A DNA stretch of 64,000 nucleotides, from contig CACYSG010000018.1 of the NCBI GenBank assembly GCA_902776955.1, positions 45,596 to 109,595 on the forward strand, written 5' to 3'. This DNA comes from an uncultured Bacteroidales bacterium (lineage in GTDB: Bacteria; Bacteroidota; Bacteroidia; Bacteroidales; Muribaculaceae). Under the pieces are notes generated by a model that made no database searches, was not told the origin of the DNA, and saw nothing but the letters and a program-made list of their open reading frames with translations. The position numbers and the translations under genes are program-made. Of this stretch, positions 1-64,000 are shown piece by piece. How positions within the stretch are numbered: the stretch's first letter is position 1; each line of letters opens with the position of its first letter.

Positions 1-1765
1 GAGCCACCTTGCAGATGACGTCTCCCTGGCTCTCGTTAAACACGCCTGCGGCCAGCGCCGGAGTGTTGACGTTGAGCACGCGCAGTTCCTTGATGGTGGC
101 GGGAACCGATCCAGGCTCCATGTAATTCACGTTGGCGGGAATTTCCATCGTCTCAAGGCTCGTGCAGCCCTCAAAGCAGTTGCGCATCATGTTGGTGGCG
201 GTGCTGGGCAGCGTGACGCTGGTCAGATTGACGCACTGGGCGCACAGGCCCTGCGGAATCTCGTTGCGACCCTCACCGATGACGATTTCGCGCAAGGCCG
301 AACCGGCAAACACGTTCTGGCCGACACTAACATTCTGGTTGAGTGTGTAGGCCTCGATGTCGCTGTAGGCAAAGCCGTAGTTGCCGATATTAGTCAGGGT
401 GGGCAGGTCAACGCTCGTGAACGAGGCATAGGCCAAGCCGTAATTGTCGATGCTCGTCACGGTGGCGTTGCTGTAGCTCGTGCCGATATTGCCCTCGTGG
501 GCGGTCACCAGCAGGCGGGTGCCGGTAGCGTTAAGCAGCACACCGTTGTTGAGTTGGAAACTCGTGTTACCCTCGGCGAGGGTGATGTTGGCAAGGGTGG
601 GGATGGGAGCAAAGGCGCCTTGACCGATGCTGGTCACGCTGGCGGGAATGCTCACACCGGTCAACTGGGTACCGGCAAAGGCCTGGGTGCCGATGGCCGT
701 CAATGCATCGGGCAGGACGATGGCGCCGGCGAGTTTGCTGTTCTCAAACGCGCTCTGGTTGATGGTCGTCAACGCGCTCGGGAAGGTGAAGCTTGTCAAC
801 CCCGTGTTATAGAACGCGGTGATGCCGATGCTCGTCACATCGTCACCCATCGTCACGTTCGTCAGGTTGCGGCAGCCGTTGAAGGTGCTCTGCTCAATCA
901 CGGTCACGGCAGCGGGGATATCGATGCTGGTCAGCGAGGTGCAGCTGGCAAAGGCGCTGTTGCCGATGGCGTTCACCTTGTTGCCTTCCTCAAAGGTTAC
1001 GGTCTGCAAGGCAGTGCAACCCTGGAAGGTGGTGCCCTGGATGGTAGTGGTCTCGCCGCCGATAACCAGCGTCTTCAGGCCGCCCATGTTGTGGAACGGC
1101 TGCTCGGCATTGGTATAGGCACTGGCATCGACGTTGCGGCCCATGTAGATGTATTCAATGCTCGACAGTGCCGTGCGGGCCTCGGCGCTTGCGCCAAAGG
1201 CGGTGACCTTCATCACCACTGCTGCGGCATCGGGAGAGATAATCAGGCGCTTGAGGTTGGGGCAGTTGGCGAATTCTTCGCTGATAGGCTTGGTCCAACC
1301 GGGCCAGATGGTGACTTCTTCAAGATTGGTGCAGCCGTTGAACACACCGCTACCAACGCTGATTACCGTCGAGGGCAGGGGACTTTGCCTGAGGCTGGTA
1401 CAGCCCTTGAAGGTGTTGCGTGCAATGGTCACACAGGTCGACGGCAGCGTTACGCTCGTCAGGTCCCGGCAGTCCAGGAACGAATTGGCGGCGGTGGCAA
1501 CGACGGTGTACTCGACGCCCTCATAGGTGATCTTCTCGGGAATTACGATGTCTCCCGTGTAGAACGCCGTGTCGGCGGGCGTCGTGGCGGTCGCCTTGGT
1601 GATGGTGTACTTGGCGATGGTCGCCTCTTTCTTGGTGGCGTTGGTCGAGTAGTTGATGCCGTCAACGGTGATGCTGGCGGCATGCACTGCGGTCACAGTG
1701 GCTAGGGCGCACACGGCCACAAGCAAGCGGCGCAGCATTGTCTTGTGAGTAAAAAGTTGTTTCAT
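1..1765 (-). CDS. BspA-type leucine-rich-repeat surface protein (3' end outside window)
   Basis: The reading frame stays open from ATG at 1765 to the window edge, giving 588 residues without a stop. It starts MKQLFTHKTMLRRLLVAVCA, a signal peptide ending near VHA. A beta-rich segment with GDIVIPEKITYEG follows. From about residue 95 to the edge there are many ~23-residue BspA-type repeats of the pattern I-x-x-x-A/T-F-x-G-C-T-x-L-x-x-I-x-x-P (for example NTFKGCTSL, AFASCTSLTSIDIP). Family members are secreted or surface proteins involved in adhesion, but the ligand cannot be predicted. The C-terminal anchor or sorting domain lies outside the window. A TATATTTG box at 1853-1860 on the minus strand fits its promoter. 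Confidence 0.85.
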   Translation of the reverse strand, partial: MKQLFTHKTMLRRLLVAVCALATVTAVHAASITVDGINYSTNATKKEATIAKYTITKATATTPADTAFYTGDIVIPEKITYEGVEYTVVATAANSFLDCRDLTSVTLPSTCVTIARNTFKGCTSLRQSPLPSTVISVGSGVFNGCTNLEEVTIWPGWTKPISEEFANCPNLKRLIISPDAAAVVMKVTAFGASAEARTALSSIEYIYMGRNVDASAYTNAEQPFHNMGGLKTLVIGGETTTIQGTTFQGCTALQTVTFEEGNKVNAIGNSAFASCTSLTSIDIPAAVTVIEQSTFNGCRNLTNVTMGDDVTSIGITAFYNTGLTSFTFPSALTTINQSAFENSKLAGAIVLPDALTAIGTQAFAGTQLTGVSIPASVTSIGQGAFAPIPTLANITLAEGNTSFQLNNGVLLNATGTRLLVTAHEGNIGTSYSNATVTSIDNYGLAYASFTSVDLPTLTNIGNYGFAYSDIEAYTLNQNVSVGQNVFAGSALREIVIGEGRNEIPQGLCAQCVNLTSVTLPSTATNMMRNCFEGCTSLETMEIPANVNYMEPGSVPATIKELRVLNVNTPALAAGVFNESQGDVICKVA

Positions 1766-1852
1766 AAGCTATTACTGTTATTGGTTATTAATTGAGTTAT
1801 ATCCTTGATTCTGTCAGTTGGTTGGATGGCACGGTGGCCCAATTTCAAACCA

Positions 1853-1860
1853 CAAATATA
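1853..1860 (-). promoter_or_regulatory. -7 box of the BspA-like gene
   Basis: TATATTTG on the minus strand matches the Bacteroidota TAnnTTTG consensus. It lies about 90 bases upstream of the start at 1765. Confidence 0.5.
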
Positions 1861-1922
1861 ATCAAAAATTCATTTATTCCACATCAGAGCCTCTTTTTTT
1901 TGTCTCGTCAGGGAAAAAACAA

Positions 1923-1946
1923 CCGCGACTCGGTAGGGAGCCGCGG
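1923..1946. terminator. Bidirectional hairpin terminator downstream of HU
   Basis: CCGCGACTC and GAGCCGCGG form a nine-pair stem with one mismatch around a GGTAGG loop. On the minus strand it is followed by TTGTTTTTT, so it should end HU transcription before the BspA promoter. On the plus strand it is followed by CGTTTTTC. Confidence 0.7.
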
Positions 1947-1979
1947 CGTTTTTCTAAATTTCGAACAAGCTATTGCTTA

Positions 1980-2252
1980 TTACTTAACCATCTCGGCCAG
2001 CTCAGCACCGGCTTTGAATTTAACGACCTTCTTTGCGGGAATGGTGATCTTGGCCTTGGTAGCGGGATTGATACCCTCGCGAGCATCCTTCTTAACTACC
2101 TGGAAGGTACCGAAGCCGATAAGAGCGACCTTGTCGCCGTTCTTCAGTGCGCCGCCAACGGCCTCAAGAGCTGCCTCGAGAGCAGCCTTAGCCTGAACCT
2201 TGGTAAGATTAGCTTTTTCAGCGATTGCTTGTACTAATTCAGTCTTGTTCAT
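1980..2252 (-). CDS. HU family DNA-binding protein
   Basis: This 90-residue protein has the HU/IHF fold order: a helical N-terminus (MNKTELVQAIAEKANLTKVQ), the strand segment NGDKVALIGFGTFQV, and the arm segment R-E-G-I-N-P-A-T-K. The GFGTF and NPAT motifs are diagnostic. It bends and compacts DNA as a dimer in the nucleoid. The length matches the family norm. It is monocistronic, with its own promoter box at 2312 and a terminator at 1923. HU and IHF paralogues are numerous in Bacteroidales, so no gene letter is assigned. Confidence 0.95.
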   Translation of the reverse strand: MNKTELVQAIAEKANLTKVQAKAALEAALEAVGGALKNGDKVALIGFGTFQVVKKDAREGINPATKAKITIPAKKVVKFKAGAELAEMVK

Positions 2253-2311
2253 AGTGTACGTTTTTAATAAAATTAGTGATGTGAATAAAATGAATAGTTG
2301 TTTTGTATGCG

Positions 2312-2342
2312 CAAATATAAGTAAAACAACGATTTCAGCAAA
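2312..2342 (-). promoter_or_regulatory. HU promoter
   Basis: On the minus strand a -33 TTTG (2339-2342) is followed after 19 bases by the -7 box TATATTTG (2312-2319), which is canonical Bacteroidota spacing. The expected start site is near 2305, about 50 bases before the HU ATG. Confidence 0.7.
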
Positions 2343-2434
2343 AAAAAATCAAAAAAAATTGACTCCGAAGGTCAAAAAATGACGATTTTTGGCTTTTTTA
2401 ATCACAAAATAGCTGAAAATAGGGACTTTTTCTC

Positions 2435-2442
2435 TACTTTTG
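2435..2442 (+). promoter_or_regulatory. -7 box of the rhomboid operon
   Basis: TACTTTTG matches TAnnTTTG and lies 22 bases before the ATG at 2465. Confidence 0.6.
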
Positions 2443-2464
2443 TGCCATTAAAAACTAAGTTCTT

Positions 2465-3112
2465 ATGCAGAGCGAGAATCGATCATTTATTAACATTATA
2501 CCTCCTGTTACCAGACACCTGCTCATTATCAATGTAATCGTGTGGCTGGCGACTGTTGTGCTGCGTCGTTACGATATCTATCTCGAACGCTGGTTGGCTT
2601 TGTTCTTCTGGCAAGACAGTTATTTTAACGTGGCACAGCCGTTCACCTATATGTTCATGCACGATGCCCACAGCTTCGTCCACATCTTCTTCAACATGTT
2701 CTCGTTGTGGATGTTTGGCGGACTACTGGAAAGGGTAATGGGGTCGAAGCGCTATCTGATTTATTATATCGTGTGCGGACTCGGTGCGGCATTGGTTCAG
2801 GAATTGATGTGGCAGTTCTCGCTACAAGAGATTGTACCCACGGTGGGCGCCTCGGGTGCCGTGTTCGGCATCCTGCTGGCCTTCGGTATGATTTTCCCCA
2901 ATATGCCGATGTATATCTTCTTCATCCCCGTGCCCATCAAGGCCAAGTGGGTGGTCATCGGTTACGGCCTGTTGGAACTCTACTTCGGCATCTCGGGCAA
3001 CCAGCCTGGTGTGGCCCATTTTGCTCACCTCGGTGGCATGTTGGCAGGTATCATCATGATGATGTACTGGAGGCACAATGGTACGTTGAAGCGCGGTAAT
3101 GGCTATTATTGA
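2465..3112 (+). CDS. Rhomboid family intramembrane serine protease (first of pair)
   Basis: This 215-residue polytopic membrane protein should have six transmembrane helices. Rhomboid landmarks are present: H-I-F-F-N at about residues 73-77, the catalytic serine in GASGAVFG (Ser130), and the partner histidine in HFAHLGG (His188). Rhomboids cleave single-pass membrane proteins within or next to the membrane; the substrate is unknown. Its 3' end overlaps the start of the next rhomboid gene by 14 bases, so the two are probably translationally coupled. Confidence 0.93.
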   Translation: MQSENRSFINIIPPVTRHLLIINVIVWLATVVLRRYDIYLERWLALFFWQDSYFNVAQPFTYMFMHDAHSFVHIFFNMFSLWMFGGLLERVMGSKRYLIYYIVCGLGAALVQELMWQFSLQEIVPTVGASGAVFGILLAFGMIFPNMPMYIFFIPVPIKAKWVVIGYGLLELYFGISGNQPGVAHFAHLGGMLAGIIMMMYWRHNGTLKRGNGYY

Positions 3113-4007
3113 CGATATCAAGTTTGCCTATCGACGGGGGTCGATGTTGATGCGCTTCATTTTCATCAACATCGCCGTGTGTGTCATCCTGCATCTGGCA
3201 ACGCTAGTAGCATGGATGATTACCGGCGACCAGGCAGCCGTCTTGCAGTGGGTGGAGTTGCCCAGCGACCTCTCGTTGCTCATCAGGCGTCCGTGGACCC
3301 TGGTGACCTACATGTTCTCCCACTATGCCTTGCTGCACATCCTCTTCAACATGTTGTGGCTCTACTGGCTGGGGCGCATCTTCATGGAGTACTTCTCGCC
3401 CAAGCAGTTGACAGGCGTTTACCTGCTTGGCGGATGGGGTGGGGCACTGCTCTTCCTCCTGGCCTATAACCTGATGCCTAGCCTTGCTGGCGGCAGCGTG
3501 TTCCTCATCGGGGCGTCGGCTTCGGTACTGGCGGTGATAGTCGCGACAGCGGTCTATGCTCCCGACTACAAAATCGGCCTCTTGTTCTTGGGCGAGGTGG
3601 CCATCAAGTGGGTGGCGATCGTCACGGTGGCCATTTACCTGATTGGCATGGAGACGGGTAACATCGGTGGCAATATCGCTCACATCGGTGGCGCGCTGGT
3701 CGGTGCATGGTTCGCACTGCGCATCAAGCGCGGACGGGACATCACGCGCCCCCTCAACGCCGTGCTCGACGCCGTGGTCGGCATTTTCAACGGCCGCTCG
3801 TTTTCATGGCCCGCTGCACGCCGTGGCAACAAGGCCCGGCCTCAACAGACAACCACTCAACAACGTCAACAACCCTCCCGCTTTGACACCGTCAGCGAGG
3901 AGGAACTAGATAGGGTTTTAAAGAAAATCAAGGATGCGGGATATGATGCCCTCACCGATGCCGAGCGCGACATGCTCTTCAAGGCATCACGACGCCGCTA
4001 CCCTTAA
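3099..4007 (+). CDS. Rhomboid family intramembrane serine protease (second of pair)
   Basis: This 302-residue rhomboid is larger than its neighbour. It has a hydrophilic C-terminal tail from about residue 210 that is rich in Arg, Gln and Thr and ends in a helical segment (EEELDRVLKKIKDAGYDALT). Landmarks are H-I-L-F-N at about 80-84, a catalytic serine in LIGASASV (Ser140, with GAS rather than GxSG), and His195 in IAHIGG. The soluble tail resembles those of other Bacteroidales rhomboids. It overlaps the upstream rhomboid in another frame. A heteromeric pair is possible but cannot be shown from sequence. Confidence 0.9.
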   Translation: MAIIDDIKFAYRRGSMLMRFIFINIAVCVILHLATLVAWMITGDQAAVLQWVELPSDLSLLIRRPWTLVTYMFSHYALLHILFNMLWLYWLGRIFMEYFSPKQLTGVYLLGGWGGALLFLLAYNLMPSLAGGSVFLIGASASVLAVIVATAVYAPDYKIGLLFLGEVAIKWVAIVTVAIYLIGMETGNIGGNIAHIGGALVGAWFALRIKRGRDITRPLNAVLDAVVGIFNGRSFSWPAARRGNKARPQQTTTQQRQQPSRFDTVSEEELDRVLKKIKDAGYDALTDAERDMLFKASRRRYP

Positions 4008-4039
4008 ATCAATCGTTAAATGAAAAATTGATAGAGTAA

Positions 4040-5221
4040 ATGGCTCGTTCAACTTATGATAGGAATTATGGGGGTCGCACCTACAGGCGCAGGAGGAAGC
4101 GCCGCAGTTGGTGGTTCGAGATATTGGCCGCAGTGTTTGCCGCCATCTTGTTACTTTGTGCCTATGCCGGAATAATCAACCCCAGCAGTTTCTTCCCGGC
4201 ACCGTTCCTCACATTGGCCTACGTGCCGATGCTCTTCCTCTTGATAGCCTTACTTGTTATCGCCATGCTGTGCCGGCGCTGGACGGCTGTGCTCACCCTC
4301 GTCGTGGCGTTTGTGTTCACACTGCCCATCTTCAGGTTCTATGTGCCGCTCAACAGCCCCGAGAATGCACCTCCCATGCCCGCCGACACCACCTTGCAAT
4401 TCAAGGTGATGACCTATAACGTCTTGTCGTTCAACCGCGATGACCCCATGGTGGGCGATTCGCCCTCGGCGACGATGAAACTCATCCTGGACAACAACCC
4501 CGACGTGGTGCTGTTGCAGGAAGGGATCCCCAGTGGTTTGACCTGGGAGGATGTTCCCACCATCAAACCCTATATCAACGAGGTCAACGCCAGGTATCCC
4601 TATTGCTACTTTGGCGTCGAGGGACTCAGCATCATGTCTAAGATACCCTTCACGGCAAGCTCTATCGGCGAGCCGCGCCACATGCGTTCGGTACTGGGCT
4701 TCAACAGGAACCAGACGTCCTATCTCGCCCGTGCCTATGACCTCAAGATGCCATCGGGCAAGCAACTCAGGCTGCTGGACTTCAGGTTACAATCCTATCA
4801 TCTGAGCTTCGGCAAGAATCCCAGCGTGCGCATTTCGCCCGATGTAAAGCCCGCTCCGCTGGAGCGCATGCGACGCTCTTTCAACTTGCGTAATGAGGAT
4901 GCCATGACCCTGCGACGGGCCATTGACGCATCCCCCGACAACCTCATAGTCTGTGGTGACATGAACGATGTGCCCTCGTCACACGTCTACCGCGTCATCC
5001 GCGGTGACGACCTGCATGATGCATGGGTCGAGGTGGGCAACGGATACGCCCACACGTTCAACAGCCACCACCTGTCCTATCGCATCGACCACATCCTTTA
5101 TCGCGGGGCCATCACTGCCGTTGCGGCCCAGCGTCCTAAGGGGGGCGACAGCGACCACTACCCGTTGATGGTCACCTTTGACATCGACGTGGATAAACAA
5201 GCCGAGAAAAATGATGAATAA
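4040..5221 (+). CDS. Membrane-anchored endonuclease/exonuclease/phosphatase family protein
   Basis: This 393-residue protein has a basic N-terminus, then three hydrophobic helices (about 22-105), then an endonuclease/exonuclease/phosphatase domain. The domain shows FKVMTYNVLSFN, the metal-binding glutamate in VVLLQEG, the core motif CGDMNDVPSS, and the terminal SDHYPL with its catalytic Asp-His. The family includes nucleases and phosphodiesterases acting on nucleic acid, lipid or phosphoinositide substrates. The substrate here is unknown. The anchor places the catalytic domain at the membrane. It starts 32 bases after the second rhomboid and 41 bases before the peptidase gene, so it probably belongs to that operon. 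Confidence 0.88.
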   Translation: MARSTYDRNYGGRTYRRRRKRRSWWFEILAAVFAAILLLCAYAGIINPSSFFPAPFLTLAYVPMLFLLIALLVIAMLCRRWTAVLTLVVAFVFTLPIFRFYVPLNSPENAPPMPADTTLQFKVMTYNVLSFNRDDPMVGDSPSATMKLILDNNPDVVLLQEGIPSGLTWEDVPTIKPYINEVNARYPYCYFGVEGLSIMSKIPFTASSIGEPRHMRSVLGFNRNQTSYLARAYDLKMPSGKQLRLLDFRLQSYHLSFGKNPSVRISPDVKPAPLERMRRSFNLRNEDAMTLRRAIDASPDNLIVCGDMNDVPSSHVYRVIRGDDLHDAWVEVGNGYAHTFNSHHLSYRIDHILYRGAITAVAAQRPKGGDSDHYPLMVTFDIDVDKQAEKNDE

Positions 5222-5262
5222 ACAATATTAACCAGTAATTAAAAAATAACCAGTTAACTGAA

Positions 5263-7389
5263 ATGAAGAAAGTTTTATTAACCGTCCTTGCTCTGGCCGC
5301 CATTACGCTGGTGGGCTGTAAGGACAACAACGAATCAACCGAGAACAATCCGTTTATGTCGGAGTACGCTAACGAGTACGGCATCCCGCCGTTTGACAAG
5401 ATTACCTATGCTCACTACAAACCCGCAGTCGAGGCCGGTATTGAGCAGCAGAACGCCGAGATTGATTCCATCATCAAGAACACGGCAGAGCCTAATTTCG
5501 AGAACACCATCCTGGCTCTGGACAACAGTGGCGAAATCCTGAGCAAGGTGGGCGGTGTGTTGTTTGCCCTGAGTGAGAGTGACAACACCAAGGAGATGCA
5601 GAAAGTCTCTGAGGAACTGCTGCCCATGCTCACTGCACAGAGCGACGCGATGTATATGAACGACAGCCTGTTCGCCAAGGTGAAGGCTGTCTATGACAAC
5701 GCCGACAAACTTGGCATGGATCCCATCCAGAAGCGCCTCACCGAGAAGTATTACAAGAAGTTTGTCCGCAACGGTGCTCTCCTCACCCCTGCCCAGAAGG
5801 ACAGCCTCAAGAACATCAACCAGAAGCTTGGTGATTTCCAACTTAAGTTCGGTAACAACATCCAGCATGACCTGAGCGAATGCATCTTCTACGTTGACAA
5901 CAAGGACGAGCTCAAGGGCCTCTCTCAGGACATTATCGACAATGCCGCCAAGCTCGCTGCCGACAAGGGCAAGAAGGGCCAGTGGGCCTTCAATGCCATC
6001 GCCGCAACCCGCCTCCCCGTGCTGACCTATGCCGATAGCCGCGACTTGCGCCGCAAGATGTATGAGACCTACACCTCCACCGCCAACCATGGTGATGAGT
6101 ATGACAACAGCGAGAACATCCGCAACATCCTCATGCTGCGTCAGCAGAAGGCCAACCTGCTCGGTTTCAAGACCTTTGCCGACTATGCTACCGATCCCTA
6201 CATGGCCAAGACGCCGCAGGCTGCCGAGAATCTGCTCATGCAACTCTGGCGCCCCGCTATCAAGAAGGTTGACGAGGAGGTTGCCGACATGCAGGCTTAT
6301 GCTGCCGCTCACGGCGACACCGCCAAGATTGAGGCTTGCGACTATTACTACTATGCCGAGAAGGTGAAGAAGGAGAAATTCAACTTCAGTGAGGACGACG
6401 TGCGCCCCTATTTCGCCCTTGACAGCGTGGTCAAGAACGGTATCTTCTTTGCCGCTAACAAGCTCTATGGCCTCACCTTCGAGGAACTGCCTGATGCACC
6501 CAAGTACAATCCCGAGGTCAAGGTCTATGACGTCAAGGATGCCGAGGGCAAGCACCTCGCCATCTTCATGACCGACTACCTTCCTCGTGACGTGAAGGCT
6601 CCCGGCGCATGGATGAATGCCATGCAGGAGGCCTACAACTATGGCGGTAAGAACATTCGTCCCATTATCTATAATGTGGGCAACATGGCTCGTCCCTCGG
6701 GCGACACTCCCTCGCTGCTCACCTGGGATGATGTGCAGACCGTCTTCCACGAGTTCGGACACGCCCTCCACGGCATGTTGACCCGCGTGCAGTATCGTGG
6801 CCTGGCTGGTACCAACACCGACCGCGACATCGTCGAGATGCCCTCACAGATCAACGAGCACTGGGCATTTGAGCCTGAGGTGCTCAAGAACTATGCCCAT
6901 CACTACAAGACTGGTGAGGTGATCCCCGACACCCTCGTGCAGAAGCTCAACGAGAGCGCCCAGTTCAACATGGGCTTCATGACCACCGAGCTCGTTGGCG
7001 CCGCCCTCATGGACCTGTACTGGCACAAGAAGGCTTGGACCCCCGAGGAGGTGAAGACCATCGACGTGAAAGCCTTTGAGCAGGACGTGAAGACCCAGCT
7101 CAACATGCCCGCACTCGTCGAGTTCCGCTATCGCAGCCCCTACTTCAAGCATGTCTTCGCCAGCGACGAGTATGCTTGCGGTTACTACACCTACCTGTGG
7201 GCTCAGGTACTCGAGGCCGACGGTTATCTGCCCTTCGAGAAAGCCGGTTGCTTCGACAAGGCTACTGCCGACGCTTTCAAGAAACTTCTTGAGTCGGGCG
7301 ACACCATGGATCCCATGGACCTCTACAAGCAGTACCGTGGCCAGGCGCCCACCGTTGACGCCCTGCTCCGCAACCGCGGCCTGAAGTAA
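5263..7389 (+). CDS. M3 family zinc metallopeptidase lipoprotein (peptidyl-dipeptidase Dcp-like)
   Basis: This 708-residue protein starts with a lipoprotein signal (lipobox LVGC, Cys at about 19). A long helical N-terminal part follows, then the M3 catalytic motif HEFGHALHG near residue 500 with a downstream metal-ligand region (IVEMPSQINEHW). M3 enzymes such as Dcp and oligopeptidase A cleave short peptides. The length matches Dcp. The lipid anchor suggests a role in the periplasm or at the outer membrane, trimming imported peptides. A strong terminator follows at 7442. Confidence 0.93.
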   Translation: MKKVLLTVLALAAITLVGCKDNNESTENNPFMSEYANEYGIPPFDKITYAHYKPAVEAGIEQQNAEIDSIIKNTAEPNFENTILALDNSGEILSKVGGVLFALSESDNTKEMQKVSEELLPMLTAQSDAMYMNDSLFAKVKAVYDNADKLGMDPIQKRLTEKYYKKFVRNGALLTPAQKDSLKNINQKLGDFQLKFGNNIQHDLSECIFYVDNKDELKGLSQDIIDNAAKLAADKGKKGQWAFNAIAATRLPVLTYADSRDLRRKMYETYTSTANHGDEYDNSENIRNILMLRQQKANLLGFKTFADYATDPYMAKTPQAAENLLMQLWRPAIKKVDEEVADMQAYAAAHGDTAKIEACDYYYYAEKVKKEKFNFSEDDVRPYFALDSVVKNGIFFAANKLYGLTFEELPDAPKYNPEVKVYDVKDAEGKHLAIFMTDYLPRDVKAPGAWMNAMQEAYNYGGKNIRPIIYNVGNMARPSGDTPSLLTWDDVQTVFHEFGHALHGMLTRVQYRGLAGTNTDRDIVEMPSQINEHWAFEPEVLKNYAHHYKTGEVIPDTLVQKLNESAQFNMGFMTTELVGAALMDLYWHKKAWTPEEVKTIDVKAFEQDVKTQLNMPALVEFRYRSPYFKHVFASDEYACGYYTYLWAQVLEADGYLPFEKAGCFDKATADAFKKLLESGDTMDPMDLYKQYRGQAPTVDALLRNRGLK

Positions 7390-7441
7390 GAAATATGGTA
7401 ATGCGTGGTGTATAAAACCACGCCCCACATTCACCCTACTA

Positions 7442-7486
7442 TTATCGGGAGCCTGCTCACAATCGGCAGGCTCCCGATAACTGTTT
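7442..7486 (+). terminator. Intrinsic terminator after the M3 peptidase gene
   Basis: TTATCGGGAGCCTGC (7442-7456) pairs perfectly with 7466-7480 over 15 bp around a nine-base loop, followed by CTGTTTT. Confidence 0.85.
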
Positions 7487-7594
7487 TACAGTTTTTCATC
7501 CCTCACTTTCTTCGCTCCCATTGATAATCCAAGTTTAATAACAATAAAGCATTGATAATGATAAAGTATTGATAATCAATACTTCTAGTCTGTA

Positions 7595-7616
7595 GAGACG
7601 CAAAATTTTGCGTCTC
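7595..7616. repeat. 22-bp perfect palindrome (module A)
   Basis: The left half GAGACGCAAAA is followed by its exact reverse complement TTTTGCGTCTC. Near-identical copies, with TGTA in front and CCCC behind, occur at 36940 and 37148. A related core forms the middle of the terminator at 61893. No coding potential. Confidence 0.85.
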
Positions 7617-7654
7617 CCCCGTTCACGCCGAAATACGCCATGGTAGCGGAAACC

Positions 7655-7720
7655 GGGGACCGGGGACGGTTTTCCTGGATGAAAAATGCTTGCATTTTTC
7701 GGACTGGAGACCCGTCCCCT
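7655..7720. repeat. ~65-bp hairpin element (module B), copy 1
   Basis: GGGGACGG near the left end pairs with CCGTCCCC at the right, and an inner GAAAAATGC pairs with GCATTTTTC, making a long interrupted hairpin. Closely related copies sit at 37025, 49268 and 53709. This copy is the most diverged (GCTTGC instead of GCCTGC at the tip). Confidence 0.85.
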
Positions 7721-8063
7721 CGCACCCCAGATAACTAGCAGGACCACAAGCAATTTGATAATGATAAAGTATTGACACCCAATTATTAGTTTCCGGTAAA
7801 CATAATTCAAGATGAATCAGGGAGGGTGATTTTACCTCACGTTAGTTAAGGTTTATGTATAATCGATAGGGCGAAAATGCCCCTGTAGTGGTGTTTTTGG
7901 TACTAAAAAAGGCCGTTCATGTCCCTAAATTCCCCACTTTTAGCCGTTTTGAATAAATATTTGCGTAAAAATTTCCGTAATTGAAAAAATGGTAGTACTT
8001 TTACACCCCGTTAGCCAAGCATAATCCTAATACAATCTACTAATAACTAACTCATTTAAAAAC
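7721..8063 (+). other. Gene-free region upstream of hydB
   Basis: No ORF with coding character. It contains a short GGGCGAAAATGCCC hairpin near 7870 and a near-consensus -7 box TACTTTTA at 7996-8003 (final G replaced by A). That box is the best promoter candidate for hydBAC and would give a leader of about 55 bases. Confidence 0.4.
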
Positions 8064-9971
8064 GTGAAGATACTTTCGATTAACGACCTAAACAGTCTAA
8101 GGAAGCGCGCGCAACAAGCTCTGGCTTTGCGCGTAGATGATGCTGACAATACGTCAGATCAGTGCTGTGGGCTCGCTACCGGAGCCGACCACTTGCAGCT
8201 CTTGTGCTGCGGTGGTACCGGATGCAAGGCATCTTACAGCCACAAAATCGTAGATAACCTCAAGGCCGCTCTCGAGGAGAATGGCATCGCCGACAAGGTG
8301 GAAGTCATTACCACGGGTTGCTTCGGTTTCTGTGAGAAGGGTCCCATCGTCAAGGTTATCCCTGACAACACCTTCTATACACAGGTTAAGCCCGAGGATG
8401 CTGCCGAAATCGTCAAGGAGCACGTCATCGGCGGTCGTCGCGTGGAGCGTCTGCTTTATGTTGACCCCAAGACCAACAAGACGGTAAGCGACAGCAAGCA
8501 CATGGACTTCTACCGCAAGCAGATGCGTATCGCGCTGCGTAACTGCGGTCTGATTGATCCCGAGAACATCGAGGAGTACATCGCACGCGACGGTTATCAG
8601 GGCATCGCCAACGCTTTGCTCAACCAGACCCCCGAAGAGGTGATCGACATCATCAAGGCATCGGGTCTGCGTGGCCGTGGTGGCGCTGGCTTCCCCACAG
8701 GTATGAAGTGGGGCTTTGCTCGTGGCTATGATGCCGACGAGAAGTATGTGGTCTGCAATGCCGACGAGGGCGACCCCGGTGCATTCATGGACCGCTCTAT
8801 CATGGAGGGTGACCCCAACTCGGTAATCGAGGCAATGACCGTCTGCGGTTACTGCATCAATGCCCACAAGGGTCTTATCTATATCCGCGCCGAGTATCCT
8901 CTTGCCGTACACCGCCTCAAGATCGCTATCCAGCAGGCTCGCGAGTATGGCTTCCTGGGCAAGAATATCCTGGGCACCGACTTCAGCTTCGATATCGAAA
9001 TCCGCTACGGTGCTGGTGCATTCGTCTGCGGTGAGGAGACCGCACTTATCCACTCGATGGAAGGCAAGCGTGGTGAGCCCACCTTGAAGCCTCCCTTCCC
9101 CGCCGAGGCTGGTTACAACATGAAGCCCACCAACGTGAACAACGTCGAGACCCTCGCCAACGTGCCCATTATCCTGACCAAGGGCGCAGACTGGTTCGCT
9201 TCGATCGGTACCGAGAAGAGCAAGGGCACCAAGGTGTTCGCTCTGGCTGGTAAGATCAACAATGTGGGCCTGATCGAGGTTCCCATGGGTACCACCCTGC
9301 GTGAGATCATTTACGACATCGGTGGTGGCGTGAAGAACGGCAAGGAGTTTAAGGCTGTACAGACCGGTGGCCCCTCGGGTGGCTGCTTGACGCAGAAGCA
9401 CCTCGACACCCCCATCGACTACGAGCACCTCGCTGCTTCGGGCTCGATGATGGGTTCTGGCGGTATGATCGTCATGGACGAGGACGACTGTATGGTCAGC
9501 GTGGCCAAGTTCTACCTCGAGTTCACCTGCGACGAGAGCTGCGGTAAGTGCACACCCTGCCGCATCGGTAACAAGCGTATGCTTGAGATCCTTACCCGCA
9601 TCACCGAGGGCAAGGGAACGATGGAAGACCTCGAGCGCCTCAAAGAGCTCGGCGAGATCATCAAGGATACCGCCCTCTGCGGTCTGGGTCAGACCTCTCC
9701 CAATCCTGTGTTATCGACGATTAACAACTTCTGGGACGAGTATGTGGAGCACGTGAAACAGCACGTCTGCCGCGCTAAGCAGTGTAAGGCCCTCGTGACC
9801 TACAGCATCGAGGCCTCCAAGTGTAAGGGTTGCGGTGCCTGCGCCCGCAAGTGCCCCTCCAACGCCATCATGGGCGACATGCGCAAGCCTCACATTATTA
9901 ACCCCTTCGAGTGCATTCGCTGCGGTGTCTGCAAGTCTACTTGCCGCTTCGACGCCATCTCAATCTATTAA
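8064..9971 (+). CDS. hydB: Electron-bifurcating [FeFe] hydrogenase subunit beta (NuoF-like, HydB)
   Basis: This 635-residue flavoprotein would bind FMN, NAD(H) and several Fe-S clusters and link NADH to the hydrogenase subunit. Domains in order are: a thioredoxin-like [2Fe-2S] domain at about 43-125 (Cys49, 54, 86, 90), the NuoF core at about 195-480 with GRGGAGFPTG and YGAGAFVCGEETAL, a [4Fe-4S] site ESCGKCTPCR at 491-500 with Cys539, and a C-terminal 2[4Fe-4S] ferredoxin domain at about 585-628. This order is the hallmark of HydB in trimeric bifurcating hydrogenases. hydA follows after 14 bases and hydC after that, so the three should form one operon. Confidence 0.93.
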   Translation: MKILSINDLNSLRKRAQQALALRVDDADNTSDQCCGLATGADHLQLLCCGGTGCKASYSHKIVDNLKAALEENGIADKVEVITTGCFGFCEKGPIVKVIPDNTFYTQVKPEDAAEIVKEHVIGGRRVERLLYVDPKTNKTVSDSKHMDFYRKQMRIALRNCGLIDPENIEEYIARDGYQGIANALLNQTPEEVIDIIKASGLRGRGGAGFPTGMKWGFARGYDADEKYVVCNADEGDPGAFMDRSIMEGDPNSVIEAMTVCGYCINAHKGLIYIRAEYPLAVHRLKIAIQQAREYGFLGKNILGTDFSFDIEIRYGAGAFVCGEETALIHSMEGKRGEPTLKPPFPAEAGYNMKPTNVNNVETLANVPIILTKGADWFASIGTEKSKGTKVFALAGKINNVGLIEVPMGTTLREIIYDIGGGVKNGKEFKAVQTGGPSGGCLTQKHLDTPIDYEHLAASGSMMGSGGMIVMDEDDCMVSVAKFYLEFTCDESCGKCTPCRIGNKRMLEILTRITEGKGTMEDLERLKELGEIIKDTALCGLGQTSPNPVLSTINNFWDEYVEHVKQHVCRAKQCKALVTYSIEASKCKGCGACARKCPSNAIMGDMRKPHIINPFECIRCGVCKSTCRFDAISIY

Positions 9972-9985
9972 ATTTCGATAGCATC

Positions 9986-11755
9986 ATGGAAGAAAAAAAT
10001 ATGATCACTCTGACAATTGATAAACACGAGGTTACCGTTCCCGCAGGTACCATGCTGCTCGACGCCGCCAAGACGGTAGGTATCAGCATTCCCACCCTGT
10101 GCCACATCGACCTGGAGGGCACTTGTGTACAGAACATGCCCGCCTCGTGCCGCATTTGTGTTGTGGAGATTGAAGGCCGTCGCAACCTGGCCCCCGCTTG
10201 CGCTACTCGCGTGACCCCCGGTATGGTGGTTCACACCAACAGTGGCCGCGTCATCCGCGCACGCAAGACGGTTGCCGAGCTCATGCTTAGCGACCATCCC
10301 AACGATTGCTTGACCTGCCCCAAGTGCAGTGACTGTGAGCTCCAGCGCCTGGTTATGCGCTTCAACATCCGTCAGATGCCCTATAACGGTGGCGAGCAGA
10401 GCGAGCGCAAGCAAGAGCTCACGCCCGCTATCTCACGCAACATGGAGAAGTGCGTTTACTGCCGCCGTTGCGAGAGCGTCTGCAACAACGTCCAGTCTGT
10501 CGGCGTTTTGAGCGCTATCCGCCGTGGTTTCAACACCACCATCGCGCCCACCTTCGACAAGATGTTCACCGACACCAACTGTACCTATTGCGGTCAGTGC
10601 GTCGCTGTATGTCCCACCGGAGCTCTCACCGAGCATGACTATACCAACCAGCTCATGGACGACCTCACCAACCCCGACAAGGTGGTTGTCGCTCAGCCCG
10701 CTCCCGCCGTACGTTTCGCTCTCGGCGAGGAATTCGGCATGCCCGCTGGCACCATCGTCACCGGCAAGCTCGCTACCGCTTTGCGCGACCTGGGATTTGA
10801 CTACGCGTTCGACACCGACTTCGCTGCCGACCTCACCATCATGGAGGAGGGCACCGAGATCCTGCAACGCCTCAACAAGTTCCTCGCTGGCGATAAGGAT
10901 GTGAAGTTGCCGATCATGACTTCGTGCTGCCCCGCTTGGGTGAACTTCTATGAGCACGAGTTCCCCGATCTGCTCGACTATCCCTCGACCGCTAAGTCGC
11001 CCGCACAGATGTTTGGCGCTGTCGCCAAGACCTACTGGGCCGAGAAGATGGGTATCCCCCGCGAGAAACTCGTCGTCGTTTCAATCATGCCTTGCTTGGC
11101 CAAGAAGTATGAGGCCGGCCGTGAGGAGTTCAAGGTGGACGGCAATCCCGACGTGGATTACAGCATCTCCACCCGCGAGCTGGGTCGCCTGATCAAGCGC
11201 GCCAACATCGACTTCACCAACCTGCCCGACAGCGACTTCGACTCGCCCCTCGGCGAATCGACAGGTGCTGGTGCCATCTTCGGTATCACCGGCGGTGTGA
11301 TGGAGGCTGCTCTGCGTACCGTCTATGAGGAATTTACCGGCAAGACCCTGCCGCACCTCGAGTTCAACGACGTGCGCGGCTTTGAGGGCATCAAGGAGGC
11401 TACCATCGACCTCAACGGCTTTGAGCTTAAGGTCTGCGTCGCTCACACCCTGAGCAACGCCCGCAAGGTGATGAACGCCCTGCGTGCCGGCAAGCTCAAC
11501 TACCACGTGGTTGAGGTGATGGCATGTCCCGGCGGTTGCATCGGTGGTGCTGGTCAGCCCTACCACCACGGCAACATCGAGATTCTCAAGGCACGTGCCG
11601 CTGCCGTTTATCGTGAAGACGAGGGCAAGAAGCTGCGCAAGAGCCACGAGAACCCCGACATCCAGAAGCTGTACAAGGAATTCCTGGGTGAACCCTGTGG
11701 CGAGAAGTCGCATCACCTGCTTCACACGCACTACTTTGATAAGAGCATTCATTAA
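9986..11755 (+). CDS. hydA: Electron-bifurcating [FeFe] hydrogenase catalytic subunit (HydA)
   Basis: This 589-residue catalytic subunit evolves or consumes H2 at the H-cluster. It has a plant-type [2Fe-2S] domain (Cys39, 55, 58, 72), a His-Cys3 cluster (His104, Cys108, 111, 117), 2[4Fe-4S] at about 156-210, and the H-domain with all three signatures: TSCCPAW (312-318), MPCLAKKYE (368-376) and ACPGGCIGG (513-521). H-cluster cysteines are 314, 370, 514 and 518. The start is set at 9986, just after hydB. An upstream in-frame start at 9911 would overlap the hydB ferredoxin region and add a tail that matches nothing. ATG at 10001 is the alternative. Confidence 0.95.
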   Translation: MEEKNMITLTIDKHEVTVPAGTMLLDAAKTVGISIPTLCHIDLEGTCVQNMPASCRICVVEIEGRRNLAPACATRVTPGMVVHTNSGRVIRARKTVAELMLSDHPNDCLTCPKCSDCELQRLVMRFNIRQMPYNGGEQSERKQELTPAISRNMEKCVYCRRCESVCNNVQSVGVLSAIRRGFNTTIAPTFDKMFTDTNCTYCGQCVAVCPTGALTEHDYTNQLMDDLTNPDKVVVAQPAPAVRFALGEEFGMPAGTIVTGKLATALRDLGFDYAFDTDFAADLTIMEEGTEILQRLNKFLAGDKDVKLPIMTSCCPAWVNFYEHEFPDLLDYPSTAKSPAQMFGAVAKTYWAEKMGIPREKLVVVSIMPCLAKKYEAGREEFKVDGNPDVDYSISTRELGRLIKRANIDFTNLPDSDFDSPLGESTGAGAIFGITGGVMEAALRTVYEEFTGKTLPHLEFNDVRGFEGIKEATIDLNGFELKVCVAHTLSNARKVMNALRAGKLNYHVVEVMACPGGCIGGAGQPYHHGNIEILKARAAAVYREDEGKKLRKSHENPDIQKLYKEFLGEPCGEKSHHLLHTHYFDKSIH

Positions 11756-11778
11756 TCGACTTAAACTACAATAACGAT

Positions 11779-12273
11779 ATGAAGAAGAAAGAAGAAATCA
11801 AACTGGCGTGTACCGTAGTTCAACAGGTTGAGGAAATCTGTGACAAGCACGGAAATAAGCCCGGTGAATTGATTAACGTACTGCACGAGTGCCAGGCTTT
11901 GCACGGATATCTCCCCGAGGAGATGCAGCGCATCATCGCACGCAAGCTGGGCATCCCCGCTTCCAAGGTTTATGGCGTGGTGACGTTCTACTCGTTCTTC
12001 ACCATGACCCCCAAGGGCAAGCACCCGATTTCGGTCTGCCTGGGTACCGCTTGCTACGTGCGCGGTTCCGAGCGTCTGCTTGAGGAAATCAAGCGCATCC
12101 TCAACATCGAGGTGGGTGAGACGACCCCCGACGGTAAGTTCTCACTCGACTGCCTGCGCTGTGTCGGCGCTTGCGGTCTCGCACCCGTGGTGATGATCGG
12201 TGAGCATGTATATGGCCGCCTTGAAATCAAGGACGTGCGCAAGATCCTCGACGACGTCGCCGCACAGGATTAA
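11779..12273 (+). CDS. hydC: Electron-bifurcating hydrogenase gamma subunit (NuoE-like, HydC)
   Basis: This 164-residue protein has the NuoE fold: an N-terminal helical domain (LINVLHECQALHGYLP, then KVYGVVTFYSFF) and a thioredoxin-like [2Fe-2S] domain with cysteines in C-LGTA-C and C-VGA-C. It would relay electrons between HydB and HydA. It lies 23 bases after hydA and is followed by a strong terminator at 12297, so it ends the operon. Confidence 0.93.
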   Translation: MKKKEEIKLACTVVQQVEEICDKHGNKPGELINVLHECQALHGYLPEEMQRIIARKLGIPASKVYGVVTFYSFFTMTPKGKHPISVCLGTACYVRGSERLLEEIKRILNIEVGETTPDGKFSLDCLRCVGACGLAPVVMIGEHVYGRLEIKDVRKILDDVAAQD

Positions 12274-12296
12274 GCCATTCCCTAACAAACTATGAT

Positions 12297-12340
12297 AAAG
12301 CAGGATGCCCCACTAGTTGAGGCATCCTGCTTTAAGTTTT
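12297..12340 (+). terminator. Intrinsic terminator after hydBAC
   Basis: AAAGCAGGATGCC (12297-12309) pairs perfectly with GGCATCCTGCTTT (12321-12333), 13 bp with an 11-base loop, followed by AAGTTTT. Confidence 0.9.
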
Positions 12341-12403
12341 GTAGAAAACAGAAATTTATCTATTACTGTCAGTTAAAACGCATCAGTGGAAAATCCGCAA
12401 GAT

Positions 12404-12427
12404 GTAGGGCCTCACCTTGGCGTGGCC
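12404..12427. repeat. 24-bp hairpin repeat (module C), copy 1
   Basis: GTAGGGCCTCACCTTGGCGT followed by GGCC. The same unit, with CGCC in place of CACC, occurs at 36853 and 53675. GGCC-T-CGCC folds on GGCG-T-GGCC around a TT turn. Confidence 0.75.
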
Positions 12428-12433
12428 GTCCCT

Positions 12434-12550
12434 CCGTAATCCCCGTAATCCCCGTTATCTCCGTTATCTCCGTTATCTCCGTTATTTCCGTTATTTCCGT
12501 TATTTCCGTTATTTCCGTTATTTCCGTTATTTCCGTTATTTCCGTTATCT
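12434..12550. repeat. 9-bp tandem array, 13 units
   Basis: Two CCGTAATCC units, three CCGTTATCT, seven CCGTTATTT and one CCGTTATCT run without interruption. Because the period is three codons, open frames cross the array on both strands (Ile-Ser-Val on plus, Asn-Gly-Asn on minus), but these are artefacts of the period. Shorter arrays of the same unit occur at 23558 and 60577. Confidence 0.95.
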
Positions 12551-12696
12551 CCGTCCCCTGTAGCCCCCGTCCCCCCGCAACCTAGAGCAGCGAGTAGGGC
12601 CACAGGTAAGCCCATTAGGCCTATATGATTTTCAAATGATTATCAATCAACTTATTACAACAGGAAATGAAAACTTTCCCTGGACACTAACGAAAT

Positions 12697-12765
12697 TTAT
12701 CTCTTCTTCTTGATGATGTCCAGCAGGTAGAGGATGGGGGTGTTGTCATCAAAGTTGTAACTCAT
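12697..12765 (-). CDS. Possible 22-residue small protein or gene remnant
   Basis: ATG at 12765 opens a 22-residue frame beginning MSYNFDDNTPILYLL and ending in basic IIKKKR before TAA. The codons (GAC, CTG, CTC, ATC, AAG) match local coding usage and the composition looks protein-like, unlike the flanks. No TAnnTTTG box was found upstream on the minus strand. It may be a real microprotein, the start of a degraded gene, or chance. It sits between the hydBAC terminator and the mosaic hydrogenase promoter. No function is assigned. Confidence 0.2.
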   Translation of the reverse strand: MSYNFDDNTPILYLLDIIKKKR

Positions 12766-12802
12766 TTTTTAGTTCACTAATTCAATTATTCTTGATACCT
12801 TT

Positions 12803-12834
12803 TTTGTGGGATTGGAAGAAAAACTGTAATTTTG
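12803..12834 (+). promoter_or_regulatory. Promoter of the mosaic [FeFe] hydrogenase gene
   Basis: A -33 TTTG (12803-12806) and -7 TAATTTTG (12827-12834) are separated by 20 bases. The gene starts about 66 bases downstream, so it is expressed independently of hydBAC. Confidence 0.7.
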
Positions 12835-12900
12835 TAAGTGAAATTGGATAGATATCCACATCAATCAAAATTCCTTAAATTATTAACCAATTAATTGTCA

Positions 12901-14706
12901 ATGGATTCTCAACTCAACGAAACGCCGAACAAGGCGAATGGCGAAGTGCAATCAGGTAATGCCTCGGAGGCATACGGTCTGATTGGTAACCAACATGTCC
13001 AGGTCCTGTGCTGCTGTGGCTCATCTTGCTATGAGTCGGGCAGCTTGAAAATCATTGACAATTTTATCCGTGTTATCGCCAGCTATGGCCTGGGCAGTCG
13101 TGTGGATGTCGTGGCAACGGGTTGCTTTGGCTTCTGTGCCAAGGGGCCTATCGTCAGGATAATGCCCGACAACACGACCTACGTCCATGTGCGCCCCGAG
13201 GATGTGGAGGATATCGTCAAGACGCACATCATCGATGGACGTCTGCTCGAGCGACTGCAGTATGTGGACTTCACGGCACATCAGTTGATGGACGACGCCA
13301 AGCACTGGAGCTCACACCCCAAGCAGCTGTCGATGGACGCGATGTTGCACGACTACATCTACGAGATTGGCGGCAAGAGGTTCTTGTCGGTGATGTCCTA
13401 CAAGATTGAGGCTGACAAGTGCAAGGGATGTGGCGCTTGCAAGCGCAACTGTCCCAGCCATGCCATTGTGGGCGATTTGCGTCACCCTCATGTGGTCAAT
13501 CCTTACAAGTGCACCTGCTGCGGACATTGCACGACCAAGTGCAAGTTCGACGCCATCCATGGTCCCGTCGGCGCCCTCAGCGAGCGCAACTATGTTGAGG
13601 ACCTCCTGGTCGATGTCGCCGACCCCGACAAGATCGTTGTGGCCCAGACGGCGCCGGCTGTGCGCTATGCCCTGGGCGAGGAGTTCGGCATGCCGCCGGG
13701 AACCATCGTCACCGGCAAGATGATTTCGGCCCTGCGCAAGGTGGGCGTGGACTACGTGTTCGATACCGACTTCGGTGCCGACATCACGATTGTCGAAGAG
13801 GCTGCCGAGATTGTTGACCGAATCAGGAAATTCATGGCAGGGGACAAGACGGTGAGAATACCCATCACCACCTCGTGCTGCCCGGCATGGGTCAACTTCT
13901 TTGAGAACGATTATCCCGACCTGCGCGAGTATCCCTCAACCTGCAAGTCTCCGGCCCAGATGCTCGGTGCCGTCCTCAAGACCTATTGGGCACAGCGCAT
14001 GGGAATACCACGTGAAAAACTGGTGATGGTATCGGTGATGCCGTGCCTGTCCAAGAAATATGAGTGTGCCCGTGACGAGTTCATCACCGACGGCAACCCC
14101 GATGTGGATTACTCCATCACGACCATCGAGTTGGCCGAACTCATCAAGCGCATGAACATCGACTTCGAGCGTCTCGCCGACGGCCAGTTCGACTTCCCGC
14201 TGGGCGACTCTTCGGGTGCTGGCGCCATCTTCGGCACCACAGGCGGCGTCATGGAGGCTGCGTTACGCACGGTCTATGAGGAATTTACCGGAAAGACCCT
14301 GCAGCGCATCGAGTTTGATGAGGTGCGTGGACTCGACGGTATCCGTGAGGCGGTTATCGACCTTGACGGCTTTGAGTTGAGAGTATGCGTGGTCAACACC
14401 CTGGCCAATGCCCGCATTATCATGGACAAACTGCGTGCCGGCGAACTCAACTATCATGTCATCGAGGTGATGGCATGCCCGGGTGGCTGTATCGGCGGTA
14501 CTGGCCAGCCTTACCACCATGGCGACATCGAGGTCATCAAGGCCCGTCAGCGTGCCATCTACAGCGAGGACATCGGCAAGCGCCTGCGCAAGAGCCACGA
14601 GAACCCCGTCATCCAGCGCCTCTACCACGAGTTCCTCGGCGAACCGCTCCACGGCCGTGCCCACGACTTGCTTCACACCAAGTTCCGCGACAAGTCCATC
14701 CTTTAA
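12901..14706 (+). CDS. Mosaic [FeFe] hydrogenase: thioredoxin-like [2Fe-2S] + 2[4Fe-4S] + H-cluster domain
   Basis: This 601-residue protein carries a complete H-domain: TSCCPAW at 324-330, MPCLSKKYE at 380-388 and ACPGGCIGG at 525-533, with H-cluster cysteines 326, 382, 526 and 530. The N-terminus differs from HydA. It has a thioredoxin-like [2Fe-2S] domain at about 33-118 (Cys39, 43, 75, 79) and a ferredoxin domain at 168-218, both closely resembling the two ends of HydB. The plant-type [2Fe-2S] and His-Cys3 domains are absent, as is any FMN/NADH-binding part. It should therefore be a soluble hydrogenase using ferredoxin or a partner protein, or possibly a sensor. The start is ATG at 12901; the TTG six bases earlier is less likely. 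Confidence 0.9.
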   Translation: MDSQLNETPNKANGEVQSGNASEAYGLIGNQHVQVLCCCGSSCYESGSLKIIDNFIRVIASYGLGSRVDVVATGCFGFCAKGPIVRIMPDNTTYVHVRPEDVEDIVKTHIIDGRLLERLQYVDFTAHQLMDDAKHWSSHPKQLSMDAMLHDYIYEIGGKRFLSVMSYKIEADKCKGCGACKRNCPSHAIVGDLRHPHVVNPYKCTCCGHCTTKCKFDAIHGPVGALSERNYVEDLLVDVADPDKIVVAQTAPAVRYALGEEFGMPPGTIVTGKMISALRKVGVDYVFDTDFGADITIVEEAAEIVDRIRKFMAGDKTVRIPITTSCCPAWVNFFENDYPDLREYPSTCKSPAQMLGAVLKTYWAQRMGIPREKLVMVSVMPCLSKKYECARDEFITDGNPDVDYSITTIELAELIKRMNIDFERLADGQFDFPLGDSSGAGAIFGTTGGVMEAALRTVYEEFTGKTLQRIEFDEVRGLDGIREAVIDLDGFELRVCVVNTLANARIIMDKLRAGELNYHVIEVMACPGGCIGGTGQPYHHGDIEVIKARQRAIYSEDIGKRLRKSHENPVIQRLYHEFLGEPLHGRAHDLLHTKFRDKSIL

Positions 14707-14737
14707 CCCTAATAATAACATTTGATTGAAACTCAAA

Positions 14738-14760
14738 GGCGCCAGCTTTTTGCCAGCGCC
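14738..14760. terminator. Weak hairpin between the mosaic hydrogenase gene and hydF
   Basis: GGCGC pairs with GCGCC, with two mismatches and two further pairs inside around a TTTTT loop. It lies between the convergent ends of the two genes. The tail lacks a strong T-run, so its terminator role is uncertain. Confidence 0.35.
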
Positions 14761-14794
14761 CCTTCAAATCTTGTCCTGTATTGTCCGTCTCGTC

Positions 14795-14827
14795 CGTCGT
14801 GTCCCGTAGTACGAGCCTTTGGCTCGT
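14795..14827. repeat. CGTCGTGTCCCGT-flanked triloop hairpin, ACGAGCC version
   Basis: CGTCGTGTCCCGT precedes a perfect hairpin ACGAGCC-TTT-GGCTCGT. The same 13-base flank precedes a different hairpin (CCGCGGC-TCT-GCCGCGG) at 23518, 27060, 27131 and around 43160-43320. It lies about 30 bases beyond the hydF stop codon. Confidence 0.7.
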
Positions 14828-14859
14828 AACCGCCGTCCTCCCTGGCTCGCGGTCGCCGT

Positions 14860-16068
14860 TCACGGCAGCGACACCTTGCCCAGGATGCCCTTGACATGGG
14901 CAATCGTGATGCCGTAGTTGGTCATCGGCGTACCCTGGCGGCGGCATTGCAGCACGCGCGAGGCCATGAATCGGCTGTTGAACATGCATGCGCCGCAATG
15001 AATCACCAGGTCATAGCTCGTCACATCTTCGGGGAAATCTTTGCCAGCCACGATATCGATGGTCAGCCCTTCTCCCACGCGCTGTCGCAGCATGCGGGGT
15101 ATCTTCACCCTGCCGATGTCTTCCGACAGCGGCGCGTGTGTGCAGGCTTCGGCAATGAGCACTCGCGACCGCTCGGTAAGGCGGTCGATCGCCATAGCGC
15201 TCCTGACAAAGAAACGGATATCGCCCTTGTGGGCGGCCATCAGCACCGAGAACGAGGTGAGCAGGCTCCCGGCGGGCTTTTTCTTCTCCACGATATCAAA
15301 CACCTGTGAGTCGGTGATGATGAGTTTTGGCGGCTCACGCAGGGAGGCCAGGGTGCGGTCAATGTCCTCGGTAGTGGTGCACACGGCGGTGCAGCCTTTG
15401 TCCAGCAGGTCACGCAGGGTCTGCACCTGGGGGAGGATCAGGCGCCCCTTTGGCGCCTGCGGGTCCTGGGGCATGACCAGCATGACGAGGTCGCCTCGCT
15501 GGGCAAGATTCCCGGTCAACGACTGTTTCTCATCGTCAGGGACAAGCCCGAATAAGGCCTTCCTGAGTGATTCAAGTCCAGTGCCTTGCAACGCACTCAC
15601 CGGGACCACGTCACATCCCAATTTCTTGGCCATGTCGTCGAGCAGGGCAGGGGAGACGTTCTCCATCAAGTCGGTCTTATTCAACACGGCGACATAGGGC
15701 ACATCGGCCTGCTTGAGCAGTTTGGCCCAGGCGGCTTCGTCGTCGAGCGACGTGCCGTCGGTGACAATGATGGCGATATCGGTCTGCTTGATGACTTCAC
15801 GCGTGCGCTCGGTGCGCAGGTCGCCCACCTTGCCGCTGTCGTCAAAGCCTGCCGTGTCGATGAGCACGCAGGGGCCCAGCGGCAGTATTTCCATCGACTT
15901 CAGCACTGGGTCGGTCGTCGTCCCCGGTACATCACTCACAAGGGCCACCTGTTGCCCCGTCAGGGCGTTAATGAGCGACGACTTGCCTGCATTGCGCCGC
16001 CCGAACAGCGCAATATGCAACCGTTCACTCCTCGGCGCCCTGTTAAAAGCATTACCTTCTTCAGCCAT
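14860..16068 (-). CDS. hydF: [FeFe] hydrogenase maturation GTPase HydF
   Basis: This 402-residue scaffold protein carries the H-cluster precursor to apo-hydrogenase. The N-terminal GTPase domain has P-loop GRRNAGKS (23-30), DVPGTTTDP, DTAGFDD and NKTD. The C-terminal domain has the [4Fe-4S] ligands of HydF: C-T-H in EACTHAPL and HCGAC in VIHCGACMF. The length matches the family. Its start overlaps the stop of the upstream zeta-like kinase gene by 8 bases, which implies coupling in the leftward hydG operon. Confidence 0.95.
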   Translation of the reverse strand: MAEEGNAFNRAPRSERLHIALFGRRNAGKSSLINALTGQQVALVSDVPGTTTDPVLKSMEILPLGPCVLIDTAGFDDSGKVGDLRTERTREVIKQTDIAIIVTDGTSLDDEAAWAKLLKQADVPYVAVLNKTDLMENVSPALLDDMAKKLGCDVVPVSALQGTGLESLRKALFGLVPDDEKQSLTGNLAQRGDLVMLVMPQDPQAPKGRLILPQVQTLRDLLDKGCTAVCTTTEDIDRTLASLREPPKLIITDSQVFDIVEKKKPAGSLLTSFSVLMAAHKGDIRFFVRSAMAIDRLTERSRVLIAEACTHAPLSEDIGRVKIPRMLRQRVGEGLTIDIVAGKDFPEDVTSYDLVIHCGACMFNSRFMASRVLQCRRQGTPMTNYGITIAHVKGILGKVSLP

Positions 16069-16879
16069 TTGAATGATATGCTTTGGAATTGATGATTTCT
16101 TGAATGTCCACCTCTATGGGTGTGTATTCCACATCTCTAAGTTTAAGGCCGGGATTCTTTTCCAGCACTTCACGGGCTCTAACCCAAATGGGATTCCCCT
16201 CTCGGTCTTCCATCACAACCACCCCGTCATGCAATGCTTCTTCAATAATCATGTCGAGGACAGCCTGATTGCAACACTCAATAAAACGCTTGTTTTGTTC
16301 CGAAAGATAAGGAGCAGTACTATCCATAATGATTGAGTTATCAAATAAATGACAGGATTCACCCTTATTGCCTGTTGCCATCAGCACGTAGGCATTGCCT
16401 TCGTAATGGTAGATATCCCAATGATCTACAAGCGGTATGAAAATCTCTTTCAGATTTTTTAAACCGCGATAATACCTGCGTATGACAACATCGTCAGGAA
16501 CATGATGTCCTCCATTTTTAACGCGGTGGGCAATACGCTGAATGGCAAGCTGTGGTGAGGGTAGATAGAAGAACACCAACTCCACTTGATAGCCTCTGGC
16601 TTGTGCTTGAAGCACTAGATTGCGGTATGCGCGAGTCGATAGGGTGGTCTCAATGGCAAATGTCACATCTTGGTTAAGCAATTCTTGAATGCGTTCCAAC
16701 ATGAGCCGGCCAGCCTGAAAAGCAACACTTTGTGGGTCAAGTGGAGAGAGCCCATAGGCTATTTCATCAGCATTTACCCACTGCCGACATTCCAAAATTG
16801 AAGGCAGGAACCGTTTCGATGCCGTAGTTTTCCCGGCACCGTTACATCCAGCAATGATGTATAACCGTTTTCCTGCCAT
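16061..16879 (-). CDS. Zeta-toxin-like P-loop kinase, between hydG and hydF
   Basis: This 272-residue protein has the zeta toxin fold: Walker A GCNGAGKTT (11-19), VNADEIAYGLSP, and FAIETTLSTR followed by FFYLPSPQLAI with a lid region of Arg/His residues. Zeta-type enzymes phosphorylate UDP-activated sugars or other small molecules. Many chromosomal members are uncharacterised. About 70 extra residues follow the kinase core (from about 200), including VMEDREGNPIWVRAREVLE. This resembles the small proteins often encoded next to zeta-like kinases, so the partner may be fused here (inference). There is no separate antitoxin gene. It overlaps hydF and starts 48 bases after hydG. Confidence 0.8.
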   Translation of the reverse strand: MAGKRLYIIAGCNGAGKTTASKRFLPSILECRQWVNADEIAYGLSPLDPQSVAFQAGRLMLERIQELLNQDVTFAIETTLSTRAYRNLVLQAQARGYQVELVFFYLPSPQLAIQRIAHRVKNGGHHVPDDVVIRRYYRGLKNLKEIFIPLVDHWDIYHYEGNAYVLMATGNKGESCHLFDNSIIMDSTAPYLSEQNKRFIECCNQAVLDMIIEEALHDGVVVMEDREGNPIWVRAREVLEKNPGLKLRDVEYTPIEVDIQEIINSKAYHSNG

Positions 16880-16927
16880 CTAATGTTTATGACTCCGATT
16901 TCTGATGCCTTTCGTGTAATACGCCTA

Positions 16928-18343
16928 TTAGAAGTAGAAGTCGCGCTTGCCGTCGGCAATCTCCTGGATGTGCTGGCTGGCGATTTCGCGCACGCGGGCG
17001 TTCTTGATCTTGACCAACTCCTTCTCGATGAGGGCATTGCCCTTAGCAACGGTGTCCTCGCTGGCGAAGTCCATGAGGTACTCTTTGAGCGTCATGAGCG
17101 CATTGGGTGTGCAGATGTCGCCGATCTTGCCGCCCTTGCACAATTCCATGAAGCGGTCACCCGTGCGACCCGAACGGTAGCAGGCGGTGCAGAAGCTGGG
17201 GATATAGCCTATGCTCAGCAGCCAGTTGATGACCTCGTCGAGGGTGCGCGTGTCGCTCACGTCAAACTGTGCCGTCTCGTCGTGACGTTCAACGGTGGTG
17301 TAACCGCCAACGCTGGTGCGGCTGCCGCCGCTGATTTGCGATACGCCCAGGTCGAGCACCTTGGCGCGCACGCTTTGGCTCTCGCGCGTCGAGATGATCA
17401 TGCCGGTGTAGGGCACTGCCAGGCGGATAACGGCGATGATGCGGCAGAAGATGTCATCGGGCAGCACGTCGGGGAATTCGTCGAGGGTGATGTCCTCGGC
17501 AGGACAGATGCGCGGCACACTGATGGTGTGAGGGCCGACGCCGAAGCGTGCCTCCAGGTGCTCGGCATGCATCAGCAGGCCCACGAAGTCGTAGCGGTAG
17601 GTCGTCAGACCGTACAGCACGCCGATGCCCACGTCGTCACAGCCGCCCAACTGGGCACGGTCCATGGCCTCGGTATGGTAGCAGTAATTGCTCTTGGGGC
17701 CCGTCGGGTGCAGGGCCTCGTAGTTCTTGCGGTTGTAGGTCTCCTGGAAGAGGATGTAGGTGCCGATGCCGGCGGCCTTCAGCTTCTCGTAGGCCTCGAC
17801 CTCGGTAGCGGCGATATTCACGTTCAGGCGGCGGATTTCTCCGTTGCCCACCTTGGTATTATAGATGGTGTGGATCGACTCCAGGATGTACTCCAGCGGG
17901 TTCATCACGGGGTGCTCGCCGGCCTCCAGGGCAATGCGCTTGTGGCCCATCTTGACCAAGGCCTCGACCTCGGCGCGGATTTCGTCCTGCGACAGTTTCT
18001 TGCGGGGAATGGTCTTGTTGATGGCGTGGTAGGGGCAATAGACGCACCCGTTGATGCAGTAGTTCGACAGGTACAGCGGCGCGAACATCACGATGCGGTT
18101 GCCGTAGAAGCGAAGTTTCACATCCCGGGCCAGCTGCTCGTAACGCTCGATCAGGTCCGGCTGGTCGCAGTCGAGCAATACGGCTGCCTCGCGGTGGGTC
18201 AAGCCCTTGCACAGGGCGGCCTTGTCAATAATCTGCTCTATCAGCGCACGGTTACTCTTGTTCTTTTCGGCGTAGGATAGGGTTTCTAATATTTCGCTGT
18301 CGTCGATGAATTCATCGGCATAGTTTGACTTGACGTTATACAT
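16928..18343 (-). CDS. hydG: [FeFe] hydrogenase H-cluster radical SAM maturase HydG
   Basis: HydG cleaves tyrosine to supply CO and cyanide ligands for the H-cluster. This 471-residue protein has the radical-SAM motif C-INGC-VYC (Cys96, 100, 103) and the HydG-specific C-terminal cluster C-TA-C with a third Cys 22 residues on (385, 388, 411). The start is ATG at 18343 (MYNVKSNYAD). The longer frame to 18424 crosses the promoter box at 18381 and is not coding. It is the first gene of the leftward operon hydG-kinase-hydF. Confidence 0.95.
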   Translation of the reverse strand: MYNVKSNYADEFIDDSEILETLSYAEKNKSNRALIEQIIDKAALCKGLTHREAAVLLDCDQPDLIERYEQLARDVKLRFYGNRIVMFAPLYLSNYCINGCVYCPYHAINKTIPRKKLSQDEIRAEVEALVKMGHKRIALEAGEHPVMNPLEYILESIHTIYNTKVGNGEIRRLNVNIAATEVEAYEKLKAAGIGTYILFQETYNRKNYEALHPTGPKSNYCYHTEAMDRAQLGGCDDVGIGVLYGLTTYRYDFVGLLMHAEHLEARFGVGPHTISVPRICPAEDITLDEFPDVLPDDIFCRIIAVIRLAVPYTGMIISTRESQSVRAKVLDLGVSQISGGSRTSVGGYTTVERHDETAQFDVSDTRTLDEVINWLLSIGYIPSFCTACYRSGRTGDRFMELCKGGKIGDICTPNALMTLKEYLMDFASEDTVAKGNALIEKELVKIKNARVREIASQHIQEIADGKRDFYF

Positions 18344-18380
18344 GATATTATCTGTAGTAGTTATTAGTTGTTTCAACCTG

Positions 18381-18388
18381 CAAATATA
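18381..18388 (-). promoter_or_regulatory. -7 box of the hydG operon
   Basis: TATATTTG on the minus strand, 37 bases before the hydG ATG. Confidence 0.6.
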
Positions 18389-18502
18389 ATAATAAAAACA
18401 ACAAGATGCATCTTTTGCCCGCAAAAAAAGGTATATCGCTCTGGTGCGGGTGGCACAGGGGCCAGTTTTCTACATTAAAAAATGTTGTTTCGGTTGTTTG
18501 AG

Positions 18503-18533
18503 TTGTTTTTATTACTACTTTTGCAGGTTGTAT
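18503..18533 (+). promoter_or_regulatory. lptD promoter
   Basis: A -33 TTG (18503-18505) and -7 TACTTTTG (18526-18533) are 20 bases apart. The expected start site, near 18540, leaves a leader of only ~12 bases before the TTG start. Confidence 0.65.
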
Positions 18534-18551
18534 TCACAATAATACAAGGCA

Positions 18552-21281
18552 TTGACGACGTTTAGAGGTCTTCATATCATCCTTGCGATGGCGGTGGCTG
18601 TGTTGCTGCTGCCCTTGTCGTTGTTTGGACAGGTCCAGGCTCCGGTCATCGACCTGAACCAGGCGGTGGATTCGATTGTGCAGACCCAGGGAGACTCGGT
18701 GGCTCCGGCCAGAGCGTTCGTGACGCGCGACACGAGCCGCTTTGTGAAGGAACGCGTGGACCTGGACCACGTCGTTGAATTCAATGCCAAGGACAGCATC
18801 ATCCTGTTCGGCCGCAACCACGCCGTGATGTACGGTGGCAGCAAGATTCTGTACGGCGACATCGACATGACCGCTTCCCAAATCAGCATGGACATGGACA
18901 GCAGCCAGGTGCAGGCCATCGGCATCGCCGACAGTGTGGGCGACCTGGTCGGTAACCCGGTGTTCAAGGACAACAGCGGCGAGTACGAGTCGCGGGAGAT
19001 GAAGTACAACTTCAAGACGCAGCGCGGCTACATCACCGACATCGTCACCGAGCAGGGCGAGGGCTTCCTCACTGGCGGCATCACCAAGAAGACCGAGGAC
19101 GACTATTACTACATCAAGGACGGACGCTACACGACCTGTGAGGACCATGACCACCCCCACTTCTACTTCCAGCTGACCAAAGCCAAGGTCAAACCCAAGA
19201 AAAACGTCGTGACGGGTCCGGCCTACATGGTGCTTGAGGACCTCCCGCTGCCTATCGCGGTGCCGTTCGGCTTCTTCCCCTTCAGCGAGAAGTACCAGAG
19301 CGGTATCCTGATGCCTACCATCGGCGAGGACTACAACCGCGGCTTCTACCTGCGCAACGGCGGCTATTACCTCGCGCTGAGTCAACATGCCGACCTGGCC
19401 ATCACCGGCGAGATCTACACGCGTGGCTCGTGGGGCTTGTCGGCCCAGTCGTCCTACAGTTGGCGATACAAGCACTCGGGTTCGTTCAGTGTCAATTACC
19501 TCACCACCGTCACGGGCGAGAAAGGCGACCCCGACTACAACAAGATGCGCAACTTCCAGGTGCTGTGGAACCATACCCAGAGCCCTAAGGCCAACCCCTA
19601 CATGACCTTCTCGGCAAGCGTCAACTTTGCCACCACGGGCTATGCACGCAACAGCCTGAACACCTACTACACAAACGCATTTACCGAGAACACCAAGAGC
19701 AGCACCGTCAACCTGACCTACAAGATTCCCAACAGCAAGTGGAGCTTCTCGACCACGGCCAACGTTTCTCAGCGCACCGCCGACTCGACCATCACAGTCT
19801 CGTTCCCCAACCTGACCATCACCATGAGCCAGACGGCTCCGTTCAAGCGCAAACGCGCTGTCGGCGACGAGCGTTGGTATGAAAAAATCAAGGTGAGCTA
19901 CACGGGACGTTTCCAGAACTCGTTGACGGCCAAGCAGGACGAGTTCATTCACAAGAATCTTGTCAAGGATTGGCGCAACGGCATGAGCCACTCGGTGCCG
20001 GTGCAGGCGACGTTCAACGTGATGAAATACTTCAACATCACACCCACGTTGTCGATGAACGACCGCATGTACACCAGCAAGATACGACAACAATGGGACC
20101 CCAATGCCAGCGCGATAGTGAGGGATACGACCTATGGATTCTATAACATCTTTGACTTCAGCTTCGGCGTGTCGGTCAGCACCAAGGTGTACGGCTTCTT
20201 CAAGCCCTTGAAGTTCCTGGGCAAACTCAGTGAGAAAATCCAGATGATTCGCCACGTGATGACGCCCAACATCTCGTTCTCGGCAGCTCCCGACTTCGGT
20301 TCTCCCTTCTGGGGTTATTATGGAATTCTGGACTATGAGGACCGCAACGGTGTTCACCACAACTCGCGCTACAGCTACTTCCAGCACTGCCTCTACGGCA
20401 ACGCCCCGAGCACCAAGTCGGGAACCATCTCGTTCAACATCGCCAATAACCTCGAGGCCAAGGTCAAGAGTGAAAGCGACAGCACTGGCTACAAGAAGAT
20501 TTCGCTCATCGAGAATTTCACCCTGAGCCAGTCGTGCAATCTCGCCGCCGACTCGATGAAGTGGAGCAACCTCAACACGAGCATCATGCTCCGCCTCACC
20601 AAGGGCTTCAACCTCAACCTGAATGCCACCTGGGATGTCTATAAATATGCCGTCAACGAGGCCGGCACTCCGGTGAGAATCAACAAGCTGCGTCTGTTCA
20701 ACGGCGGCGGATGGGGACGCTTGTCCAGCACGGGCACCTCGTTCTCCTACACCTTCAACAACGATACGTTCAGGCGCAAGAAGGACACGAGTAAATCTAA
20801 CTCCCGCGAAGACCAAAAAAATACGCAGACTGACGCCAACGCCGAGAATCGCGACGGCGAGGAAAAGGAACCCACGGGCCCCGCTACCGATCTGCAACTC
20901 ATCGATGGTTACGCCAAGTGGGATTGTCCCTGGAGCCTGACGGTGAACTACTCGTTGGCCTACGGCTACGGCACGTTCAACTACAAAAAACTGGAGTACA
21001 ACGGCAAGTGGACCCAGAACCTGAGTTTCAACGCCAACATCAGGCCTACCAAGAACTGGTCCATCACGGCATCGGCGAGCTACAACTTCGACACCCACAA
21101 GATTGCCTACATGAACTGCACCGTCTCCCGCACGATGCACTGCTTCGAGATGAGTGCCAGCTTCGTCCCCGTCGGCCCCTATAAGAGTTACAACTTCCAC
21201 ATTGCCGTCAAGTCGTCCATCCTCCAGGATGTGAAGTATGACAAGCATTCCAGCATCAATAATGGTGTCACTTGGTATTAG
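18552..21281 (+). CDS. lptD: LPS-assembly protein LptD (OstA-like outer membrane barrel)
   Basis: This 909-residue outer-membrane protein would insert lipopolysaccharide into the outer leaflet. It has a signal peptide ending at LFGQ, an N-terminal OstA-like beta-jellyroll segment (about 70-190; YGGSKILYGDIDM) and a long beta-barrel (about 230-909) rich in alternating aromatic strands. The motif LPLPIAVPFGFFPF is typical of Bacteroidota LptD. A hydrophilic acidic insert of about 40 residues near 745-785 (TSKSNSREDQKNTQTDANAE) looks like a long loop. The start is TTG at 18552, read from the signal peptide; ATG at 18588 is the alternative. Confidence 0.88.
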   Translation: MTTFRGLHIILAMAVAVLLLPLSLFGQVQAPVIDLNQAVDSIVQTQGDSVAPARAFVTRDTSRFVKERVDLDHVVEFNAKDSIILFGRNHAVMYGGSKILYGDIDMTASQISMDMDSSQVQAIGIADSVGDLVGNPVFKDNSGEYESREMKYNFKTQRGYITDIVTEQGEGFLTGGITKKTEDDYYYIKDGRYTTCEDHDHPHFYFQLTKAKVKPKKNVVTGPAYMVLEDLPLPIAVPFGFFPFSEKYQSGILMPTIGEDYNRGFYLRNGGYYLALSQHADLAITGEIYTRGSWGLSAQSSYSWRYKHSGSFSVNYLTTVTGEKGDPDYNKMRNFQVLWNHTQSPKANPYMTFSASVNFATTGYARNSLNTYYTNAFTENTKSSTVNLTYKIPNSKWSFSTTANVSQRTADSTITVSFPNLTITMSQTAPFKRKRAVGDERWYEKIKVSYTGRFQNSLTAKQDEFIHKNLVKDWRNGMSHSVPVQATFNVMKYFNITPTLSMNDRMYTSKIRQQWDPNASAIVRDTTYGFYNIFDFSFGVSVSTKVYGFFKPLKFLGKLSEKIQMIRHVMTPNISFSAAPDFGSPFWGYYGILDYEDRNGVHHNSRYSYFQHCLYGNAPSTKSGTISFNIANNLEAKVKSESDSTGYKKISLIENFTLSQSCNLAADSMKWSNLNTSIMLRLTKGFNLNLNATWDVYKYAVNEAGTPVRINKLRLFNGGGWGRLSSTGTSFSYTFNNDTFRRKKDTSKSNSREDQKNTQTDANAENRDGEEKEPTGPATDLQLIDGYAKWDCPWSLTVNYSLAYGYGTFNYKKLEYNGKWTQNLSFNANIRPTKNWSITASASYNFDTHKIAYMNCTVSRTMHCFEMSASFVPVGPYKSYNFHIAVKSSILQDVKYDKHSSINNGVTWY

Positions 21282-21897
21282 AATTTGCCGCCTCTGGGCT
21301 TTGCTCTGGGTTGCCGCTTGCGTGCTGCCGCTCAGCGCTCAGCATTTGCAGGAGGGCGACCTGCTCTTCGCCTGTACCGACACGGCTAACGCCATCACGG
21401 CGGTCACCAGTGGGGTAGAGGGCTTGGCCATCGACCACGTGGGCATCGTGCACCGCATCGGCGGCACCGACGGCCCCCTGTTTGTCATCGAGGCCGTGAA
21501 ACCCGTCGTCCGCCTCACGCCCATCGACGACTTCCTCAATGCGGGCGCCATGGTCGTTGTCGGGCGCGTCAATGTCGATGTTGACATGCCGCAGTCTGTC
21601 CGACGCTGCCTGGCGATGGTGGGGCGTCCCTATGATGACCTCTATCAGCCGGGTGACAGCGCTGTCTATTGCAGCGAGTTGGTCCAGATGAACTATGTGG
21701 GCTGTGACGGGCAGCTGATCTTCGACACGGTGCCGATGTCGTTTCACGACGAGACGGGACGCGTCACCGACTACTGGACTGAGTTTTACCGGCAGCGGGG
21801 CATGCAGGTGCCCGAGGGTGCTCCCGGAACCAACCCCGGTGAACTCTCGCGCCGCCCCCAAGTGAAAATTATCGGAAAATACCCCCTTGCGTTATGA
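21262..21897 (+). CDS. YiiX/YebB-like NlpC/P60 family cysteine hydrolase
   Basis: Starting at ATG 21262, this 211-residue protein has a signal peptide (MVSLGIRICRLWALLWVAAC, ending near LSAQ). The permuted NlpC/P60 pattern follows: EGDLLF, IDHVGIVHR with the probable catalytic His, and AVYCSELVQ with the catalytic Cys. YiiX-type enzymes are thought to hydrolyse lipid or peptide amides in the envelope; the substrate is unknown. The start lies inside the 3' end of lptD (20-base overlap, or 44 if ATG 21238 is used), which suggests coupling with LPS export. Confidence 0.8.
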   Translation: MVSLGIRICRLWALLWVAACVLPLSAQHLQEGDLLFACTDTANAITAVTSGVEGLAIDHVGIVHRIGGTDGPLFVIEAVKPVVRLTPIDDFLNAGAMVVVGRVNVDVDMPQSVRRCLAMVGRPYDDLYQPGDSAVYCSELVQMNYVGCDGQLIFDTVPMSFHDETGRVTDYWTEFYRQRGMQVPEGAPGTNPGELSRRPQVKIIGKYPLAL

Positions 21898-22670
21898 TAT
21901 TTTTCTTTTCAGGAACCGGCAACACCCGCTTCATCGCCACGCAGCTGGCTCAGGCTACCGGCGACCGTCTCATCGGCATCGCTTCGGCTGTATTGAACAA
22001 TCAATACGATTACGTGTTAGAACCCGATGAGCGCATCGGCTTCTGTTTCCCCATTCATGGATGGCGACCGCCGTTCATCGTGAGGGACTTCGTGAAGCGT
22101 TTGCGCCTGGAGGGGTATCACGGGCAGTTCTGCTACGCGTTTGCCACCTGCGGCGACGACGTGGGCCTCACGTTCGACTACCTCAGGGACGACTTGCTGG
22201 CTGCGGGCATCACGCTCGACAGCGTGTTCTCGACCATCATGCCCGAGACCTACAATTTCCCCTTCATCGACCAGGTGGATACCCCCGAGAGTGCCCGCGC
22301 CAAGATTGACGCCGCCCGTGAGCGCCTCGCCCGGCTGATGCCCGATATCGTGGGTCGCCACCGTGGTGTCAAGCAGATTAACGCCAGCCGCTGGCCGCGC
22401 ACCAACAGCCGCTTGCTGGGCAGCTTTTTTGTCAAGCATTGGGTGACCGACACCAAGTTTACTGTCGATGCCGATGCCTGTACCCGTTGCGGCAAGTGCC
22501 GTGCGGTCTGTCCGGTAGGAAATATCGATTGTAGCGACGGCAACCCGCCTCGTTGGCTCCACAACGGCCTGTGCACCACTTGTTTTGCCTGCTACCATCA
22601 TTGCCCGACCCATGCCATCGATTTTGCGGGCCGCACCCGTGGAAAACGGCAATATTATTTTAAGGATTAG
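21894..22670 (+). CDS. EFR1-type flavodoxin/ferredoxin fusion protein
   Basis: This 258-residue protein has an N-terminal flavodoxin-like domain with the phosphate loop FSGTGNTRF (residues 5-13) and two C-terminal [4Fe-4S] motifs (CTRCGKCRAVCP and CTTCFACYHHCP). The family (EFrodoxin type) is predicted to carry electrons via FMN and two Fe-S clusters; the partner is unknown. Its ATG overlaps the stop of the preceding gene as ATGA. Placement next to a hydrogen-metabolism region may be coincidental. Confidence 0.87.
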   Translation: MIFFFSGTGNTRFIATQLAQATGDRLIGIASAVLNNQYDYVLEPDERIGFCFPIHGWRPPFIVRDFVKRLRLEGYHGQFCYAFATCGDDVGLTFDYLRDDLLAAGITLDSVFSTIMPETYNFPFIDQVDTPESARAKIDAARERLARLMPDIVGRHRGVKQINASRWPRTNSRLLGSFFVKHWVTDTKFTVDADACTRCGKCRAVCPVGNIDCSDGNPPRWLHNGLCTTCFACYHHCPTHAIDFAGRTRGKRQYYFKD

Positions 22671-22712
22671 ACCATTTTGTGGTCAGAAAAACCCCTATCT
22701 GAAAACTTTTTA

Positions 22713-22721
22713 CTATCTTTG
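22713..22721 (+). promoter_or_regulatory. -7 box of the LysE-family gene
   Basis: TATCTTTG matches TAnnTTTG and lies about 28 bases before the start codon. Confidence 0.5.
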
Positions 22722-22748
22722 TAGGTTTTAAGTGAAGAACCTCCTGCA

Positions 22749-23405
22749 TTGGGTACATTTATATCCATATTAATCGGTTGTGTGTCAATAGGTATTATCC
22801 TGTCGGCACCGATGGGTCCTATTGGTATCCTCTGCATTCAGCGCACCCTGAACAAGGGACGTAATTCTGGCTTCTTCACCGGAATCGGTGCCGCCGCCAG
22901 CGACTTGTTCTACTGCTTGCTCGTCGGCCTGGGAATCTCGCTGGTGACCGACTTCATCGCCGACCATGTCAACATCCTGCAGATCATCGGCAGTGCCATC
23001 CTGATTGTCTATGCGCTCTACATGATTGTCCACAACCCCGTGAGCCAGATTACCGAGAACATCGACCAGCGCGAGGACAAGTGGCGTGATGCCGTGACGG
23101 GTTTCCTGTTCACCTTGAGCAATCCCCTCATCATCTTCCTGGTTGTCCCCCTGTTCGCGCGATTCGGTTTCCCCTTGCCCGAATATAAGTTCTACCATGT
23201 CATCTTCGGCTATGCCTCCATCGTCCTGGGCGCCTTGCTGTGGTGGGCCGTCATCACGTTCTTTGTCGACAAGGTCCGCTCCCACTTCAACATCCGCTCA
23301 ATGTGGCTCATCAACCGCATCATCGGCACCATCATCCTCATCCTCTCCCTCTACGGCCTCGTCACCGGCACCATCGCCTATCTCCAGGAGCTCCAAGTCA
23401 TCTAG
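22749..23405 (+). CDS. LysE family amino-acid exporter
   Basis: This 218-residue membrane protein should have six helices. The N-terminal helix and loop (SAPMGPIGILCIQRTLNKG) match the LysE/RhtB conserved P-x-GP-x-x-x-x-x-x-R-x-x-x-x-G motif. The mid-protein FLFTLSNPLIIF corresponds to the family N-P motif. Family members export amino acids or related small molecules; the substrate is unknown. The start is TTG, with no in-frame ATG before the first helix. It is followed directly by the repeat arrays at 23411. Confidence 0.85.
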   Translation: MGTFISILIGCVSIGIILSAPMGPIGILCIQRTLNKGRNSGFFTGIGAAASDLFYCLLVGLGISLVTDFIADHVNILQIIGSAILIVYALYMIVHNPVSQITENIDQREDKWRDAVTGFLFTLSNPLIIFLVVPLFARFGFPLPEYKFYHVIFGYASIVLGALLWWAVITFFVDKVRSHFNIRSMWLINRIIGTIILILSLYGLVTGTIAYLQELQVI

Positions 23406-23410
23406 CACTC

Positions 23411-23510
23411 CCCGTCATCTCCCGTCATCTCCCGCCGTGTCCCGTCGGCTCCTGTCATGTCCCGTCAGCTCCCGTCGTCTCCCGTGGGGTCCCCGTCGCC
23501 CCCGTCGCGC
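23411..23510. repeat. Degenerate 10-bp tandem array
   Basis: Ten consecutive 10-base units follow CCCGTCNNCT (CCCGTCATCT twice, then CCCGCCGTGT, CCCGTCGGCT and so on). It begins 5 bases after the LysE stop codon and runs into a GC-rich hairpin repeat. Confidence 0.8.
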
Positions 23511-23517
23511 GCGTCGT

Positions 23518-23555
23518 GTCCCGTGGGCCGCGGCTCTGCCGCGGTGTTTAGTCCC
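23518..23555. repeat. GC-rich triloop hairpin (module D)
   Basis: GTCCCGTGGG leads into CCGCGGC-TCT-GCCGCGG, then GTGTTTAGTCCC. Further copies are at 27060, 27131 and three times in 43162-43346. Confidence 0.85.
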
Positions 23556-23557
23556 CT

Positions 23558-23584
23558 CCGTTCTCTCCGTTCTTTCCGTTTTCT
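23558..23584. repeat. Short 9-bp tandem array
   Basis: CCGTTCTCT, CCGTTCTTT and CCGTTTTCT in tandem, the same unit class as at 12434 and 60577. Confidence 0.75.
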
Positions 23585-23604
23585 CCGTCCTGCGGCAACG
23601 GCAA

Positions 23605-23636
23605 GGCGAGGCGCCCACGGTCGTGGACACCTCGCC
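23605..23636. terminator. Hairpin between the LysE gene and buk
   Basis: GGCGAGG (23605-23611) pairs with CCTCGCC (23630-23636), with an inner CCACG/CGTGG stem. It sits between convergent genes and probably stops both. The T-run is weak on each side. Confidence 0.55.
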
Positions 23637-23662
23637 TGATAAAAGCTTTACCCTATAGATGA

Positions 23663-24718
23663 TTAGTACTTCTTCACCTCGATCTCGCCGTTCAGTACAG
23701 CTGCAGCGTTCTCGGCAAGAGCCGACATCTCATCCTCGCCGGGATAAACGTGAACGGGAGCCATCCAGCCGATGCGCTTCTTGAGCTCATCTACCATGTA
23801 CTGCCAGTAGGCGATACCGCCGGTGATGATGATGGCATCCATCTTGCCGCACAGCACGGCACCCTTCTCGGCGATAGCCTTGGCGATATGATAGATCATC
23901 GCGTCGATGACGAGCTTGGCATGTTCGTCGCCGTTGTTCATCATCTTCTCGCACTCGATCATGTCGGTCGTGCCCAGGTGTGAGAATACGCCACCCTTAC
24001 CCGAGATCATCTTCAGAATCTCGTCTTTGCTATATTCACCGCTGAAGCACAGGTTCACCAGCTCCTTTGCGGGAAGGCTACCGGCGCGCTCGGGTGAGAA
24101 CGGACCTTCGCCGTCCAGGGCGTTGTTCACGTCAACGGCGCGGCCGTGATCGTGGGCTGCTACCGAGATACCGCCGCCCAGGTGGGCAACGATGAGGTTC
24201 AAATCCTCGTAGCGCTTATCGTTCTCCCTAGCGAAGCGGCGGGCGATGGCGCGCTGGTTCAGGGCGTGCCAGATGCTCTCGCGCTTGAACATTGCCAGAC
24301 CGCAGATGCGGGCATAGTCGTTCAACTCGTCGGTCACAACGGGATCGGCGATGTAGCAGGGACAACCCAGGCCCTTGGCGATCTCATTGGCAATCACACA
24401 ACCCAGGTCGCAAGCGTGCTGGTGCTCGCTGGCATAGGTGGCCTGAATCATGTTATCGTCAACGGCATACACACCGCCAGGAAGGGGCTTGGTCAAACTG
24501 CCGCGTGCAACAATGGCATCAAACTTGACGGGAATACCGGCTTTCTCAAGCTCGTTGAGAATCATTTTGCGGCGGAAGTCAAACTGGTCAGTAATCTTGG
24601 CAAACGGGGCTAACTCCTCGGCTGCATGACGGATGACTTTAATCAAGCGGGGCTCGCCGTCCTCAACGACAGCCATTTTGGTGGAAGTGGAACCAGGATT
24701 GATGACTAAGATAATCAT
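23663..24718 (-). CDS. buk: Butyrate kinase
   Basis: Butyrate kinase makes butyrate (or a branched short-chain acid) and ATP from the acyl phosphate. This 351-residue protein has the ASKHA-fold motifs NPGSTSTK (7-14), VAHLGGGIS and ITGGIAYW; the length matches the family. It lies 79 bases after ptb in the same direction, so the two should be co-transcribed. Branched-chain fatty-acid or isobutyrate use is an alternative substrate range. Confidence 0.95.
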   Translation of the reverse strand: MIILVINPGSTSTKMAVVEDGEPRLIKVIRHAAEELAPFAKITDQFDFRRKMILNELEKAGIPVKFDAIVARGSLTKPLPGGVYAVDDNMIQATYASEHQHACDLGCVIANEIAKGLGCPCYIADPVVTDELNDYARICGLAMFKRESIWHALNQRAIARRFARENDKRYEDLNLIVAHLGGGISVAAHDHGRAVDVNNALDGEGPFSPERAGSLPAKELVNLCFSGEYSKDEILKMISGKGGVFSHLGTTDMIECEKMMNNGDEHAKLVIDAMIYHIAKAIAEKGAVLCGKMDAIIITGGIAYWQYMVDELKKRIGWMAPVHVYPGEDEMSALAENAAAVLNGEIEVKKY

Positions 24719-24797
24719 ATTATCAGTTTAATAGTTAATGGTTGAAATTATATAGTAATCAGACAGTTAATATCTCTTAACTCTTATCTAAAGAAAC

Positions 24798-25709
24798 TTA
24801 CTCGGCTGCCATGGTGGCTACAGCAAGGCTGTAGAACTTAGACTGAGCGCTGTCGGCACGAGAGGGAACAACGGCGGGGCACTTGGCACCCAGCAGCAGA
24901 CCAGCGGTGCTGGCGCCGGCAAACAGGGTGATGGCCTTGTAGAAGACGTTACCGGCTTCGATGTCGGGCATGATGAGCACGTCGCTGTCACCTTGCAGGG
25001 GGGACGTCAGACCCTTGGCCTCCATAGCGTGAAGGCTGCAGGCGCACTTGGCATCCAGCGGGCCGTCAACGATGCACTTGCCCAGCTCTCCCTTGTTGGC
25101 CATGTCGATGATCACGGGATAATCCTCGGTGAAGGGGAAGTGCTTGCCGTTGACCTTCTCGGTGCAGTGGATCAGGGCCACCTTGGGCTCCTCGACGCCG
25201 AAGTTGCGGGCCACGTTGGCCATGTACTTCACCATCTCGACGCGCTGCTCGCGGTTGGGATAGGGGATAACAGCTGCATCGGTGAAAATCAGGAATTTGT
25301 GATATGTCGGAATCGATGCCACGGCAGCATGGGTCAGCACGTTGCCCTTGGGCAGAATGCCGGTTTCCTTGTTCAGCACGGCACGAAGCAGGTTGTCGGT
25401 GTTGATCAGACCTTTCATCAGCACATCGGCTTTGCCTTCGCGGACCAGGCCAACAGCCTTGGCGGCAGCGTCGTCGGCGTCGCTGGCGTCAACAAAACTC
25501 ATGTTGGCGGCAAAGGGCTTGAGTGCATCATTGGCCTTGAGTTTTTCCTCACAGCCCACAAAGATGGCCTCGATGAAGCCGGCCTCCAGTGCCTGAGCAC
25601 ATGCGGCGGGGGTTTTCTCATCGGCTGCCCATACGACAGCTACACGTTTTTTCACATTGTTCTCCTTGAGGTGAGCAAGAAGCTCGTCAAAATTCTTAAT
25701 GGTATTCAT
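24798..25709 (-). CDS. ptb: Phosphate butyryltransferase
   Basis: This enzyme converts butyryl-CoA and phosphate into butyryl phosphate, the substrate of butyrate kinase. The 303-residue protein belongs to the phosphotransacylase fold, with VLMKGLINTDNLLRAVL, a conserved D-G-P-L-D motif (IVDGPLDAKCA) and DVLIMPDIEAGNVFYK. The length is typical. It is the first gene of the leftward ptb-buk unit, with a TAATTTTG box at 25750. Confidence 0.94.
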   Translation of the reverse strand: MNTIKNFDELLAHLKENNVKKRVAVVWAADEKTPAACAQALEAGFIEAIFVGCEEKLKANDALKPFAANMSFVDASDADDAAAKAVGLVREGKADVLMKGLINTDNLLRAVLNKETGILPKGNVLTHAAVASIPTYHKFLIFTDAAVIPYPNREQRVEMVKYMANVARNFGVEEPKVALIHCTEKVNGKHFPFTEDYPVIIDMANKGELGKCIVDGPLDAKCACSLHAMEAKGLTSPLQGDSDVLIMPDIEAGNVFYKAITLFAGASTAGLLLGAKCPAVVPSRADSAQSKFYSLAVATMAAE

Positions 25710-25749
25710 TTATAAAAATGTATGAAAGAAGTTAATGGTTTTTGATGCC

Positions 25750-25757
25750 CAAAATTA
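25750..25757 (-). promoter_or_regulatory. -7 box of ptb-buk
   Basis: TAATTTTG on the minus strand, 40 bases before the ptb ATG. It is divergent from the tatA box at 25830. Confidence 0.5.
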
Positions 25758-25829
25758 CTACAAATTTGCAACATGGCACAATTTTTTTAGAGAATTTATC
25801 CTTTTATCGGATAACTGGAAAAAAAGTAG

Positions 25830-25837
25830 TACATTTG
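25830..25837 (+). promoter_or_regulatory. -7 box of tatA-tatC
   Basis: TACATTTG on the plus strand, 34 bases before the tatA ATG. Confidence 0.6.
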
Positions 25838-25871
25838 CGTCAGTATTAACCATAATCAAACTAGAGTAAAA

Positions 25872-26105
25872 ATGATACTTAACGGAATTTTGGGCTTTAT
25901 GAACTTCGGGACGGGCGAGATCATCGCTATCGTCCTGGTCATCCTGTTGCTCTTCGGCGGCAGGAAGATTCCCGAACTCATGCGTGGCCTCGGCAAGGGA
26001 GTCAAGAGCTTCAAGCAAGGCATGAACGAGGTCGAGGACGAGCTCAAGAAGCCCCTCGAGGACCTCGACAAATCCGACAAAACCAACAAAAGCGACAAAG
26101 CTTAA
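25872..26105 (+). CDS. tatA: Twin-arginine translocase subunit TatA/TatE
   Basis: This 77-residue protein has one N-terminal transmembrane helix (EIIAIVLVILLLF), the FGGRKIPEL hinge, an amphipathic helix (MRGLGKGVKSFKQGM) and a charged tail, which is the TatA/B family layout. TatA forms the export pore for folded proteins. tatC follows 80 bases later; no tatB-like gene is seen, as is common in Bacteroidota. Confidence 0.93.
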   Translation: MILNGILGFMNFGTGEIIAIVLVILLLFGGRKIPELMRGLGKGVKSFKQGMNEVEDELKKPLEDLDKSDKTNKSDKA

Positions 26106-26185
26106 ACAACGCTCACGCATTGACGCCAAGCCGCTGTTTTGATGATGAAACGTCGGCTTTTGCGTGAAGTTCTTGTCAGGGTCCG

Positions 26186-26980
26186 ATGGCTGAGGAGAAA
26201 TTGCAGGAAATGTCGTTCTGGGATCACATCGACGCGCTGCGCTCGGTGCTGATTCGCATGGTCGTTGTCCTGGTGGCGGTGATGCTGGCCTTGTTCTTTG
26301 TCATGCCCACCATCTTTGACGCGGTCATTCTGGCGCCATGCCACGGCGATTTCGTGCTCTACCGCCTCTTTGAGCGGATGACCTCGTCGGTCCCCTGGCT
26401 GCCCCAGTTCACCGCACAGGGCTTTGAGGTAGAGCTCATTAACATCAAGCTCGCCTCCCAGTTCTTCATCCACATGTCATCCTCGTTCTGGCTGGCCCTG
26501 GTGTTGACCTTCCCGCTCATGCTCTATTTCCTGTGGACCTTCATCGCGCCTGCGCTCTATCCCGGCGAGAAGCGCGGCGTCAAGTTGGCCTTTTTCATCG
26601 GCTGTGTCATGTTCTTCGTCGGCGTCGCCGTGGGTTACTTCGTCGTTTTCCCCGTGACCCTGCGTTTCCTTGCCGACTACCACGTGAGCCAGATGGTACC
26701 TAACCAGATTTCCCTCGACAGCTACATGGACACCTTCCTGATGCTCATTTTCGTCATGGGCATCATCTTCGAGCTGCCCTTATTGGCCTGGCTCATGGGC
26801 TCCCTCGGTGTGTTAACTCGCAGTTTCTTCACCACCTACCGCCGTCATGCCGTCGTCGTCCTCCTCGTCCTCGCCGCCCTCATCACCCCCACCGGCGACC
26901 CCTTCACCCTCATGGTCGTCTTCCTCCCCATCTACCTCCTCTACGAGCTCAGCGCCTTCCTAGTCCCCCGCTCCCATTAA
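26186..26980 (+). CDS. tatC: Twin-arginine translocase subunit TatC
   Basis: This 264-residue protein is the Tat signal-peptide receptor, with six transmembrane helices. It has the N-terminal motif SFWDHIDALRSVLIR, the conserved glycine/proline region FPLMLYFLWTFIAPALYPGEKR and FELPLLAWLMGSLGVL. The length matches TatC. It is the last gene before the GC-rich repeat array at 27053. Confidence 0.95.
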   Translation: MAEEKLQEMSFWDHIDALRSVLIRMVVVLVAVMLALFFVMPTIFDAVILAPCHGDFVLYRLFERMTSSVPWLPQFTAQGFEVELINIKLASQFFIHMSSSFWLALVLTFPLMLYFLWTFIAPALYPGEKRGVKLAFFIGCVMFFVGVAVGYFVVFPVTLRFLADYHVSQMVPNQISLDSYMDTFLMLIFVMGIIFELPLLAWLMGSLGVLTRSFFTTYRRHAVVVLLVLAALITPTGDPFTLMVVFLPIYLLYELSAFLVPRSH

Positions 26981-27052
26981 GGTTACCCCACCATCCATCC
27001 TCCCTTCTTGTTTCCCGCCGCCCCCGCCGCGCGTGTTGCTCCCGTCATCCCG

Positions 27053-27190
27053 GTTGCGCGCGTCGTGTCCCGTGGGCCGCGGCTCTGCCGCGGTGTTGCT
27101 CCCGCCGCTCCCGTCGCTCCCGTTGCGCGCGTCGTGTCCCGTGGGCCGCGGCTTTGCCGCGGTGTTGCCCCCGTCGCCCCCGTGATAAAA
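27053..27190. repeat. 69-bp tandem repeat carrying two GC-rich triloop hairpins
   Basis: A unit starting GTTGCGCGCGTCGTGTCCCG with hairpin CCGCGGC-TCT-GCCGCGG repeats after 69 bases (second copy from 27122, loop TTT). The surroundings are degenerate CCGTCGCTCC-type units. It fills the space between tatC and the next terminator. No coding potential. Confidence 0.85.
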
Positions 27191-27228
27191 AAGGAAGGGA
27201 GCCCCCACTCGAGAGGCTCCCCCTTTGT
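27191..27228 (-). terminator. Intrinsic terminator of the 27251 gene
   Basis: On the minus strand GGGAGCC pairs with GGCTCCC (27215-27221 with 27197-27203), followed by TTCCTTTTTT. Confidence 0.75.
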
Positions 27229-27250
27229 TAATTAGATGACCGTCACTTGA

Positions 27251-28840
27251 TTACATCATCGACAGTACATAGTTAATCAACATCGTAACGTCGGTGATAT
27301 TGATGTTCTCGTCATCATTCATATCCGAGTTATCGAAGTCGATGTTGTCATAGTTGTCGTTCTGGATAGCGCTGATCAGGATGGTAACATCGGTGATGTT
27401 CACAACCTCGTCGCCATTCACGTCACCCTTCATGCCTGCGGGAGGAACTTCACCCTTCTGATAGGAGAAGGTTGCTTTGGGCATGAACGGCACGAAGTAG
27501 GTGGACATGCCATCAAAGTCAAACGAGGTGTAAATGGCAACGTTGTCGGGCTCGGTCGGCGTGCCGTAGAAGTAGGTCGGACTGTAGTTGGTAACACCGG
27601 CTTCGGTAACCAGGCACTCAACCAGCAGGTTGCCGCCGTTGTACTCAAACGGCTCATCGAAGAAGATCTCCAGGTCGGTGCTGTTGAGGACGGGAGATAC
27701 GGTGCCCACAACAGTCAGTTCCGTCTCGGGAGTAGCCTCGGCAAATACGGTATTGTCAACGGTCTTGAGCGACACTTGGATGGTACCGCCCTTCATCTGC
27801 ACTTGGCCCCTGGTGTAGAACTTCAGGGCAGTGATCTTGCCGCCTACCATGTCGGTCAGCAGGTTGGCGGGATAGATAACCTGGCCGCGGGTGTTCACGA
27901 TGTCGATGTCGGTGCCGTAGATGGGAACGAAGCTGGCGTAGTCGGTCTCGTCACCGGCGGTTACCTCGTCGGCAGCCTCCATGGCGGTGCCGTGCAGGGC
28001 AACTTCGAGGATTCCTGCCTGGCCGCAGTCGATGGTGAGCGTGCCCTCATAGGTGCCCTCGGCCATCGGAGCGAACGTAATGGGAACCTCAACCGACTGA
28101 CCGGCAGTGAGAACAAGGTTGGGAACCTCGACACTGAACGGGGCATCTACGCTGAACGACGGAGTGAAACCGTTCAGGCCGTTGTTGGTGAGAACCACGG
28201 TCTGCACGTCCTCACGCTCGGCGCGAATGGTGTTGAAGGTCACCTCGCCAGGAACAACCTTGGCCGAGTATTCGGCAGTTGTTCCGTAGTCAAACGTGGT
28301 CTTGGGAATGAATCTTTCGATTTCGCCGCGGGAGATGCCACTGTAGTTGGTGGGACGGTCGCCGACGAACGAAATGAAGCAGTAATTGGTTGCTACAGCC
28401 TGTAAGGTGGCGTCAAACACCAGGTTGCCGCCGTTATAGTGGTAGGGCGTGTCAAACACGATCTCTACTTCTCTAACGCCTTCAACGAGGCTCAACGTAG
28501 CCACATGGGTCAGACCTTCGACATAAGTTTGTCCCTGATAGGTCGTCTGGGTCGTTTCACCCAGCGAAATCTTGATCTGGCCTCCGCTCTCGGTCATATC
28601 GTCCCACAGGTAGAACTTCATCGAGTTGATGACCTCGCCAGTCATCTCAGCCAGCTCGGCGGCAGGGTAGATTACCTGACTGCGGGTACCCACCTCATCG
28701 AGGTAAACGAAGTTGATGGGCAGAGTGTTGCTCGAGTAATCACCATATTCAAATACGGTCAACTGATTGGTTGCCTGGGCAGGCACGAACATGACCAGCG
28801 CCATAAGCGCAGCCCACAAGAGTTTAATACTTTTCTTCAT
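27251..28840 (-). CDS. Secreted protein with duplicated beta domain, Ig-like domain and dockerin-like C-terminus
   Basis: This 529-residue protein has a signal peptide (ends VPAQA). Two homologous beta domains follow, at about 50-190 and 325-465; both start VIYPA and share YNGGNL. An Ig-like domain (about 195-290) lies between them. A dockerin-like module of two calcium-loop repeats ends the protein: DVNGDEVVNITDV and DMNDDENINITDV. The function is unknown; the domains suggest binding or display. The C-terminus is nearly identical to that of the protein ending at 36574. The promoter box is at 28995. Confidence 0.75.
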   Translation of the reverse strand: MKKSIKLLWAALMALVMFVPAQATNQLTVFEYGDYSSNTLPINFVYLDEVGTRSQVIYPAAELAEMTGEVINSMKFYLWDDMTESGGQIKISLGETTQTTYQGQTYVEGLTHVATLSLVEGVREVEIVFDTPYHYNGGNLVFDATLQAVATNYCFISFVGDRPTNYSGISRGEIERFIPKTTFDYGTTAEYSAKVVPGEVTFNTIRAEREDVQTVVLTNNGLNGFTPSFSVDAPFSVEVPNLVLTAGQSVEVPITFAPMAEGTYEGTLTIDCGQAGILEVALHGTAMEAADEVTAGDETDYASFVPIYGTDIDIVNTRGQVIYPANLLTDMVGGKITALKFYTRGQVQMKGGTIQVSLKTVDNTVFAEATPETELTVVGTVSPVLNSTDLEIFFDEPFEYNGGNLLVECLVTEAGVTNYSPTYFYGTPTEPDNVAIYTSFDFDGMSTYFVPFMPKATFSYQKGEVPPAGMKGDVNGDEVVNITDVTILISAIQNDNYDNIDFDNSDMNDDENINITDVTMLINYVLSMM

Positions 28841-29025
28841 AAATAATAATAAGGTAGAAGTTTGATAAATTGGTTGGTTTGATAAATTGGTTAATTGGTT
28901 AACATAGTGCTTTTTGAGTAATCGTTTTTAAACAGGAACACTTCTTCTTTTAGGCAGAAATGTCTATAAATTGATTTTATGCACTATTTGTGGACAAAGT
29001 TACTGCTTTTATTCAAATTGACCAA
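28841..29025 (-). promoter_or_regulatory. Leader and promoter of the 27251 gene
   Basis: On the minus strand a TTG (29023-29025) and -7 TAACTTTG (28995-29002) are 20 bases apart, leaving a leader of ~147 bases. The leader is AT-rich with TTGATAAATTGGTT-type short direct repeats near 28862-28900. No riboswitch is recognised. Confidence 0.5.
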
Positions 29026-29061
29026 CTTTTTTACCAACAATTGACAAAAATGCCCGTCGCT

Positions 29062-31326
29062 TTAGCGCGTGAAGGAGTAAGGCGCGTCGGCCGAGGCGGT
29101 GCCGCGCCGCGTATTGGGCGCTTCACCCATCCTGAAGTGGATGGCACCTCCGTCCAGCAGGGTGGCGTGGTCAAGGTAGTTGCGGCTGTACTGCTTGCCG
29201 TTGAGGATCATCGACTGGATGTAGCAGCCCTCGCCATCGCGCGTGAGCGTCATGTTCTTGCCGTTCTCCAGATGGAGCGTCACCTTGTCAAAATAGGGCG
29301 TTCCCATCACATACTGGTTGCTGCCAGGGCACACGGGATAGAACCCCAGGGCCGAGAACACATACCAGGCCGACGTCTGCCCGTTGTCCTCGTCGCCGCA
29401 GTAGCCGTCGGGCGAGGCGCTGTACAGGCGGTCCATCACCTGGCGCACCCAGTATTGCGCCTTCCACGGCTGCCCGCCGTAGTTGTACAGGTAGATCATG
29501 TGCTGGATGGGCTGGTTGCCGTGGGCGTAATTACCCATGTTCATGATCTGCATCTCGCGTATCTCGTGGATGGTGAAGCCGTAGTAGCTGTCGTCAAACA
29601 CCGGCGGAACGGCAAATACCGAGTCCAGCATCGCGCAGAACGTCTTCTTGCCGCCCATCAGGTCAATCAGGCCCTGCGGGTCGTGGAACACGCTCCATGT
29701 GTAATGCCAGCTGTTGCCCTCGGTGAAGGCATCGCCCCATTTCAATGGACTGAAAGGGGACTGGAAATCACCGTCCTGGAGGCGACCTCTCATCAGCTTG
29801 CTTTCCGCATCAAACACGTTGCGGTAATTCATCGCACGGTCGGCAAAGGGCCCAATCTCTTCTTCGGGCTTGCCCAGGGCTTGGCCCAGGCGGTAGATGC
29901 ACCAGTCGTCATAGGCATATTCCAGCGTCCTGGCTACACTCTCGTTGATGCCAACATCATAGGGGATATAACCCAGATCATTGTAATACTCATGACCCAG
30001 GCGGCCCGTGGAGCCCACTTCGGGGTGAACCGCCCCGCTGCCGTGCATGAGCGCGGCCCACAATTGGTCGATATCATAACCGCGCAGCCCCTTCAGGTAA
30101 GCGTCGGCAACCACCGAGGCGCTGTTGTTGCCCACCATGCAGTTGCGGTGCCCGGGACTGGCCCACTCGGGCAGGAAACCGCTCTCGAGCCACGTGTTCA
30201 CTAGCCCTTCCTGCATCCATGTGCCCATCGTGGGATATATCAGGTCAACAAACGGCATCAGGGCACGGAAGGTGTCCCAGAACCCCGTGTCGGTAAACAT
30301 CCGCCCGGGCAACACCTGGCCGTTATACGGGCTGTAGTGGACGGGCTGCTCGTTGGCGTCAATCTCGTAGAAGCTGCGGGGAAACAGCACCGAGCGGTAC
30401 AGGCATGAGTAGAAAGTGCGCAGGTGGTCGATATCGCTGTCCTCCACCTCGATGCGTCCCAGCACCTCGTTCCACCGTTGGCGACTCTGGCACTTAACGC
30501 CCTCCAGGTCATTGTTACCCAGTTCCCGAAGGTTCAGCAGGGCCTGCTCGGGGCTGATGAACGATGAGGCCACGCGGGCGCTGACTTGCTCACCGCGGCG
30601 GGTGTTGAACGTCACGATGGCTCCCGCATGGTTGCTGGTCATCTTGGCTTGGCCGCGATGCAGCACGCTGTCGTCTACCGTGTAATAGTCCTTGAACGGC
30701 TTGTCAAACTCGATGACAAAATAATTCTTGAAGCCCTCGGGTACACCGCCGCTGTTGCGCGTCGTGTAGCCGTAGATGGTGCGGTTGTCGGGTGCGATGG
30801 TGATTGCCGACCCCTTGTCAAAGGCGTCGATCACGACGTTGGCCTGCTCGGTCTCGGGGTAGGTGAAACGCAGCATGGCGGCGCGCTCGGTGGGAGCCAC
30901 CTCGGCGGTCACGTCATAGTCGGCAAGATACACTTTATAGTAATAAGGTGTCGCCGTCTCGGCCTTGTGAGAGAACCAACTGGCGCGCTCGTTCTCGTCC
31001 CACACGGGCGAGCCCACTGTGGGCATCAGCGAGAACTGCCCGTAGTCGTTGATCCACGGGCTGGGCTGGTGCGTCTGCTTGAAGCCGCGTATCTTGTTGG
31101 CACCGTAGGTGTATTGCCACCCGTCGCCGTTCTTGCCTGTCTGCGGCACCCAGAAGTTCATGCCCCACGGAATGGCGATGGCGGGATAGGTGTTACCGGT
31201 CGATAATGCAAAACTCGACTGCGTCCCCACCAGTGTGCTTACATAATCCACTGGCTCAATGCTCACTGCCGACGCTGCCACTGCGGTCCAGATCAGCAAG
31301 AGGAGGATAAATGGTTTTTTTCTCAT
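29062..31326 (-). CDS. GH92 family glycosidase (alpha-mannosidase type), first copy
   Basis: This 754-residue protein has a signal peptide (ends AASA) and GH92 landmarks: YVSTLVGT at the N-terminus, DTGFWDTFRALMPF in the middle, and GNQPIQHMIYLYNYGGQPWK plus EDNGQTSAWYVFSALGFYP near the C-terminus. The family comprises calcium-dependent exo-alpha-mannosidases acting on N-glycan or mannan chains. Specificity (1,2, 1,3, 1,4 or 1,6) cannot be read from the sequence. It diverges from the SUMF1/dockerin gene at 31462; the facing -7 boxes are 33 bases apart. No SusC/SusD pair is present nearby. Confidence 0.93.
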   Translation of the reverse strand: MRKKPFILLLLIWTAVAASAVSIEPVDYVSTLVGTQSSFALSTGNTYPAIAIPWGMNFWVPQTGKNGDGWQYTYGANKIRGFKQTHQPSPWINDYGQFSLMPTVGSPVWDENERASWFSHKAETATPYYYKVYLADYDVTAEVAPTERAAMLRFTYPETEQANVVIDAFDKGSAITIAPDNRTIYGYTTRNSGGVPEGFKNYFVIEFDKPFKDYYTVDDSVLHRGQAKMTSNHAGAIVTFNTRRGEQVSARVASSFISPEQALLNLRELGNNDLEGVKCQSRQRWNEVLGRIEVEDSDIDHLRTFYSCLYRSVLFPRSFYEIDANEQPVHYSPYNGQVLPGRMFTDTGFWDTFRALMPFVDLIYPTMGTWMQEGLVNTWLESGFLPEWASPGHRNCMVGNNSASVVADAYLKGLRGYDIDQLWAALMHGSGAVHPEVGSTGRLGHEYYNDLGYIPYDVGINESVARTLEYAYDDWCIYRLGQALGKPEEEIGPFADRAMNYRNVFDAESKLMRGRLQDGDFQSPFSPLKWGDAFTEGNSWHYTWSVFHDPQGLIDLMGGKKTFCAMLDSVFAVPPVFDDSYYGFTIHEIREMQIMNMGNYAHGNQPIQHMIYLYNYGGQPWKAQYWVRQVMDRLYSASPDGYCGDEDNGQTSAWYVFSALGFYPVCPGSNQYVMGTPYFDKVTLHLENGKNMTLTRDGEGCYIQSMILNGKQYSRNYLDHATLLDGGAIHFRMGEAPNTRRGTASADAPYSFTR

Positions 31327-31364
31327 GACAACAGCGCAAATTGAATCGAAATAGAAATTTTGAG

Positions 31365-31372
31365 CAAAATTA
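31365..31372 (-). promoter_or_regulatory. -7 box of the first GH92 gene
   Basis: TAATTTTG on the minus strand, 38 bases before the ATG. Confidence 0.55.
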
Positions 31373-31383
31373 CATAATTAAAT

Positions 31384-31413
31384 TGTAAAATTGTCATAAA
31401 TTTCATATATTTG
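31384..31413 (+). promoter_or_regulatory. Promoter of the SUMF1/dockerin gene
   Basis: TTG (31384-31386) and TATATTTG (31406-31413) are 19 bases apart. Confidence 0.6.
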
Positions 31414-31461
31414 CAGCAATATTATTATCTCCGTACTTTTAACCTTTAATCTTTGGATAAT

Positions 31462-34221
31462 ATGAAAAGAATTCTACTATTTGCCGCAGTTGCCCTGATC
31501 GTGTCAACCGCAGGCGCACAGATGAAAAGCAAGACACAGTGCATTGCCGAGGGCATTAACCAAAGCGCTGTGGTGCAAAACGGGTCAAAGGCATCTCCAT
31601 GCAAGACAACTTCTAGAAGAGCGCTCGGGCCGGTTGCTCAACGTCCACAGTTATCTCCGGTGAAATTATCTGAGGTTACCACGACTCGGGAAATGAAGAT
31701 GCGTGACCCCTCTACGCTACAGCGCCGAGCACCCAAAGGTCCCTCCAGTGATGGACAGCCCAGTACTTTCTACCGTCGTCCTGCCGGTATGTTTAGTTCA
31801 ATATTGTTTTACGATAAGACTTATAAAGATTATTTTTTTTCTAATTGTCTGTTCTTGTTGGCGAAACCTTACGCCGAATACTATTGGTCGGGGACTTCAA
31901 GCAACGCCAACAGTTCAACAAGTTATGGCTGGACTTTTAATCCTGTAGCAGATTTTACTGATCTCCTTGAAGGATCTGACACTTGCTATATCGATTATCA
32001 ATCTTGGGCATATAGCACCTTACCGGCAGGTGGCATGTATACTGCTCCTATATTCGGTGCCTATGATGGGCGTATTGACGATAGCAATGTGGTGCCTGAT
32101 ATCTATCAATACGGTAACTACAGTTTTGAAAAAGACAGCACTGGTACTTGGATGCCTATCAAGAACACAAGCATAGTAGGCGCTTTTGAAAATCCTAATG
32201 AAATTGCCGCTCTTTGGGGGGACAATTCTCTTGGATGCGTGCCCTTATGGTCAAGCAAGTCGTTCATTTCTGGTGGCTATTCGGGCAACTATGATGACCG
32301 CTTCATATTAACAGACATATCTGGTGCAATTCCTTATGGTGACAATGAGATGGGATGGTGGTTTGGTAAAAACGGACAACACGTCGATGGCATGGCTCAG
32401 GCTTTTGAGAAGCCCCAGCATCCCTATTTGCTCAATAAAGTCTATGTGCTTGTGGATAATTTGACTCTTAGTGGCGATGTCGAGATGACTTGTAAGGTAT
32501 ATAAATTAAATGATATTCCTGCCTATGAAGATGAGCCCGTTGTCCTGCCTGAAGAACCAGGGGAACTCGTTGCTCATGGCAGGGCGCTTGTCACTCCCGA
32601 TCTTATTACTGACCCTTATTTAGAAGAAGCAACGCTCGCTTTCACGTTGTATGACGAGACGGGTGCTGAGTTCCGGCCCGTCATCGATTATCCTATGCTT
32701 GTGGTTTTGGATGGCTATAATGATGCGGATATGGAAGACTTGATTGATTTCACCACCCATTGTTCCTATATTTGGGATTATGATGAAGGCTATGGCGAAT
32801 TGGTCTATCTCAAGTATGAACATCCTCTTCTTGATGAACAAGGAAATGCTGTATTGGATGAGAATGGCAATAGAATTTATACCGGTGAATATGAGTGGTC
32901 TGGCGCCAATTCTCTCTTCTCTGTTGAGGTGAAGCTCGGTTTATCTATCTTCATTGATGTTTTACAACCCTATGTCACCTTTGAGAATGTCCAAGAGGAT
33001 GGACAATACTTGTTCCCTGCTGCTGGTGGTTATATGCAGAAAACTTGGCTTGACGGAACCTCTAACTGGGGTATCAGGTTCAAGACATCTTGTCCGTCGG
33101 CTGGTGGTGACTGGCGCATTACCTGCGAGGGTAGCGAAACCTTGCCCAGTTGGTTGAACGTCAGTCTTACAGATTTCGTTAACGCCACTGGATTCCATGG
33201 GGTGCGTGCCAATGTGTCGGCCTTGGCTCTGCCCAGTGGAACAACTTACCGCGAGGCCGTCGTCAGGTTCGAGATTCCGGGCGATTACATCGAGTATAAA
33301 TTCATGCAAGGGACGCCACCCGCTGGACTCAGGGGGGACGTGAATAACGATGGCAACGTCAACGTCAGCGACGTGGCTGCATTAATCAACATCGTGCTGA
33401 GCGGCTCATCCAGTGGGCCGACGGCCGACGTGAACGCCGACAGCAGGGTCAACGTCAGCGATGTGGGCAGGTTGATTAACATCATCCTCGGCGATGAGAC
33501 CCCTGCCTTGATTGTAAGCGGAAACAGGGACTTTACCGTCAACGGCGTGACTTTCAAGATGATTGGCGTCCAGGGAGGTACCTTTGCCAGGGGTAATACT
33601 CGCAATCAATATAATAGCGGGGGTGGTAGTGCACACAGGGTGACCCTGTCCGATTATTATATTGGCCAGACCGAGGTGACCCAAGCGCTATGGCAGGCGG
33701 TCATGGGTTCTAACCCGAGTAACTTCACTGGGGATCCGAATTGTCCGGTGGAGATGGTATCTTGGAACCAGTGCCAGGAGTTTATCACCAAACTGAATCA
33801 GATGACGGGGATGAACTTCCGTTTGCCCACCGAGGCAGAGTGGGAATTTGCCGCTCGCGGAGGCATCAAGAACCGCGGCACTGAGTTTTCGGGCAGCAAT
33901 GTCCTGGATAATGTGGCGTGGTATAACGAGAATGCTGACGGCACAACACATCCTGTCGGCACCAAGGCACCCAACGAGTTGGGAATCTATGACATGAGCG
34001 GTAATGTCTTTGAGTGGTGCCAGGACTGGTATGGTTTCTCTGCTTATACTATTGATGGCCAGGTTAATCCCACGGGTCCAACCGAAGAAGATTCGAACAA
34101 TTGTCGCGTCATTCGTGGCGGCAGTATAGATTATGGCGAACTGTATTGCCGCTGTTCGCGACGCTGGAGCGACGAACCAGTGTCGCGCTGGAAGGACCAA
34201 GGTCTGCGTTTAGCCTTGTAA
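31462..34221 (+). CDS. Secreted protein with dockerin-like repeats and C-terminal SUMF1 (formylglycine-enzyme-like) domain
   Basis: Read from ATG 31462, this 919-residue protein has a signal peptide (ends AGA) and a large unrecognised N-terminal part (about 20-620). A dockerin-like pair follows (DVNNDGNVNVSDV and DVNADSRVNVSDV), then a SUMF1/FGE-sulfatase domain at about 695-919 (QTEVTQALWQAVMGSNPSNF, RLPTEAEWEFAARGG, GNVFEWCQDWYG). SUMF1 domains in gut Bacteroidota are often binding or structural; FGE activity is not implied. The dockerin pair is internal here but terminal in its relatives. The first two thirds are AT-richer than neighbouring genes, which may mark recent acquisition. A terminator follows. 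Confidence 0.75.
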   Translation: MKRILLFAAVALIVSTAGAQMKSKTQCIAEGINQSAVVQNGSKASPCKTTSRRALGPVAQRPQLSPVKLSEVTTTREMKMRDPSTLQRRAPKGPSSDGQPSTFYRRPAGMFSSILFYDKTYKDYFFSNCLFLLAKPYAEYYWSGTSSNANSSTSYGWTFNPVADFTDLLEGSDTCYIDYQSWAYSTLPAGGMYTAPIFGAYDGRIDDSNVVPDIYQYGNYSFEKDSTGTWMPIKNTSIVGAFENPNEIAALWGDNSLGCVPLWSSKSFISGGYSGNYDDRFILTDISGAIPYGDNEMGWWFGKNGQHVDGMAQAFEKPQHPYLLNKVYVLVDNLTLSGDVEMTCKVYKLNDIPAYEDEPVVLPEEPGELVAHGRALVTPDLITDPYLEEATLAFTLYDETGAEFRPVIDYPMLVVLDGYNDADMEDLIDFTTHCSYIWDYDEGYGELVYLKYEHPLLDEQGNAVLDENGNRIYTGEYEWSGANSLFSVEVKLGLSIFIDVLQPYVTFENVQEDGQYLFPAAGGYMQKTWLDGTSNWGIRFKTSCPSAGGDWRITCEGSETLPSWLNVSLTDFVNATGFHGVRANVSALALPSGTTYREAVVRFEIPGDYIEYKFMQGTPPAGLRGDVNNDGNVNVSDVAALINIVLSGSSSGPTADVNADSRVNVSDVGRLINIILGDETPALIVSGNRDFTVNGVTFKMIGVQGGTFARGNTRNQYNSGGGSAHRVTLSDYYIGQTEVTQALWQAVMGSNPSNFTGDPNCPVEMVSWNQCQEFITKLNQMTGMNFRLPTEAEWEFAARGGIKNRGTEFSGSNVLDNVAWYNENADGTTHPVGTKAPNELGIYDMSGNVFEWCQDWYGFSAYTIDGQVNPTGPTEEDSNNCRVIRGGSIDYGELYCRCSRRWSDEPVSRWKDQGLRLAL

Positions 34222-34249
34222 GCAACACATCCGCTTGACCGAATAGTCT

Positions 34250-34292
34250 GGCGCCTCGAGGACGACAATCCGTCCCCCGAGGCGCCGTTTTT
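34250..34292 (+). terminator. Intrinsic terminator after the SUMF1/dockerin gene
   Basis: GGCGCCTCG (34250-34258) pairs perfectly with CGAGGCGCC (34278-34286), followed by GTTTTTC. Confidence 0.85.
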
Positions 34293-34411
34293 CTGCCTCG
34301 GTAACTCTCGTCGCAGCCCTTGCCGTTCAAGTGGAACTATTCAAAATGGTAGTTTTTCGTGCTGATTGTTTCAAATATATAACAATTATAAGGGAAATAA
34401 CGATTTTTTTG

Positions 34412-34419
34412 TATTTTTG
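34412..34419 (+). promoter_or_regulatory. -7 box of the 34562 gene
   Basis: TATTTTTG matches TAnnTTTG. It would give an AT-rich leader of ~135 bases with no recognised element. Confidence 0.5.
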
Positions 34420-34561
34420 CAAACAGAATTAAAGATAACCAAGATTCAAGAGTACTTTTTTAATGAAGAAAGCCTATTCTTGAATTCAGTTTACGTTTTT
34501 AACCCAAAATGACAATTATGTATTAGTTCATATTTTATTAACTTTAAACTTTTAAGTATTT

Positions 34562-36574
34562 ATGAAAAAATTATTATTTTTACTTTTAGGTTTAACTGTA
34601 GCTGTTTCTGCTTCGGCTGGTGTTCAGACCAAGGCCGCTAGCAAGAAGGCAACAGTGAACACTTCAGTTAACATTGGTAAGAGCGTTAATGTTCAATTTG
34701 AGAAGCCGTTAATCAACAGGCTTAACACTCTTACAGCCAATCCGATGTCTTTCAAGGCTCCGGCAAGGTATGACATCCCTGATGGCTATGTGGCAGTGAC
34801 TCTTGAAGCCCACGACGTATGGGGTGATGGCTCCGGCTACCAGATGCTGTTTGATGCCGACGCTACCGCTGTTACCGACACGATTATCGTTCCTAACCTG
34901 AATAATTTTGAACCTGGCGATCTGCCTCAATCATTCTATGATGAATTTGAGTACAAGATCCCGGAGGATGCTGACGGTGCGGTTGAAACTCAGAACATGG
35001 TGTTCGATGGCAGTATCACTATCTTGATGCCTGCTGGCGTTTATGACTGGGTTGTTCTGAATCCTAGTCCTAATACAAATCCTGAGTATAATCGTTTCTG
35101 GGTTCCTGGATTAAATGGTAAGTACAGTCAATTCGAGTTCGTCGCAGGTCTTGTTTATCACTTCACTATTGTGGATGATAGCGAGTATGGCGATAATGTT
35201 ACCCTTCAGATTCAAGAGCCCGGCTCAGCTTTAACAGTTCCCGAGAATGTAGCCGTAGAGGAAGGTGACGTCTTTGCTAATGTAACTTGGGATGACGCCG
35301 ACGACATGTCTTGGAACCTGCGCTGGAGGCCCTACAATCCCAATGCAGGTGAGACCTACGTTTGGAACTGGGATACCGATGAAAGTTTCGAGGGCTGGTC
35401 TGTATGGGATTCTGACGGTGACGGATTTAACTATGGCGTCCTGACTAATGCGAACTATGCAAATAGCGGTGAGAAATGCATGCTTTCTGAGAGCTATGAT
35501 TTTGATAATTATGACGCGCTCGATCCCATGAACTTCTTGATTTCACCTGAAGTAAAACTTGATGGCACGTTGAAGGTTATGGCAAGAGCATACTCTGCCT
35601 CTTATCCTGATGGTTTTGCTGTATATGTGAATACAACTGGAAACCTCGTTGATATTGATAGTTGGCAGTTGGTTGGCCAGCCCATCACTTGCACCGATTC
35701 TTATCAGGAGTACACCTTCGACCTGAGTGAGTTTGAAGGTGTTACAGGTAATTTCGCCGTCGTTCACTGCAACAGCTATGACTGCTACTACCTGTTCGTC
35801 GATGATGTAACCCTCGAGATCCCCGGTGAAGAGGCTGCTGAATGGATCTATCCCGAGAACTACGTGGATGAGACCGAATTCGAAATCACCGGTTTGACCC
35901 CCGAGACCACTTATGAGGTACAGGTACAGGCCGTTGGTAACCTTGGTGGTTCTGCATGGACTGCATCTGAGATCTTCACCACCCTGCCTGCAGCTCCTGC
36001 AATTCCCGATGTTTACATGCTCGGTGGCAATATGGACAACTGGGTTCCCAACGAGGGCGTAAAGATGGACTATGACGAGGAGAGCAACCTCTACACGCTG
36101 AACTTCACCTTCGACGGCCGTCACGATGGCTTCAACTACTTCGGCTTCACCAAGGAGCTCGCCGAGGACAATGACCAGGGTGCTTGGGACTACATCGCTC
36201 CCTTCCGCTTCGGTGCTGTTTCCGAGGGTGACTTCGAGGTGAACGACGGTACGCTCAACATTGATATCTCCCTTATCGCCTTCAACGAGGGTGGTCAGGC
36301 CTTCAAGATCCCTGCTGGTGAGTATAACATGACCCTCGACCTTGAGAACATGACCCTCAAGATTGAGAAGGTTGAGGTTCCGCCCGTAGGCATGAAGGGT
36401 GACGTGAACGATGACCAGGTTGTGAACGTAACCGATGTTACCATCCTGATCAGCGCTATCCAGAACGACAACTATGACAACATCAACTTCTATAACTCGG
36501 ATATGAATGATGACGAGAACATCAATATCACCGACGTAACGATGTTGATCAACTATGTATTGTCAATGATGTAA
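34562..36574 (+). CDS. Secreted multidomain protein: cleaved-adhesin-like, FN3, SusE/F-like and dockerin-like domains
   Basis: This 670-residue protein has a signal peptide (ends ASA). Domains in order are: a gingipain-associated-type domain (about 65-220), a cleaved-adhesin/choice-of-anchor-J-like domain (about 255-425; SFEGWSVWDSDGDGFNYG and FLISPEVKLDG), an FN3-like segment (about 430-480; GLTPETTYEVQVQAVG), a starch-binding-like region (about 485-605; VYMLGGNMDNWVPNEGVKM), and two dockerin-like calcium loops at the C-terminus. It lacks a recognisable enzyme domain, so carbohydrate or matrix binding is inferred. The last ~60 residues are almost identical to those of the 27251 protein. Confidence 0.7.
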   Translation: MKKLLFLLLGLTVAVSASAGVQTKAASKKATVNTSVNIGKSVNVQFEKPLINRLNTLTANPMSFKAPARYDIPDGYVAVTLEAHDVWGDGSGYQMLFDADATAVTDTIIVPNLNNFEPGDLPQSFYDEFEYKIPEDADGAVETQNMVFDGSITILMPAGVYDWVVLNPSPNTNPEYNRFWVPGLNGKYSQFEFVAGLVYHFTIVDDSEYGDNVTLQIQEPGSALTVPENVAVEEGDVFANVTWDDADDMSWNLRWRPYNPNAGETYVWNWDTDESFEGWSVWDSDGDGFNYGVLTNANYANSGEKCMLSESYDFDNYDALDPMNFLISPEVKLDGTLKVMARAYSASYPDGFAVYVNTTGNLVDIDSWQLVGQPITCTDSYQEYTFDLSEFEGVTGNFAVVHCNSYDCYYLFVDDVTLEIPGEEAAEWIYPENYVDETEFEITGLTPETTYEVQVQAVGNLGGSAWTASEIFTTLPAAPAIPDVYMLGGNMDNWVPNEGVKMDYDEESNLYTLNFTFDGRHDGFNYFGFTKELAEDNDQGAWDYIAPFRFGAVSEGDFEVNDGTLNIDISLIAFNEGGQAFKIPAGEYNMTLDLENMTLKIEKVEVPPVGMKGDVNDDQVVNVTDVTILISAIQNDNYDNINFYNSDMNDDENINITDVTMLINYVLSMM

Positions 36575-36613
36575 TTTTTTCATAATCAGTGACAATAGTC
36601 ACTGTAAATTAAC

Positions 36614-36649
36614 GAGAGGGAGCCTCAATCAAGGCTCCCTCTTTTTGTT
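36614..36649 (+). terminator. Intrinsic terminator after the 34562 gene
   Basis: GAGGGAGCCT (36616-36625) pairs with AGGCTCCCTC (36632-36641) around CAATCA, followed by TTTTT. A separate perfect hairpin CAGTGAC-AATA-GTCACTG lies just upstream at about 36586-36603. Confidence 0.9.
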
Positions 36650-36706
36650 GTATCTGGTAAAGTGAATTTAGTGTCTCTGGTCATTGCTGTCCACTAAAAA
36701 GTTGAA

Positions 36707-36840
36707 TTAGCTATTTTTCAGATTTTTGGATTTTATAAAAGGCTCAAAATCAATCATGTTTTTTATCAAGTCTCTCTGCGTCAACTGATTTGTGATTTCA
36801 AATCCGTTCGGCCCGAATAATGGTCTCTGGTAAACTGTAG
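36707..36840 (-). pseudogene. Possible remnant of a coding sequence
   Basis: On the minus strand this stretch reads as a protein-like tail (QRPLFGPNGFEITN, then QLTQRDLIKNMIDFEPFI) ending at a stop at 36707. The frame continues upstream only through repeat DNA. It may be the 3' end of a gene truncated by the repeats. No family is recognised and it may be chance. Confidence 0.2.
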
Positions 36841-36852
36841 ATTCCGCCTGCT

Positions 36853-36876
36853 GTAGGGCCTCGCCTTGGCGTGGCC
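36853..36876. repeat. 24-bp hairpin repeat (module C), copy 2
   Basis: GTAGGGCCTCGCCTTGGCGT followed by GGCC, identical to the copy at 53675. Confidence 0.8.
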
Positions 36877-36932
36877 GCACCCTCCCAAATGATATAGGCC
36901 CTCGAAACCCTCCTAAAAGTCTCAAAGTGCCG

Positions 36933-36985
36933 ACCTGTAGAGACGCAAAATCTTGCGTCTCCCCTCTCAAGGCGTTACAAACTCC
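36933..36985. repeat. Palindrome repeat (module A), copy 2, with ~50-bp conserved context
   Basis: GACCTGTA precedes GAGACGCAAAA and its near-palindromic partner (one T to C change in the centre), then CCCCTCTCAAGGCGTTACAA. The same context recurs at 37140. Confidence 0.85.
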
Positions 36986-37024
36986 CGTCCCCACAACGCG
37001 CCCCCGACCGGGGACGGCTCTCAG

Positions 37025-37088
37025 CGACCGGGGACGGCCCTTCTGGATGAAAAATGCCTGCATTTTTCGGACAGAAGAACCGTCCCCC
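37025..37088. repeat. ~65-bp hairpin element (module B), copy 2
   Basis: GACCGGGGACGG, then TTCTGGATGAAAAATGCCTG, then GCATTTTTCGGA and GAAGAACCGTCCCC. A partial extra copy of the left end (GACCGGGGACGGCTC) directly precedes it at 37006. Confidence 0.9.
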
Positions 37089-37139
37089 CGTACCCTAACG
37101 TGAGTGTATATATTATATGTCAATGAGTTAGCCATCCGA

Positions 37140-37193
37140 GACCTGTAGAGACGCAAAATTTTGCGTCTCCCCTCGCAAGGCGTTACAAACTTC
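37140..37193. repeat. Palindrome repeat (module A), copy 3
   Basis: The perfect 22-base palindrome is at 37148-37169, with the same GACCTGTA prefix and CAAGGCGTTACAAACT suffix as the copy at 36933. Confidence 0.85.
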
Positions 37194-37242
37194 CCCCCCC
37201 CGTAACCTAATAAAATGTAATCCTTTCCACCTAATGCCCCCC

Positions 37243-39456
37243 CTACGGCCGGGCCTTCTTCCCGGTGCCCCATTTGCTGGGCTTGGGACCCATCGTGAGT
37301 TCAAGGGTGCCGCCGGCGATGATGTCGCGGTAGTCGATCCAGTTCTTGTCGTAGCGCTTGCCGTTCAGGCGGGCGCTCTGGACGTAGATGTTCTCGTCGC
37401 TGTTGTTCACGGCGCGCACGGTGAAGGTCTTGCCGTCGCCAACGTCGATCCTCGCCTCGTTGAACAGGGGCGTACCGATGATGTACTTGCCCCCGGCAGG
37501 CTCCTCCTGATACAGGCCGATGGACGAAAGGACATACCACGCCGACATCTGCCCGACGTCCTCGTTGCCGCTCAGCCCGTCAAGATCATTGCGGTACAGT
37601 TCACGCAGCACGCGGCGGATGAGTTGTGCGGCCTTCCACGGTTGTCCCACATAGTTGTACATATAGATGATGTGGTGGCTCGGCTCGTTGCCGTGAGCAT
37701 ACTGACCGATAAGGCCCGACACGTCGGGAGAGGCCTCGTCGCCCAGGTCTCCCTCGACGATGAACAGCGAGTCCAACTTGGCGATAAAGGCCTTTTCCGA
37801 GCCGAACAAGTCTACCAACCCGTGCACATCGTGCGGCACGAGCCAGGTATATTGCCAGGCGTTACCCTCACAGTAGTCGTCGTTGCGGTGCTTGGTCGAC
37901 AGCGGGTCAAACTCGCTTGCAGGGCGGAAGTTGCCCTGGGAGTCCTTGCCGCGCATGAAGCGTGTCTGCTTGTCAAAGTAGTAGCGGTAGGACTTGCTGC
38001 GGTTCAGGAAGTAGGCTTCATTCTCCTTGTCGCCTGCCTGACGAGCCACCTGAGCGATGCACCAGTCGGCGAGGGCATATTCCAGCCCGCGCGCCACGGT
38101 CTCCTTGTCGGGCTCCAGGTCATAGGGGATGTAACCGTACTGCTTCAACAAGCCCATCGAGCGCTCGTCGAGCATCGCGCTGGTGGTCATCGCCTTGAGC
38201 GCCGCATGGGCGTCCACGTCAAAGCCTTTCAATACCAGGTCGGCGAGCACGGGAACGCCGGGATTGCCCACCATGCAGTCGGTCTCGTTGCCCATCAGGT
38301 GCCACACGGGCAACTTGCCCTGCTGTTCAAAGATGTGCAGGAAGGTCTGCGCCAGGTCGGCTTGTTTCTCGCGGTGGATGAGCGTCTGCAAGGGGTGCGC
38401 GGCACGGTAGGTGTCCCACAGCGATAGGGTGGTGTAGTTGGTGAAATCGCCCTGATGCACCTTGCCGTCGGCGCCGCGGTACTCACCGTTCACGTCACTG
38501 AAGACCGACGGGGCCACCATCGTGTGGTACAGCGCCGTGTAGAACACGGTGAGGTCGTCATCGCTATTGGCGTCGATAACGATTTTGTTCAGTTCCTTTT
38601 CCCAGGCCTTTTTTGCGGCCAGGGCAAGATCGTTCAGGTGCCACTCGGGATTCTCTGCCTCCAGGTTTTCAATGGCATTGTCGATGCTCACCGCCGATAA
38701 CCCCACCTTGACCATAAAGGGCGTGGTTCCCTCTCCGGTGTTCGGGGCCGAAATGATGCCGACGGTATCCCCGTTCAGTTTCTCAAGGGTCACGTCCTGC
38801 TTAAAATCCATGACAAAGAAGACCTTCTGGTCTCTCGCCCAGCCATTTGAGAAGCGGTAACCCACAACCCGTTGCGGGGACACTTGCTTCATCATCATCT
38901 CCTTGGGCGTGTCCCAGCCGATGCCTTGGCCCAGGTCGAGACGCAGCAGCACGCTGTCCAGGTCGCTGTTGAAGTAATAACTGTGCATGCCTGTGCGCTG
39001 GGTCGCGGTCAGTTTGACCCTCACATAGGGCTTGCCGTTTTCTCGCAGGGTGACGGTATAGAGCCCGGGAGTGACCGACTCATCCTGGTGACTGAAAATC
39101 ACCGCATCCTGGTCGCGGCGCGTCACAGGCAGCAGGGCGATGTCGCCCAGGTCGCCGATGCCCGTGCCACTCAGGTGCTGATGACCGAACCCGATGAGCA
39201 CCGAGTCACTCTCGTGGTAACCCGAGCACCAGTCCCAGCCGCGGGTGGGCTCGGTAGGCCCCAGCTGCACATAGCCGAACGGCACGTTCGCTCCGTAAAA
39301 CACATGCCCGTGACCGCCGGTGCCGATGCGGGGATTCACCCATTTGCAGTCTATTACCGGATGCTTGATTATCCTCGATGTGCCGCTTTGAGCGCTGGCA
39401 GTGGTGGAGAAACAGCCCACAAGGGCCATCACAACGATAAGAACTTTTAGTTTCAT
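37243..39456 (-). CDS. GH92 family glycosidase (alpha-mannosidase type), second copy
   Basis: This 737-residue protein has the GH92 layout: NPRIGTGGHGHVFYGANVPF and HQHLSGTGIGDLGD at the N-terminus, WDTYRAAHPL in the middle, NEPSHHIIYMYNYVGQPWK and GNEDVGQMSAWYVLSSIGLY near the C-terminus. The signal sequence contains LVGC, so it may be a lipoprotein, although a signal-peptidase I site (TASAQ) is also possible. It is clearly diverged from the GH92 at 29062, so the two may have different linkage specificities. It diverges from the S9 peptidase gene. Confidence 0.93.
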   Translation of the reverse strand: MKLKVLIVVMALVGCFSTTASAQSGTSRIIKHPVIDCKWVNPRIGTGGHGHVFYGANVPFGYVQLGPTEPTRGWDWCSGYHESDSVLIGFGHQHLSGTGIGDLGDIALLPVTRRDQDAVIFSHQDESVTPGLYTVTLRENGKPYVRVKLTATQRTGMHSYYFNSDLDSVLLRLDLGQGIGWDTPKEMMMKQVSPQRVVGYRFSNGWARDQKVFFVMDFKQDVTLEKLNGDTVGIISAPNTGEGTTPFMVKVGLSAVSIDNAIENLEAENPEWHLNDLALAAKKAWEKELNKIVIDANSDDDLTVFYTALYHTMVAPSVFSDVNGEYRGADGKVHQGDFTNYTTLSLWDTYRAAHPLQTLIHREKQADLAQTFLHIFEQQGKLPVWHLMGNETDCMVGNPGVPVLADLVLKGFDVDAHAALKAMTTSAMLDERSMGLLKQYGYIPYDLEPDKETVARGLEYALADWCIAQVARQAGDKENEAYFLNRSKSYRYYFDKQTRFMRGKDSQGNFRPASEFDPLSTKHRNDDYCEGNAWQYTWLVPHDVHGLVDLFGSEKAFIAKLDSLFIVEGDLGDEASPDVSGLIGQYAHGNEPSHHIIYMYNYVGQPWKAAQLIRRVLRELYRNDLDGLSGNEDVGQMSAWYVLSSIGLYQEEPAGGKYIIGTPLFNEARIDVGDGKTFTVRAVNNSDENIYVQSARLNGKRYDKNWIDYRDIIAGGTLELTMGPKPSKWGTGKKARP

Positions 39457-39482
39457 TGAAGTCGGTTATTGGTTTATGGTTG

Positions 39483-39490
39483 CAAATATA
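39483..39490 (-). promoter_or_regulatory. -7 box of the second GH92 gene
   Basis: TATATTTG on the minus strand, 26 bases before the ATG. Confidence 0.6.
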
Positions 39491-39544
39491 GTGTTTAATT
39501 GCTAAAAAACACCCATTGTTTGCCGCTTGTTAGCAAGAATTGCG

Positions 39545-39552
39545 TAAATTTG
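39545..39552 (+). promoter_or_regulatory. -7 box of the S9 peptidase gene
   Basis: TAAATTTG on the plus strand, 58 bases before the ATG. Confidence 0.6.
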
Positions 39553-39610
39553 CAGGTTGAAACAACTGGAAAACCAAATTTATCTATAATACATTAACAG
39601 TACAACGATT

Positions 39611-41821
39611 ATGAAATTATTCAAGTTAACAGCAATGTCGGTTGCGGCGTTGGCCCTGTTGAGCTCTTCGACCTGCTCCAAGCAGGAAACCGCGGCTCCC
39701 GGACAGGCTACCGCTACCGAGAAAACTTCCGGTAACATGGAAAAGCAAGAGTTCACCCCCGAATTCCTCAATGAGTTAGGCCGTGTGGGAGCACCCCAAG
39801 TGTCGCCCGACGGCAAGAAAGTGCTCTATGGTGTGACCTACTACGACATCGCCACCAACAAGGGCAACTGCGACCTGTGGGTGATGGATGTGGACGGCAA
39901 CAATGCACGCCAGATCACCAACACGCCCAACAGCGAGAGCAACTATGTGTGGATTGACGGCGGCAAGAAGATCGCTTTCATCTATCGGGAGGAAGGCGAT
40001 GACAAGACGCCTCAATTGTGGACCATGAACGCCGACGGCGGCGGCCGCAACTGTGTGAGCGACATCAAGGACGGCATCGAGGGCTTCGTCTTCTCGCCCG
40101 ACGAGAAGCGCGTCGTCATGATCTCTCAGGTGAAGTTCGGCAAGACGCCCCAGGATGTCTATCCCGACCTGGACAAGACGACAGCACGCCTCTATGACGA
40201 CATGATGTACAAGCACTGGGACGAGTGGGTAACCACCATTCCTCACCCCTTCGTGGCCGACTATGACGGCAGCAAGGCCGGCAATGTCAAGGACGTACTC
40301 GAGGGTGAGCCCTACGAGTCGCCGATGAAGCCTTGGGGTGGCATCGAGTCTCTGGCTTGGACCCCCGACAGCAAGTCGCTCGTTTACGTCTGCCGCAAGA
40401 AGACCGGCAAGGACTATGCGTTCTCGACCAACAGCGACCTTTACCGCTATAACCTCGAGACCGGCAAGACCGAGAACCTGACCCAGGGCATGATGGGCTA
40501 CGACACCTATCCCATCATCAACAGCAAGGGCGAGATGGCTTGGCTCTCGATGGAGCACGACGGCTACGAGGCCGACAAGAACCGCATCTTCTTCATGGAC
40601 GCCGCTGGCAACAAGAAGGACCTCACCGCCAACTGGGACTACAGCGTTGACGCTATCGCCTGGTCGCCCGACGAGAAGGCCATCTACTTCATCTGCCCGT
40701 TCCAGGGTGTGCAGCCCATCTTCCGCATGGACGTCGCTACCCAGAAGGTGGATACCATCGCCATGGGCGTGTGTGACTACGACGGCCTCGCATTTGCAGC
40801 CGACGGCAGCGTGATCACCTGCCAGCACAGCTACCAGACCCCCAACGAGGTCTACAGTGTGCAGATGGGCAAGGATCCCGTTCAGCTTACCCATGTCAAC
40901 GACGAGATGCTCCAGCAGGTTGATCCCATCGGCATCGAGAAGCGCATGGTGCCCACCACCGACGGCAAACTCATGACCACCTGGGTTTGCTTCCCGCCCA
41001 ACTTCGACCCGTCAAAGAAGTATCCCGCTATCCTCTTCTGTGAGGGTGGACCGCAATCGCCCGTTAGCCAGTTCTGGAGCTACCGCTGGAACATGCGCAT
41101 CATGGCCAGCAACGGCTACATCGTCATCCTGCCCAACCGCCGCGGCCTGCCCGGCTTCGGCACCGAGTGGAACGCACAGATCAGCGGCGACTACGGCGGC
41201 CAGAACATGCGCGACTACATCAGCGCTGTGGATTACATGAAGAAGGAGCCTTACATCGACGGTGAGCACATCGGTGCCGTCGGCGCTAGCTACGGTGGCT
41301 ACTCGGTTTACTTCCTCGCTGGTAACCACAACAAGCGCTTCGCCTGCTTCCTGGCACACGCTGGTATCTTCAACCTCGAGGCTCAGTACCTCGAGACCGA
41401 GGAGATGTGGTTCGTACAGTGGGATCTGGGCGGCCCGTACTGGGACAAGAACAACGCCGTTGCCCAGCGCTCCTACAGTCAGGCCAACCCCAAGAACTAT
41501 GTGCAGAATTGGGATACTCCCATCATGTGCACCGCTGGCGAACTTGACTACCGCATCGTCTTCACCCAGGCTTGCCAGGCTTTCAACGCCGCCAAGATCA
41601 AGGGCCTGCCCGCACGTCTGTTGCTCTTCCCGGACGAGAACCACTGGATTCTCAAGCCCCAGAACAGCATCATGTGGCAGCGCGAGTTCTTCCGCTGGCT
41701 CGACACATGGCTCAAGCCCGGCAGCGAGGCCGCTAAGCAGTACAAGGCCGAGCAGGACAGCATCGCCGCAGCCAAGGCTGCTGTAGAGCCCGCTCCCGCT
41801 CCCGCAGCTCCCCAGAAGTAA
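39611..41821 (+). CDS. S9 family (prolyl oligopeptidase-type) peptidase lipoprotein
   Basis: This 736-residue protein has a lipoprotein signal (LLSSSTC), a seven-blade beta-propeller (about 55-460, with repeated SPDEK/SPDGK blades) and a C-terminal alpha/beta-hydrolase domain. Catalytic residues are readable: nucleophile Ser in GASYGGYS, Asp in TAGELDYRI and His in PDENHWIL. Enzymes of this type remove dipeptides or cleave oligopeptides outside the cytoplasm. The C-terminus ends in an Ala/Pro-rich tail (AAVEPAPAPAAPQK). It has a strong terminator downstream. Confidence 0.93.
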   Translation: MKLFKLTAMSVAALALLSSSTCSKQETAAPGQATATEKTSGNMEKQEFTPEFLNELGRVGAPQVSPDGKKVLYGVTYYDIATNKGNCDLWVMDVDGNNARQITNTPNSESNYVWIDGGKKIAFIYREEGDDKTPQLWTMNADGGGRNCVSDIKDGIEGFVFSPDEKRVVMISQVKFGKTPQDVYPDLDKTTARLYDDMMYKHWDEWVTTIPHPFVADYDGSKAGNVKDVLEGEPYESPMKPWGGIESLAWTPDSKSLVYVCRKKTGKDYAFSTNSDLYRYNLETGKTENLTQGMMGYDTYPIINSKGEMAWLSMEHDGYEADKNRIFFMDAAGNKKDLTANWDYSVDAIAWSPDEKAIYFICPFQGVQPIFRMDVATQKVDTIAMGVCDYDGLAFAADGSVITCQHSYQTPNEVYSVQMGKDPVQLTHVNDEMLQQVDPIGIEKRMVPTTDGKLMTTWVCFPPNFDPSKKYPAILFCEGGPQSPVSQFWSYRWNMRIMASNGYIVILPNRRGLPGFGTEWNAQISGDYGGQNMRDYISAVDYMKKEPYIDGEHIGAVGASYGGYSVYFLAGNHNKRFACFLAHAGIFNLEAQYLETEEMWFVQWDLGGPYWDKNNAVAQRSYSQANPKNYVQNWDTPIMCTAGELDYRIVFTQACQAFNAAKIKGLPARLLLFPDENHWILKPQNSIMWQREFFRWLDTWLKPGSEAAKQYKAEQDSIAAAKAAVEPAPAPAAPQK

Positions 41822-41842
41822 AGTTCTAGCACTTCAATAAAC

Positions 41843-41917
41843 CGCGAATTGCGTGAGTCTGACCAATGATGATGGAGATTCAACATCAAGCCGTTAAACT
41901 CACGCAATTCGTGTTTT
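41843..41917 (+). terminator. Long-stem terminator after the S9 peptidase gene
   Basis: CGAATTGCGTGAGT (41845-41858) pairs perfectly with 41898-41911 across a 39-base loop, followed by TGTTTT. The long loop is unusual for a simple terminator. Confidence 0.6.
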
Positions 41918-41924
41918 CTATAGC

Positions 41925-42485
41925 ATGATTGATAAGATGAAAGTCAGCAGCAAGCAGGTGACCATCGACGCCGGCGAATTTATCCGCCGTTACCGTGACG
42001 TGGACCGCATCAGGGCATTTTGTCTCCAGTGTCCGGGCTATGGCAAGTCATGGAGTTGTCCCCCGTTCGACTTCGACCCCGTCACGGTTACCGACGGGTT
42101 CAAGACCGTGACGGTGATGGGCACGACCATCGAGTTTGACGCGCAGACCCGCGCTGCCTGCACCACAGCCGACCAATCACGGGTGAAAAGCCGCGAGGCC
42201 ATAAACCAGGTGATGAAGACCCTCTTGCCCCAGCTCTACGAGCAAGAGCGCCAGACTCCCGGCAGCCGTTGTTTTACCTTTCGTTGCGAATTATGTCCCG
42301 AGGGCTGCACACGCCCCCAGGGAAAACCCTGTCGGCACCCCGACAAGATGCGTCATTCATTAGAATCTGTAGGTTTCGACCTCGTGGCCGTCATGCACGA
42401 CCTGTTAGGCATTGACCTCGAGTGGAGCACCGACGGCTCCCTCCCCAAGCACATCACCCTAGTCACCGCCCTCTTCACCAAATAA
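41925..42485 (+). CDS. DUF2284 family metal-binding protein
   Basis: This 186-residue protein is rich in paired cysteines: FCLQCPGYGKSWSCPPF near residues 30-45 and CELCPEGCTRPQGKPCRHP near 120-140, which are the DUF2284 signatures. Members are predicted soluble metal- or Fe-S-binding proteins of unknown role. It starts only 13 bases after the preceding terminator region and seems monocistronic. No promoter box is obvious, so read-through from the S9 gene is possible. Confidence 0.85.
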   Translation: MIDKMKVSSKQVTIDAGEFIRRYRDVDRIRAFCLQCPGYGKSWSCPPFDFDPVTVTDGFKTVTVMGTTIEFDAQTRAACTTADQSRVKSREAINQVMKTLLPQLYEQERQTPGSRCFTFRCELCPEGCTRPQGKPCRHPDKMRHSLESVGFDLVAVMHDLLGIDLEWSTDGSLPKHITLVTALFTK

Positions 42486-42529
42486 AAGAGTAATCCCTCC
42501 TCCAAAAAAAACTACATCCCCTATAATAC

Positions 42530-42612
42530 CTATAGTCACTATAGTCACTATAGCAACTATTAACTATTATCTATTAACTATTATCTATTATCTATTATCT
42601 CTTATCTCTTCT
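42530..42612. repeat. Low-complexity CTATTA/CTATAGT direct repeats
   Basis: TATAGTCAC and TATAGCAAC units lead into repeated CTATTAACTATTATCTATTA runs, ending just before the DUF486 stop codon at 42619. Confidence 0.8.
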
Positions 42613-42618
42613 CTCCCT

Positions 42619-43005
42619 CTACCATTTGTGGAAAACAAAGAACACCGCCATAATCAGGCAGATAAACGCCGCCAGGTGGTTCCACCGCAGCGTCTCGCCC
42701 TGGAAGAACACCGTAACAAATAGCGTGAACACCGTCAGCGATATCACCTCCTGGATAATCTTGAGTTGCATGATATTGAACGGTCCCCCATTACCCTCAA
42801 AGCCAATTCGGTTGGCAGGTACTTGGCACGAGTATTCAGGCAGTGCCAGCAGCCATGACAGTAGAATGATGACATACAGCGGCGTGTTGTCAGTGAATAC
42901 CTTGATCTGCTGGAGTTTAAGGTGCCCATACCAGGCAAAGGTCATAAAGATGTTGGATACAACGAGCAGGCCTATAGTATAGAATTGTTGAAGATAATGT
43001 GTCAT
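42619..43005 (-). CDS. DUF486 family small membrane protein
   Basis: This 128-residue protein has four predicted transmembrane helices and the DUF486 (DMT superfamily) features: TFAWYGHLK after helix 1, LPEYSCQVPANRIG in the central loop, and LKIIQEVISLTVFTLF. It is a probable small transporter of unknown substrate. The length is usual for the family. A TACTTTTG box at 43037 supports the start. Confidence 0.87.
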   Translation of the reverse strand: MTHYLQQFYTIGLLVVSNIFMTFAWYGHLKLQQIKVFTDNTPLYVIILLSWLLALPEYSCQVPANRIGFEGNGGPFNIMQLKIIQEVISLTVFTLFVTVFFQGETLRWNHLAAFICLIMAVFFVFHKW

Positions 43006-43036
43006 TTTGATCTCGTTAATAGTTGTTTTTGCGCCA

Positions 43037-43044
43037 CAAAAGTA
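43037..43044 (-). promoter_or_regulatory. -7 box of the DUF486 gene
   Basis: TACTTTTG on the minus strand, 31 bases before the ATG. Confidence 0.6.
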
Positions 43045-43161
43045 ATCAAATTATAGTTATAAATTTCAATAATATCCTCTAAACATCAATTTTACCAAGT
43101 AAACTCATCCTTCCCGTTGTTATGTCGCCCCCGCCAGCCCGTCGTGTCCGTCGCGCGTCGT

Positions 43162-43346
43162 GTCCCGTGGGCCGCGGCTCTGCCGCGGTGTTCAGTCCCG
43201 CCGTTCCCGTCGTGCCCGCCCGCCTGTTCCGCCCGTCGTGTCCCGTGGGCCGCGGCTCTGCCGCGGTGTTCAGTCCCGTCGTGCCCGTCGTGCCCGCCCG
43301 CCTGTACCGCCCGTCGTGTCCCGTGGGCCGCGGCTTTGCCGCGGTT
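43162..43346. repeat. 78-bp tandem repeat with GC-rich triloop hairpins (module D array)
   Basis: Units start at 43162, 43240 and 43318 (two full, one partial). Each starts GTCCCGTGGGCCGCGGCT and folds as CCGCGGC-TNT-GCCGCGG; spacers carry CCCGTCGTGCCCGCCCGCCT. The last hairpin ends exactly at the comEC stop codon. Confidence 0.9.
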
Positions 43347-45402
43347 ACTGTGGCCACGCGATGCCACCGTCGCGCGACAGCGCGTGGACCCGCAGCTGCA
43401 GCGAGTCCCCCTCATGCACCAGCTGGGGCACATCGTGGCAGGCCCCCGACACAATCAGGCGCTCAAAGCGATAAAGCTCCCTCAACTTGCCTGCGGTGCC
43501 GTGATACCGCTTCGTCACGATGATGTCGTCAAGTTCCAGCACCTGCCCGCTTGTAGCCTGGCGCCAGTGCCCTTTACCCACCGCCATCAAGCGTCGCCCC
43601 ATCACGTAGGCATAGGGCGGCTTGAACATCGCCCCCTCGAGCCGCAACGTGTCGCCCTCGGCAATAAAGTGAAGGCTGTCGATGCGATGATGGGCCAAGA
43701 ACCCCGCATGATAGCGGGAAAAAGCCGCCGAGTCTGTCTCTTCCTCGTCGGGCGTCCACACGTAGCCCGTCCCGTTGTCGTAATACAGCAGCGGCGTTGA
43801 CGAGAACGAGTTAAAAATCACCATCCCCTGGCGAGGAGTCCGCGCGTCCACCCACACGCTGTGAGCCAGGAGCGCCACAAGGCAGCATCCCGCCGCCAGC
43901 AGGTAATCCTTCCTGTGGCGATAGATCCACAACGCCACCAGCGCCAGCACGACAAAGTACATCCCCGCCCCGGCTGTGGTGACCCACACGCCGCTGATGT
44001 GGGAAAACGGCAAGGCGTTGACCGCACTCACCGCCCAGTTGATATAGCCGCAGATGCCGTCCAGGACCCAGTTCAGCACACCCCAGTGCAGCCCTGCTGC
44101 GGTCACCAGCAGGAACAACGCCCCCGCCACCATGAAAACAGGCAACACCGGCAGAATCAGCAGGTTGGACAACACCGACAGGAGGGATACCGTATGGAAA
44201 TAGTGGGCCGTGAGCCCCACGGTCGCCAGCATCGCCACCAGCGAGGTGATGGCGGTAGAGGTGACGGCGTTGACCCATCGGTGGCGGCTCTTGAGCCTGT
44301 CGGGCACATCTCCGAACAGCAGCACGGCGCCCACCGTGATGAAACTAAGTTGGAAACCCACGCTATACAGGGCCGACGGCGTGAACACGAGAATTGCCAG
44401 CGCCGCGGCGGCCAGGGCGTTCAACGAAATGGACCGCCGATAAAAGATGAGCGAGGCAAACACAAATCCCGTCATCACCGCGGCACGCACCACGCTGGAC
44501 GACAGCCCCGTGAACACGGCGAACAGAACGATGGCCCCGAGCGTGATGAGCAGGCGTGTCTTTCTCATCCCCATATAGTCGAGTGGGAACAGCAGCCACC
44601 AGATAATCAGGGCGATGAAACCCACATGCAGGCCGCTCAAGGCCAGCACATGGGCCACGCCGGCTACCGAGAACGCCTGCCGGGTGGATTTGTCAATCAG
44701 GTCGCCGTTGCCCAGCAGCATCGCCACGACAAATTGTCCCGCCACCGGCGATAATTGCGAGTTGAAGACTTTGTCCTGCAGCTGCCGCCTGACCTCGGCC
44801 ATGCGGGTGGCAAGGGTGGGGGAGTGACCGACCTTGAGCACCCGCCCCACGGGCAAGTGCTGCTCATACCGTATGCCCTTGCTGTCAAGCAGGTAACGCG
44901 CATAATCCATCTCGTCGGGATTACCCAGGTTGCCCGCCTCATGCAGGTCGCCTTGCCACGCGACGAGGTCACCGGCACGCAGCGTGTAGTCACAGCCCCG
45001 CGTGCTCACCAGCACCCGGCAGGGCGGCAGGTCGCTGTTCAGCAGGTCAACGTCCATGCGCATCGAGAAGTCGGTATATTCCAGCTGCGCCACGCGTCCC
45101 GTCAAGACCTGGCCGCGGAGTTGGCTGTCACTGAGTTGCGGCGGGCAGTGGATGACGGCCGCCAGCCACCCCAGGGCAATGGCGGCCATTGACAGTGGAA
45201 TCACATAATAGGGCCGCCTCGACAACACTCGCTGCGGGGACCCGCCTCGGGCGTTAAGCCACAGGTATACCCCGATGGCGGCAATAAGGATGGTGACGGG
45301 AGTTAGCCAGGTGTGCCACAACTGGTGTAACAAAATGCCCGCGACAAACGGTGCGAGCACGCGTAGCAGCGGGAATCTGTGAATCGGCGAGTGTGTCCTC
45401 AT
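43345..45402 (-). CDS. comEC: ComEC/Rec2 family DNA uptake channel protein
   Basis: This 685-residue polytopic membrane protein has an N-terminal soluble domain (about 85-180; an OB-fold-like DUF4131 segment with RVLVSTRGCDY) between hydrophobic helices, and the Competence domain (about 215-490; GVAHVLALSGLHVGFIALI is diagnostic). The C-terminal ~150 residues are soluble but show no metallo-beta-lactamase HxHxDH motif, so this is the short Bacteroidota form. It would conduct single-stranded DNA during transformation, although natural competence is not shown by this gene alone. aroE lies 30 bases upstream in the same direction. Confidence 0.88.
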   Translation of the reverse strand: MRTHSPIHRFPLLRVLAPFVAGILLHQLWHTWLTPVTILIAAIGVYLWLNARGGSPQRVLSRRPYYVIPLSMAAIALGWLAAVIHCPPQLSDSQLRGQVLTGRVAQLEYTDFSMRMDVDLLNSDLPPCRVLVSTRGCDYTLRAGDLVAWQGDLHEAGNLGNPDEMDYARYLLDSKGIRYEQHLPVGRVLKVGHSPTLATRMAEVRRQLQDKVFNSQLSPVAGQFVVAMLLGNGDLIDKSTRQAFSVAGVAHVLALSGLHVGFIALIIWWLLFPLDYMGMRKTRLLITLGAIVLFAVFTGLSSSVVRAAVMTGFVFASLIFYRRSISLNALAAAALAILVFTPSALYSVGFQLSFITVGAVLLFGDVPDRLKSRHRWVNAVTSTAITSLVAMLATVGLTAHYFHTVSLLSVLSNLLILPVLPVFMVAGALFLLVTAAGLHWGVLNWVLDGICGYINWAVSAVNALPFSHISGVWVTTAGAGMYFVVLALVALWIYRHRKDYLLAAGCCLVALLAHSVWVDARTPRQGMVIFNSFSSTPLLYYDNGTGYVWTPDEEETDSAAFSRYHAGFLAHHRIDSLHFIAEGDTLRLEGAMFKPPYAYVMGRRLMAVGKGHWRQATSGQVLELDDIIVTKRYHGTAGKLRELYRFERLIVSGACHDVPQLVHEGDSLQLRVHALSRDGGIAWPQ

Positions 45403-45432
45403 GTGGTCATTGATTGGACCCTGCCGTTGCTG

Positions 45433-46209
45433 TTATAGGAGACCGTTCCAGATGGCGTAGGAGTCAAATGCCTGCAGCAGCAACATCTCGATGCCGTTCT
45501 TGGTCTGAGCGCCAAACGAGGCGGCCTTGCGCATGAACAGCGTCACCTCGGGATTATAGATGAGGTCGTAGCACAGGTGCTCGCTGGTGAGGAAACGGTA
45601 GGGGAAGTCGGGACACAGGTCGTCATCGGGATACTTGCCCAGCGGCGTGGCGTTGACGATCAGCTTGTGTGACGCGACCATCGCGCGCGTGATTTCCTCA
45701 TAGACCACCGTGTGCTCGAGTTTGCGTCTCGAGACGAGCTGAACCTCCACACCGCGGCTTTGCAAGGCGGCGGTAACGGCCTTGGCGGCGCCTCCGGTGC
45801 CCAGGACCATCGCTCGGTCGCGCTCGGGAGTGAGCACGTCGTCAAGCGTCTTGTCAAAACCGCCCACGTCGCTGTTATAGCCGCGCAACTCAAGCAGGCG
45901 CCCGGTCTTCTCTTCGCGAATCAGGCGGATGACGTTCACGGCGCCCACCTCGCGGGCGTCATCATCGAGCGAGTCGAGGTAGGGGATGACGGCCTCCTTA
46001 TAGGGGGCGGTGACGTTGAGGCCGTTCAGGTTGGGATACTCGGCGATAATCTCCATGAGCAACCCCACATCCTCGATCTCAAAGTTAATGTATTGAGCAT
46101 CGATACCCTCGGCGAGAAACTTCTGGTTGAAGAAGTCCCTCGAGAAGGAGTGAACCAGCGGATAGCCGATGAGGCCATATAGATATTTGCATTCTAGTGG
46201 AGATTTCAT
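45433..46209 (-). CDS. aroE: Shikimate dehydrogenase
   Basis: This 258-residue enzyme reduces 3-dehydroshikimate to shikimate with NADPH. Substrate-binding motifs are YPLVHSFS (N-terminal) and NVTAPYKEAV (with the catalytic Lys); the nucleotide motif is LGTGGAAKAV and NATPLGKYPD follows. The length is slightly short but normal for Bacteroidales. It shares direction with comEC. The other aromatic-pathway gene here, aroC, is 12 kb away. Confidence 0.93.
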   Translation of the reverse strand: MKSPLECKYLYGLIGYPLVHSFSRDFFNQKFLAEGIDAQYINFEIEDVGLLMEIIAEYPNLNGLNVTAPYKEAVIPYLDSLDDDAREVGAVNVIRLIREEKTGRLLELRGYNSDVGGFDKTLDDVLTPERDRAMVLGTGGAAKAVTAALQSRGVEVQLVSRRKLEHTVVYEEITRAMVASHKLIVNATPLGKYPDDDLCPDFPYRFLTSEHLCYDLIYNPEVTLFMRKAASFGAQTKNGIEMLLLQAFDSYAIWNGLL

Positions 46210-46235
46210 GACAACAGTTCAATGTGTATAGAATG

Positions 46236-46243
46236 CAAAATTA
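46236..46243 (-). promoter_or_regulatory. -7 box of aroE
   Basis: TAATTTTG on the minus strand, 26 bases before the ATG. Confidence 0.6.
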
Positions 46244-46328
46244 GTCACAAAGATTGTAAATTCCATCATGAAATCCATTTTTTTTGGCTAAAAAACGCAA
46301 AAATTCGTCTTGTTAGAGAACAAATTTG

Positions 46329-46336
46329 TAATTTTG
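46329..46336 (+). promoter_or_regulatory. -7 box of the mlaD-like gene
   Basis: TAATTTTG on the plus strand, 35 bases before the ATG at 46372. Confidence 0.6.
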
Positions 46337-46371
46337 CCGTTTGTAGAAGATGTAATATTGAAAAAAGGAAT

Positions 46372-47274
46372 ATGAAATTTCTCACTAAGAACGTCAAGAT
46401 CGCGCTCACTGTGCTGGTGGGACTGGCTCTGCTGTATTGGGGCATCAATTACCTGAAGGGCATCAACCTGTTGACTCCCTCCAACTACTATTTCACCGAA
46501 CTCGATAATTCCGAAGGCCTGCTCGTGGCAACGCCGGTAACCGTTAACGGATTCCAGGTGGGACAGGTGCGCGAGATCAAGTATGACTTTGCCAAGAACA
46601 AGATAATGGTCCAACTCAATATGGAACCCGACCTGAAGGTCCCCGAGGGGTCGACCATCGACATGGAGAGCGGTTTGCTCGGAGGGGTCACCATGGTCCT
46701 CAAGCTGGGTGATGGACCGGCCATGAAGTCAGGCAGCTTTATTCCCACTGCCGGCGTGCCGGGAATCATGGATCATGTGACCGATGATGTCCTCCCCAGG
46801 GTCAACGGCATGTTGCCCAAGGTGGACTCCATCATGAACAACATCAATGGCATCACTGGCGATCCCGCCCTGGCGGCGGCCATCTACCGCCTTGACGGCA
46901 TCACCCGCCAGCTCCAGGCCAGCGCCTCGCAGCTGACGACCCTCATGACCAACCTCAACCGCTCGGTGCCTGGTGTCATGAACAACGTCAACGGCATTAC
47001 CAGCAATCTTACCGGCGCAACGGGCAACCTGACCGACTTCTCGGCTTCGCTCAAGCAGATGCCGCTCGACTCGACGATCAATGCCCTGAACGCCACCCTG
47101 GCCAACCTTCAGGCCCTGAGCGTGCAGCTCAACGACAAGAACTCTAGCCTGGGCAAAATCTTGAACGACCGCGAGCTCTATGACAACGCTAACCATGCCA
47201 TCGCCAGCCTTGACTCGCTGCTGATAGACATCAAGGCCAACCCGAAACGCTATATAAATGTCAAGGTATTTTAA
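46372..47274 (+). CDS. MlaD/MCE family phospholipid-transport protein
   Basis: Read from ATG 46372, this 300-residue protein has one N-terminal transmembrane helix (IALTVLVGLALLYWG), an MCE domain (about 35-120; TPVTVNGFQVGQVREI and LLGGVTMVLKLG) and a long helical tail with Asn/Thr-rich repeats. MCE proteins form hexameric periplasmic rings that ferry phospholipids across the envelope. The longer frame from 46222 crosses the promoter and is not used. No mlaE or mlaF is adjacent, so the rest of the transporter is elsewhere. Confidence 0.9.
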   Translation: MKFLTKNVKIALTVLVGLALLYWGINYLKGINLLTPSNYYFTELDNSEGLLVATPVTVNGFQVGQVREIKYDFAKNKIMVQLNMEPDLKVPEGSTIDMESGLLGGVTMVLKLGDGPAMKSGSFIPTAGVPGIMDHVTDDVLPRVNGMLPKVDSIMNNINGITGDPALAAAIYRLDGITRQLQASASQLTTLMTNLNRSVPGVMNNVNGITSNLTGATGNLTDFSASLKQMPLDSTINALNATLANLQALSVQLNDKNSSLGKILNDRELYDNANHAIASLDSLLIDIKANPKRYINVKVF

Positions 47275-47356
47275 TATACCGCTGCTAACAAGCTCGCCTT
47301 CAACACGGCGACTTGATTTAGGGGTCCAAAATGCCCCTCTCGAGACAGCTCAAAAT

Positions 47357-47391
47357 GCCTGTTTGGACTCAGTCCAAATAGGCGTTTTTTT
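47357..47391 (+). terminator. Intrinsic terminator after the mlaD-like gene
   Basis: GCCTGTTTGGACT (47357-47369) pairs with AGTCCAAATAGGC (47371-47383), one G-T wobble, followed by GTTTTTTT. Confidence 0.9.
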
Positions 47392-47700
47392 CAAATTTAT
47401 TGTTTTCGGGATTTACAAAATCAAACCCTTGATAAAACAGCGGTTTGCGAGGGTGCCTAAACAGGTGGGTTTTTATATTCGTTTTGTCAAGTGCTTGATA
47501 TTTAGTGATATACAAAAAAGAAATGCTCAAAAAATTCATATTTTTTCAACTGTGTTGTAACCCTTTGTTTTTCAATATCTTTATGCAAAAATCGAAATAT
47601 CCAAATTTTTCGAGCACTTTTTTTTCAGAAATTATTGACCGAAATTTGTACTGCTTTAAGCACTAGAAAAAACAACCATTACTAAGAAATTTTATAGAAA
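47392..47700 (+). other. AT-rich gene-free region upstream of dnaA
   Basis: About 310 bases, AT-rich with several T-runs and CAAAAATC/AAATTTTTC stretches. It would be a natural place for an origin, but no DnaA box of the form TTATNCACA could be found on either strand, and no clear TAnnTTTG box. No gene. Confidence 0.4.
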
Positions 47701-49104
47701 ATGTCTAACGTTGCACAACAGTGGAACCGTTGCCTTGCCGTCATCAAGGCTAACCTGCCGGCCGAACAATATGATGTTTGGTTCGCTCCCATTGATGCCG
47801 TTGACTATGACCAGGAAAACAACCGTGTGATGCTTAAGGTCCCCTCCAAGTTCTTTGTTGAGCAGATCGAGGGAAGATATATCAACTTGCTCTCTTCTGC
47901 CTTGAAGATGGTCTTCGGCGAGAATGTTCAGCTCCGTTATAAATATAATGTGGTGGGACATGACGACTCCAGCGCCATCGAGCAGAACAAGGACAAGTCC
48001 AGCGATAAACTTAAGCAGGAACTCAAGATCTTCAAGCCTCGTGTCGCCAATCCCTTCGAGAGGGACGACACGCTCGAGGATATTGACCCCCAACTCAATC
48101 CCCGATATACCTTCGGCAACTACTGCAGCAGCATGAGCAATAAGCTCGCTGTCAGCATCGGACAGGCGATTGCCGAGCATCCCGAGGTCAAGACCTACAA
48201 CCCCCTGTTCGTCTTTGGCTCAACGGGAGTAGGCAAGACCCACCTCCTACAAGCCATCGGTATCAGGCTCAAGGAGCAATTCCCCCGCATGAGGGTGCTC
48301 TATGTCACCGCCAGGATCTTTGAGAGCCAGTTCACAACGGCCATTATCCAGAAGAAAGTTAACGACTTCATCAACTTTTATCAGAGTATTGACGTACTCC
48401 TGCTCGACGACATTCAGTTCCTTGCAGGAAAGGATAAAACCCAGAATACCTTCTTCCATATTTTCAACCACTTGCACCAGCACCAGCGCCAGTTGGTGAT
48501 GTCCAGTGATTGCCGACCCAGTGACTTGGACGGCATGGAGCCCAGACTCATCTCGCGTTTCAAGTGGGGAATGACCGTGGAACTGGAGAAACCCGATTTT
48601 GACCTGAGACGCAAGTTCCTGGCTATGAAGGCCGGACAAGACGGACTCAACATCAGTGACGAAGTCCTCGACTACATCGCCGCCAATGTCACCGACAGCG
48701 TTCGCGAACTCGAGGGCGTCATGGTCGCCTTGCTCGCCCATGCCACAGTGCTCGACCAGGACATCACCATCGACCTGGCGCGCAGCGTCATCGGCAACAC
48801 CGTCAAGGTGGCGCCCAAGCAGCTCACCTTCGAGTCCATCGCCGAGACCGTCGCCGACTACTACAACCTTCCCACCGACCTGATCTACGGCAAGTCACGC
48901 AAGCGCGAAATCAGTGACGCACGCCAGCTCGTCATGTATCTGGCCAAGAAGGAGGCGCAGATGTCCTCAACCAGCATCGGTGCAAAACTCGACCGCACCC
49001 ATGCCACCGTGTTGCACGCCTGCATCCAGATCGAGCAGCGCATGTCCATCGAGAAAGACTTCTCCCGCGAAGTCCAGACCATCACTGCCAGCCTCACTCA
49101 ATAA
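47701..49104 (+). CDS. dnaA: Chromosomal replication initiator protein DnaA
   Basis: This 467-residue protein has domain I at 1-80 (helical, binds DnaB/other partners), a short linker, the AAA+ domain III at about 130-345 with Walker A FGSTGVGKTH and Walker B LLLDDIQF, and the DNA-binding domain IV with the signature DRTHATVLHACIQIE. It melts oriC and starts replication. The length is normal for Bacteroidota. It is followed by its own terminator. Confidence 0.97.
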   Translation: MSNVAQQWNRCLAVIKANLPAEQYDVWFAPIDAVDYDQENNRVMLKVPSKFFVEQIEGRYINLLSSALKMVFGENVQLRYKYNVVGHDDSSAIEQNKDKSSDKLKQELKIFKPRVANPFERDDTLEDIDPQLNPRYTFGNYCSSMSNKLAVSIGQAIAEHPEVKTYNPLFVFGSTGVGKTHLLQAIGIRLKEQFPRMRVLYVTARIFESQFTTAIIQKKVNDFINFYQSIDVLLLDDIQFLAGKDKTQNTFFHIFNHLHQHQRQLVMSSDCRPSDLDGMEPRLISRFKWGMTVELEKPDFDLRRKFLAMKAGQDGLNISDEVLDYIAANVTDSVRELEGVMVALLAHATVLDQDITIDLARSVIGNTVKVAPKQLTFESIAETVADYYNLPTDLIYGKSRKREISDARQLVMYLAKKEAQMSSTSIGAKLDRTHATVLHACIQIEQRMSIEKDFSREVQTITASLTQ

Positions 49105-49134
49105 CCAGGCACAACAACAGGTCACAACCTCATC

Positions 49135-49170
49135 AAGGCGGAGCTGCACCCATCGCAACTCCGCCTTTTT
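49135..49170 (+). terminator. Intrinsic terminator after dnaA
   Basis: AAGGCGGAG (49135-49143) pairs with CTCCGCCTT (49159-49167), with TGC/GCA pairs inside, followed by TTTTT. Confidence 0.85.
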
Positions 49171-49267
49171 ATCCCCACCCCCCAAAAAAAAACCAATAAT
49201 CACCCACTCCCGCCCAACCTCGCCTCGACGTGCCCGTCCCCACCAGCGCCCCATGCCGGCTCTCCAG

Positions 49268-49333
49268 CGACCCGGGGACGGTTCTTCTGGATGAAAAATG
49301 CCTGCATTTTTCGGACTGAAGAACCGTCCCCCC
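49268..49333. repeat. ~65-bp hairpin element (module B), copy 3
   Basis: CGGGGACGGTTCTTCTGGAT, GAAAAATGCCTGCATTTTTC and CGGACTGAAGAACCGTCCCC match the copies at 37025 and 53709. Confidence 0.9.
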
Positions 49334-49705
49334 GTACCCACAAAACATTAGAAATAATCAGATAAAATTCGTGTAATTCGCATTAGCGCCGCAGGGTTTT
49401 GGGCCAACAACTATATCATTGCCAAAATTGATATAAAAACCAAACAAGACAGTATTTTTTTCAATTTCTCGCGCGAAGCGCGATTCAATTTGCACCAAAT
49501 GAATCATGTCACACCCTCGCTCTCGCATCAGCAAGCGTGTGCAGGCGTGAGGTAACTATTCCCCTGTCCATGAGCGTCCTTCACATGTCGCTATTCACCC
49601 GTTAATTACCCGCCGTTCGGCACCCAAAACCGCCCGTTGGCAAAGAAAATGCAGGGACTTTTAAACATTTTGTCCCTTCGTCAGTCAAAAAGTGGCGCAA
49701 ACGAA
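49334..49705 (+). other. Gene-free region upstream of the gyrA promoter
   Basis: About 370 bases without coding character. A short CGCGAAGCG hairpin occurs near 49470 and a CTCGCTCTCGC stretch near 49517. Nothing else recognised. Confidence 0.4.
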
Positions 49706-49735
49706 TTGTTGATTGAAAAAAAGTGCGTAAATTTG
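49706..49735 (+). promoter_or_regulatory. gyrA promoter
   Basis: TTG at 49706-49711 and -7 TAAATTTG at 49728-49735, about 19 bases apart. The start site is expected near 49742. Confidence 0.65.
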
Positions 49736-49741
49736 TAGGTT

Positions 49742-49824
49742 AATAGCGTGGCACTCGTGCTAGCCTGGGGCTAAAGTGAGCCTGCAGTGCGGTGCCCGGA
49801 ACAGATTTAAAAGTACAAGAAAGA
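49742..49824 (+). promoter_or_regulatory. Structured 5' leader of gyrA
   Basis: GGCAC (49750-49754) can pair with GTGCC (49792-49796), enclosing TAGCC-TGG-GGCTA (49761-49773). The GC-rich ~80-base leader may act in control. It matches no riboswitch or leader family known to me. Confidence 0.35.
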
Positions 49825-52395
49825 ATGGACAACGATCGAATTCTAGAGATCAACATTGAAAACGAGATGAAGACCAGCTACATCGATTACTCGATGTCGG
49901 TCATCGTTTCGCGTGCGCTACCCGATGTGCGCGACGGTTTCAAGCCGGTGCACCGCAGGGTACTCTACGGCATGGATAAGTTGCGTAACTACTCCAATGC
50001 CCCCTACAAGAAGTCGGCACGTATCGTGGGTGACGTGCTTGGTAAGTACCACCCCCACGGCGATTCGTCGGTTTATCTGGCCATGGTTCGTCTCGCCCAG
50101 GATTGGGCAATGCGTTACCCGCTCGTTGACGGCCAGGGTAACTTCGGCTCGGTAGACGGCGACAGCCCCGCTGCCATGCGTTACACCGAGGTGCGACTCG
50201 ACAAGATGGGCGAGAGCATGATGGAAGACATGGACAAGGACACCGTTGACTTTGTGCCCAACTTTGACAATACGCTCGAGGAACCCTCGGTACTGCCCAC
50301 CCGCATCCCTAACCTGCTGGTGAACGGTGCCACGGGTATCGCCGTCGGCATGGCGACCAACATGGCTCCCCACAACCTGGGCGAGTGCATCGACGGTTGC
50401 CTGGCGCTGCTCGAGGATCCCGAGATGGAGGTGAGCGACCTGATGAACTACATCAAGGCCCCCGACTTCCCCACGGGCGGTATCATCTACGGTTACCAGG
50501 GCGTGAAAGACGCCTTTGAGACCGGTCGCGGACGCATCGTCGTGCGCGCCAAGGCCGAGATTGAGACCGAGCACAACCACGAGCGCATCGTCGTCAACGA
50601 GATTCCTTACAATGTCAATAAGAAGGACCTCATCGAGAACATCGCCCGCCTGGTCGAGGAAAAGAAAATCGAGGGCATCGCCGACATCAACGACGAGAGC
50701 GACCGCCACGGTATGCGCATCGTCATCGATGTGAAGAAGGACTTCAACCCCAACGTGCTGCTCAACAAGCTGTACAAGATGACCGAGTTGCAGTCGTCAT
50801 TCAGCGTCAACAACGTGTGTCTGGTCAATGGCCGACCCATGCTGTTGAACCTCAAGGAACTCCTGCATTACTTCCTGGAGCACCGCCACGAGGTGGTTAT
50901 CCGTCGCACCCAGTTCGACCTCAAGAAGGCCAAGGAGCGCGCCCATATCCTCGAGGGACTCATCATCGCCAGCGACAACATCGACGAGGTGATCGCCATC
51001 ATCAAGAGCAGCGATTCGACCGAGCATGCCATCCAGCGACTGTGTGAGCGCTTCAGCCTCACCGAGATTCAGGCACGTGCCATCGTCGAGATGCGTCTGC
51101 GCCAGCTCACCGGATTGGAGCAGGAGAAGCTCCACAACGAGTTGGCCGAGGTTCGCAAGACCATCGAGCACCTGCAGGCTATCCTCGACGACCCCGCCGA
51201 GTGCCGCAAGGTCATCGAGGAAGAACTGCTTGAGGTGAAAGAAAAATTCGGCGACGAGCGCCGCACCCAGATCGAATATTCCAGCGAGGAGATGAACGCC
51301 GAGGACTTCTACAGCGACGATCCCATGATCATCACCATCTCCCACTTCGGTTATATCAAGCGCACACCGCTCAAGGAGTACCGTGCGCAGGCTCGCGGTG
51401 GCGTGGGAGCCAAGGGCAGTGACACACGCGATGAGGACTTCATCGAGTATGTCTACGAGGCCACCAACCACAATTACATGTTGTTCTTCACCGCCACGGG
51501 ACGCTGCTTCTGGCTGCGCGTGTTCGAGATCCCCGAGGGCACCAAGAACAGCAAGGGACGCGCCATCCAGAACCTCTTGAACCTGGATGCCGAGAACCGC
51601 ATCATGGCCTTTGTCCGTGCGACCAACCTCACCGATCCCGAGTACAACCAGTCACATTATATCGTCTTTGCTACACGCAACGGTACCGTTAAGCGCACCC
51701 GCCTGAGCGAATACTCACGCCCGCGCGCCAATGGCGTCCGCGCGCTCAACATCGCCGAGGACGACAAGCTCGTCGGCGCCATCCTCACCGAGGGCGACAG
51801 CGAGGTCATCCTGGCCAACAGCAAGGGCTACGCCATCCGCTTCGACGAGAACCAGGTTCGCTCCATGGGACGCACCGCAACCGGCGTGCGCGGCATGACG
51901 CTGAGCCAGGGCGACGAGGTCATCGGCATGATCTGCATGCGTGCCGGCACACGCGACAACGTCCTCGTCGTTTCAGAGCAGGGCATGGGCAAGCGCAGTG
52001 CCCTTGAGGACTACCGCGTGACCCATCGTGGCGGCAAGGGTGTTAAAACCATTAACATCACGCCCAAGACTGGCAAGCTAATTGCAATTAAGAATGTGAA
52101 CGACAATAACGACCTTGTCATCATCAACAAGAGCGGCATCGCCATCAGGCTCAAGGTTAGTTCGCTCAGGGTCATGGGACGCGCGACACAAGGCGTGAGA
52201 CTCATCAACCTGGAGAAGAAAAACGACGAGATAGCCAGTGTTTGCAAGGTAGACACCGAGCCCGAGACGACCGACGAGGAAAGCGTACGCGACGCCTTCA
52301 CTCAGGATGATAACGATGTCAAGAATGTACAGGATGTTCAAGACGTCCAGCAAGAAGATACAGAACAACAAAACGATAACGAACAAACAGTATAA
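49825..52395 (+). CDS. gyrA: DNA gyrase subunit A
   Basis: Read from ATG 49825, this 856-residue topoisomerase breaks and rejoins DNA via the catalytic tyrosine in [12 protein letters not shown] (about residue 122). N-terminal [20 protein letters not shown] is characteristic. The C-terminal beta-pinwheel carries the GyrA-box-like [10 protein letters not shown] (about residue 520), which favours GyrA over ParC. The last ~50 residues form an acidic, Gln/Asp/Glu-rich tail. The GTG at 49792 is a possible longer start but lies in the leader stem. The TPR gene follows after 22 bases. Confidence 0.95.
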
Positions 52396-52417
52396 ACCAA
52401 CTTAATTGTTAACAAAA

Positions 52418-53551
52418 ATGAAAAAGATCATTCTTTTCGCCGCAGCCGCCATCGTGGCATTCGGCGCATCGGCTCAGATGAGCCTCGTGAAAGACCTCGC
52501 CAAGAAGGCAGCCTCGGGAAATCCGACGGAGCTGATGGCTGTGCTTGAGCAGATCGAACCTGCCCTCACCAATCCCGAGAGCGCCAACGACGTGCTCACT
52601 TGGTACACCGCCGGTAAGGCAGCTTTTGGCCTCTATGATGAGTTGTTCAAGGTGAAAGTCCTCGGACAGCCTGTCGACGAAACCATGATGAGCCAGGCTC
52701 TCGCAGCCGCTTACGAGTACTATCAGAAAGCTCTTCCCCTTGACTCGGTTGTCGAGGTGGACAAGAACGGTGCTCCCAAGCTCAACAAGGACGGTAGCAA
52801 GAAGTATAAAACCAAATATAGCAAGGAAATCATCGGCGCTCTCACGGGACACATTCAAGACATAGTCCAAGCCGGTAACACCTTCCTGCAGGCCAGCGAC
52901 TGGGAAAACGCAGCTGCCGCTTTCGGTAACTATGCCGATATCGCTTCGTCTCCATTCGCTATCGCCAATGGCGTTGCCGCTCCCGACAGCGCGCTGAGCC
53001 AGGTGCGCTTCTTCCAGGGCTACTCGCAGTATCAGATGCAGGACTTCGCAGGTGCCTATGACAGCTTCACCAAGGCCCGCAAGCTGGGTTACACCGAGAA
53101 CAACATCGTGGACTTCCAGACATCTGCTCTGGCAAACCTCGTTCAGGGTATGCTCGACAAGAGCGAGTATGACAAGGCCAACAACTTCATCGACAACGCA
53201 CTGGCTGCTGACCCGATGAACGGCACCCTGCACGACATCAAGGGCTTTACCATCGAGCTCCAGAATGGTGTCGACGCTGCGCTGCCCTACTACCGCAAGG
53301 CTGCAGAGGTGGATCCCACCTATGCTAACGCATTCTTTGATGTTGGTCGCTGCCTCTACCTGCAGGCACAGAAGATTATCGACGATAATCCCAATGCCAC
53401 CAACAAGGAGCTGGTTCCCAAGCTTAAGCCCATCTACGACGAGGCTATCCCCTTCCTCCAGAAGGCTAACGAGCTTAATCCCGATGACAACAAGGCAAAG
53501 AACGTCCTCGACGACATTCTCTACAAGTTTGAAGTCATGGGCGTGAAGTAA
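52418..53551 (+). CDS. Exported tetratricopeptide-repeat protein
   Basis: Read from ATG 52418, this 377-residue protein has a signal peptide (ends GASA) and TPR-like helical repeats, clearest at about 185-380 (RFFQGYSQYQMQDFAGAYDS, AFFDVGRCLYLQAQKI, AIPFLQKANELNPDD). It is probably a periplasmic or outer-membrane scaffold; the partner is unknown. It follows gyrA with no separate promoter and is closed by a terminator, so it is likely co-transcribed with gyrA. Confidence 0.85.
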   Translation: MKKIILFAAAAIVAFGASAQMSLVKDLAKKAASGNPTELMAVLEQIEPALTNPESANDVLTWYTAGKAAFGLYDELFKVKVLGQPVDETMMSQALAAAYEYYQKALPLDSVVEVDKNGAPKLNKDGSKKYKTKYSKEIIGALTGHIQDIVQAGNTFLQASDWENAAAAFGNYADIASSPFAIANGVAAPDSALSQVRFFQGYSQYQMQDFAGAYDSFTKARKLGYTENNIVDFQTSALANLVQGMLDKSEYDKANNFIDNALAADPMNGTLHDIKGFTIELQNGVDAALPYYRKAAEVDPTYANAFFDVGRCLYLQAQKIIDDNPNATNKELVPKLKPIYDEAIPFLQKANELNPDDNKAKNVLDDILYKFEVMGVK

Positions 53552-53578
53552 ATCACCCAATTACACTAACATCTACCA

Positions 53579-53614
53579 CAGGCGGTGAGGCTAATCCAGC
53601 CCCACCGCCTGTTT
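53579..53614 (+). terminator. Intrinsic terminator of gyrA-TPR
   Basis: CAGGCGGTG (53579-53587) pairs with CACCGCCTG (53603-53611), plus inner GGCT/AGCC, followed by TTTACTG. Confidence 0.85.
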
Positions 53615-53674
53615 ACTGTGTTATAGATGATTGATATCCACCAAACAATCACAATGCTATACAAACCGCAGGAC

Positions 53675-53698
53675 GTAGGGCCTCGCCTTGGCGTGGCC
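53675..53698. repeat. 24-bp hairpin repeat (module C), copy 3
   Basis: Identical to the copy at 36853. It lies 10 bases before module B copy 4. Confidence 0.8.
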
Positions 53699-53708
53699 CT
53701 ATCCACCA

Positions 53709-53774
53709 GCGACCGGGGACGGCTCTTCTGGATGAAAAATGCCTGCATTTTTCGGATAGAAGAACCGTCCCCCC
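53709..53774. repeat. ~65-bp hairpin element (module B), copy 4
   Basis: GCGACCGGGGACGGCTCTTC, then GGATGAAAAATGCCTG, GCATTTTTCGGATAG and AAGAACCGTCCCCC. Nearly identical to copies at 37025 and 49268. Confidence 0.9.
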
Positions 53775-53939
53775 ATAACCTAGGCAATCCCAGCAGACTT
53801 ATTTCAAATGATTCTCAATCACCTAACTACAATCTAAAATATAATTTTTCCGGGCTCTAAAAATCGTGCACCCCATGTTCACATCAGATAGTGAAAATGT
53901 CCGGTTTTGCATCATTTTTTTGCAAAAGTGGAGCGTTTT

Positions 53940-53971
53940 TTTGCCCGTTTGGAAAATATGACCTAATTTTA
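53940..53971 (+). promoter_or_regulatory. Promoter of the small beta-barrel gene
   Basis: TTTG (53940-53943) and TAATTTTA (53964-53971; last base differs from consensus) are 20 bases apart. Confidence 0.5.
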
Positions 53972-54033
53972 CACCTTGTTTTATATATTGCGGCAATAAA
54001 GTATTATCAATAAACAATTAAACAAGAGAAAAA

Positions 54034-54519
54034 ATGAAGAAAATTTTGACTTTTATCTGTGTGATGATGCTTGGTTTGGGCATCGGTCAGGCACAGGTTC
54101 ACCAGGGTGAGACTGCCGTGGGTGTAAACCTGCTCTATGGTAGCGAAATCGAGAGTATGGGCTTGGGCGCACGTTTCCAGTATGGCATCTTGGACCAGTT
54201 GCGTGCCGAGGTCGGCTTTAACGGCTTCTTTGCTCACAAGCACACCACGTGGTGGGATGTGAACCTCAATGCCCACTACCTCGTGCCTATCAGGAGTGAA
54301 CAGTTCTACATCTATCCCCTGGCTGGTGTCAACTACACGATGACCAAGGTGAAATTTGATGGCCCCTCCGACGAGGAAAACCATGTGGGTCTCAACGTTG
54401 GCGCTGGCCTCGAGTATGAGTTCAACGAGCACTTCGGGGTGAACCTCGAGTATCGCCACACCATCATCCGCAAGGTTGACCAGGGCGTCTTCGGCCTGGG
54501 TGTGAACTACAAGTTCTGA
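54034..54519 (+). CDS. Small outer-membrane beta-barrel protein
   Basis: This 161-residue protein has a signal peptide (ends GQAQ) and alternating hydrophobic strands typical of an eight-stranded OmpX/OmpA-like barrel, ending in aromatic GVNYKF. It is small and likely structural or a minor porin-like protein. It has its own promoter and a very strong terminator. Confidence 0.85.
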   Translation: MKKILTFICVMMLGLGIGQAQVHQGETAVGVNLLYGSEIESMGLGARFQYGILDQLRAEVGFNGFFAHKHTTWWDVNLNAHYLVPIRSEQFYIYPLAGVNYTMTKVKFDGPSDEENHVGLNVGAGLEYEFNEHFGVNLEYRHTIIRKVDQGVFGLGVNYKF

Positions 54520-54545
54520 TGCGATAAGAACAGACTTTAGTCGAT

Positions 54546-54593
54546 AAAACGAAGACATCCGCGCCTCATCAGTAGCGCGGATGTCTTCGTTTT
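54546..54593. terminator. Strong bidirectional terminator
   Basis: AAACGAAGACATCCGCGC (54547-54564) pairs with 54575-54592 over 18 bp around a ten-base loop, with T-runs on both sides. It separates the convergent beta-barrel and DUF4836 genes. Confidence 0.9.
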
Positions 54594-54613
54594 GTATATC
54601 CGTTCCGGGTGGC

Positions 54614-56143
54614 TTACTTCATCGGCTGCAGCTTGTCGATGGCTCCGGTCATGAACGACGAGAACCCGTCATCGTCGCTGTCCTCGTTGCCGAAACCGTC
54701 CTTCACCTTGATGGAGCACAGCGAGCGCAACAGCTCCAGTGTGGCGTTGGTTCCGGGCTTGTCGGTATAGAAATGACCACTGCCGTTGAAGATGTCTTTC
54801 AGGCCGAAGTCAAAGTAGCCGTTCACGTCCTCGTTGTGGGTCTGGGCAAACAGTCCCAGCAGCGCATCGTTAAAGAATTCACGCACGTTATTCATCTCAT
54901 AGGCATACCCCTCGGTCTGCTCATAGTCCAGCATCTTCATGTACAGGATGCCGTCGATGATTCCGATGCGTATCATCTTGTTGTCATACTGGTAGATGTG
55001 CTCTCCCTCATACAACTCGGGAGCCTGTCCCATCGAGTTGGCAAACGCGCTGATCTGCTTCACGACACCCTCGGGGTCGGTCGAGCGAGTCGCCAGCACC
55101 ACGTTCCATTCTCCCTCGAGGTGCGGGTCGCGCGCCAGGCCGATGGTGAACGGACCGTCAACTGTCGACAGGATGCTTGCGAGGTCGATGCGGCCGATAT
55201 AGGGAATTTTGCCGAACATGGTCAGCAGCTGCTGTATCTGCTTGAGCTGTACAAAGTTCTCGCCCTTGACGCACATCGTGAAGATGTAGTCCATCGAGTT
55301 GGGAATGGCCTTGAGAACATCGTCGCTGGGCTTGCCCAGGGTCGAGTTGAGCAGCTGGGCATACTCGCTGTTGTCGGCTGCCTGGATGTGTGTCTGCATC
55401 TCGACCCGGTCGTTATCGAGCTCGATGTTGCAGGTCACAGCGTCGATGTCACTCTCGGTGAAGATCTCGATCAGGGGCATCTTCTGGGACAACTCGCGAT
55501 AGACCTCGCTCTTGTTGAGGATGGTCTTCAGCCCCTTGCCTTGAATCCAGGCGTTGATGGCGGCATTGTTGTGCAGGATGTCCTTCACGGCTTTGTTGTC
55601 GGCGATACTGGTCGACGTCATCGAGAGGATGCCCTTGGCGGCCTTGGCGAGGCGGCTCTTTTCCAACGACTTGTTCACGGTACCGATAAACAGCACCTTG
55701 CCGTCGATGGCATACAAGTTGTCCTTGACATACATGCAGTCCAGACCCTCTACTTTCTCAAAGTCGCCACCCACTCTCATCGACAGGGTATTGCGTGCCT
55801 TATCGGGGTCACTGAGCGAGGCGATGATGACGCGGCCGAATGTCTTCACCGTGAAGAAGGCGTAGGCCTTCGAGTCGGTGTCGATGCCCATCAGGGGCAG
55901 GTCGTTGAGCATGATGCACAGGGGGGAGGTATCGTTCTCGTCGATAACCTGCTGCAGCGACTCCGGCAAGACGATTTTGCCGTCGTCGAGCATCTTGGCT
56001 TTCTTCAGAATCTCGGGGACATCCACACTCACCACGCCCGTAGCGTCGGCGGGAATCATCTTCTCGAGGTTATTTCCGGCACAGCCTGTCATGAAGATGA
56101 CCAGCAGCGTAAACAGGATTTTATTGAATAATCTGTTCAACAT
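54614..56143 (-). CDS. DUF4836 family lipoprotein
   Basis: This 509-residue protein has a lipoprotein signal (MTGC, Cys at about 21) and the DUF4836 pattern beginning MIPADATGVVSVDVPEILKK. It is a large exported alpha/beta protein known mostly from Bacteroidales; its function is unknown. It follows the DUF5106 gene by 73 bases in the same direction and probably shares its promoter. Confidence 0.87.
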   Translation of the reverse strand: MLNRLFNKILFTLLVIFMTGCAGNNLEKMIPADATGVVSVDVPEILKKAKMLDDGKIVLPESLQQVIDENDTSPLCIMLNDLPLMGIDTDSKAYAFFTVKTFGRVIIASLSDPDKARNTLSMRVGGDFEKVEGLDCMYVKDNLYAIDGKVLFIGTVNKSLEKSRLAKAAKGILSMTSTSIADNKAVKDILHNNAAINAWIQGKGLKTILNKSEVYRELSQKMPLIEIFTESDIDAVTCNIELDNDRVEMQTHIQAADNSEYAQLLNSTLGKPSDDVLKAIPNSMDYIFTMCVKGENFVQLKQIQQLLTMFGKIPYIGRIDLASILSTVDGPFTIGLARDPHLEGEWNVVLATRSTDPEGVVKQISAFANSMGQAPELYEGEHIYQYDNKMIRIGIIDGILYMKMLDYEQTEGYAYEMNNVREFFNDALLGLFAQTHNEDVNGYFDFGLKDIFNGSGHFYTDKPGTNATLELLRSLCSIKVKDGFGNEDSDDDGFSSFMTGAIDKLQPMK

Positions 56144-56216
56144 GATTATCAGATGGTCAAGGGTTAATCGTTATTTTGATAGCTGTTGGCTATACCTGGT
56201 GGTCAGCTGTCTGTTA

Positions 56217-57437
56217 TCAATTCTGTTTCGGTGCTCCGGGTGCGACGGGAGTCATGTTCACGCCGCGCACTTTACCCTGCTCGTCATAGGTGATGATGAA
56301 CCTCAACTTGCTTTTCTCGAAGTTCAGCACCGAGGTGTAGGCCTTGATGTTGGGCAACGATTGGATTTCCCAGGCCTCATGACCCTGATACTTGCCGAAA
56401 CGGCTCTCGAGCTGGGCAAATGAGCCGTCAAATGTGCTGGGCTGAACCTTGTCCTTCACGAGGTCCGACATGCTGTCATACATCTCCTGGCACTTGTTCT
56501 CAACAATGAAGCCGAGGACTTCTTCGCTGCGGGCGGTGTTGGGATCGTCGGCAGGGGCGGGCATGATGGTGGGATGAGGGGGAGTAACGGGCTGTTTAGC
56601 GGCCTTTTGGGTCTGAGCGGCGGGCGCTTGAGCGGGTGCGGGCTCCTCCACGACGGGAGAGGTCAGCTTCTTAAGTTGGGCCTCGATCTTGTTGAGGCTA
56701 CCCTCGTTCTTGGCGAGAACGGTGAAATTGCCGTCCAGCAGATAGAAGCAGGGCAGGGTGGGCAGGTCATACAGCTCGGCATATTCAATCTGGCGGCTCT
56801 GGTTCCAGCCGTTAATCATCATCGAGGGATATTTGGCCTTTTTCCACAGGTTCTTGTCATCATAGGGGTAGATGGCCAGCACGATGAGCTTTTTCTCTTT
56901 GACCATGTTGTTGATCAACTCGTTGTTGGCAAGGCGCTCCTTGACGGTCTCGCACGACTCGCAGTCAGGGTTGTTGAAGTACACGAGGATGTAGTCGGCC
57001 TTGAGGTCCTTCAGGTGGCGTGCGGTCTTGTCCTTCGGGGTGACGTAGTCAAAGTCGGCCGCAATGGTGCCGATCATGTTCTTGCGCGCTCCTTCGAGCA
57101 GCAGGCGCTGCCTCTCTTTCTCTCCAGCGCTCAGGACGTAGTTGTCGACGGCGTGCTGAAGCACCGACATGTACAATCCCTCGTTGTGAATGGCGTCAGC
57201 GGCGTTGCTGAAGCGCCTTTCGGCGAGTTCCAGCATCTGGCGGTAGGCGGCGGGGTCTTTGCTCAGGGCCTCCATGGTCGCATTCATCAGGAATTCGGCT
57301 TTCTTCTGTTCTGCATCGGCCATGGCGCTCACTTGTTCGATGTAATCATTATACTTTTCGGGAGCAGGCAGGGCCTGGGCATGAGACGAGAGCCATCCTG
57401 CGATGGCAACGATCGTGGCTAAAAAGATCTTCTTCAT
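56217..57437 (-). CDS. DUF5106 / thioredoxin-like exported protein
   Basis: This 406-residue protein has a signal peptide (ends SSHAQA), a helical DUF5106-type N-terminal part (about 25-130), a thioredoxin-like domain (about 135-260) with the redox motif C-ES-C in NNPDCESCETVKERL, a Pro/Ala/Gln-rich linker (about 265-300) and a C-terminal domain of about 100 residues resembling DUF3887. It probably handles disulfides in the periplasm. The two-residue spacer Glu-Ser is atypical for an oxidoreductase (commonly Gly-Pro or Gly-His). Its promoter abuts that of ybaK. Confidence 0.8.
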   Translation of the reverse strand: MKKIFLATIVAIAGWLSSHAQALPAPEKYNDYIEQVSAMADAEQKKAEFLMNATMEALSKDPAAYRQMLELAERRFSNAADAIHNEGLYMSVLQHAVDNYVLSAGEKERQRLLLEGARKNMIGTIAADFDYVTPKDKTARHLKDLKADYILVYFNNPDCESCETVKERLANNELINNMVKEKKLIVLAIYPYDDKNLWKKAKYPSMMINGWNQSRQIEYAELYDLPTLPCFYLLDGNFTVLAKNEGSLNKIEAQLKKLTSPVVEEPAPAQAPAAQTQKAAKQPVTPPHPTIMPAPADDPNTARSEEVLGFIVENKCQEMYDSMSDLVKDKVQPSTFDGSFAQLESRFGKYQGHEAWEIQSLPNIKAYTSVLNFEKSKLRFIITYDEQGKVRGVNMTPVAPGAPKQN

Positions 57438-57483
57438 TTTTTCTATTGGTTTAATTTTTGATTGCTGTCATGAATTTATCGTG

Positions 57484-57491
57484 CAAATGTA
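57484..57491 (-). promoter_or_regulatory. -7 box of the DUF5106 operon
   Basis: TACATTTG on the minus strand, 47 bases before the ATG. It lies one base from the plus-strand box at 57493. Confidence 0.6.
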
Positions 57492-57492
57492 G

Positions 57493-57500
57493 TAACTTTG
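57493..57500 (+). promoter_or_regulatory. -7 box of ybaK-aroC
   Basis: TAACTTTG on the plus strand, 20 bases before the ybaK ATG. Confidence 0.6.
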
Positions 57501-57520
57501 CACCATTAAGACAAAAAACA

Positions 57521-58081
57521 ATGAAAAAAAATGCCAAAACGAGTGCTGGCGCTATGACGGGCCAAGTTTCCTCGGGTTCCGCTAAAGCGTCGCAGCGATT
57601 ATCCAAGACCAATGCGGCACGACTGCTGGAAGCCGCTCAAGTCCCTTATGAACTCATCCCCTACGAGGTCGACGAGACCGACCTGGGGGCCCAACACATT
57701 GCCGACCAGCTGGGTGAGAACATCGAGCAGGTGTTCAAGACGCTCATCCTGCAGGGCGACAAGACGGGGCACCTGGTCTGCGTCATCCCCGGGGCCGAGG
57801 AGGTGGACCTGAAAAAGGCCGCCAAGGTCTCGGGTAACAAGAAGGTGGACCTCATCCCCATGAAGGAGTTGCTCCCCACCACGGGATACATCCGTGGCGG
57901 CTGCTCGCCTGTAGGCATGAAAAAGCCGTTCCCTACCTATATCGACGAGACGTGCATCCTCTACGACTACATCTATGTCAGTGCGGGCGTGCGCGGACTG
58001 CAGTTCAAGATTAATCCCGAGGCGCTGGTCGCTTTTGTCGGGGCGCAGATTGTTGACCTCATGGCCGAGAAGACAGAATGA
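57521..58081 (+). CDS. ybaK: Cys-tRNA(Pro)/Cys-tRNA(Cys) deacylase, YbaK/EbsC family
   Basis: Read from ATG 57521, this 186-residue protein has a basic N-terminal extension of ~30 residues and the YbaK editing domain with VFKTLILQG (catalytic Lys region) and GYIRGGCSPVGMKKPFPTYI. YbaK hydrolyses mischarged Cys-tRNA(Pro). An earlier start at 57458 would lie before the expected start of transcription. Its last codons overlap aroC as ATGA. Confidence 0.92.
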   Translation: MKKNAKTSAGAMTGQVSSGSAKASQRLSKTNAARLLEAAQVPYELIPYEVDETDLGAQHIADQLGENIEQVFKTLILQGDKTGHLVCVIPGAEEVDLKKAAKVSGNKKVDLIPMKELLPTTGYIRGGCSPVGMKKPFPTYIDETCILYDYIYVSAGVRGLQFKINPEALVAFVGAQIVDLMAEKTE

Positions 58082-59067
58082 ATACCATAGGCAAGATATT
58101 GACACTGACCACTTTCGGGGAGTCGCATGGCCCGGCTATGGGAGGCGTCCTAGACGGCATGCCTGCGGGCGTGGAGATCGACCTGGATGAGTTGCAGCGC
58201 TTTGTGGACCGCCGGCGCACCGGCAGCTATGTGGGTGCCAGCACGCGTGACGAGAAGGATAGGGTAGAGGTCCTGTCCGGCATCTGGCAGGGAAAAACGC
58301 TGGGCACGCCCATTGGCTTTATCGTCCGCAACGCCGATGCCCGCAGTGCCGACTATGACGAGATAGCCCGCTGCTATCGCCCCAACCATGCTGACTTCAC
58401 CTGGGAGGCGAAATACGGCATCCGTGACCCGCGCGGTGGCGGACGGGCCTCGGCTCGCGAAACGGTTGCCCGTGTCGTGGCTGGCGGCATCGCCGTCCAG
58501 GCGTTGAACCGCCTGGGCATCACCGTTACGGCCCGTATTGACGCAAATTCATGTGCCTCTGCCGCGGTCTTGGAACAGGTCGTTGCCCAGGGCGACACCT
58601 TGGGTGGCGTCATCGAGTGCGTCGTCAGCGGTGTGCCGGCAGGACTGGGCGAACCGCTATTCGGTAAGCTTCATGCCCGGCTGGCGGCGGCCATGATGAG
58701 TATCCCGTCGATCCACGGCTTTGAATACGGCGACGGATTCGACATGGCCTCCAAGCGCGGCAGCGAGGTGATGGACCTGTTCGAGAAACGTGACGATGGC
58801 ACCATCGGCACCGTCACCAACCATTCGGGAGGCATCCAGGGCGGCATCAGCAACGGCGAGGACATCGTGATGCGCATCGCTTTCAAGCCCGTCCCCACGC
58901 TCATGCGTGAAGTGTCCACCGTCGACCGTGATGGTAATCCCGTGACCCTGCCACCTCGTGGCCGGCATGATGCCTGTGTCGTGCCGCGTGCACTGCCTAT
59001 CGTCGAGGCGATGGCTGCCCTCGTGATTTTGGATAACTACTTGATAAAGAAAACAAATGTACTCTGA
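58078..59067 (+). CDS. aroC: Chorismate synthase (short form)
   Basis: Chorismate synthase makes chorismate from EPSP with reduced FMN. The 329-residue protein has the signatures GESHGPAMGGVLDG (N-terminal), RGGGRASARETVARV and NHSGGIQGGISNG, and a normal C-terminus (LPIVEAMAALVILDNYL). It is about 30 residues shorter than the usual ~355-360. The missing segment falls near residues 160-170, between VTARIDAN and QGDTLGGVIE. The core motifs are intact, so it is probably functional. The acyl-ACP thioesterase gene overlaps its end by 11 bases. Confidence 0.93.
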   Translation: MNTIGKILTLTTFGESHGPAMGGVLDGMPAGVEIDLDELQRFVDRRRTGSYVGASTRDEKDRVEVLSGIWQGKTLGTPIGFIVRNADARSADYDEIARCYRPNHADFTWEAKYGIRDPRGGGRASARETVARVVAGGIAVQALNRLGITVTARIDANSCASAAVLEQVVAQGDTLGGVIECVVSGVPAGLGEPLFGKLHARLAAAMMSIPSIHGFEYGDGFDMASKRGSEVMDLFEKRDDGTIGTVTNHSGGIQGGISNGEDIVMRIAFKPVPTLMREVSTVDRDGNPVTLPPRGRHDACVVPRALPIVEAMAALVILDNYLIKKTNVL

Positions 59068-59812
59068 CGATAAGAAAGTTTTTTACAAGGATTACTACCT
59101 CGCCGCCGGCGAGTGCAATCCTCAGGGCGAGATGCCCTTGACGCTGTTGATGACACGCATCATCGAGGTGGCCACTTTCCACGCCAACTCGTGGGGTGCC
59201 GGCTATTCGCGCCTCATTCAGGACAACCAGGTGTGGGTCCTCTCCAGGGTCACCATCGAGATGACGTCCTTCCCCAAGATTAACACCAACTACCGCCTCA
59301 CCACCTGGATTGAGGACTATAACCGCCACTTCTCCCAGCGCAATATTCGCATTGACGATGGCGACGGCAACACCTTGGGGTATGTGCGCACCATCTGGAT
59401 GGTGATTGACTTGAGCACGCGTGCCAGCGTCGACCTTTCCCAGCTGGAGTATATACGCGGCAACGTCTCCGACCTGCCGTGCCCCATCGAGCCCATCAGC
59501 CGCTTGCGTCCCATCGAGGAGGGACATGCCGTAGATTACACCTTCGGCTACATGGATTGCGACTTCAACCGCCACGTCAACACCGTGCGCTATCTGTCAC
59601 ACCTGATGAACCTCTTCGACATGGATTGTTATGACCACTTCTTCATCCATCGCATGGAGATAGCCTTCATCAAGGAAACCCACTATGGCGAGGCAGCCCA
59701 GTTCATCATCGACGACAGCGACCCCATGGACTCGCGCCTGAGCGTCACCGACACCGACGGCAACGACCACGTCCGTGCCCGCTTCATCTGGCAACCCCGT
59801 CAACACGACTAA
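59057..59812 (+). CDS. Acyl-ACP thioesterase
   Basis: This 251-residue protein is a double hot-dog FatA/FatB-type thioesterase that releases fatty acids from acyl carrier protein. The central motif YMDCDFNRHVNTVRYL matches the conserved D-x-N-x-H-V-N segment. The N-terminal half contains EVATFHANSWGAGYSRL. The length matches bacterial members. It overlaps aroC slightly and is likely co-transcribed with it. Confidence 0.9.
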   Translation: MYSDDKKVFYKDYYLAAGECNPQGEMPLTLLMTRIIEVATFHANSWGAGYSRLIQDNQVWVLSRVTIEMTSFPKINTNYRLTTWIEDYNRHFSQRNIRIDDGDGNTLGYVRTIWMVIDLSTRASVDLSQLEYIRGNVSDLPCPIEPISRLRPIEEGHAVDYTFGYMDCDFNRHVNTVRYLSHLMNLFDMDCYDHFFIHRMEIAFIKETHYGEAAQFIIDDSDPMDSRLSVTDTDGNDHVRARFIWQPRQHD

Positions 59813-59845
59813 AGGTCCCCGTTCCTGCGACCCACGTCGATGTAT

Positions 59846-59864
59846 TGCAAGCCTGTGGCTTGCA
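59846..59864. terminator. Triloop hairpin between the thioesterase gene and yigZ
   Basis: TGCAAGCC-TGT-GGCTTGCA is a perfect eight-pair hairpin between convergent genes. The T-run is weak. Its triloop form resembles the hairpins at 14811 and 23518. Confidence 0.4.
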
Positions 59865-59901
59865 CTTCTGGCTTGCACTGCACAATAGCAAGAAAAAGAC
59901 T

Positions 59902-60498
59902 TTACTCAATGATACTGGTGCCGTCGATGGCCGCGAACTGCTCACGCAGTCCCGGCACCTTGTCGGCATCGGCCTCGATCGTCATCGAGCAAACGTTGTC
60001 AAAGGCCTGCTCCACAACCTTCAGGTCGCTCTTTTTCACCACCTTCATCACATCGTTCATGCTCAGGTAGGGAAAGGTGAACGACAGCCTGGCCTGCTCG
60101 TGGCACTCGAGGATTTCACCCGCCTCGATGGCCAGTTTTGCCGCCTCACGATAGGCCACGATAAGCCCCGACGTGCCCAACTTGATCCCACCGAAGTAGC
60201 GGATGACCACAATCACGATATTAGTCAGCTCAAACGAGTTGATTTGTCCCAGGATAGGTTTGCCGGCGGTGCCGCTGGGCTCGCCGTTGTCGCTGCTCAG
60301 ATACTCGTTGCGCTCGGTGCCTATCATGTAGGCCCAGCAGCAGTGGCGGGCGTCATGGTACTCGTTGGCATAACGTTTGATGACAGCACGAGCCTCCTCG
60401 GCGCTCGACACAGGCTCGGCAAACGCCAGAAAACGAGACATCTTCTCGCGGTAAATACCGCTAGACACCCCCTTCACTGTCTTATAAAAATCACTCAT
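59902..60498 (-). CDS. yigZ: YigZ/IMPACT family protein
   Basis: Read from ATG 60498, this 198-residue protein has the IMPACT N-terminal fold with DARHCCWAY, SSDNGEPSGTAGKPIL and VIRYFGGIKLGTSGL, followed by a smaller C-terminal domain. Function is uncertain; eukaryotic relatives regulate translation. The TAATTTTG box at 60505 sits only 6 bases before the ATG, so the message may be leaderless or nearly so. Confidence 0.9.
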   Translation of the reverse strand: MSDFYKTVKGVSSGIYREKMSRFLAFAEPVSSAEEARAVIKRYANEYHDARHCCWAYMIGTERNEYLSSDNGEPSGTAGKPILGQINSFELTNIVIVVIRYFGGIKLGTSGLIVAYREAAKLAIEAGEILECHEQARLSFTFPYLSMNDVMKVVKKSDLKVVEQAFDNVCSMTIEADADKVPGLREQFAAIDGTSIIE

Positions 60499-60504
60499 CG
60501 CCCA

Positions 60505-60512
60505 CAAAATTA
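60505..60512 (-). promoter_or_regulatory. -7 box of yigZ
   Basis: TAATTTTG on the minus strand, 6 bases from the start codon. Confidence 0.45.
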
Positions 60513-60576
60513 CAAATTTTCCCTCACCCCACAAAATCCTCCCCGTTTTTTCCCCACCCCTATTATGACCCGTCCC

Positions 60577-60630
60577 CCGTTCTTTCCGTTCTTTCCGTTA
60601 TATCCGTTATATCCGTTCTCTCCGTTCCTC
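60577..60630. repeat. 9-bp tandem array, six units
   Basis: CCGTTCTTT twice, CCGTTATAT twice, CCGTTCTCT and CCGTTCCTC, the same unit class as at 12434. Confidence 0.85.
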
Positions 60631-60744
60631 CCAGTCACTCCCAGTCTTCCCATTCCCCTTTAACAAGATTTATTGTTTTTTCTTGACCATTCTAACAATT
60701 GAACGAGAGATTTTTGCTAATTTCGCACGTCTTTTTAACCTGTA

Positions 60745-61407
60745 ATGACAACGATGAAAATTTTAGACACTCTGCTTGCCGAAAAACTGATGCAAATTAA
60801 CGCCATCAAACTGCAGCCCGACAGCCCCTTCGCATGGGCAACTGGCTGGAATTCTCCCATTTATACCGACCTGAGGATGACCCTGTCCTACCCCGAGGTG
60901 CGCAACCTCATCAAGGTGGAGATGGCTAGGCTCATCATGGAGAACTTCGGCGACGCCGAGGTGATCGCCGGCATAGCCACCGGAGCAATCGCTCACGGTG
61001 CCCTTGTCGCCGACTCGCTGGCCCTGCCGATGGTCTATGTGCGCTCAACCCCCAAGGACCACGGACTCGAGAATCTCATCGAGGGAGACATCAAGCCTAA
61101 CCAGAAGGTGGTGCTCATCGAGGACCAGCTCTCGACGGGTAACAACTGCATGAAGTGCCTGAATACCGTGCGCGAGGCCGGCGGCATCGTCCTCGGAGCC
61201 GTTGTCATCTTCGATTATCAGTTCTCACAGGCGGCCAAAGCCCTGCGACGTGCCAAGTTGCCCTACATCACCCTCACTAACTTCGAGACGATGATGGACG
61301 TGGCGCTGGATAGCGGACGCATCACCGATGCCGATGCCGACACCCTCAACCAGTGGCACAGCGACCCCGAGAATTGGACCCCCGCCGGATTTGACCCCAT
61401 CGATTAA
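60745..61407 (+). CDS. pyrE: Orotate phosphoribosyltransferase
   Basis: This 220-residue enzyme adds PRPP to orotate to make OMP. The PRPP-binding motif VVLIEDQLSTGNNCMK is clear, along with the flexible loop region VYVRSTPKDHG. The length matches. Two ATGs, at 60745 and 60754, are possible starts. A weak box TAATTTCG lies at 60718. The SRPBCC gene follows after 27 bases. Confidence 0.95.
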   Translation: MTTMKILDTLLAEKLMQINAIKLQPDSPFAWATGWNSPIYTDLRMTLSYPEVRNLIKVEMARLIMENFGDAEVIAGIATGAIAHGALVADSLALPMVYVRSTPKDHGLENLIEGDIKPNQKVVLIEDQLSTGNNCMKCLNTVREAGGIVLGAVVIFDYQFSQAAKALRRAKLPYITLTNFETMMDVALDSGRITDADADTLNQWHSDPENWTPAGFDPID

Positions 61408-61434
61408 TAATTCACATCCAAACCGAATACTCAA

Positions 61435-61878
61435 ATGGAATCATTCAAGAGCAACCCGCAGATGATCGCATGTGATGCGGCAACCATATACAGCAAACTC
61501 ACTAACCCCTCGCTCATCAAGAACCAGATCGAGGCGCATGCCGACCGCATTGACCCGGAGGCCCGTCAGCACCTTGATACTGTGAAGTTTACCGAGGACT
61601 CCATCGCCATTCAATCGCCCATGGGCGAAGTGACCCTCGCCCTGGACCACGAGAACAGCATCGAGGGACAGCGTGTGGTCTATAAGGCTTCACAGTCTCC
61701 CGTTCCCATCAGCATGGTGGTCAATCTCGAGCAACGACCCGACAACATGACCGAGAGCACAGCCGAGTTGCAGCTCAACCTACCGTCATTCATGCTCAAG
61801 ATGGTCGAGGGACAATTACGCGAGGGCGCTAACCGCTTCGGCGAACTCCTGGCCCGCATCCCCTTCGACCGCCTCTAG
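61435..61878 (+). CDS. SRPBCC family protein
   Basis: This 147-residue protein has the START/polyketide-cyclase-like fold: an N-terminal SKLTNPSLI segment, the beta-strand region DSIAIQSPMGEVTLAL and a long C-terminal helix (FMLKMVEGQLREGANRFGEL). It binds hydrophobic ligands in related proteins; the ligand is unknown. It probably shares a transcript with pyrE, and is closed by the terminator at 61893. Confidence 0.75.
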   Translation: MESFKSNPQMIACDAATIYSKLTNPSLIKNQIEAHADRIDPEARQHLDTVKFTEDSIAIQSPMGEVTLALDHENSIEGQRVVYKASQSPVPISMVVNLEQRPDNMTESTAELQLNLPSFMLKMVEGQLREGANRFGELLARIPFDRL

Positions 61879-61892
61879 CCCCATGTAACATA

Positions 61893-61936
61893 TAATAAAA
61901 TGGAGACACAAAATCTTGCGTCTCCATTTTATTATT
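61893..61936. terminator. Bidirectional terminator built on the palindrome A core
   Basis: TAATAAAATGGAGAC (61893-61907) pairs with GTCTCCATTTTATTA (61920-61934). The centre carries ACAAAATCTTGC, a version of the palindrome A core, so a repeat seems to have been adopted as a terminator. It sits between convergent genes. Confidence 0.85.
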
Positions 61937-61964
61937 CACTTGAGGCCACTCTTTGGCCCGGCAA

Positions 61965-62543
61965 TCAGAACAAGTGGGCAATGTTCTCGGTCATCATCTT
62001 CACGCTCATGGCCAGCAGGATGATACCGAAGAACTTGCGCGAGAACATCATGCCGCCATCACCCAGCAACTGCTGGATCTTGCCGGTGCTCTTGATAACC
62101 AGGAACACCCATACCATGTTGATGGCCAGGCCGATGAAGATGTTGATGTCGTCATACATCGCCTTGAGTGAGATGAGCGTCGTCAGCACACCCGCGCCAG
62201 CAATCAGCGGGAATACCATGGGCACCATCGTCGCTCCCTTGTTGGGCGTGTTGTTCTTGAAAATTTCCACGTCGAGAATCATTTCCAGTGCCATCAGGAA
62301 CATCAGGAAACCGCCTGCCGTGGCAAACGAGTGGATATCGCAGTTGAAGATGCGCAGCAACCAGTGGCCGCCGTAGTAGAAACCTACCATCAGCAGGGTG
62401 GAGTAGAGGGTGGCCTTGGTGGCATCCACGTGGCGCCCCTTGTCCCTCAACTGCAGGATGATGGGTATTGAGCCCACAATGTCGATAATACTCAGCAATA
62501 CCAGCGTTGCACTCAGAATCTGCGTGAAATTAATCGTTCCCAT
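61965..62543 (-). CDS. MarC family integral membrane protein
   Basis: This 192-residue protein has six predicted transmembrane helices and the MarC pattern SIIDIVGSIPIIL, FATAGGFLMFLMALEMI and FPLIAGAGVLTTLI. Function is unknown despite the historical link to multiple antibiotic resistance. The length is typical. The promoter box is TACCTTTG at 62578. Confidence 0.9.
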   Translation of the reverse strand: MGTINFTQILSATLVLLSIIDIVGSIPIILQLRDKGRHVDATKATLYSTLLMVGFYYGGHWLLRIFNCDIHSFATAGGFLMFLMALEMILDVEIFKNNTPNKGATMVPMVFPLIAGAGVLTTLISLKAMYDDINIFIGLAINMVWVFLVIKSTGKIQQLLGDGGMMFSRKFFGIILLAMSVKMMTENIAHLF

Positions 62544-62577
62544 AATAGATTGAATCAGATGATTTCATTTGATGACG

Positions 62578-62585
62578 CAAAGGTA
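62578..62585 (-). promoter_or_regulatory. -7 box of the marC-like gene
   Basis: TACCTTTG on the minus strand, 34 bases before the ATG. Confidence 0.6.
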
Positions 62586-62767
62586 CTCATTTTCCTCAGT
62601 ATTTATCCTCCTATTCATCCAAAATCTTGCTTTTTCAAGCCTTTTTTGAACCCCTGGAATTCAGATGACCCCCAAATGACCTTTTTCTTTTTCAAGTGTT
62701 TGATAACCAGTTGTTTGAAAATAAAAGAATGACCCTGAAATGCGGGCCTTTTTTCGTTTTTTCGCTA

Positions 62768-62775
62768 TAACTTTG
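62768..62775 (+). promoter_or_regulatory. -7 box of the 62806 gene
   Basis: TAACTTTG on the plus strand, 30 bases before the ATG. Confidence 0.6.
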
Positions 62776-62805
62776 CAGCAGACAAATCACTAATGTTTTG
62801 ACGTT

Positions 62806-63705
62806 ATGAGACGATTTATTTTAAGCATATTTGTGTTGAGTGTTGCCATCAGTTCATTGGCTTCGGCTTACCAGGGCGACGTCATCTATATTGATGGCGA
62901 GAGGTGGACATTGATGGGACAACCGATAGAGAGAGACTCAGCCCTTTTCCATCACTTGCTTGATGTCTTGCCCAAAGAACGAAGGTATAGTTCTGGCAAC
63001 TGGCATGGTTATACCGGGTATTGGAGCGTCCGTGACGGGCAGCTTTATCTGGATAGCATCAGGGTGGGGTTTGACTATGACAACTCCGTAATGGCAACGA
63101 CGGTATTCCCTGCGAACAACAAGGATGGAAAAGAAATTCCCCCGTTTGTCCCTGCCGATGACATGTTCAAGGTCTTCCATGACTACTACGCCAATGGCGA
63201 AATCGTTGCATCATGGATCACTGGAAAAGTAAGGGTAGCAAGAGGGCATGTGGTCAAATACGTTCACCAGGGGTATATGCGCAGCCTGGAATACGAGCAG
63301 CACTTCACTGTCGATCAGGGGAGAATAACAGACTGCATTGCCTACCATAACAGGATTGTTGTTGGTGATTCATGGATGAATGACCTCGGTAACAGAAACA
63401 ATCCGAAATTTCGTGAAAAGATACAACAGATGATACCTATTCCTGTCGAGAATTATCCTGAACTGGCCGGAATCAAGAAAATCGGTGTAGTTGTATCCGA
63501 CATTCAGGTGGACTCCTTGGGTAATCTGGTGGACTGCAGTGTGAAGATAGATTTCAAGGGTGACAATGATGAGTTGAAAGACAGGTTGTCACAGGAAGTC
63601 AAAGCGGCGCTGATGAACCTCCGACCCTGGAAAGTGCTCTACATCAATAATGAATATGTGACGGACATCGAGAATTTCTGGTTCCGTTATGATTTAGAAC
63701 AGTAA
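62806..63705 (+). CDS. Exported protein of unknown function with TonB-C-like C-terminus
   Basis: This 299-residue protein has a signal peptide (ends LASA). The mid-part (about 20-195) is unrecognised. The last ~90 residues resemble a TonB C-terminal domain: VVVSDIQVDSLGNLVDCSVK and MNLRPWKVLYINNEY, with the typical V-D-x-x-G-N and proline-tryptophan motif. There is no transmembrane linker, so it is not a canonical TonB. It has its own promoter and terminator. Function unknown. Confidence 0.6.
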   Translation: MRRFILSIFVLSVAISSLASAYQGDVIYIDGERWTLMGQPIERDSALFHHLLDVLPKERRYSSGNWHGYTGYWSVRDGQLYLDSIRVGFDYDNSVMATTVFPANNKDGKEIPPFVPADDMFKVFHDYYANGEIVASWITGKVRVARGHVVKYVHQGYMRSLEYEQHFTVDQGRITDCIAYHNRIVVGDSWMNDLGNRNNPKFREKIQQMIPIPVENYPELAGIKKIGVVVSDIQVDSLGNLVDCSVKIDFKGDNDELKDRLSQEVKAALMNLRPWKVLYINNEYVTDIENFWFRYDLEQ

Positions 63706-63737
63706 AAAAACATTCCAACATCACTTCATATCACATG

Positions 63738-63773
63738 CGGCTGAATTGTTCCTCAGGCAATCCAGCCGTTTTA
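63738..63773 (+). terminator. Intrinsic terminator after the 62806 gene
   Basis: CGGCTGAATTG (63738-63748) pairs with CAATCCAGCCG (63758-63768), one mismatch, followed by TTTTAC. Confidence 0.75.
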
Positions 63774-63806
63774 CTTGGATGCTGACGACTAAAAACTGCC
63801 GCGCTG

Positions 63807-63838
63807 TTTGGCCATTTGGCTGTTTTTTACTACCTTTG
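63807..63838 (+). promoter_or_regulatory. valS promoter
   Basis: TTTG (63807-63810) and -7 TACCTTTG (63831-63838) are 20 bases apart; ATG follows at 63880. Confidence 0.65.
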
Positions 63839-63879
63839 CCGTTTAAATGGAACTAAAAACATTATTATAACCAAAAACA

Positions 63880-64000
63880 ATGAGCGAGAAAGAGAACACT
63901 TTGGCAACGAAATACGACCCTAAAGAGGTCGAGGACAAGTGGTATAAGTATTGGGAGTCGCACGACCTTTTCAAGAGCGTGCCCGATGAGCGTGAACCCT
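63880..64000 (+). CDS. valS: Valyl-tRNA synthetase, N-terminus only
   Basis: The first 40 residues (ATKYDPKEVEDKWYKYWESH, then DLFKSVPDEREP) match the ValS N-terminus just before the HIGH region, which lies beyond the window. The enzyme charges tRNA(Val). Identification rests on the characteristic ATKYDP...W-Y-K-Y-W pattern. Confidence 0.85.
   Translation, partial: MSEKENTLATKYDPKEVEDKWYKYWESHDLFKSVPDEREP

Follow-up and report, generated by a model that had tools for sequence, protein, structure and literature searches.

A mosaic [FeFe] hydrogenase joining HydB-type terminal domains to a HydA-type H-domain in a Bacteroidales genus

Gene content of the locus and architecture of the mosaic protein

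The window, a 64,000-nucleotide stretch of contig CACYSG010000018.1 from an uncultured Bacteroidales bacterium, carries a hydBAC gene cluster followed by a separate gene for a protein that combines HydB-type and HydA-type parts. This gene, hereafter called the mosaic, is followed by two H-cluster maturase genes on the opposite strand. The features of the locus are as follows.

8064..9971, plus strand: hydB, intact (profile matches)
9986..11755, plus strand: hydA, intact, NCBIfam FeFe_hydrog_A6 (profile matches)
11779..12273, plus strand: hydC, NuoE-like (profile matches)
12827..12834, plus strand: promoter box TAATTTTG, taken by us to match the Bacteroidota-type promoter motif, with a TTG about 20 bases further upstream
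12901..14706, plus strand: mosaic [FeFe] hydrogenase, 601 aa, ATG start at 12901, open reading frame open
12985..13260, plus strand: HydB-type thioredoxin-like (Trx) [2Fe-2S] domain, residues 29-120 (Pfam and BLASTP)
13261..13395, plus strand: linker, residues 121-165, with YIYEIGGxxF, replacing the HydB core and its CxxxxCK
13396..13560, plus strand: HydB C-terminal-type 2x[4Fe-4S] domain, residues 166-220 (Pfam and BLASTP)
13564..14703, plus strand: HydA-type H-domain, residues 222-601 (Pfam and BLASTP)
14860..16068, minus strand: hydF, H-cluster maturase (TIGR03918, 536.5 bits)
16928..18343, minus strand: hydG, H-cluster maturase (TIGR03955, 838.8 bits)

The mosaic is a new architecture of a known kind of enzyme, and the gene is real and selected. 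Its frame is open also from a TTG at 12895, and internal stops are absent from all 37 orthologous mosaic reading frames that were checked. The first-pass annotation of this DNA had proposed that the N-terminal part resembles the Trx [2Fe-2S] domain of HydB, that residues 168-218 resemble the HydB C-terminal ferredoxin, and that the protein follows HydA from about residue 222. All three likenesses are borne out by sequence comparison. BLASTP against the window proteins aligns mosaic residues 29-145 with HydB 40-156 (48%, E 5e-35), residues 106-219 with HydB 509-632 in a second alignment (36%, E 2e-23), and residues 203-600 with HydA 198-588 (69%, E 0), and a search of the mosaic's own genome matches residues 158-220 to the HydB C-terminal dicluster at 56%. 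Across the dicluster (residues 166-220), 34 of 54 aligned residues are identical to the HydB C-terminus, compared with 15 of 48 for the HydA dicluster; by these counts it is HydB-like and not HydA-like.

In Pfam searches, PF01257 matches residues 30-108 with 22.6 bits, which is below the cut-off of 24.8 (the window HydB scores 27.2), and Fer4 families, PF02906 and PF02256 match at 168-219, 244-533 and 544-598, respectively. The same searches did not find Complex1_51K, SLBB, NADH_4Fe-4S, Fer2_4 or NADH-G_4Fe-4S_3 in the mosaic. Neither the NuoF/FMN/NADH core that HydB carries nor the N-terminal half of HydA is present in the protein. The absence of the NuoF core and of the HydA [2Fe-2S] and His-Cys3 domains had been pointed out before, although that list was incomplete in that the HydA dicluster has been replaced too. 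The linker of about 45 residues is new sequence between the two HydB-type domains. Its YIYEIGG..F motif precedes the second ferredoxin domain in 52 of 53 mosaics, whereas CxxxxCK occupies this place in 17 of 17 HydB fragments.

These 53 mosaic sequences, which comprise 52 named loci and the window protein, were also used to assess residue conservation. The [2Fe-2S] ligands assigned by position (C38, C43, C75 and C79), the eight [4Fe-4S] cysteines (C174, C177, C180, C184, C204, C207, C210 and C214) and the H-cluster cysteines at 327, 382, 526 and 530 are present in every sequence. The same is true of C326, E300, S346 and E303 (Cys/Glu/Ser/Glu), which we take to be the counterparts of the CpI proton-path residues. 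An extra cysteine, Cys206, lies beside the dicluster in 51 of 53 sequences. Residue 348 (13942-13944) is a cysteine in all 53 mosaics, compared with 33 alanines and one serine in 34 HydA rows.

The mosaic scores 461 bits against the general group A model TIGR02512, which is above the cut-off of 405.95, and 580 against NF040763, which is below the cut-off of 765. Within the window's assembly (89.74% complete), H-domain matches are limited to HydA and the mosaic, and apart from the mosaic itself it is HydB that best matches the Trx and ferredoxin parts.

Distribution, selection and descent

A family search covered 397 genomes, of which 84 are from the window's genus, with three candidates scored per genome. 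The mosaic is present in 51 of the 84 genus genomes, in 50 at full length and in one as a piece (G381, query residues 73-601). It was not found outside the genus among the candidates scored in the 397 genomes, three of which gave no match and could be of any genus. Beyond the genus, the strongest hit (E 2.3e-25) falls far short of what a HydA would give, so HydA was likewise not seen among the candidates scored there, and within the family the hydBAC cluster as a whole may be restricted to this genus. An overlapping set of 61 genomes yielded full-length mosaics in 20 of 37 genus genomes and a piece in one more (G008), and none of the matches listed for the 24 other genomes of the order spans both halves. 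When the Trx-linker-dicluster part was used as the query, the full span was recovered only from the window's genome, both in 393 genomes of the order (among matches listed, to E 6.6e-16) and in 296 genomes of the phylum (among matches listed, to E 2e-6).

A scan of named-species genomes returned at least 70 loci, at least 52 with the whole span and at least 18 with HydB only. All 52 whole-span loci are titled as uncultured or MAG Bacteroidales-type bacteria, and they are largely the genus genomes already counted (35 of 52 matching). Their titles include seven that name a ruminant, 32 with a RUG label, which presumably denotes rumen, and 10 SRR and three UBA bins whose titles state no source. 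The Trx part and the H-domain occur together in none of the 58 PDB sequences listed at E 1e-5, and no description of this architecture was recognised in searches of open-licence PMC papers. An old, widespread family of this architecture, named earlier as a possible refutation, did not appear: all finds in the genomes examined come from a single genus, with phyla beyond Bacteroidota represented by the named-species scan and the plasmid records.

Two sets of candidates for mosaics elsewhere were rejected. HydB-like proteins from other Bacteroidota (L176-L181; 1046-1049 and 631-639 aa) have Trx frames without the H-domain motif in a motif search. A Cetobacterium plasmid match spans 87% of the query and is the only one of 22 plasmid records to reach 80% coverage, with seven records falling outside the listing; the gene is annotated as an ordinary group A6 hydrogenase and lies beside NuoE- and NuoF-like genes.

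The mosaic is under purifying selection, with dN/dS of about 0.04. The mosaic H-domain has median dN/dS values of 0.041 and 0.050 in the two subclades and the Trx domain values of 0.039 and 0.048, and the corresponding HydA values are 0.049 and 0.050. Only pairs with dS of 0.05-2 enter these medians: for the mosaic H-domain 326 of 496 pairs in the first subclade and 119 of 210 in the second, for HydA 231 of 231 and 111 of 120. A decaying or artefactual gene fusion, to which the long stem branches in the domain trees might point, is negligibly probable: the same structure recurs in the 52 named loci and the window, and we regard a decayed fusion as ruled out by the dN/dS values and the intact ligand residues. 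Separately, median dS in subclade 1 (L072-L102 H-domains) is 1.43 for the mosaic (326 of 496 pairs) and 0.59 for HydA (231 pairs), a difference of more than twofold that perhaps reflects codon bias in hydBAC or later exchange of hydBAC between species.

Domain trees had been proposed as a check on local origin, and they place the parts of the mosaic not far from the local HydB and HydA. In a quick H-domain tree, for which 85 of 129 rows were used, 27 mosaics form one clade (SH-aLRT 99) within the genus HydA, sister to five genus HydA sequences (97). A more careful tree of 48 rows recovers the same grouping (100/99 and 99/97), and the genus HydA sequences form one side in 0% of its 200 bootstrap trees. 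Forcing them together is rejected by a modest margin (p-AU 0.037), in a test whose HydA group was named only after the quick tree had been seen. The split between the genus sequences and other HydA is weak in the careful tree (42/27) and stronger in the quick tree (90). These H-domain trees and the AU test support descent of the mosaic H-domain from within the genus HydA. Separate trees of the Trx (88 rows) and ferredoxin (76 rows) parts each show one mosaic clade near the genus HydB with little resolution. When the two parts are joined (46 rows), the mosaic groups with ten genus HydB sequences (96/85), a placement that carries a long-branch warning, and the AU test does not reject the genus HydB as one clade (p 0.42). 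The other mosaic parts likely descend from the genus HydB.

Forty aligned relatives (of 52) fall into two subclades, whose identities to the window's mosaic are 79-92% and 62-66%. With its long stems and two subclades, the mosaic is an older event and not a recent copy of its own genome's HydB and HydA. The earlier description of a HydB with a deleted core fused to a HydA H-domain therefore holds for the architecture and the H-domain tree, but not in the sense of a recent local copy.

Gene neighbourhood and proposed function

Conserved neighbours, which the first-pass annotation had suggested looking for, do exist. HydA or a piece of it lies upstream on the same strand in 45 of 53 mosaic loci and within 1.5 kb in 37, and the gap is about 1 kb or less in 35 of the 45. 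The remaining eight loci include four that start at a contig edge and four with more than 5 kb of contig there. By hand count, the genus genomes comprise 48 with HydA and mosaic, 13 with HydA only, three with mosaic only and 20 with neither, and this co-occurrence gives a Fisher p of 4.9e-8 with kinship and missing sequence ignored. Ten loci from HydA-only genomes have HydB and HydA without the mosaic, and hydC is followed there by hydF or other genes where the contig continues. In one relative (L108, 5474-7460), HydB is split over two frames beside an intact mosaic, reflecting either a sequencing error or a real loss.

The earlier proposal that the mosaic has its own promoter after hydBAC gains support from a motif common to several species. 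In 47 of 53 loci, TAnnTTTG is found in the 200 bases preceding the first ATG, compared with about 0.13 per locus in simple shuffles. It sits at -72 to -74 in most of subclade 1, its position varies in subclade 2, where the TTG box is often missing, and it is absent from six of the 53 loci. A sigma-70 scan did not find a plus-strand site upstream of the gene. Much of the gap between hydC and the mosaic is occupied by a 9-base tandem repeat, CTCCGTTAT (13.7 copies, window 12432-12554), within a 97-aa open reading frame that has no NCBIfam match.

Elsewhere in the neighbourhood, a 272-aa open reading frame between hydF and hydG (16061-16879, minus strand) has no NCBIfam match at 1e-10, is 77-90% conserved in seven relatives and appears P-loop kinase-like by eye. 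An EFR1-family ferredoxin gene near the hydrogenase cluster (21894-22670, plus strand) is a possible electron partner. The HydE gene is on another contig of the genome, and pyruvate:ferredoxin oxidoreductase is found in pieces on two contigs.

The linkage to hydBAC and the co-occurrence would fit a shared complex, in which the mosaic serves as an alternative catalytic subunit that binds HydC or HydBC through its Trx domain and is fed electrons by the flavin enzyme as part of a variant bifurcating complex. The published model, with a path from HydC C1 through B1 to B3/B4, would accommodate this arrangement (PMC9499530). We consider such a complex unlikely given the separate, conserved promoter-like motif and the four loci that lack an upstream HydA despite more than 5 kb of contig. 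In addition, the mosaic is missing the N-terminal half of HydA, through which that subunit is attached to HydB in the bifurcating complex.

We favour the reading that the mosaic is a group A [FeFe] hydrogenase that arose in this genus, does not bifurcate, and is coupled to ferredoxin, making H2 without NADH (probability roughly 0.55). For T. maritima HydABC, ferredoxin is proposed to react at the HydB C-terminal clusters B3/B4, which would be linked to the flavin by way of B1 and C1 and whose distance from the H-cluster path would help to enforce coupling, a mechanism that the authors themselves call highly speculative (PMC9499530). Under the numbering of a second paper, the ferredoxin path runs C1-B2-B3-B4 (PMC11406978). 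The T. maritima HydB also has a Zn hinge of three cysteines and one histidine (PMC9499530), and by analogy the CxxxxCK of HydB is taken to be part of it. Judged from the alignments, the HydB pieces retained by the mosaic would be those proposed as the ferredoxin branch, with the hinge sequence before them lost. That these domains are kept, the FMN core and hinge dropped and the H-domain joined suggests a direct ferredoxin-to-H2 enzyme.

In this proposal, the flavin core would have been lost between the HydB ends and the product fused to a HydA H-domain inside this Bacteroidales genus. Reduced ferredoxin would donate to the HydB-derived [2Fe-2S] and 2x[4Fe-4S] module, which takes the place of the HydA dicluster in the sequence and would pass electrons straight to the H-cluster, where H2 would be made without NADH. 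Alongside the coupled HydBAC, the mosaic would then offer an outlet for electrons when ferredoxin becomes over-reduced. Dropping the flavin centre probably turned the protein into a simple ferredoxin-driven hydrogen maker. The analysis establishes the architecture, the single H-domain clade within the genus HydA, the purifying selection, the intact ligand residues and the presence of maturase genes. We infer that the HydB donor came from the genus, and likewise which clusters the mosaic holds, how they are arranged, what donates its electrons, which way the reaction runs and what physiological role it has. To our knowledge, a Trx-like [2Fe-2S] domain is not the usual entry point in monomeric hydrogenases, which counts against the ferredoxin reading, as does the fit of the hydBAC linkage and co-occurrence to a shared complex.

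Structure prediction bears on the arrangement of the parts. A first model was set aside for the ferredoxin region, where pLDDT is below 50 at residues 123-227, which we attribute to HydA dicluster rows overlying this region in the alignment. A second model from an alignment trimmed of those rows has a mean pLDDT of 78.9, with 60-86 for the dicluster blocks and values below 50 in the linker (residues 121-165) and at both joints. Among solved structures, those of CbA5H and the D. desulfuricans enzymes rank highest as matches to the model, and HydA of the bifurcating T. kivui enzyme comes ninth; any protein with an H-domain would be expected to match a hydrogenase fold.

Another possibility is that the mosaic senses H2 or redox state, with the Trx domain signalling the condition of the H-cluster to a partner. 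Genes for sensory hydrogenases often lie close to those for trimeric bifurcating enzymes (PMC3561251), and the mosaic-specific Cys348, to which we assign no role, could be read in the same direction. This role is quite improbable: Pfam searches of the mosaic did not find a PAS, kinase or output domain, and none of the nine scanned neighbours matched a regulator family (five of them had no match at all). Moreover, group C enzymes are described as lacking a conserved cysteine near the H-cluster (PMC8924675), whereas the mosaic keeps C326 in 53 of 53 sequences.

The same paper states that the function of these enzymes is not predictable from sequence alone (PMC8924675), which leaves room for a mosaic that takes up H2 and passes the electrons by way of its Trx domain to ferredoxin or to a specific small acceptor. 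A sink gene was not recognised among the scanned neighbours of the mosaic, and reduction of ferredoxin by H2 alone is unfavourable at low H2, so we judge uptake to be about as improbable as sensing. Of the three roles listed in the first-pass annotation, that of a ferredoxin-coupled hydrogenase agrees best with the sequence, a subunit that shares partners with HydBC is the less likely alternative, and the sensor is disfavoured.

More speculatively, and with less confidence than in the enzymatic reading itself, the mosaic could be viewed as a natural dissection of a bifurcating hydrogenase. The low-potential ferredoxin branch (the HydB [2Fe-2S] cluster and B3/B4) would have been kept, the flavin and the hinge that separate ferredoxin oxidation from the H-cluster removed, and the branch hard-wired to the H-cluster. 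The cells would thus hold coupled and uncoupled H2 enzymes built from the same parts and switchable through separate promoters. Ferredoxin docking and the separation of the two branches in HydABC are proposed and not demonstrated (PMC9499530), and a review drew the ferredoxin site arbitrarily (PMC6288185). The mosaic would isolate the suspected ferredoxin branch on one chain with the H-cluster, and the question of docking and branching would therefore become testable with a single purified enzyme. It may also represent a second, uncoupled H2 enzyme in gut Bacteroidales. Because its score clears the general group A cut-off, it could be counted among ordinary hydrogenases in surveys.

Comparison with known hydrogenases

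The score above the TIGR02512 cut-off, the H-cluster ligands and the proton path are those of a group A enzyme. A flavin domain, as expected for a bifurcating enzyme, was not found in this chain by Pfam, although a partner might supply a flavin. Relative to group C sensory enzymes, no output domain was found and the proton-path cysteine is retained.

The mosaic is closest to the HydA of bifurcating [FeFe] hydrogenases (group A3; FeFe_hydrog_A6) in its H-domain, which is 69% identical to that of the window HydA and nested in the genus HydA. It differs in lacking the N-terminal [2Fe-2S] and His-Cys3 domains and HydA's own dicluster, with Fer2 and NADH-G_4Fe-4S_3 found in HydA only. With the NuoF-type HydB it shares the Trx-like [2Fe-2S] and C-terminal 2x[4Fe-4S] domains, but it lacks the FMN/NADH core, SLBB, NADH_4Fe-4S and the CxxxxCK before the dicluster. 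The predicted model resembles D. desulfuricans-type enzymes, which combine a dicluster with an H-domain: in Foldseek, five linked-subunit variant chains align over 435-440 columns, a stretch longer than the H-domain alone, with target-based TM scores of 0.79-0.82. Unlike these enzymes, the mosaic has a HydB-type dicluster and an additional Trx-like [2Fe-2S] domain.

The hydrogenosomal hydrogenase of the eukaryote Nyctotherus ovalis likewise combines an [FeFe] hydrogenase with modules resembling parts of complex I. That enzyme retains the 51 kDa module and reoxidises NADH, whereas the mosaic is without this module, and the modules of the N. ovalis protein were most likely acquired through separate lateral transfers (PMC2216082).
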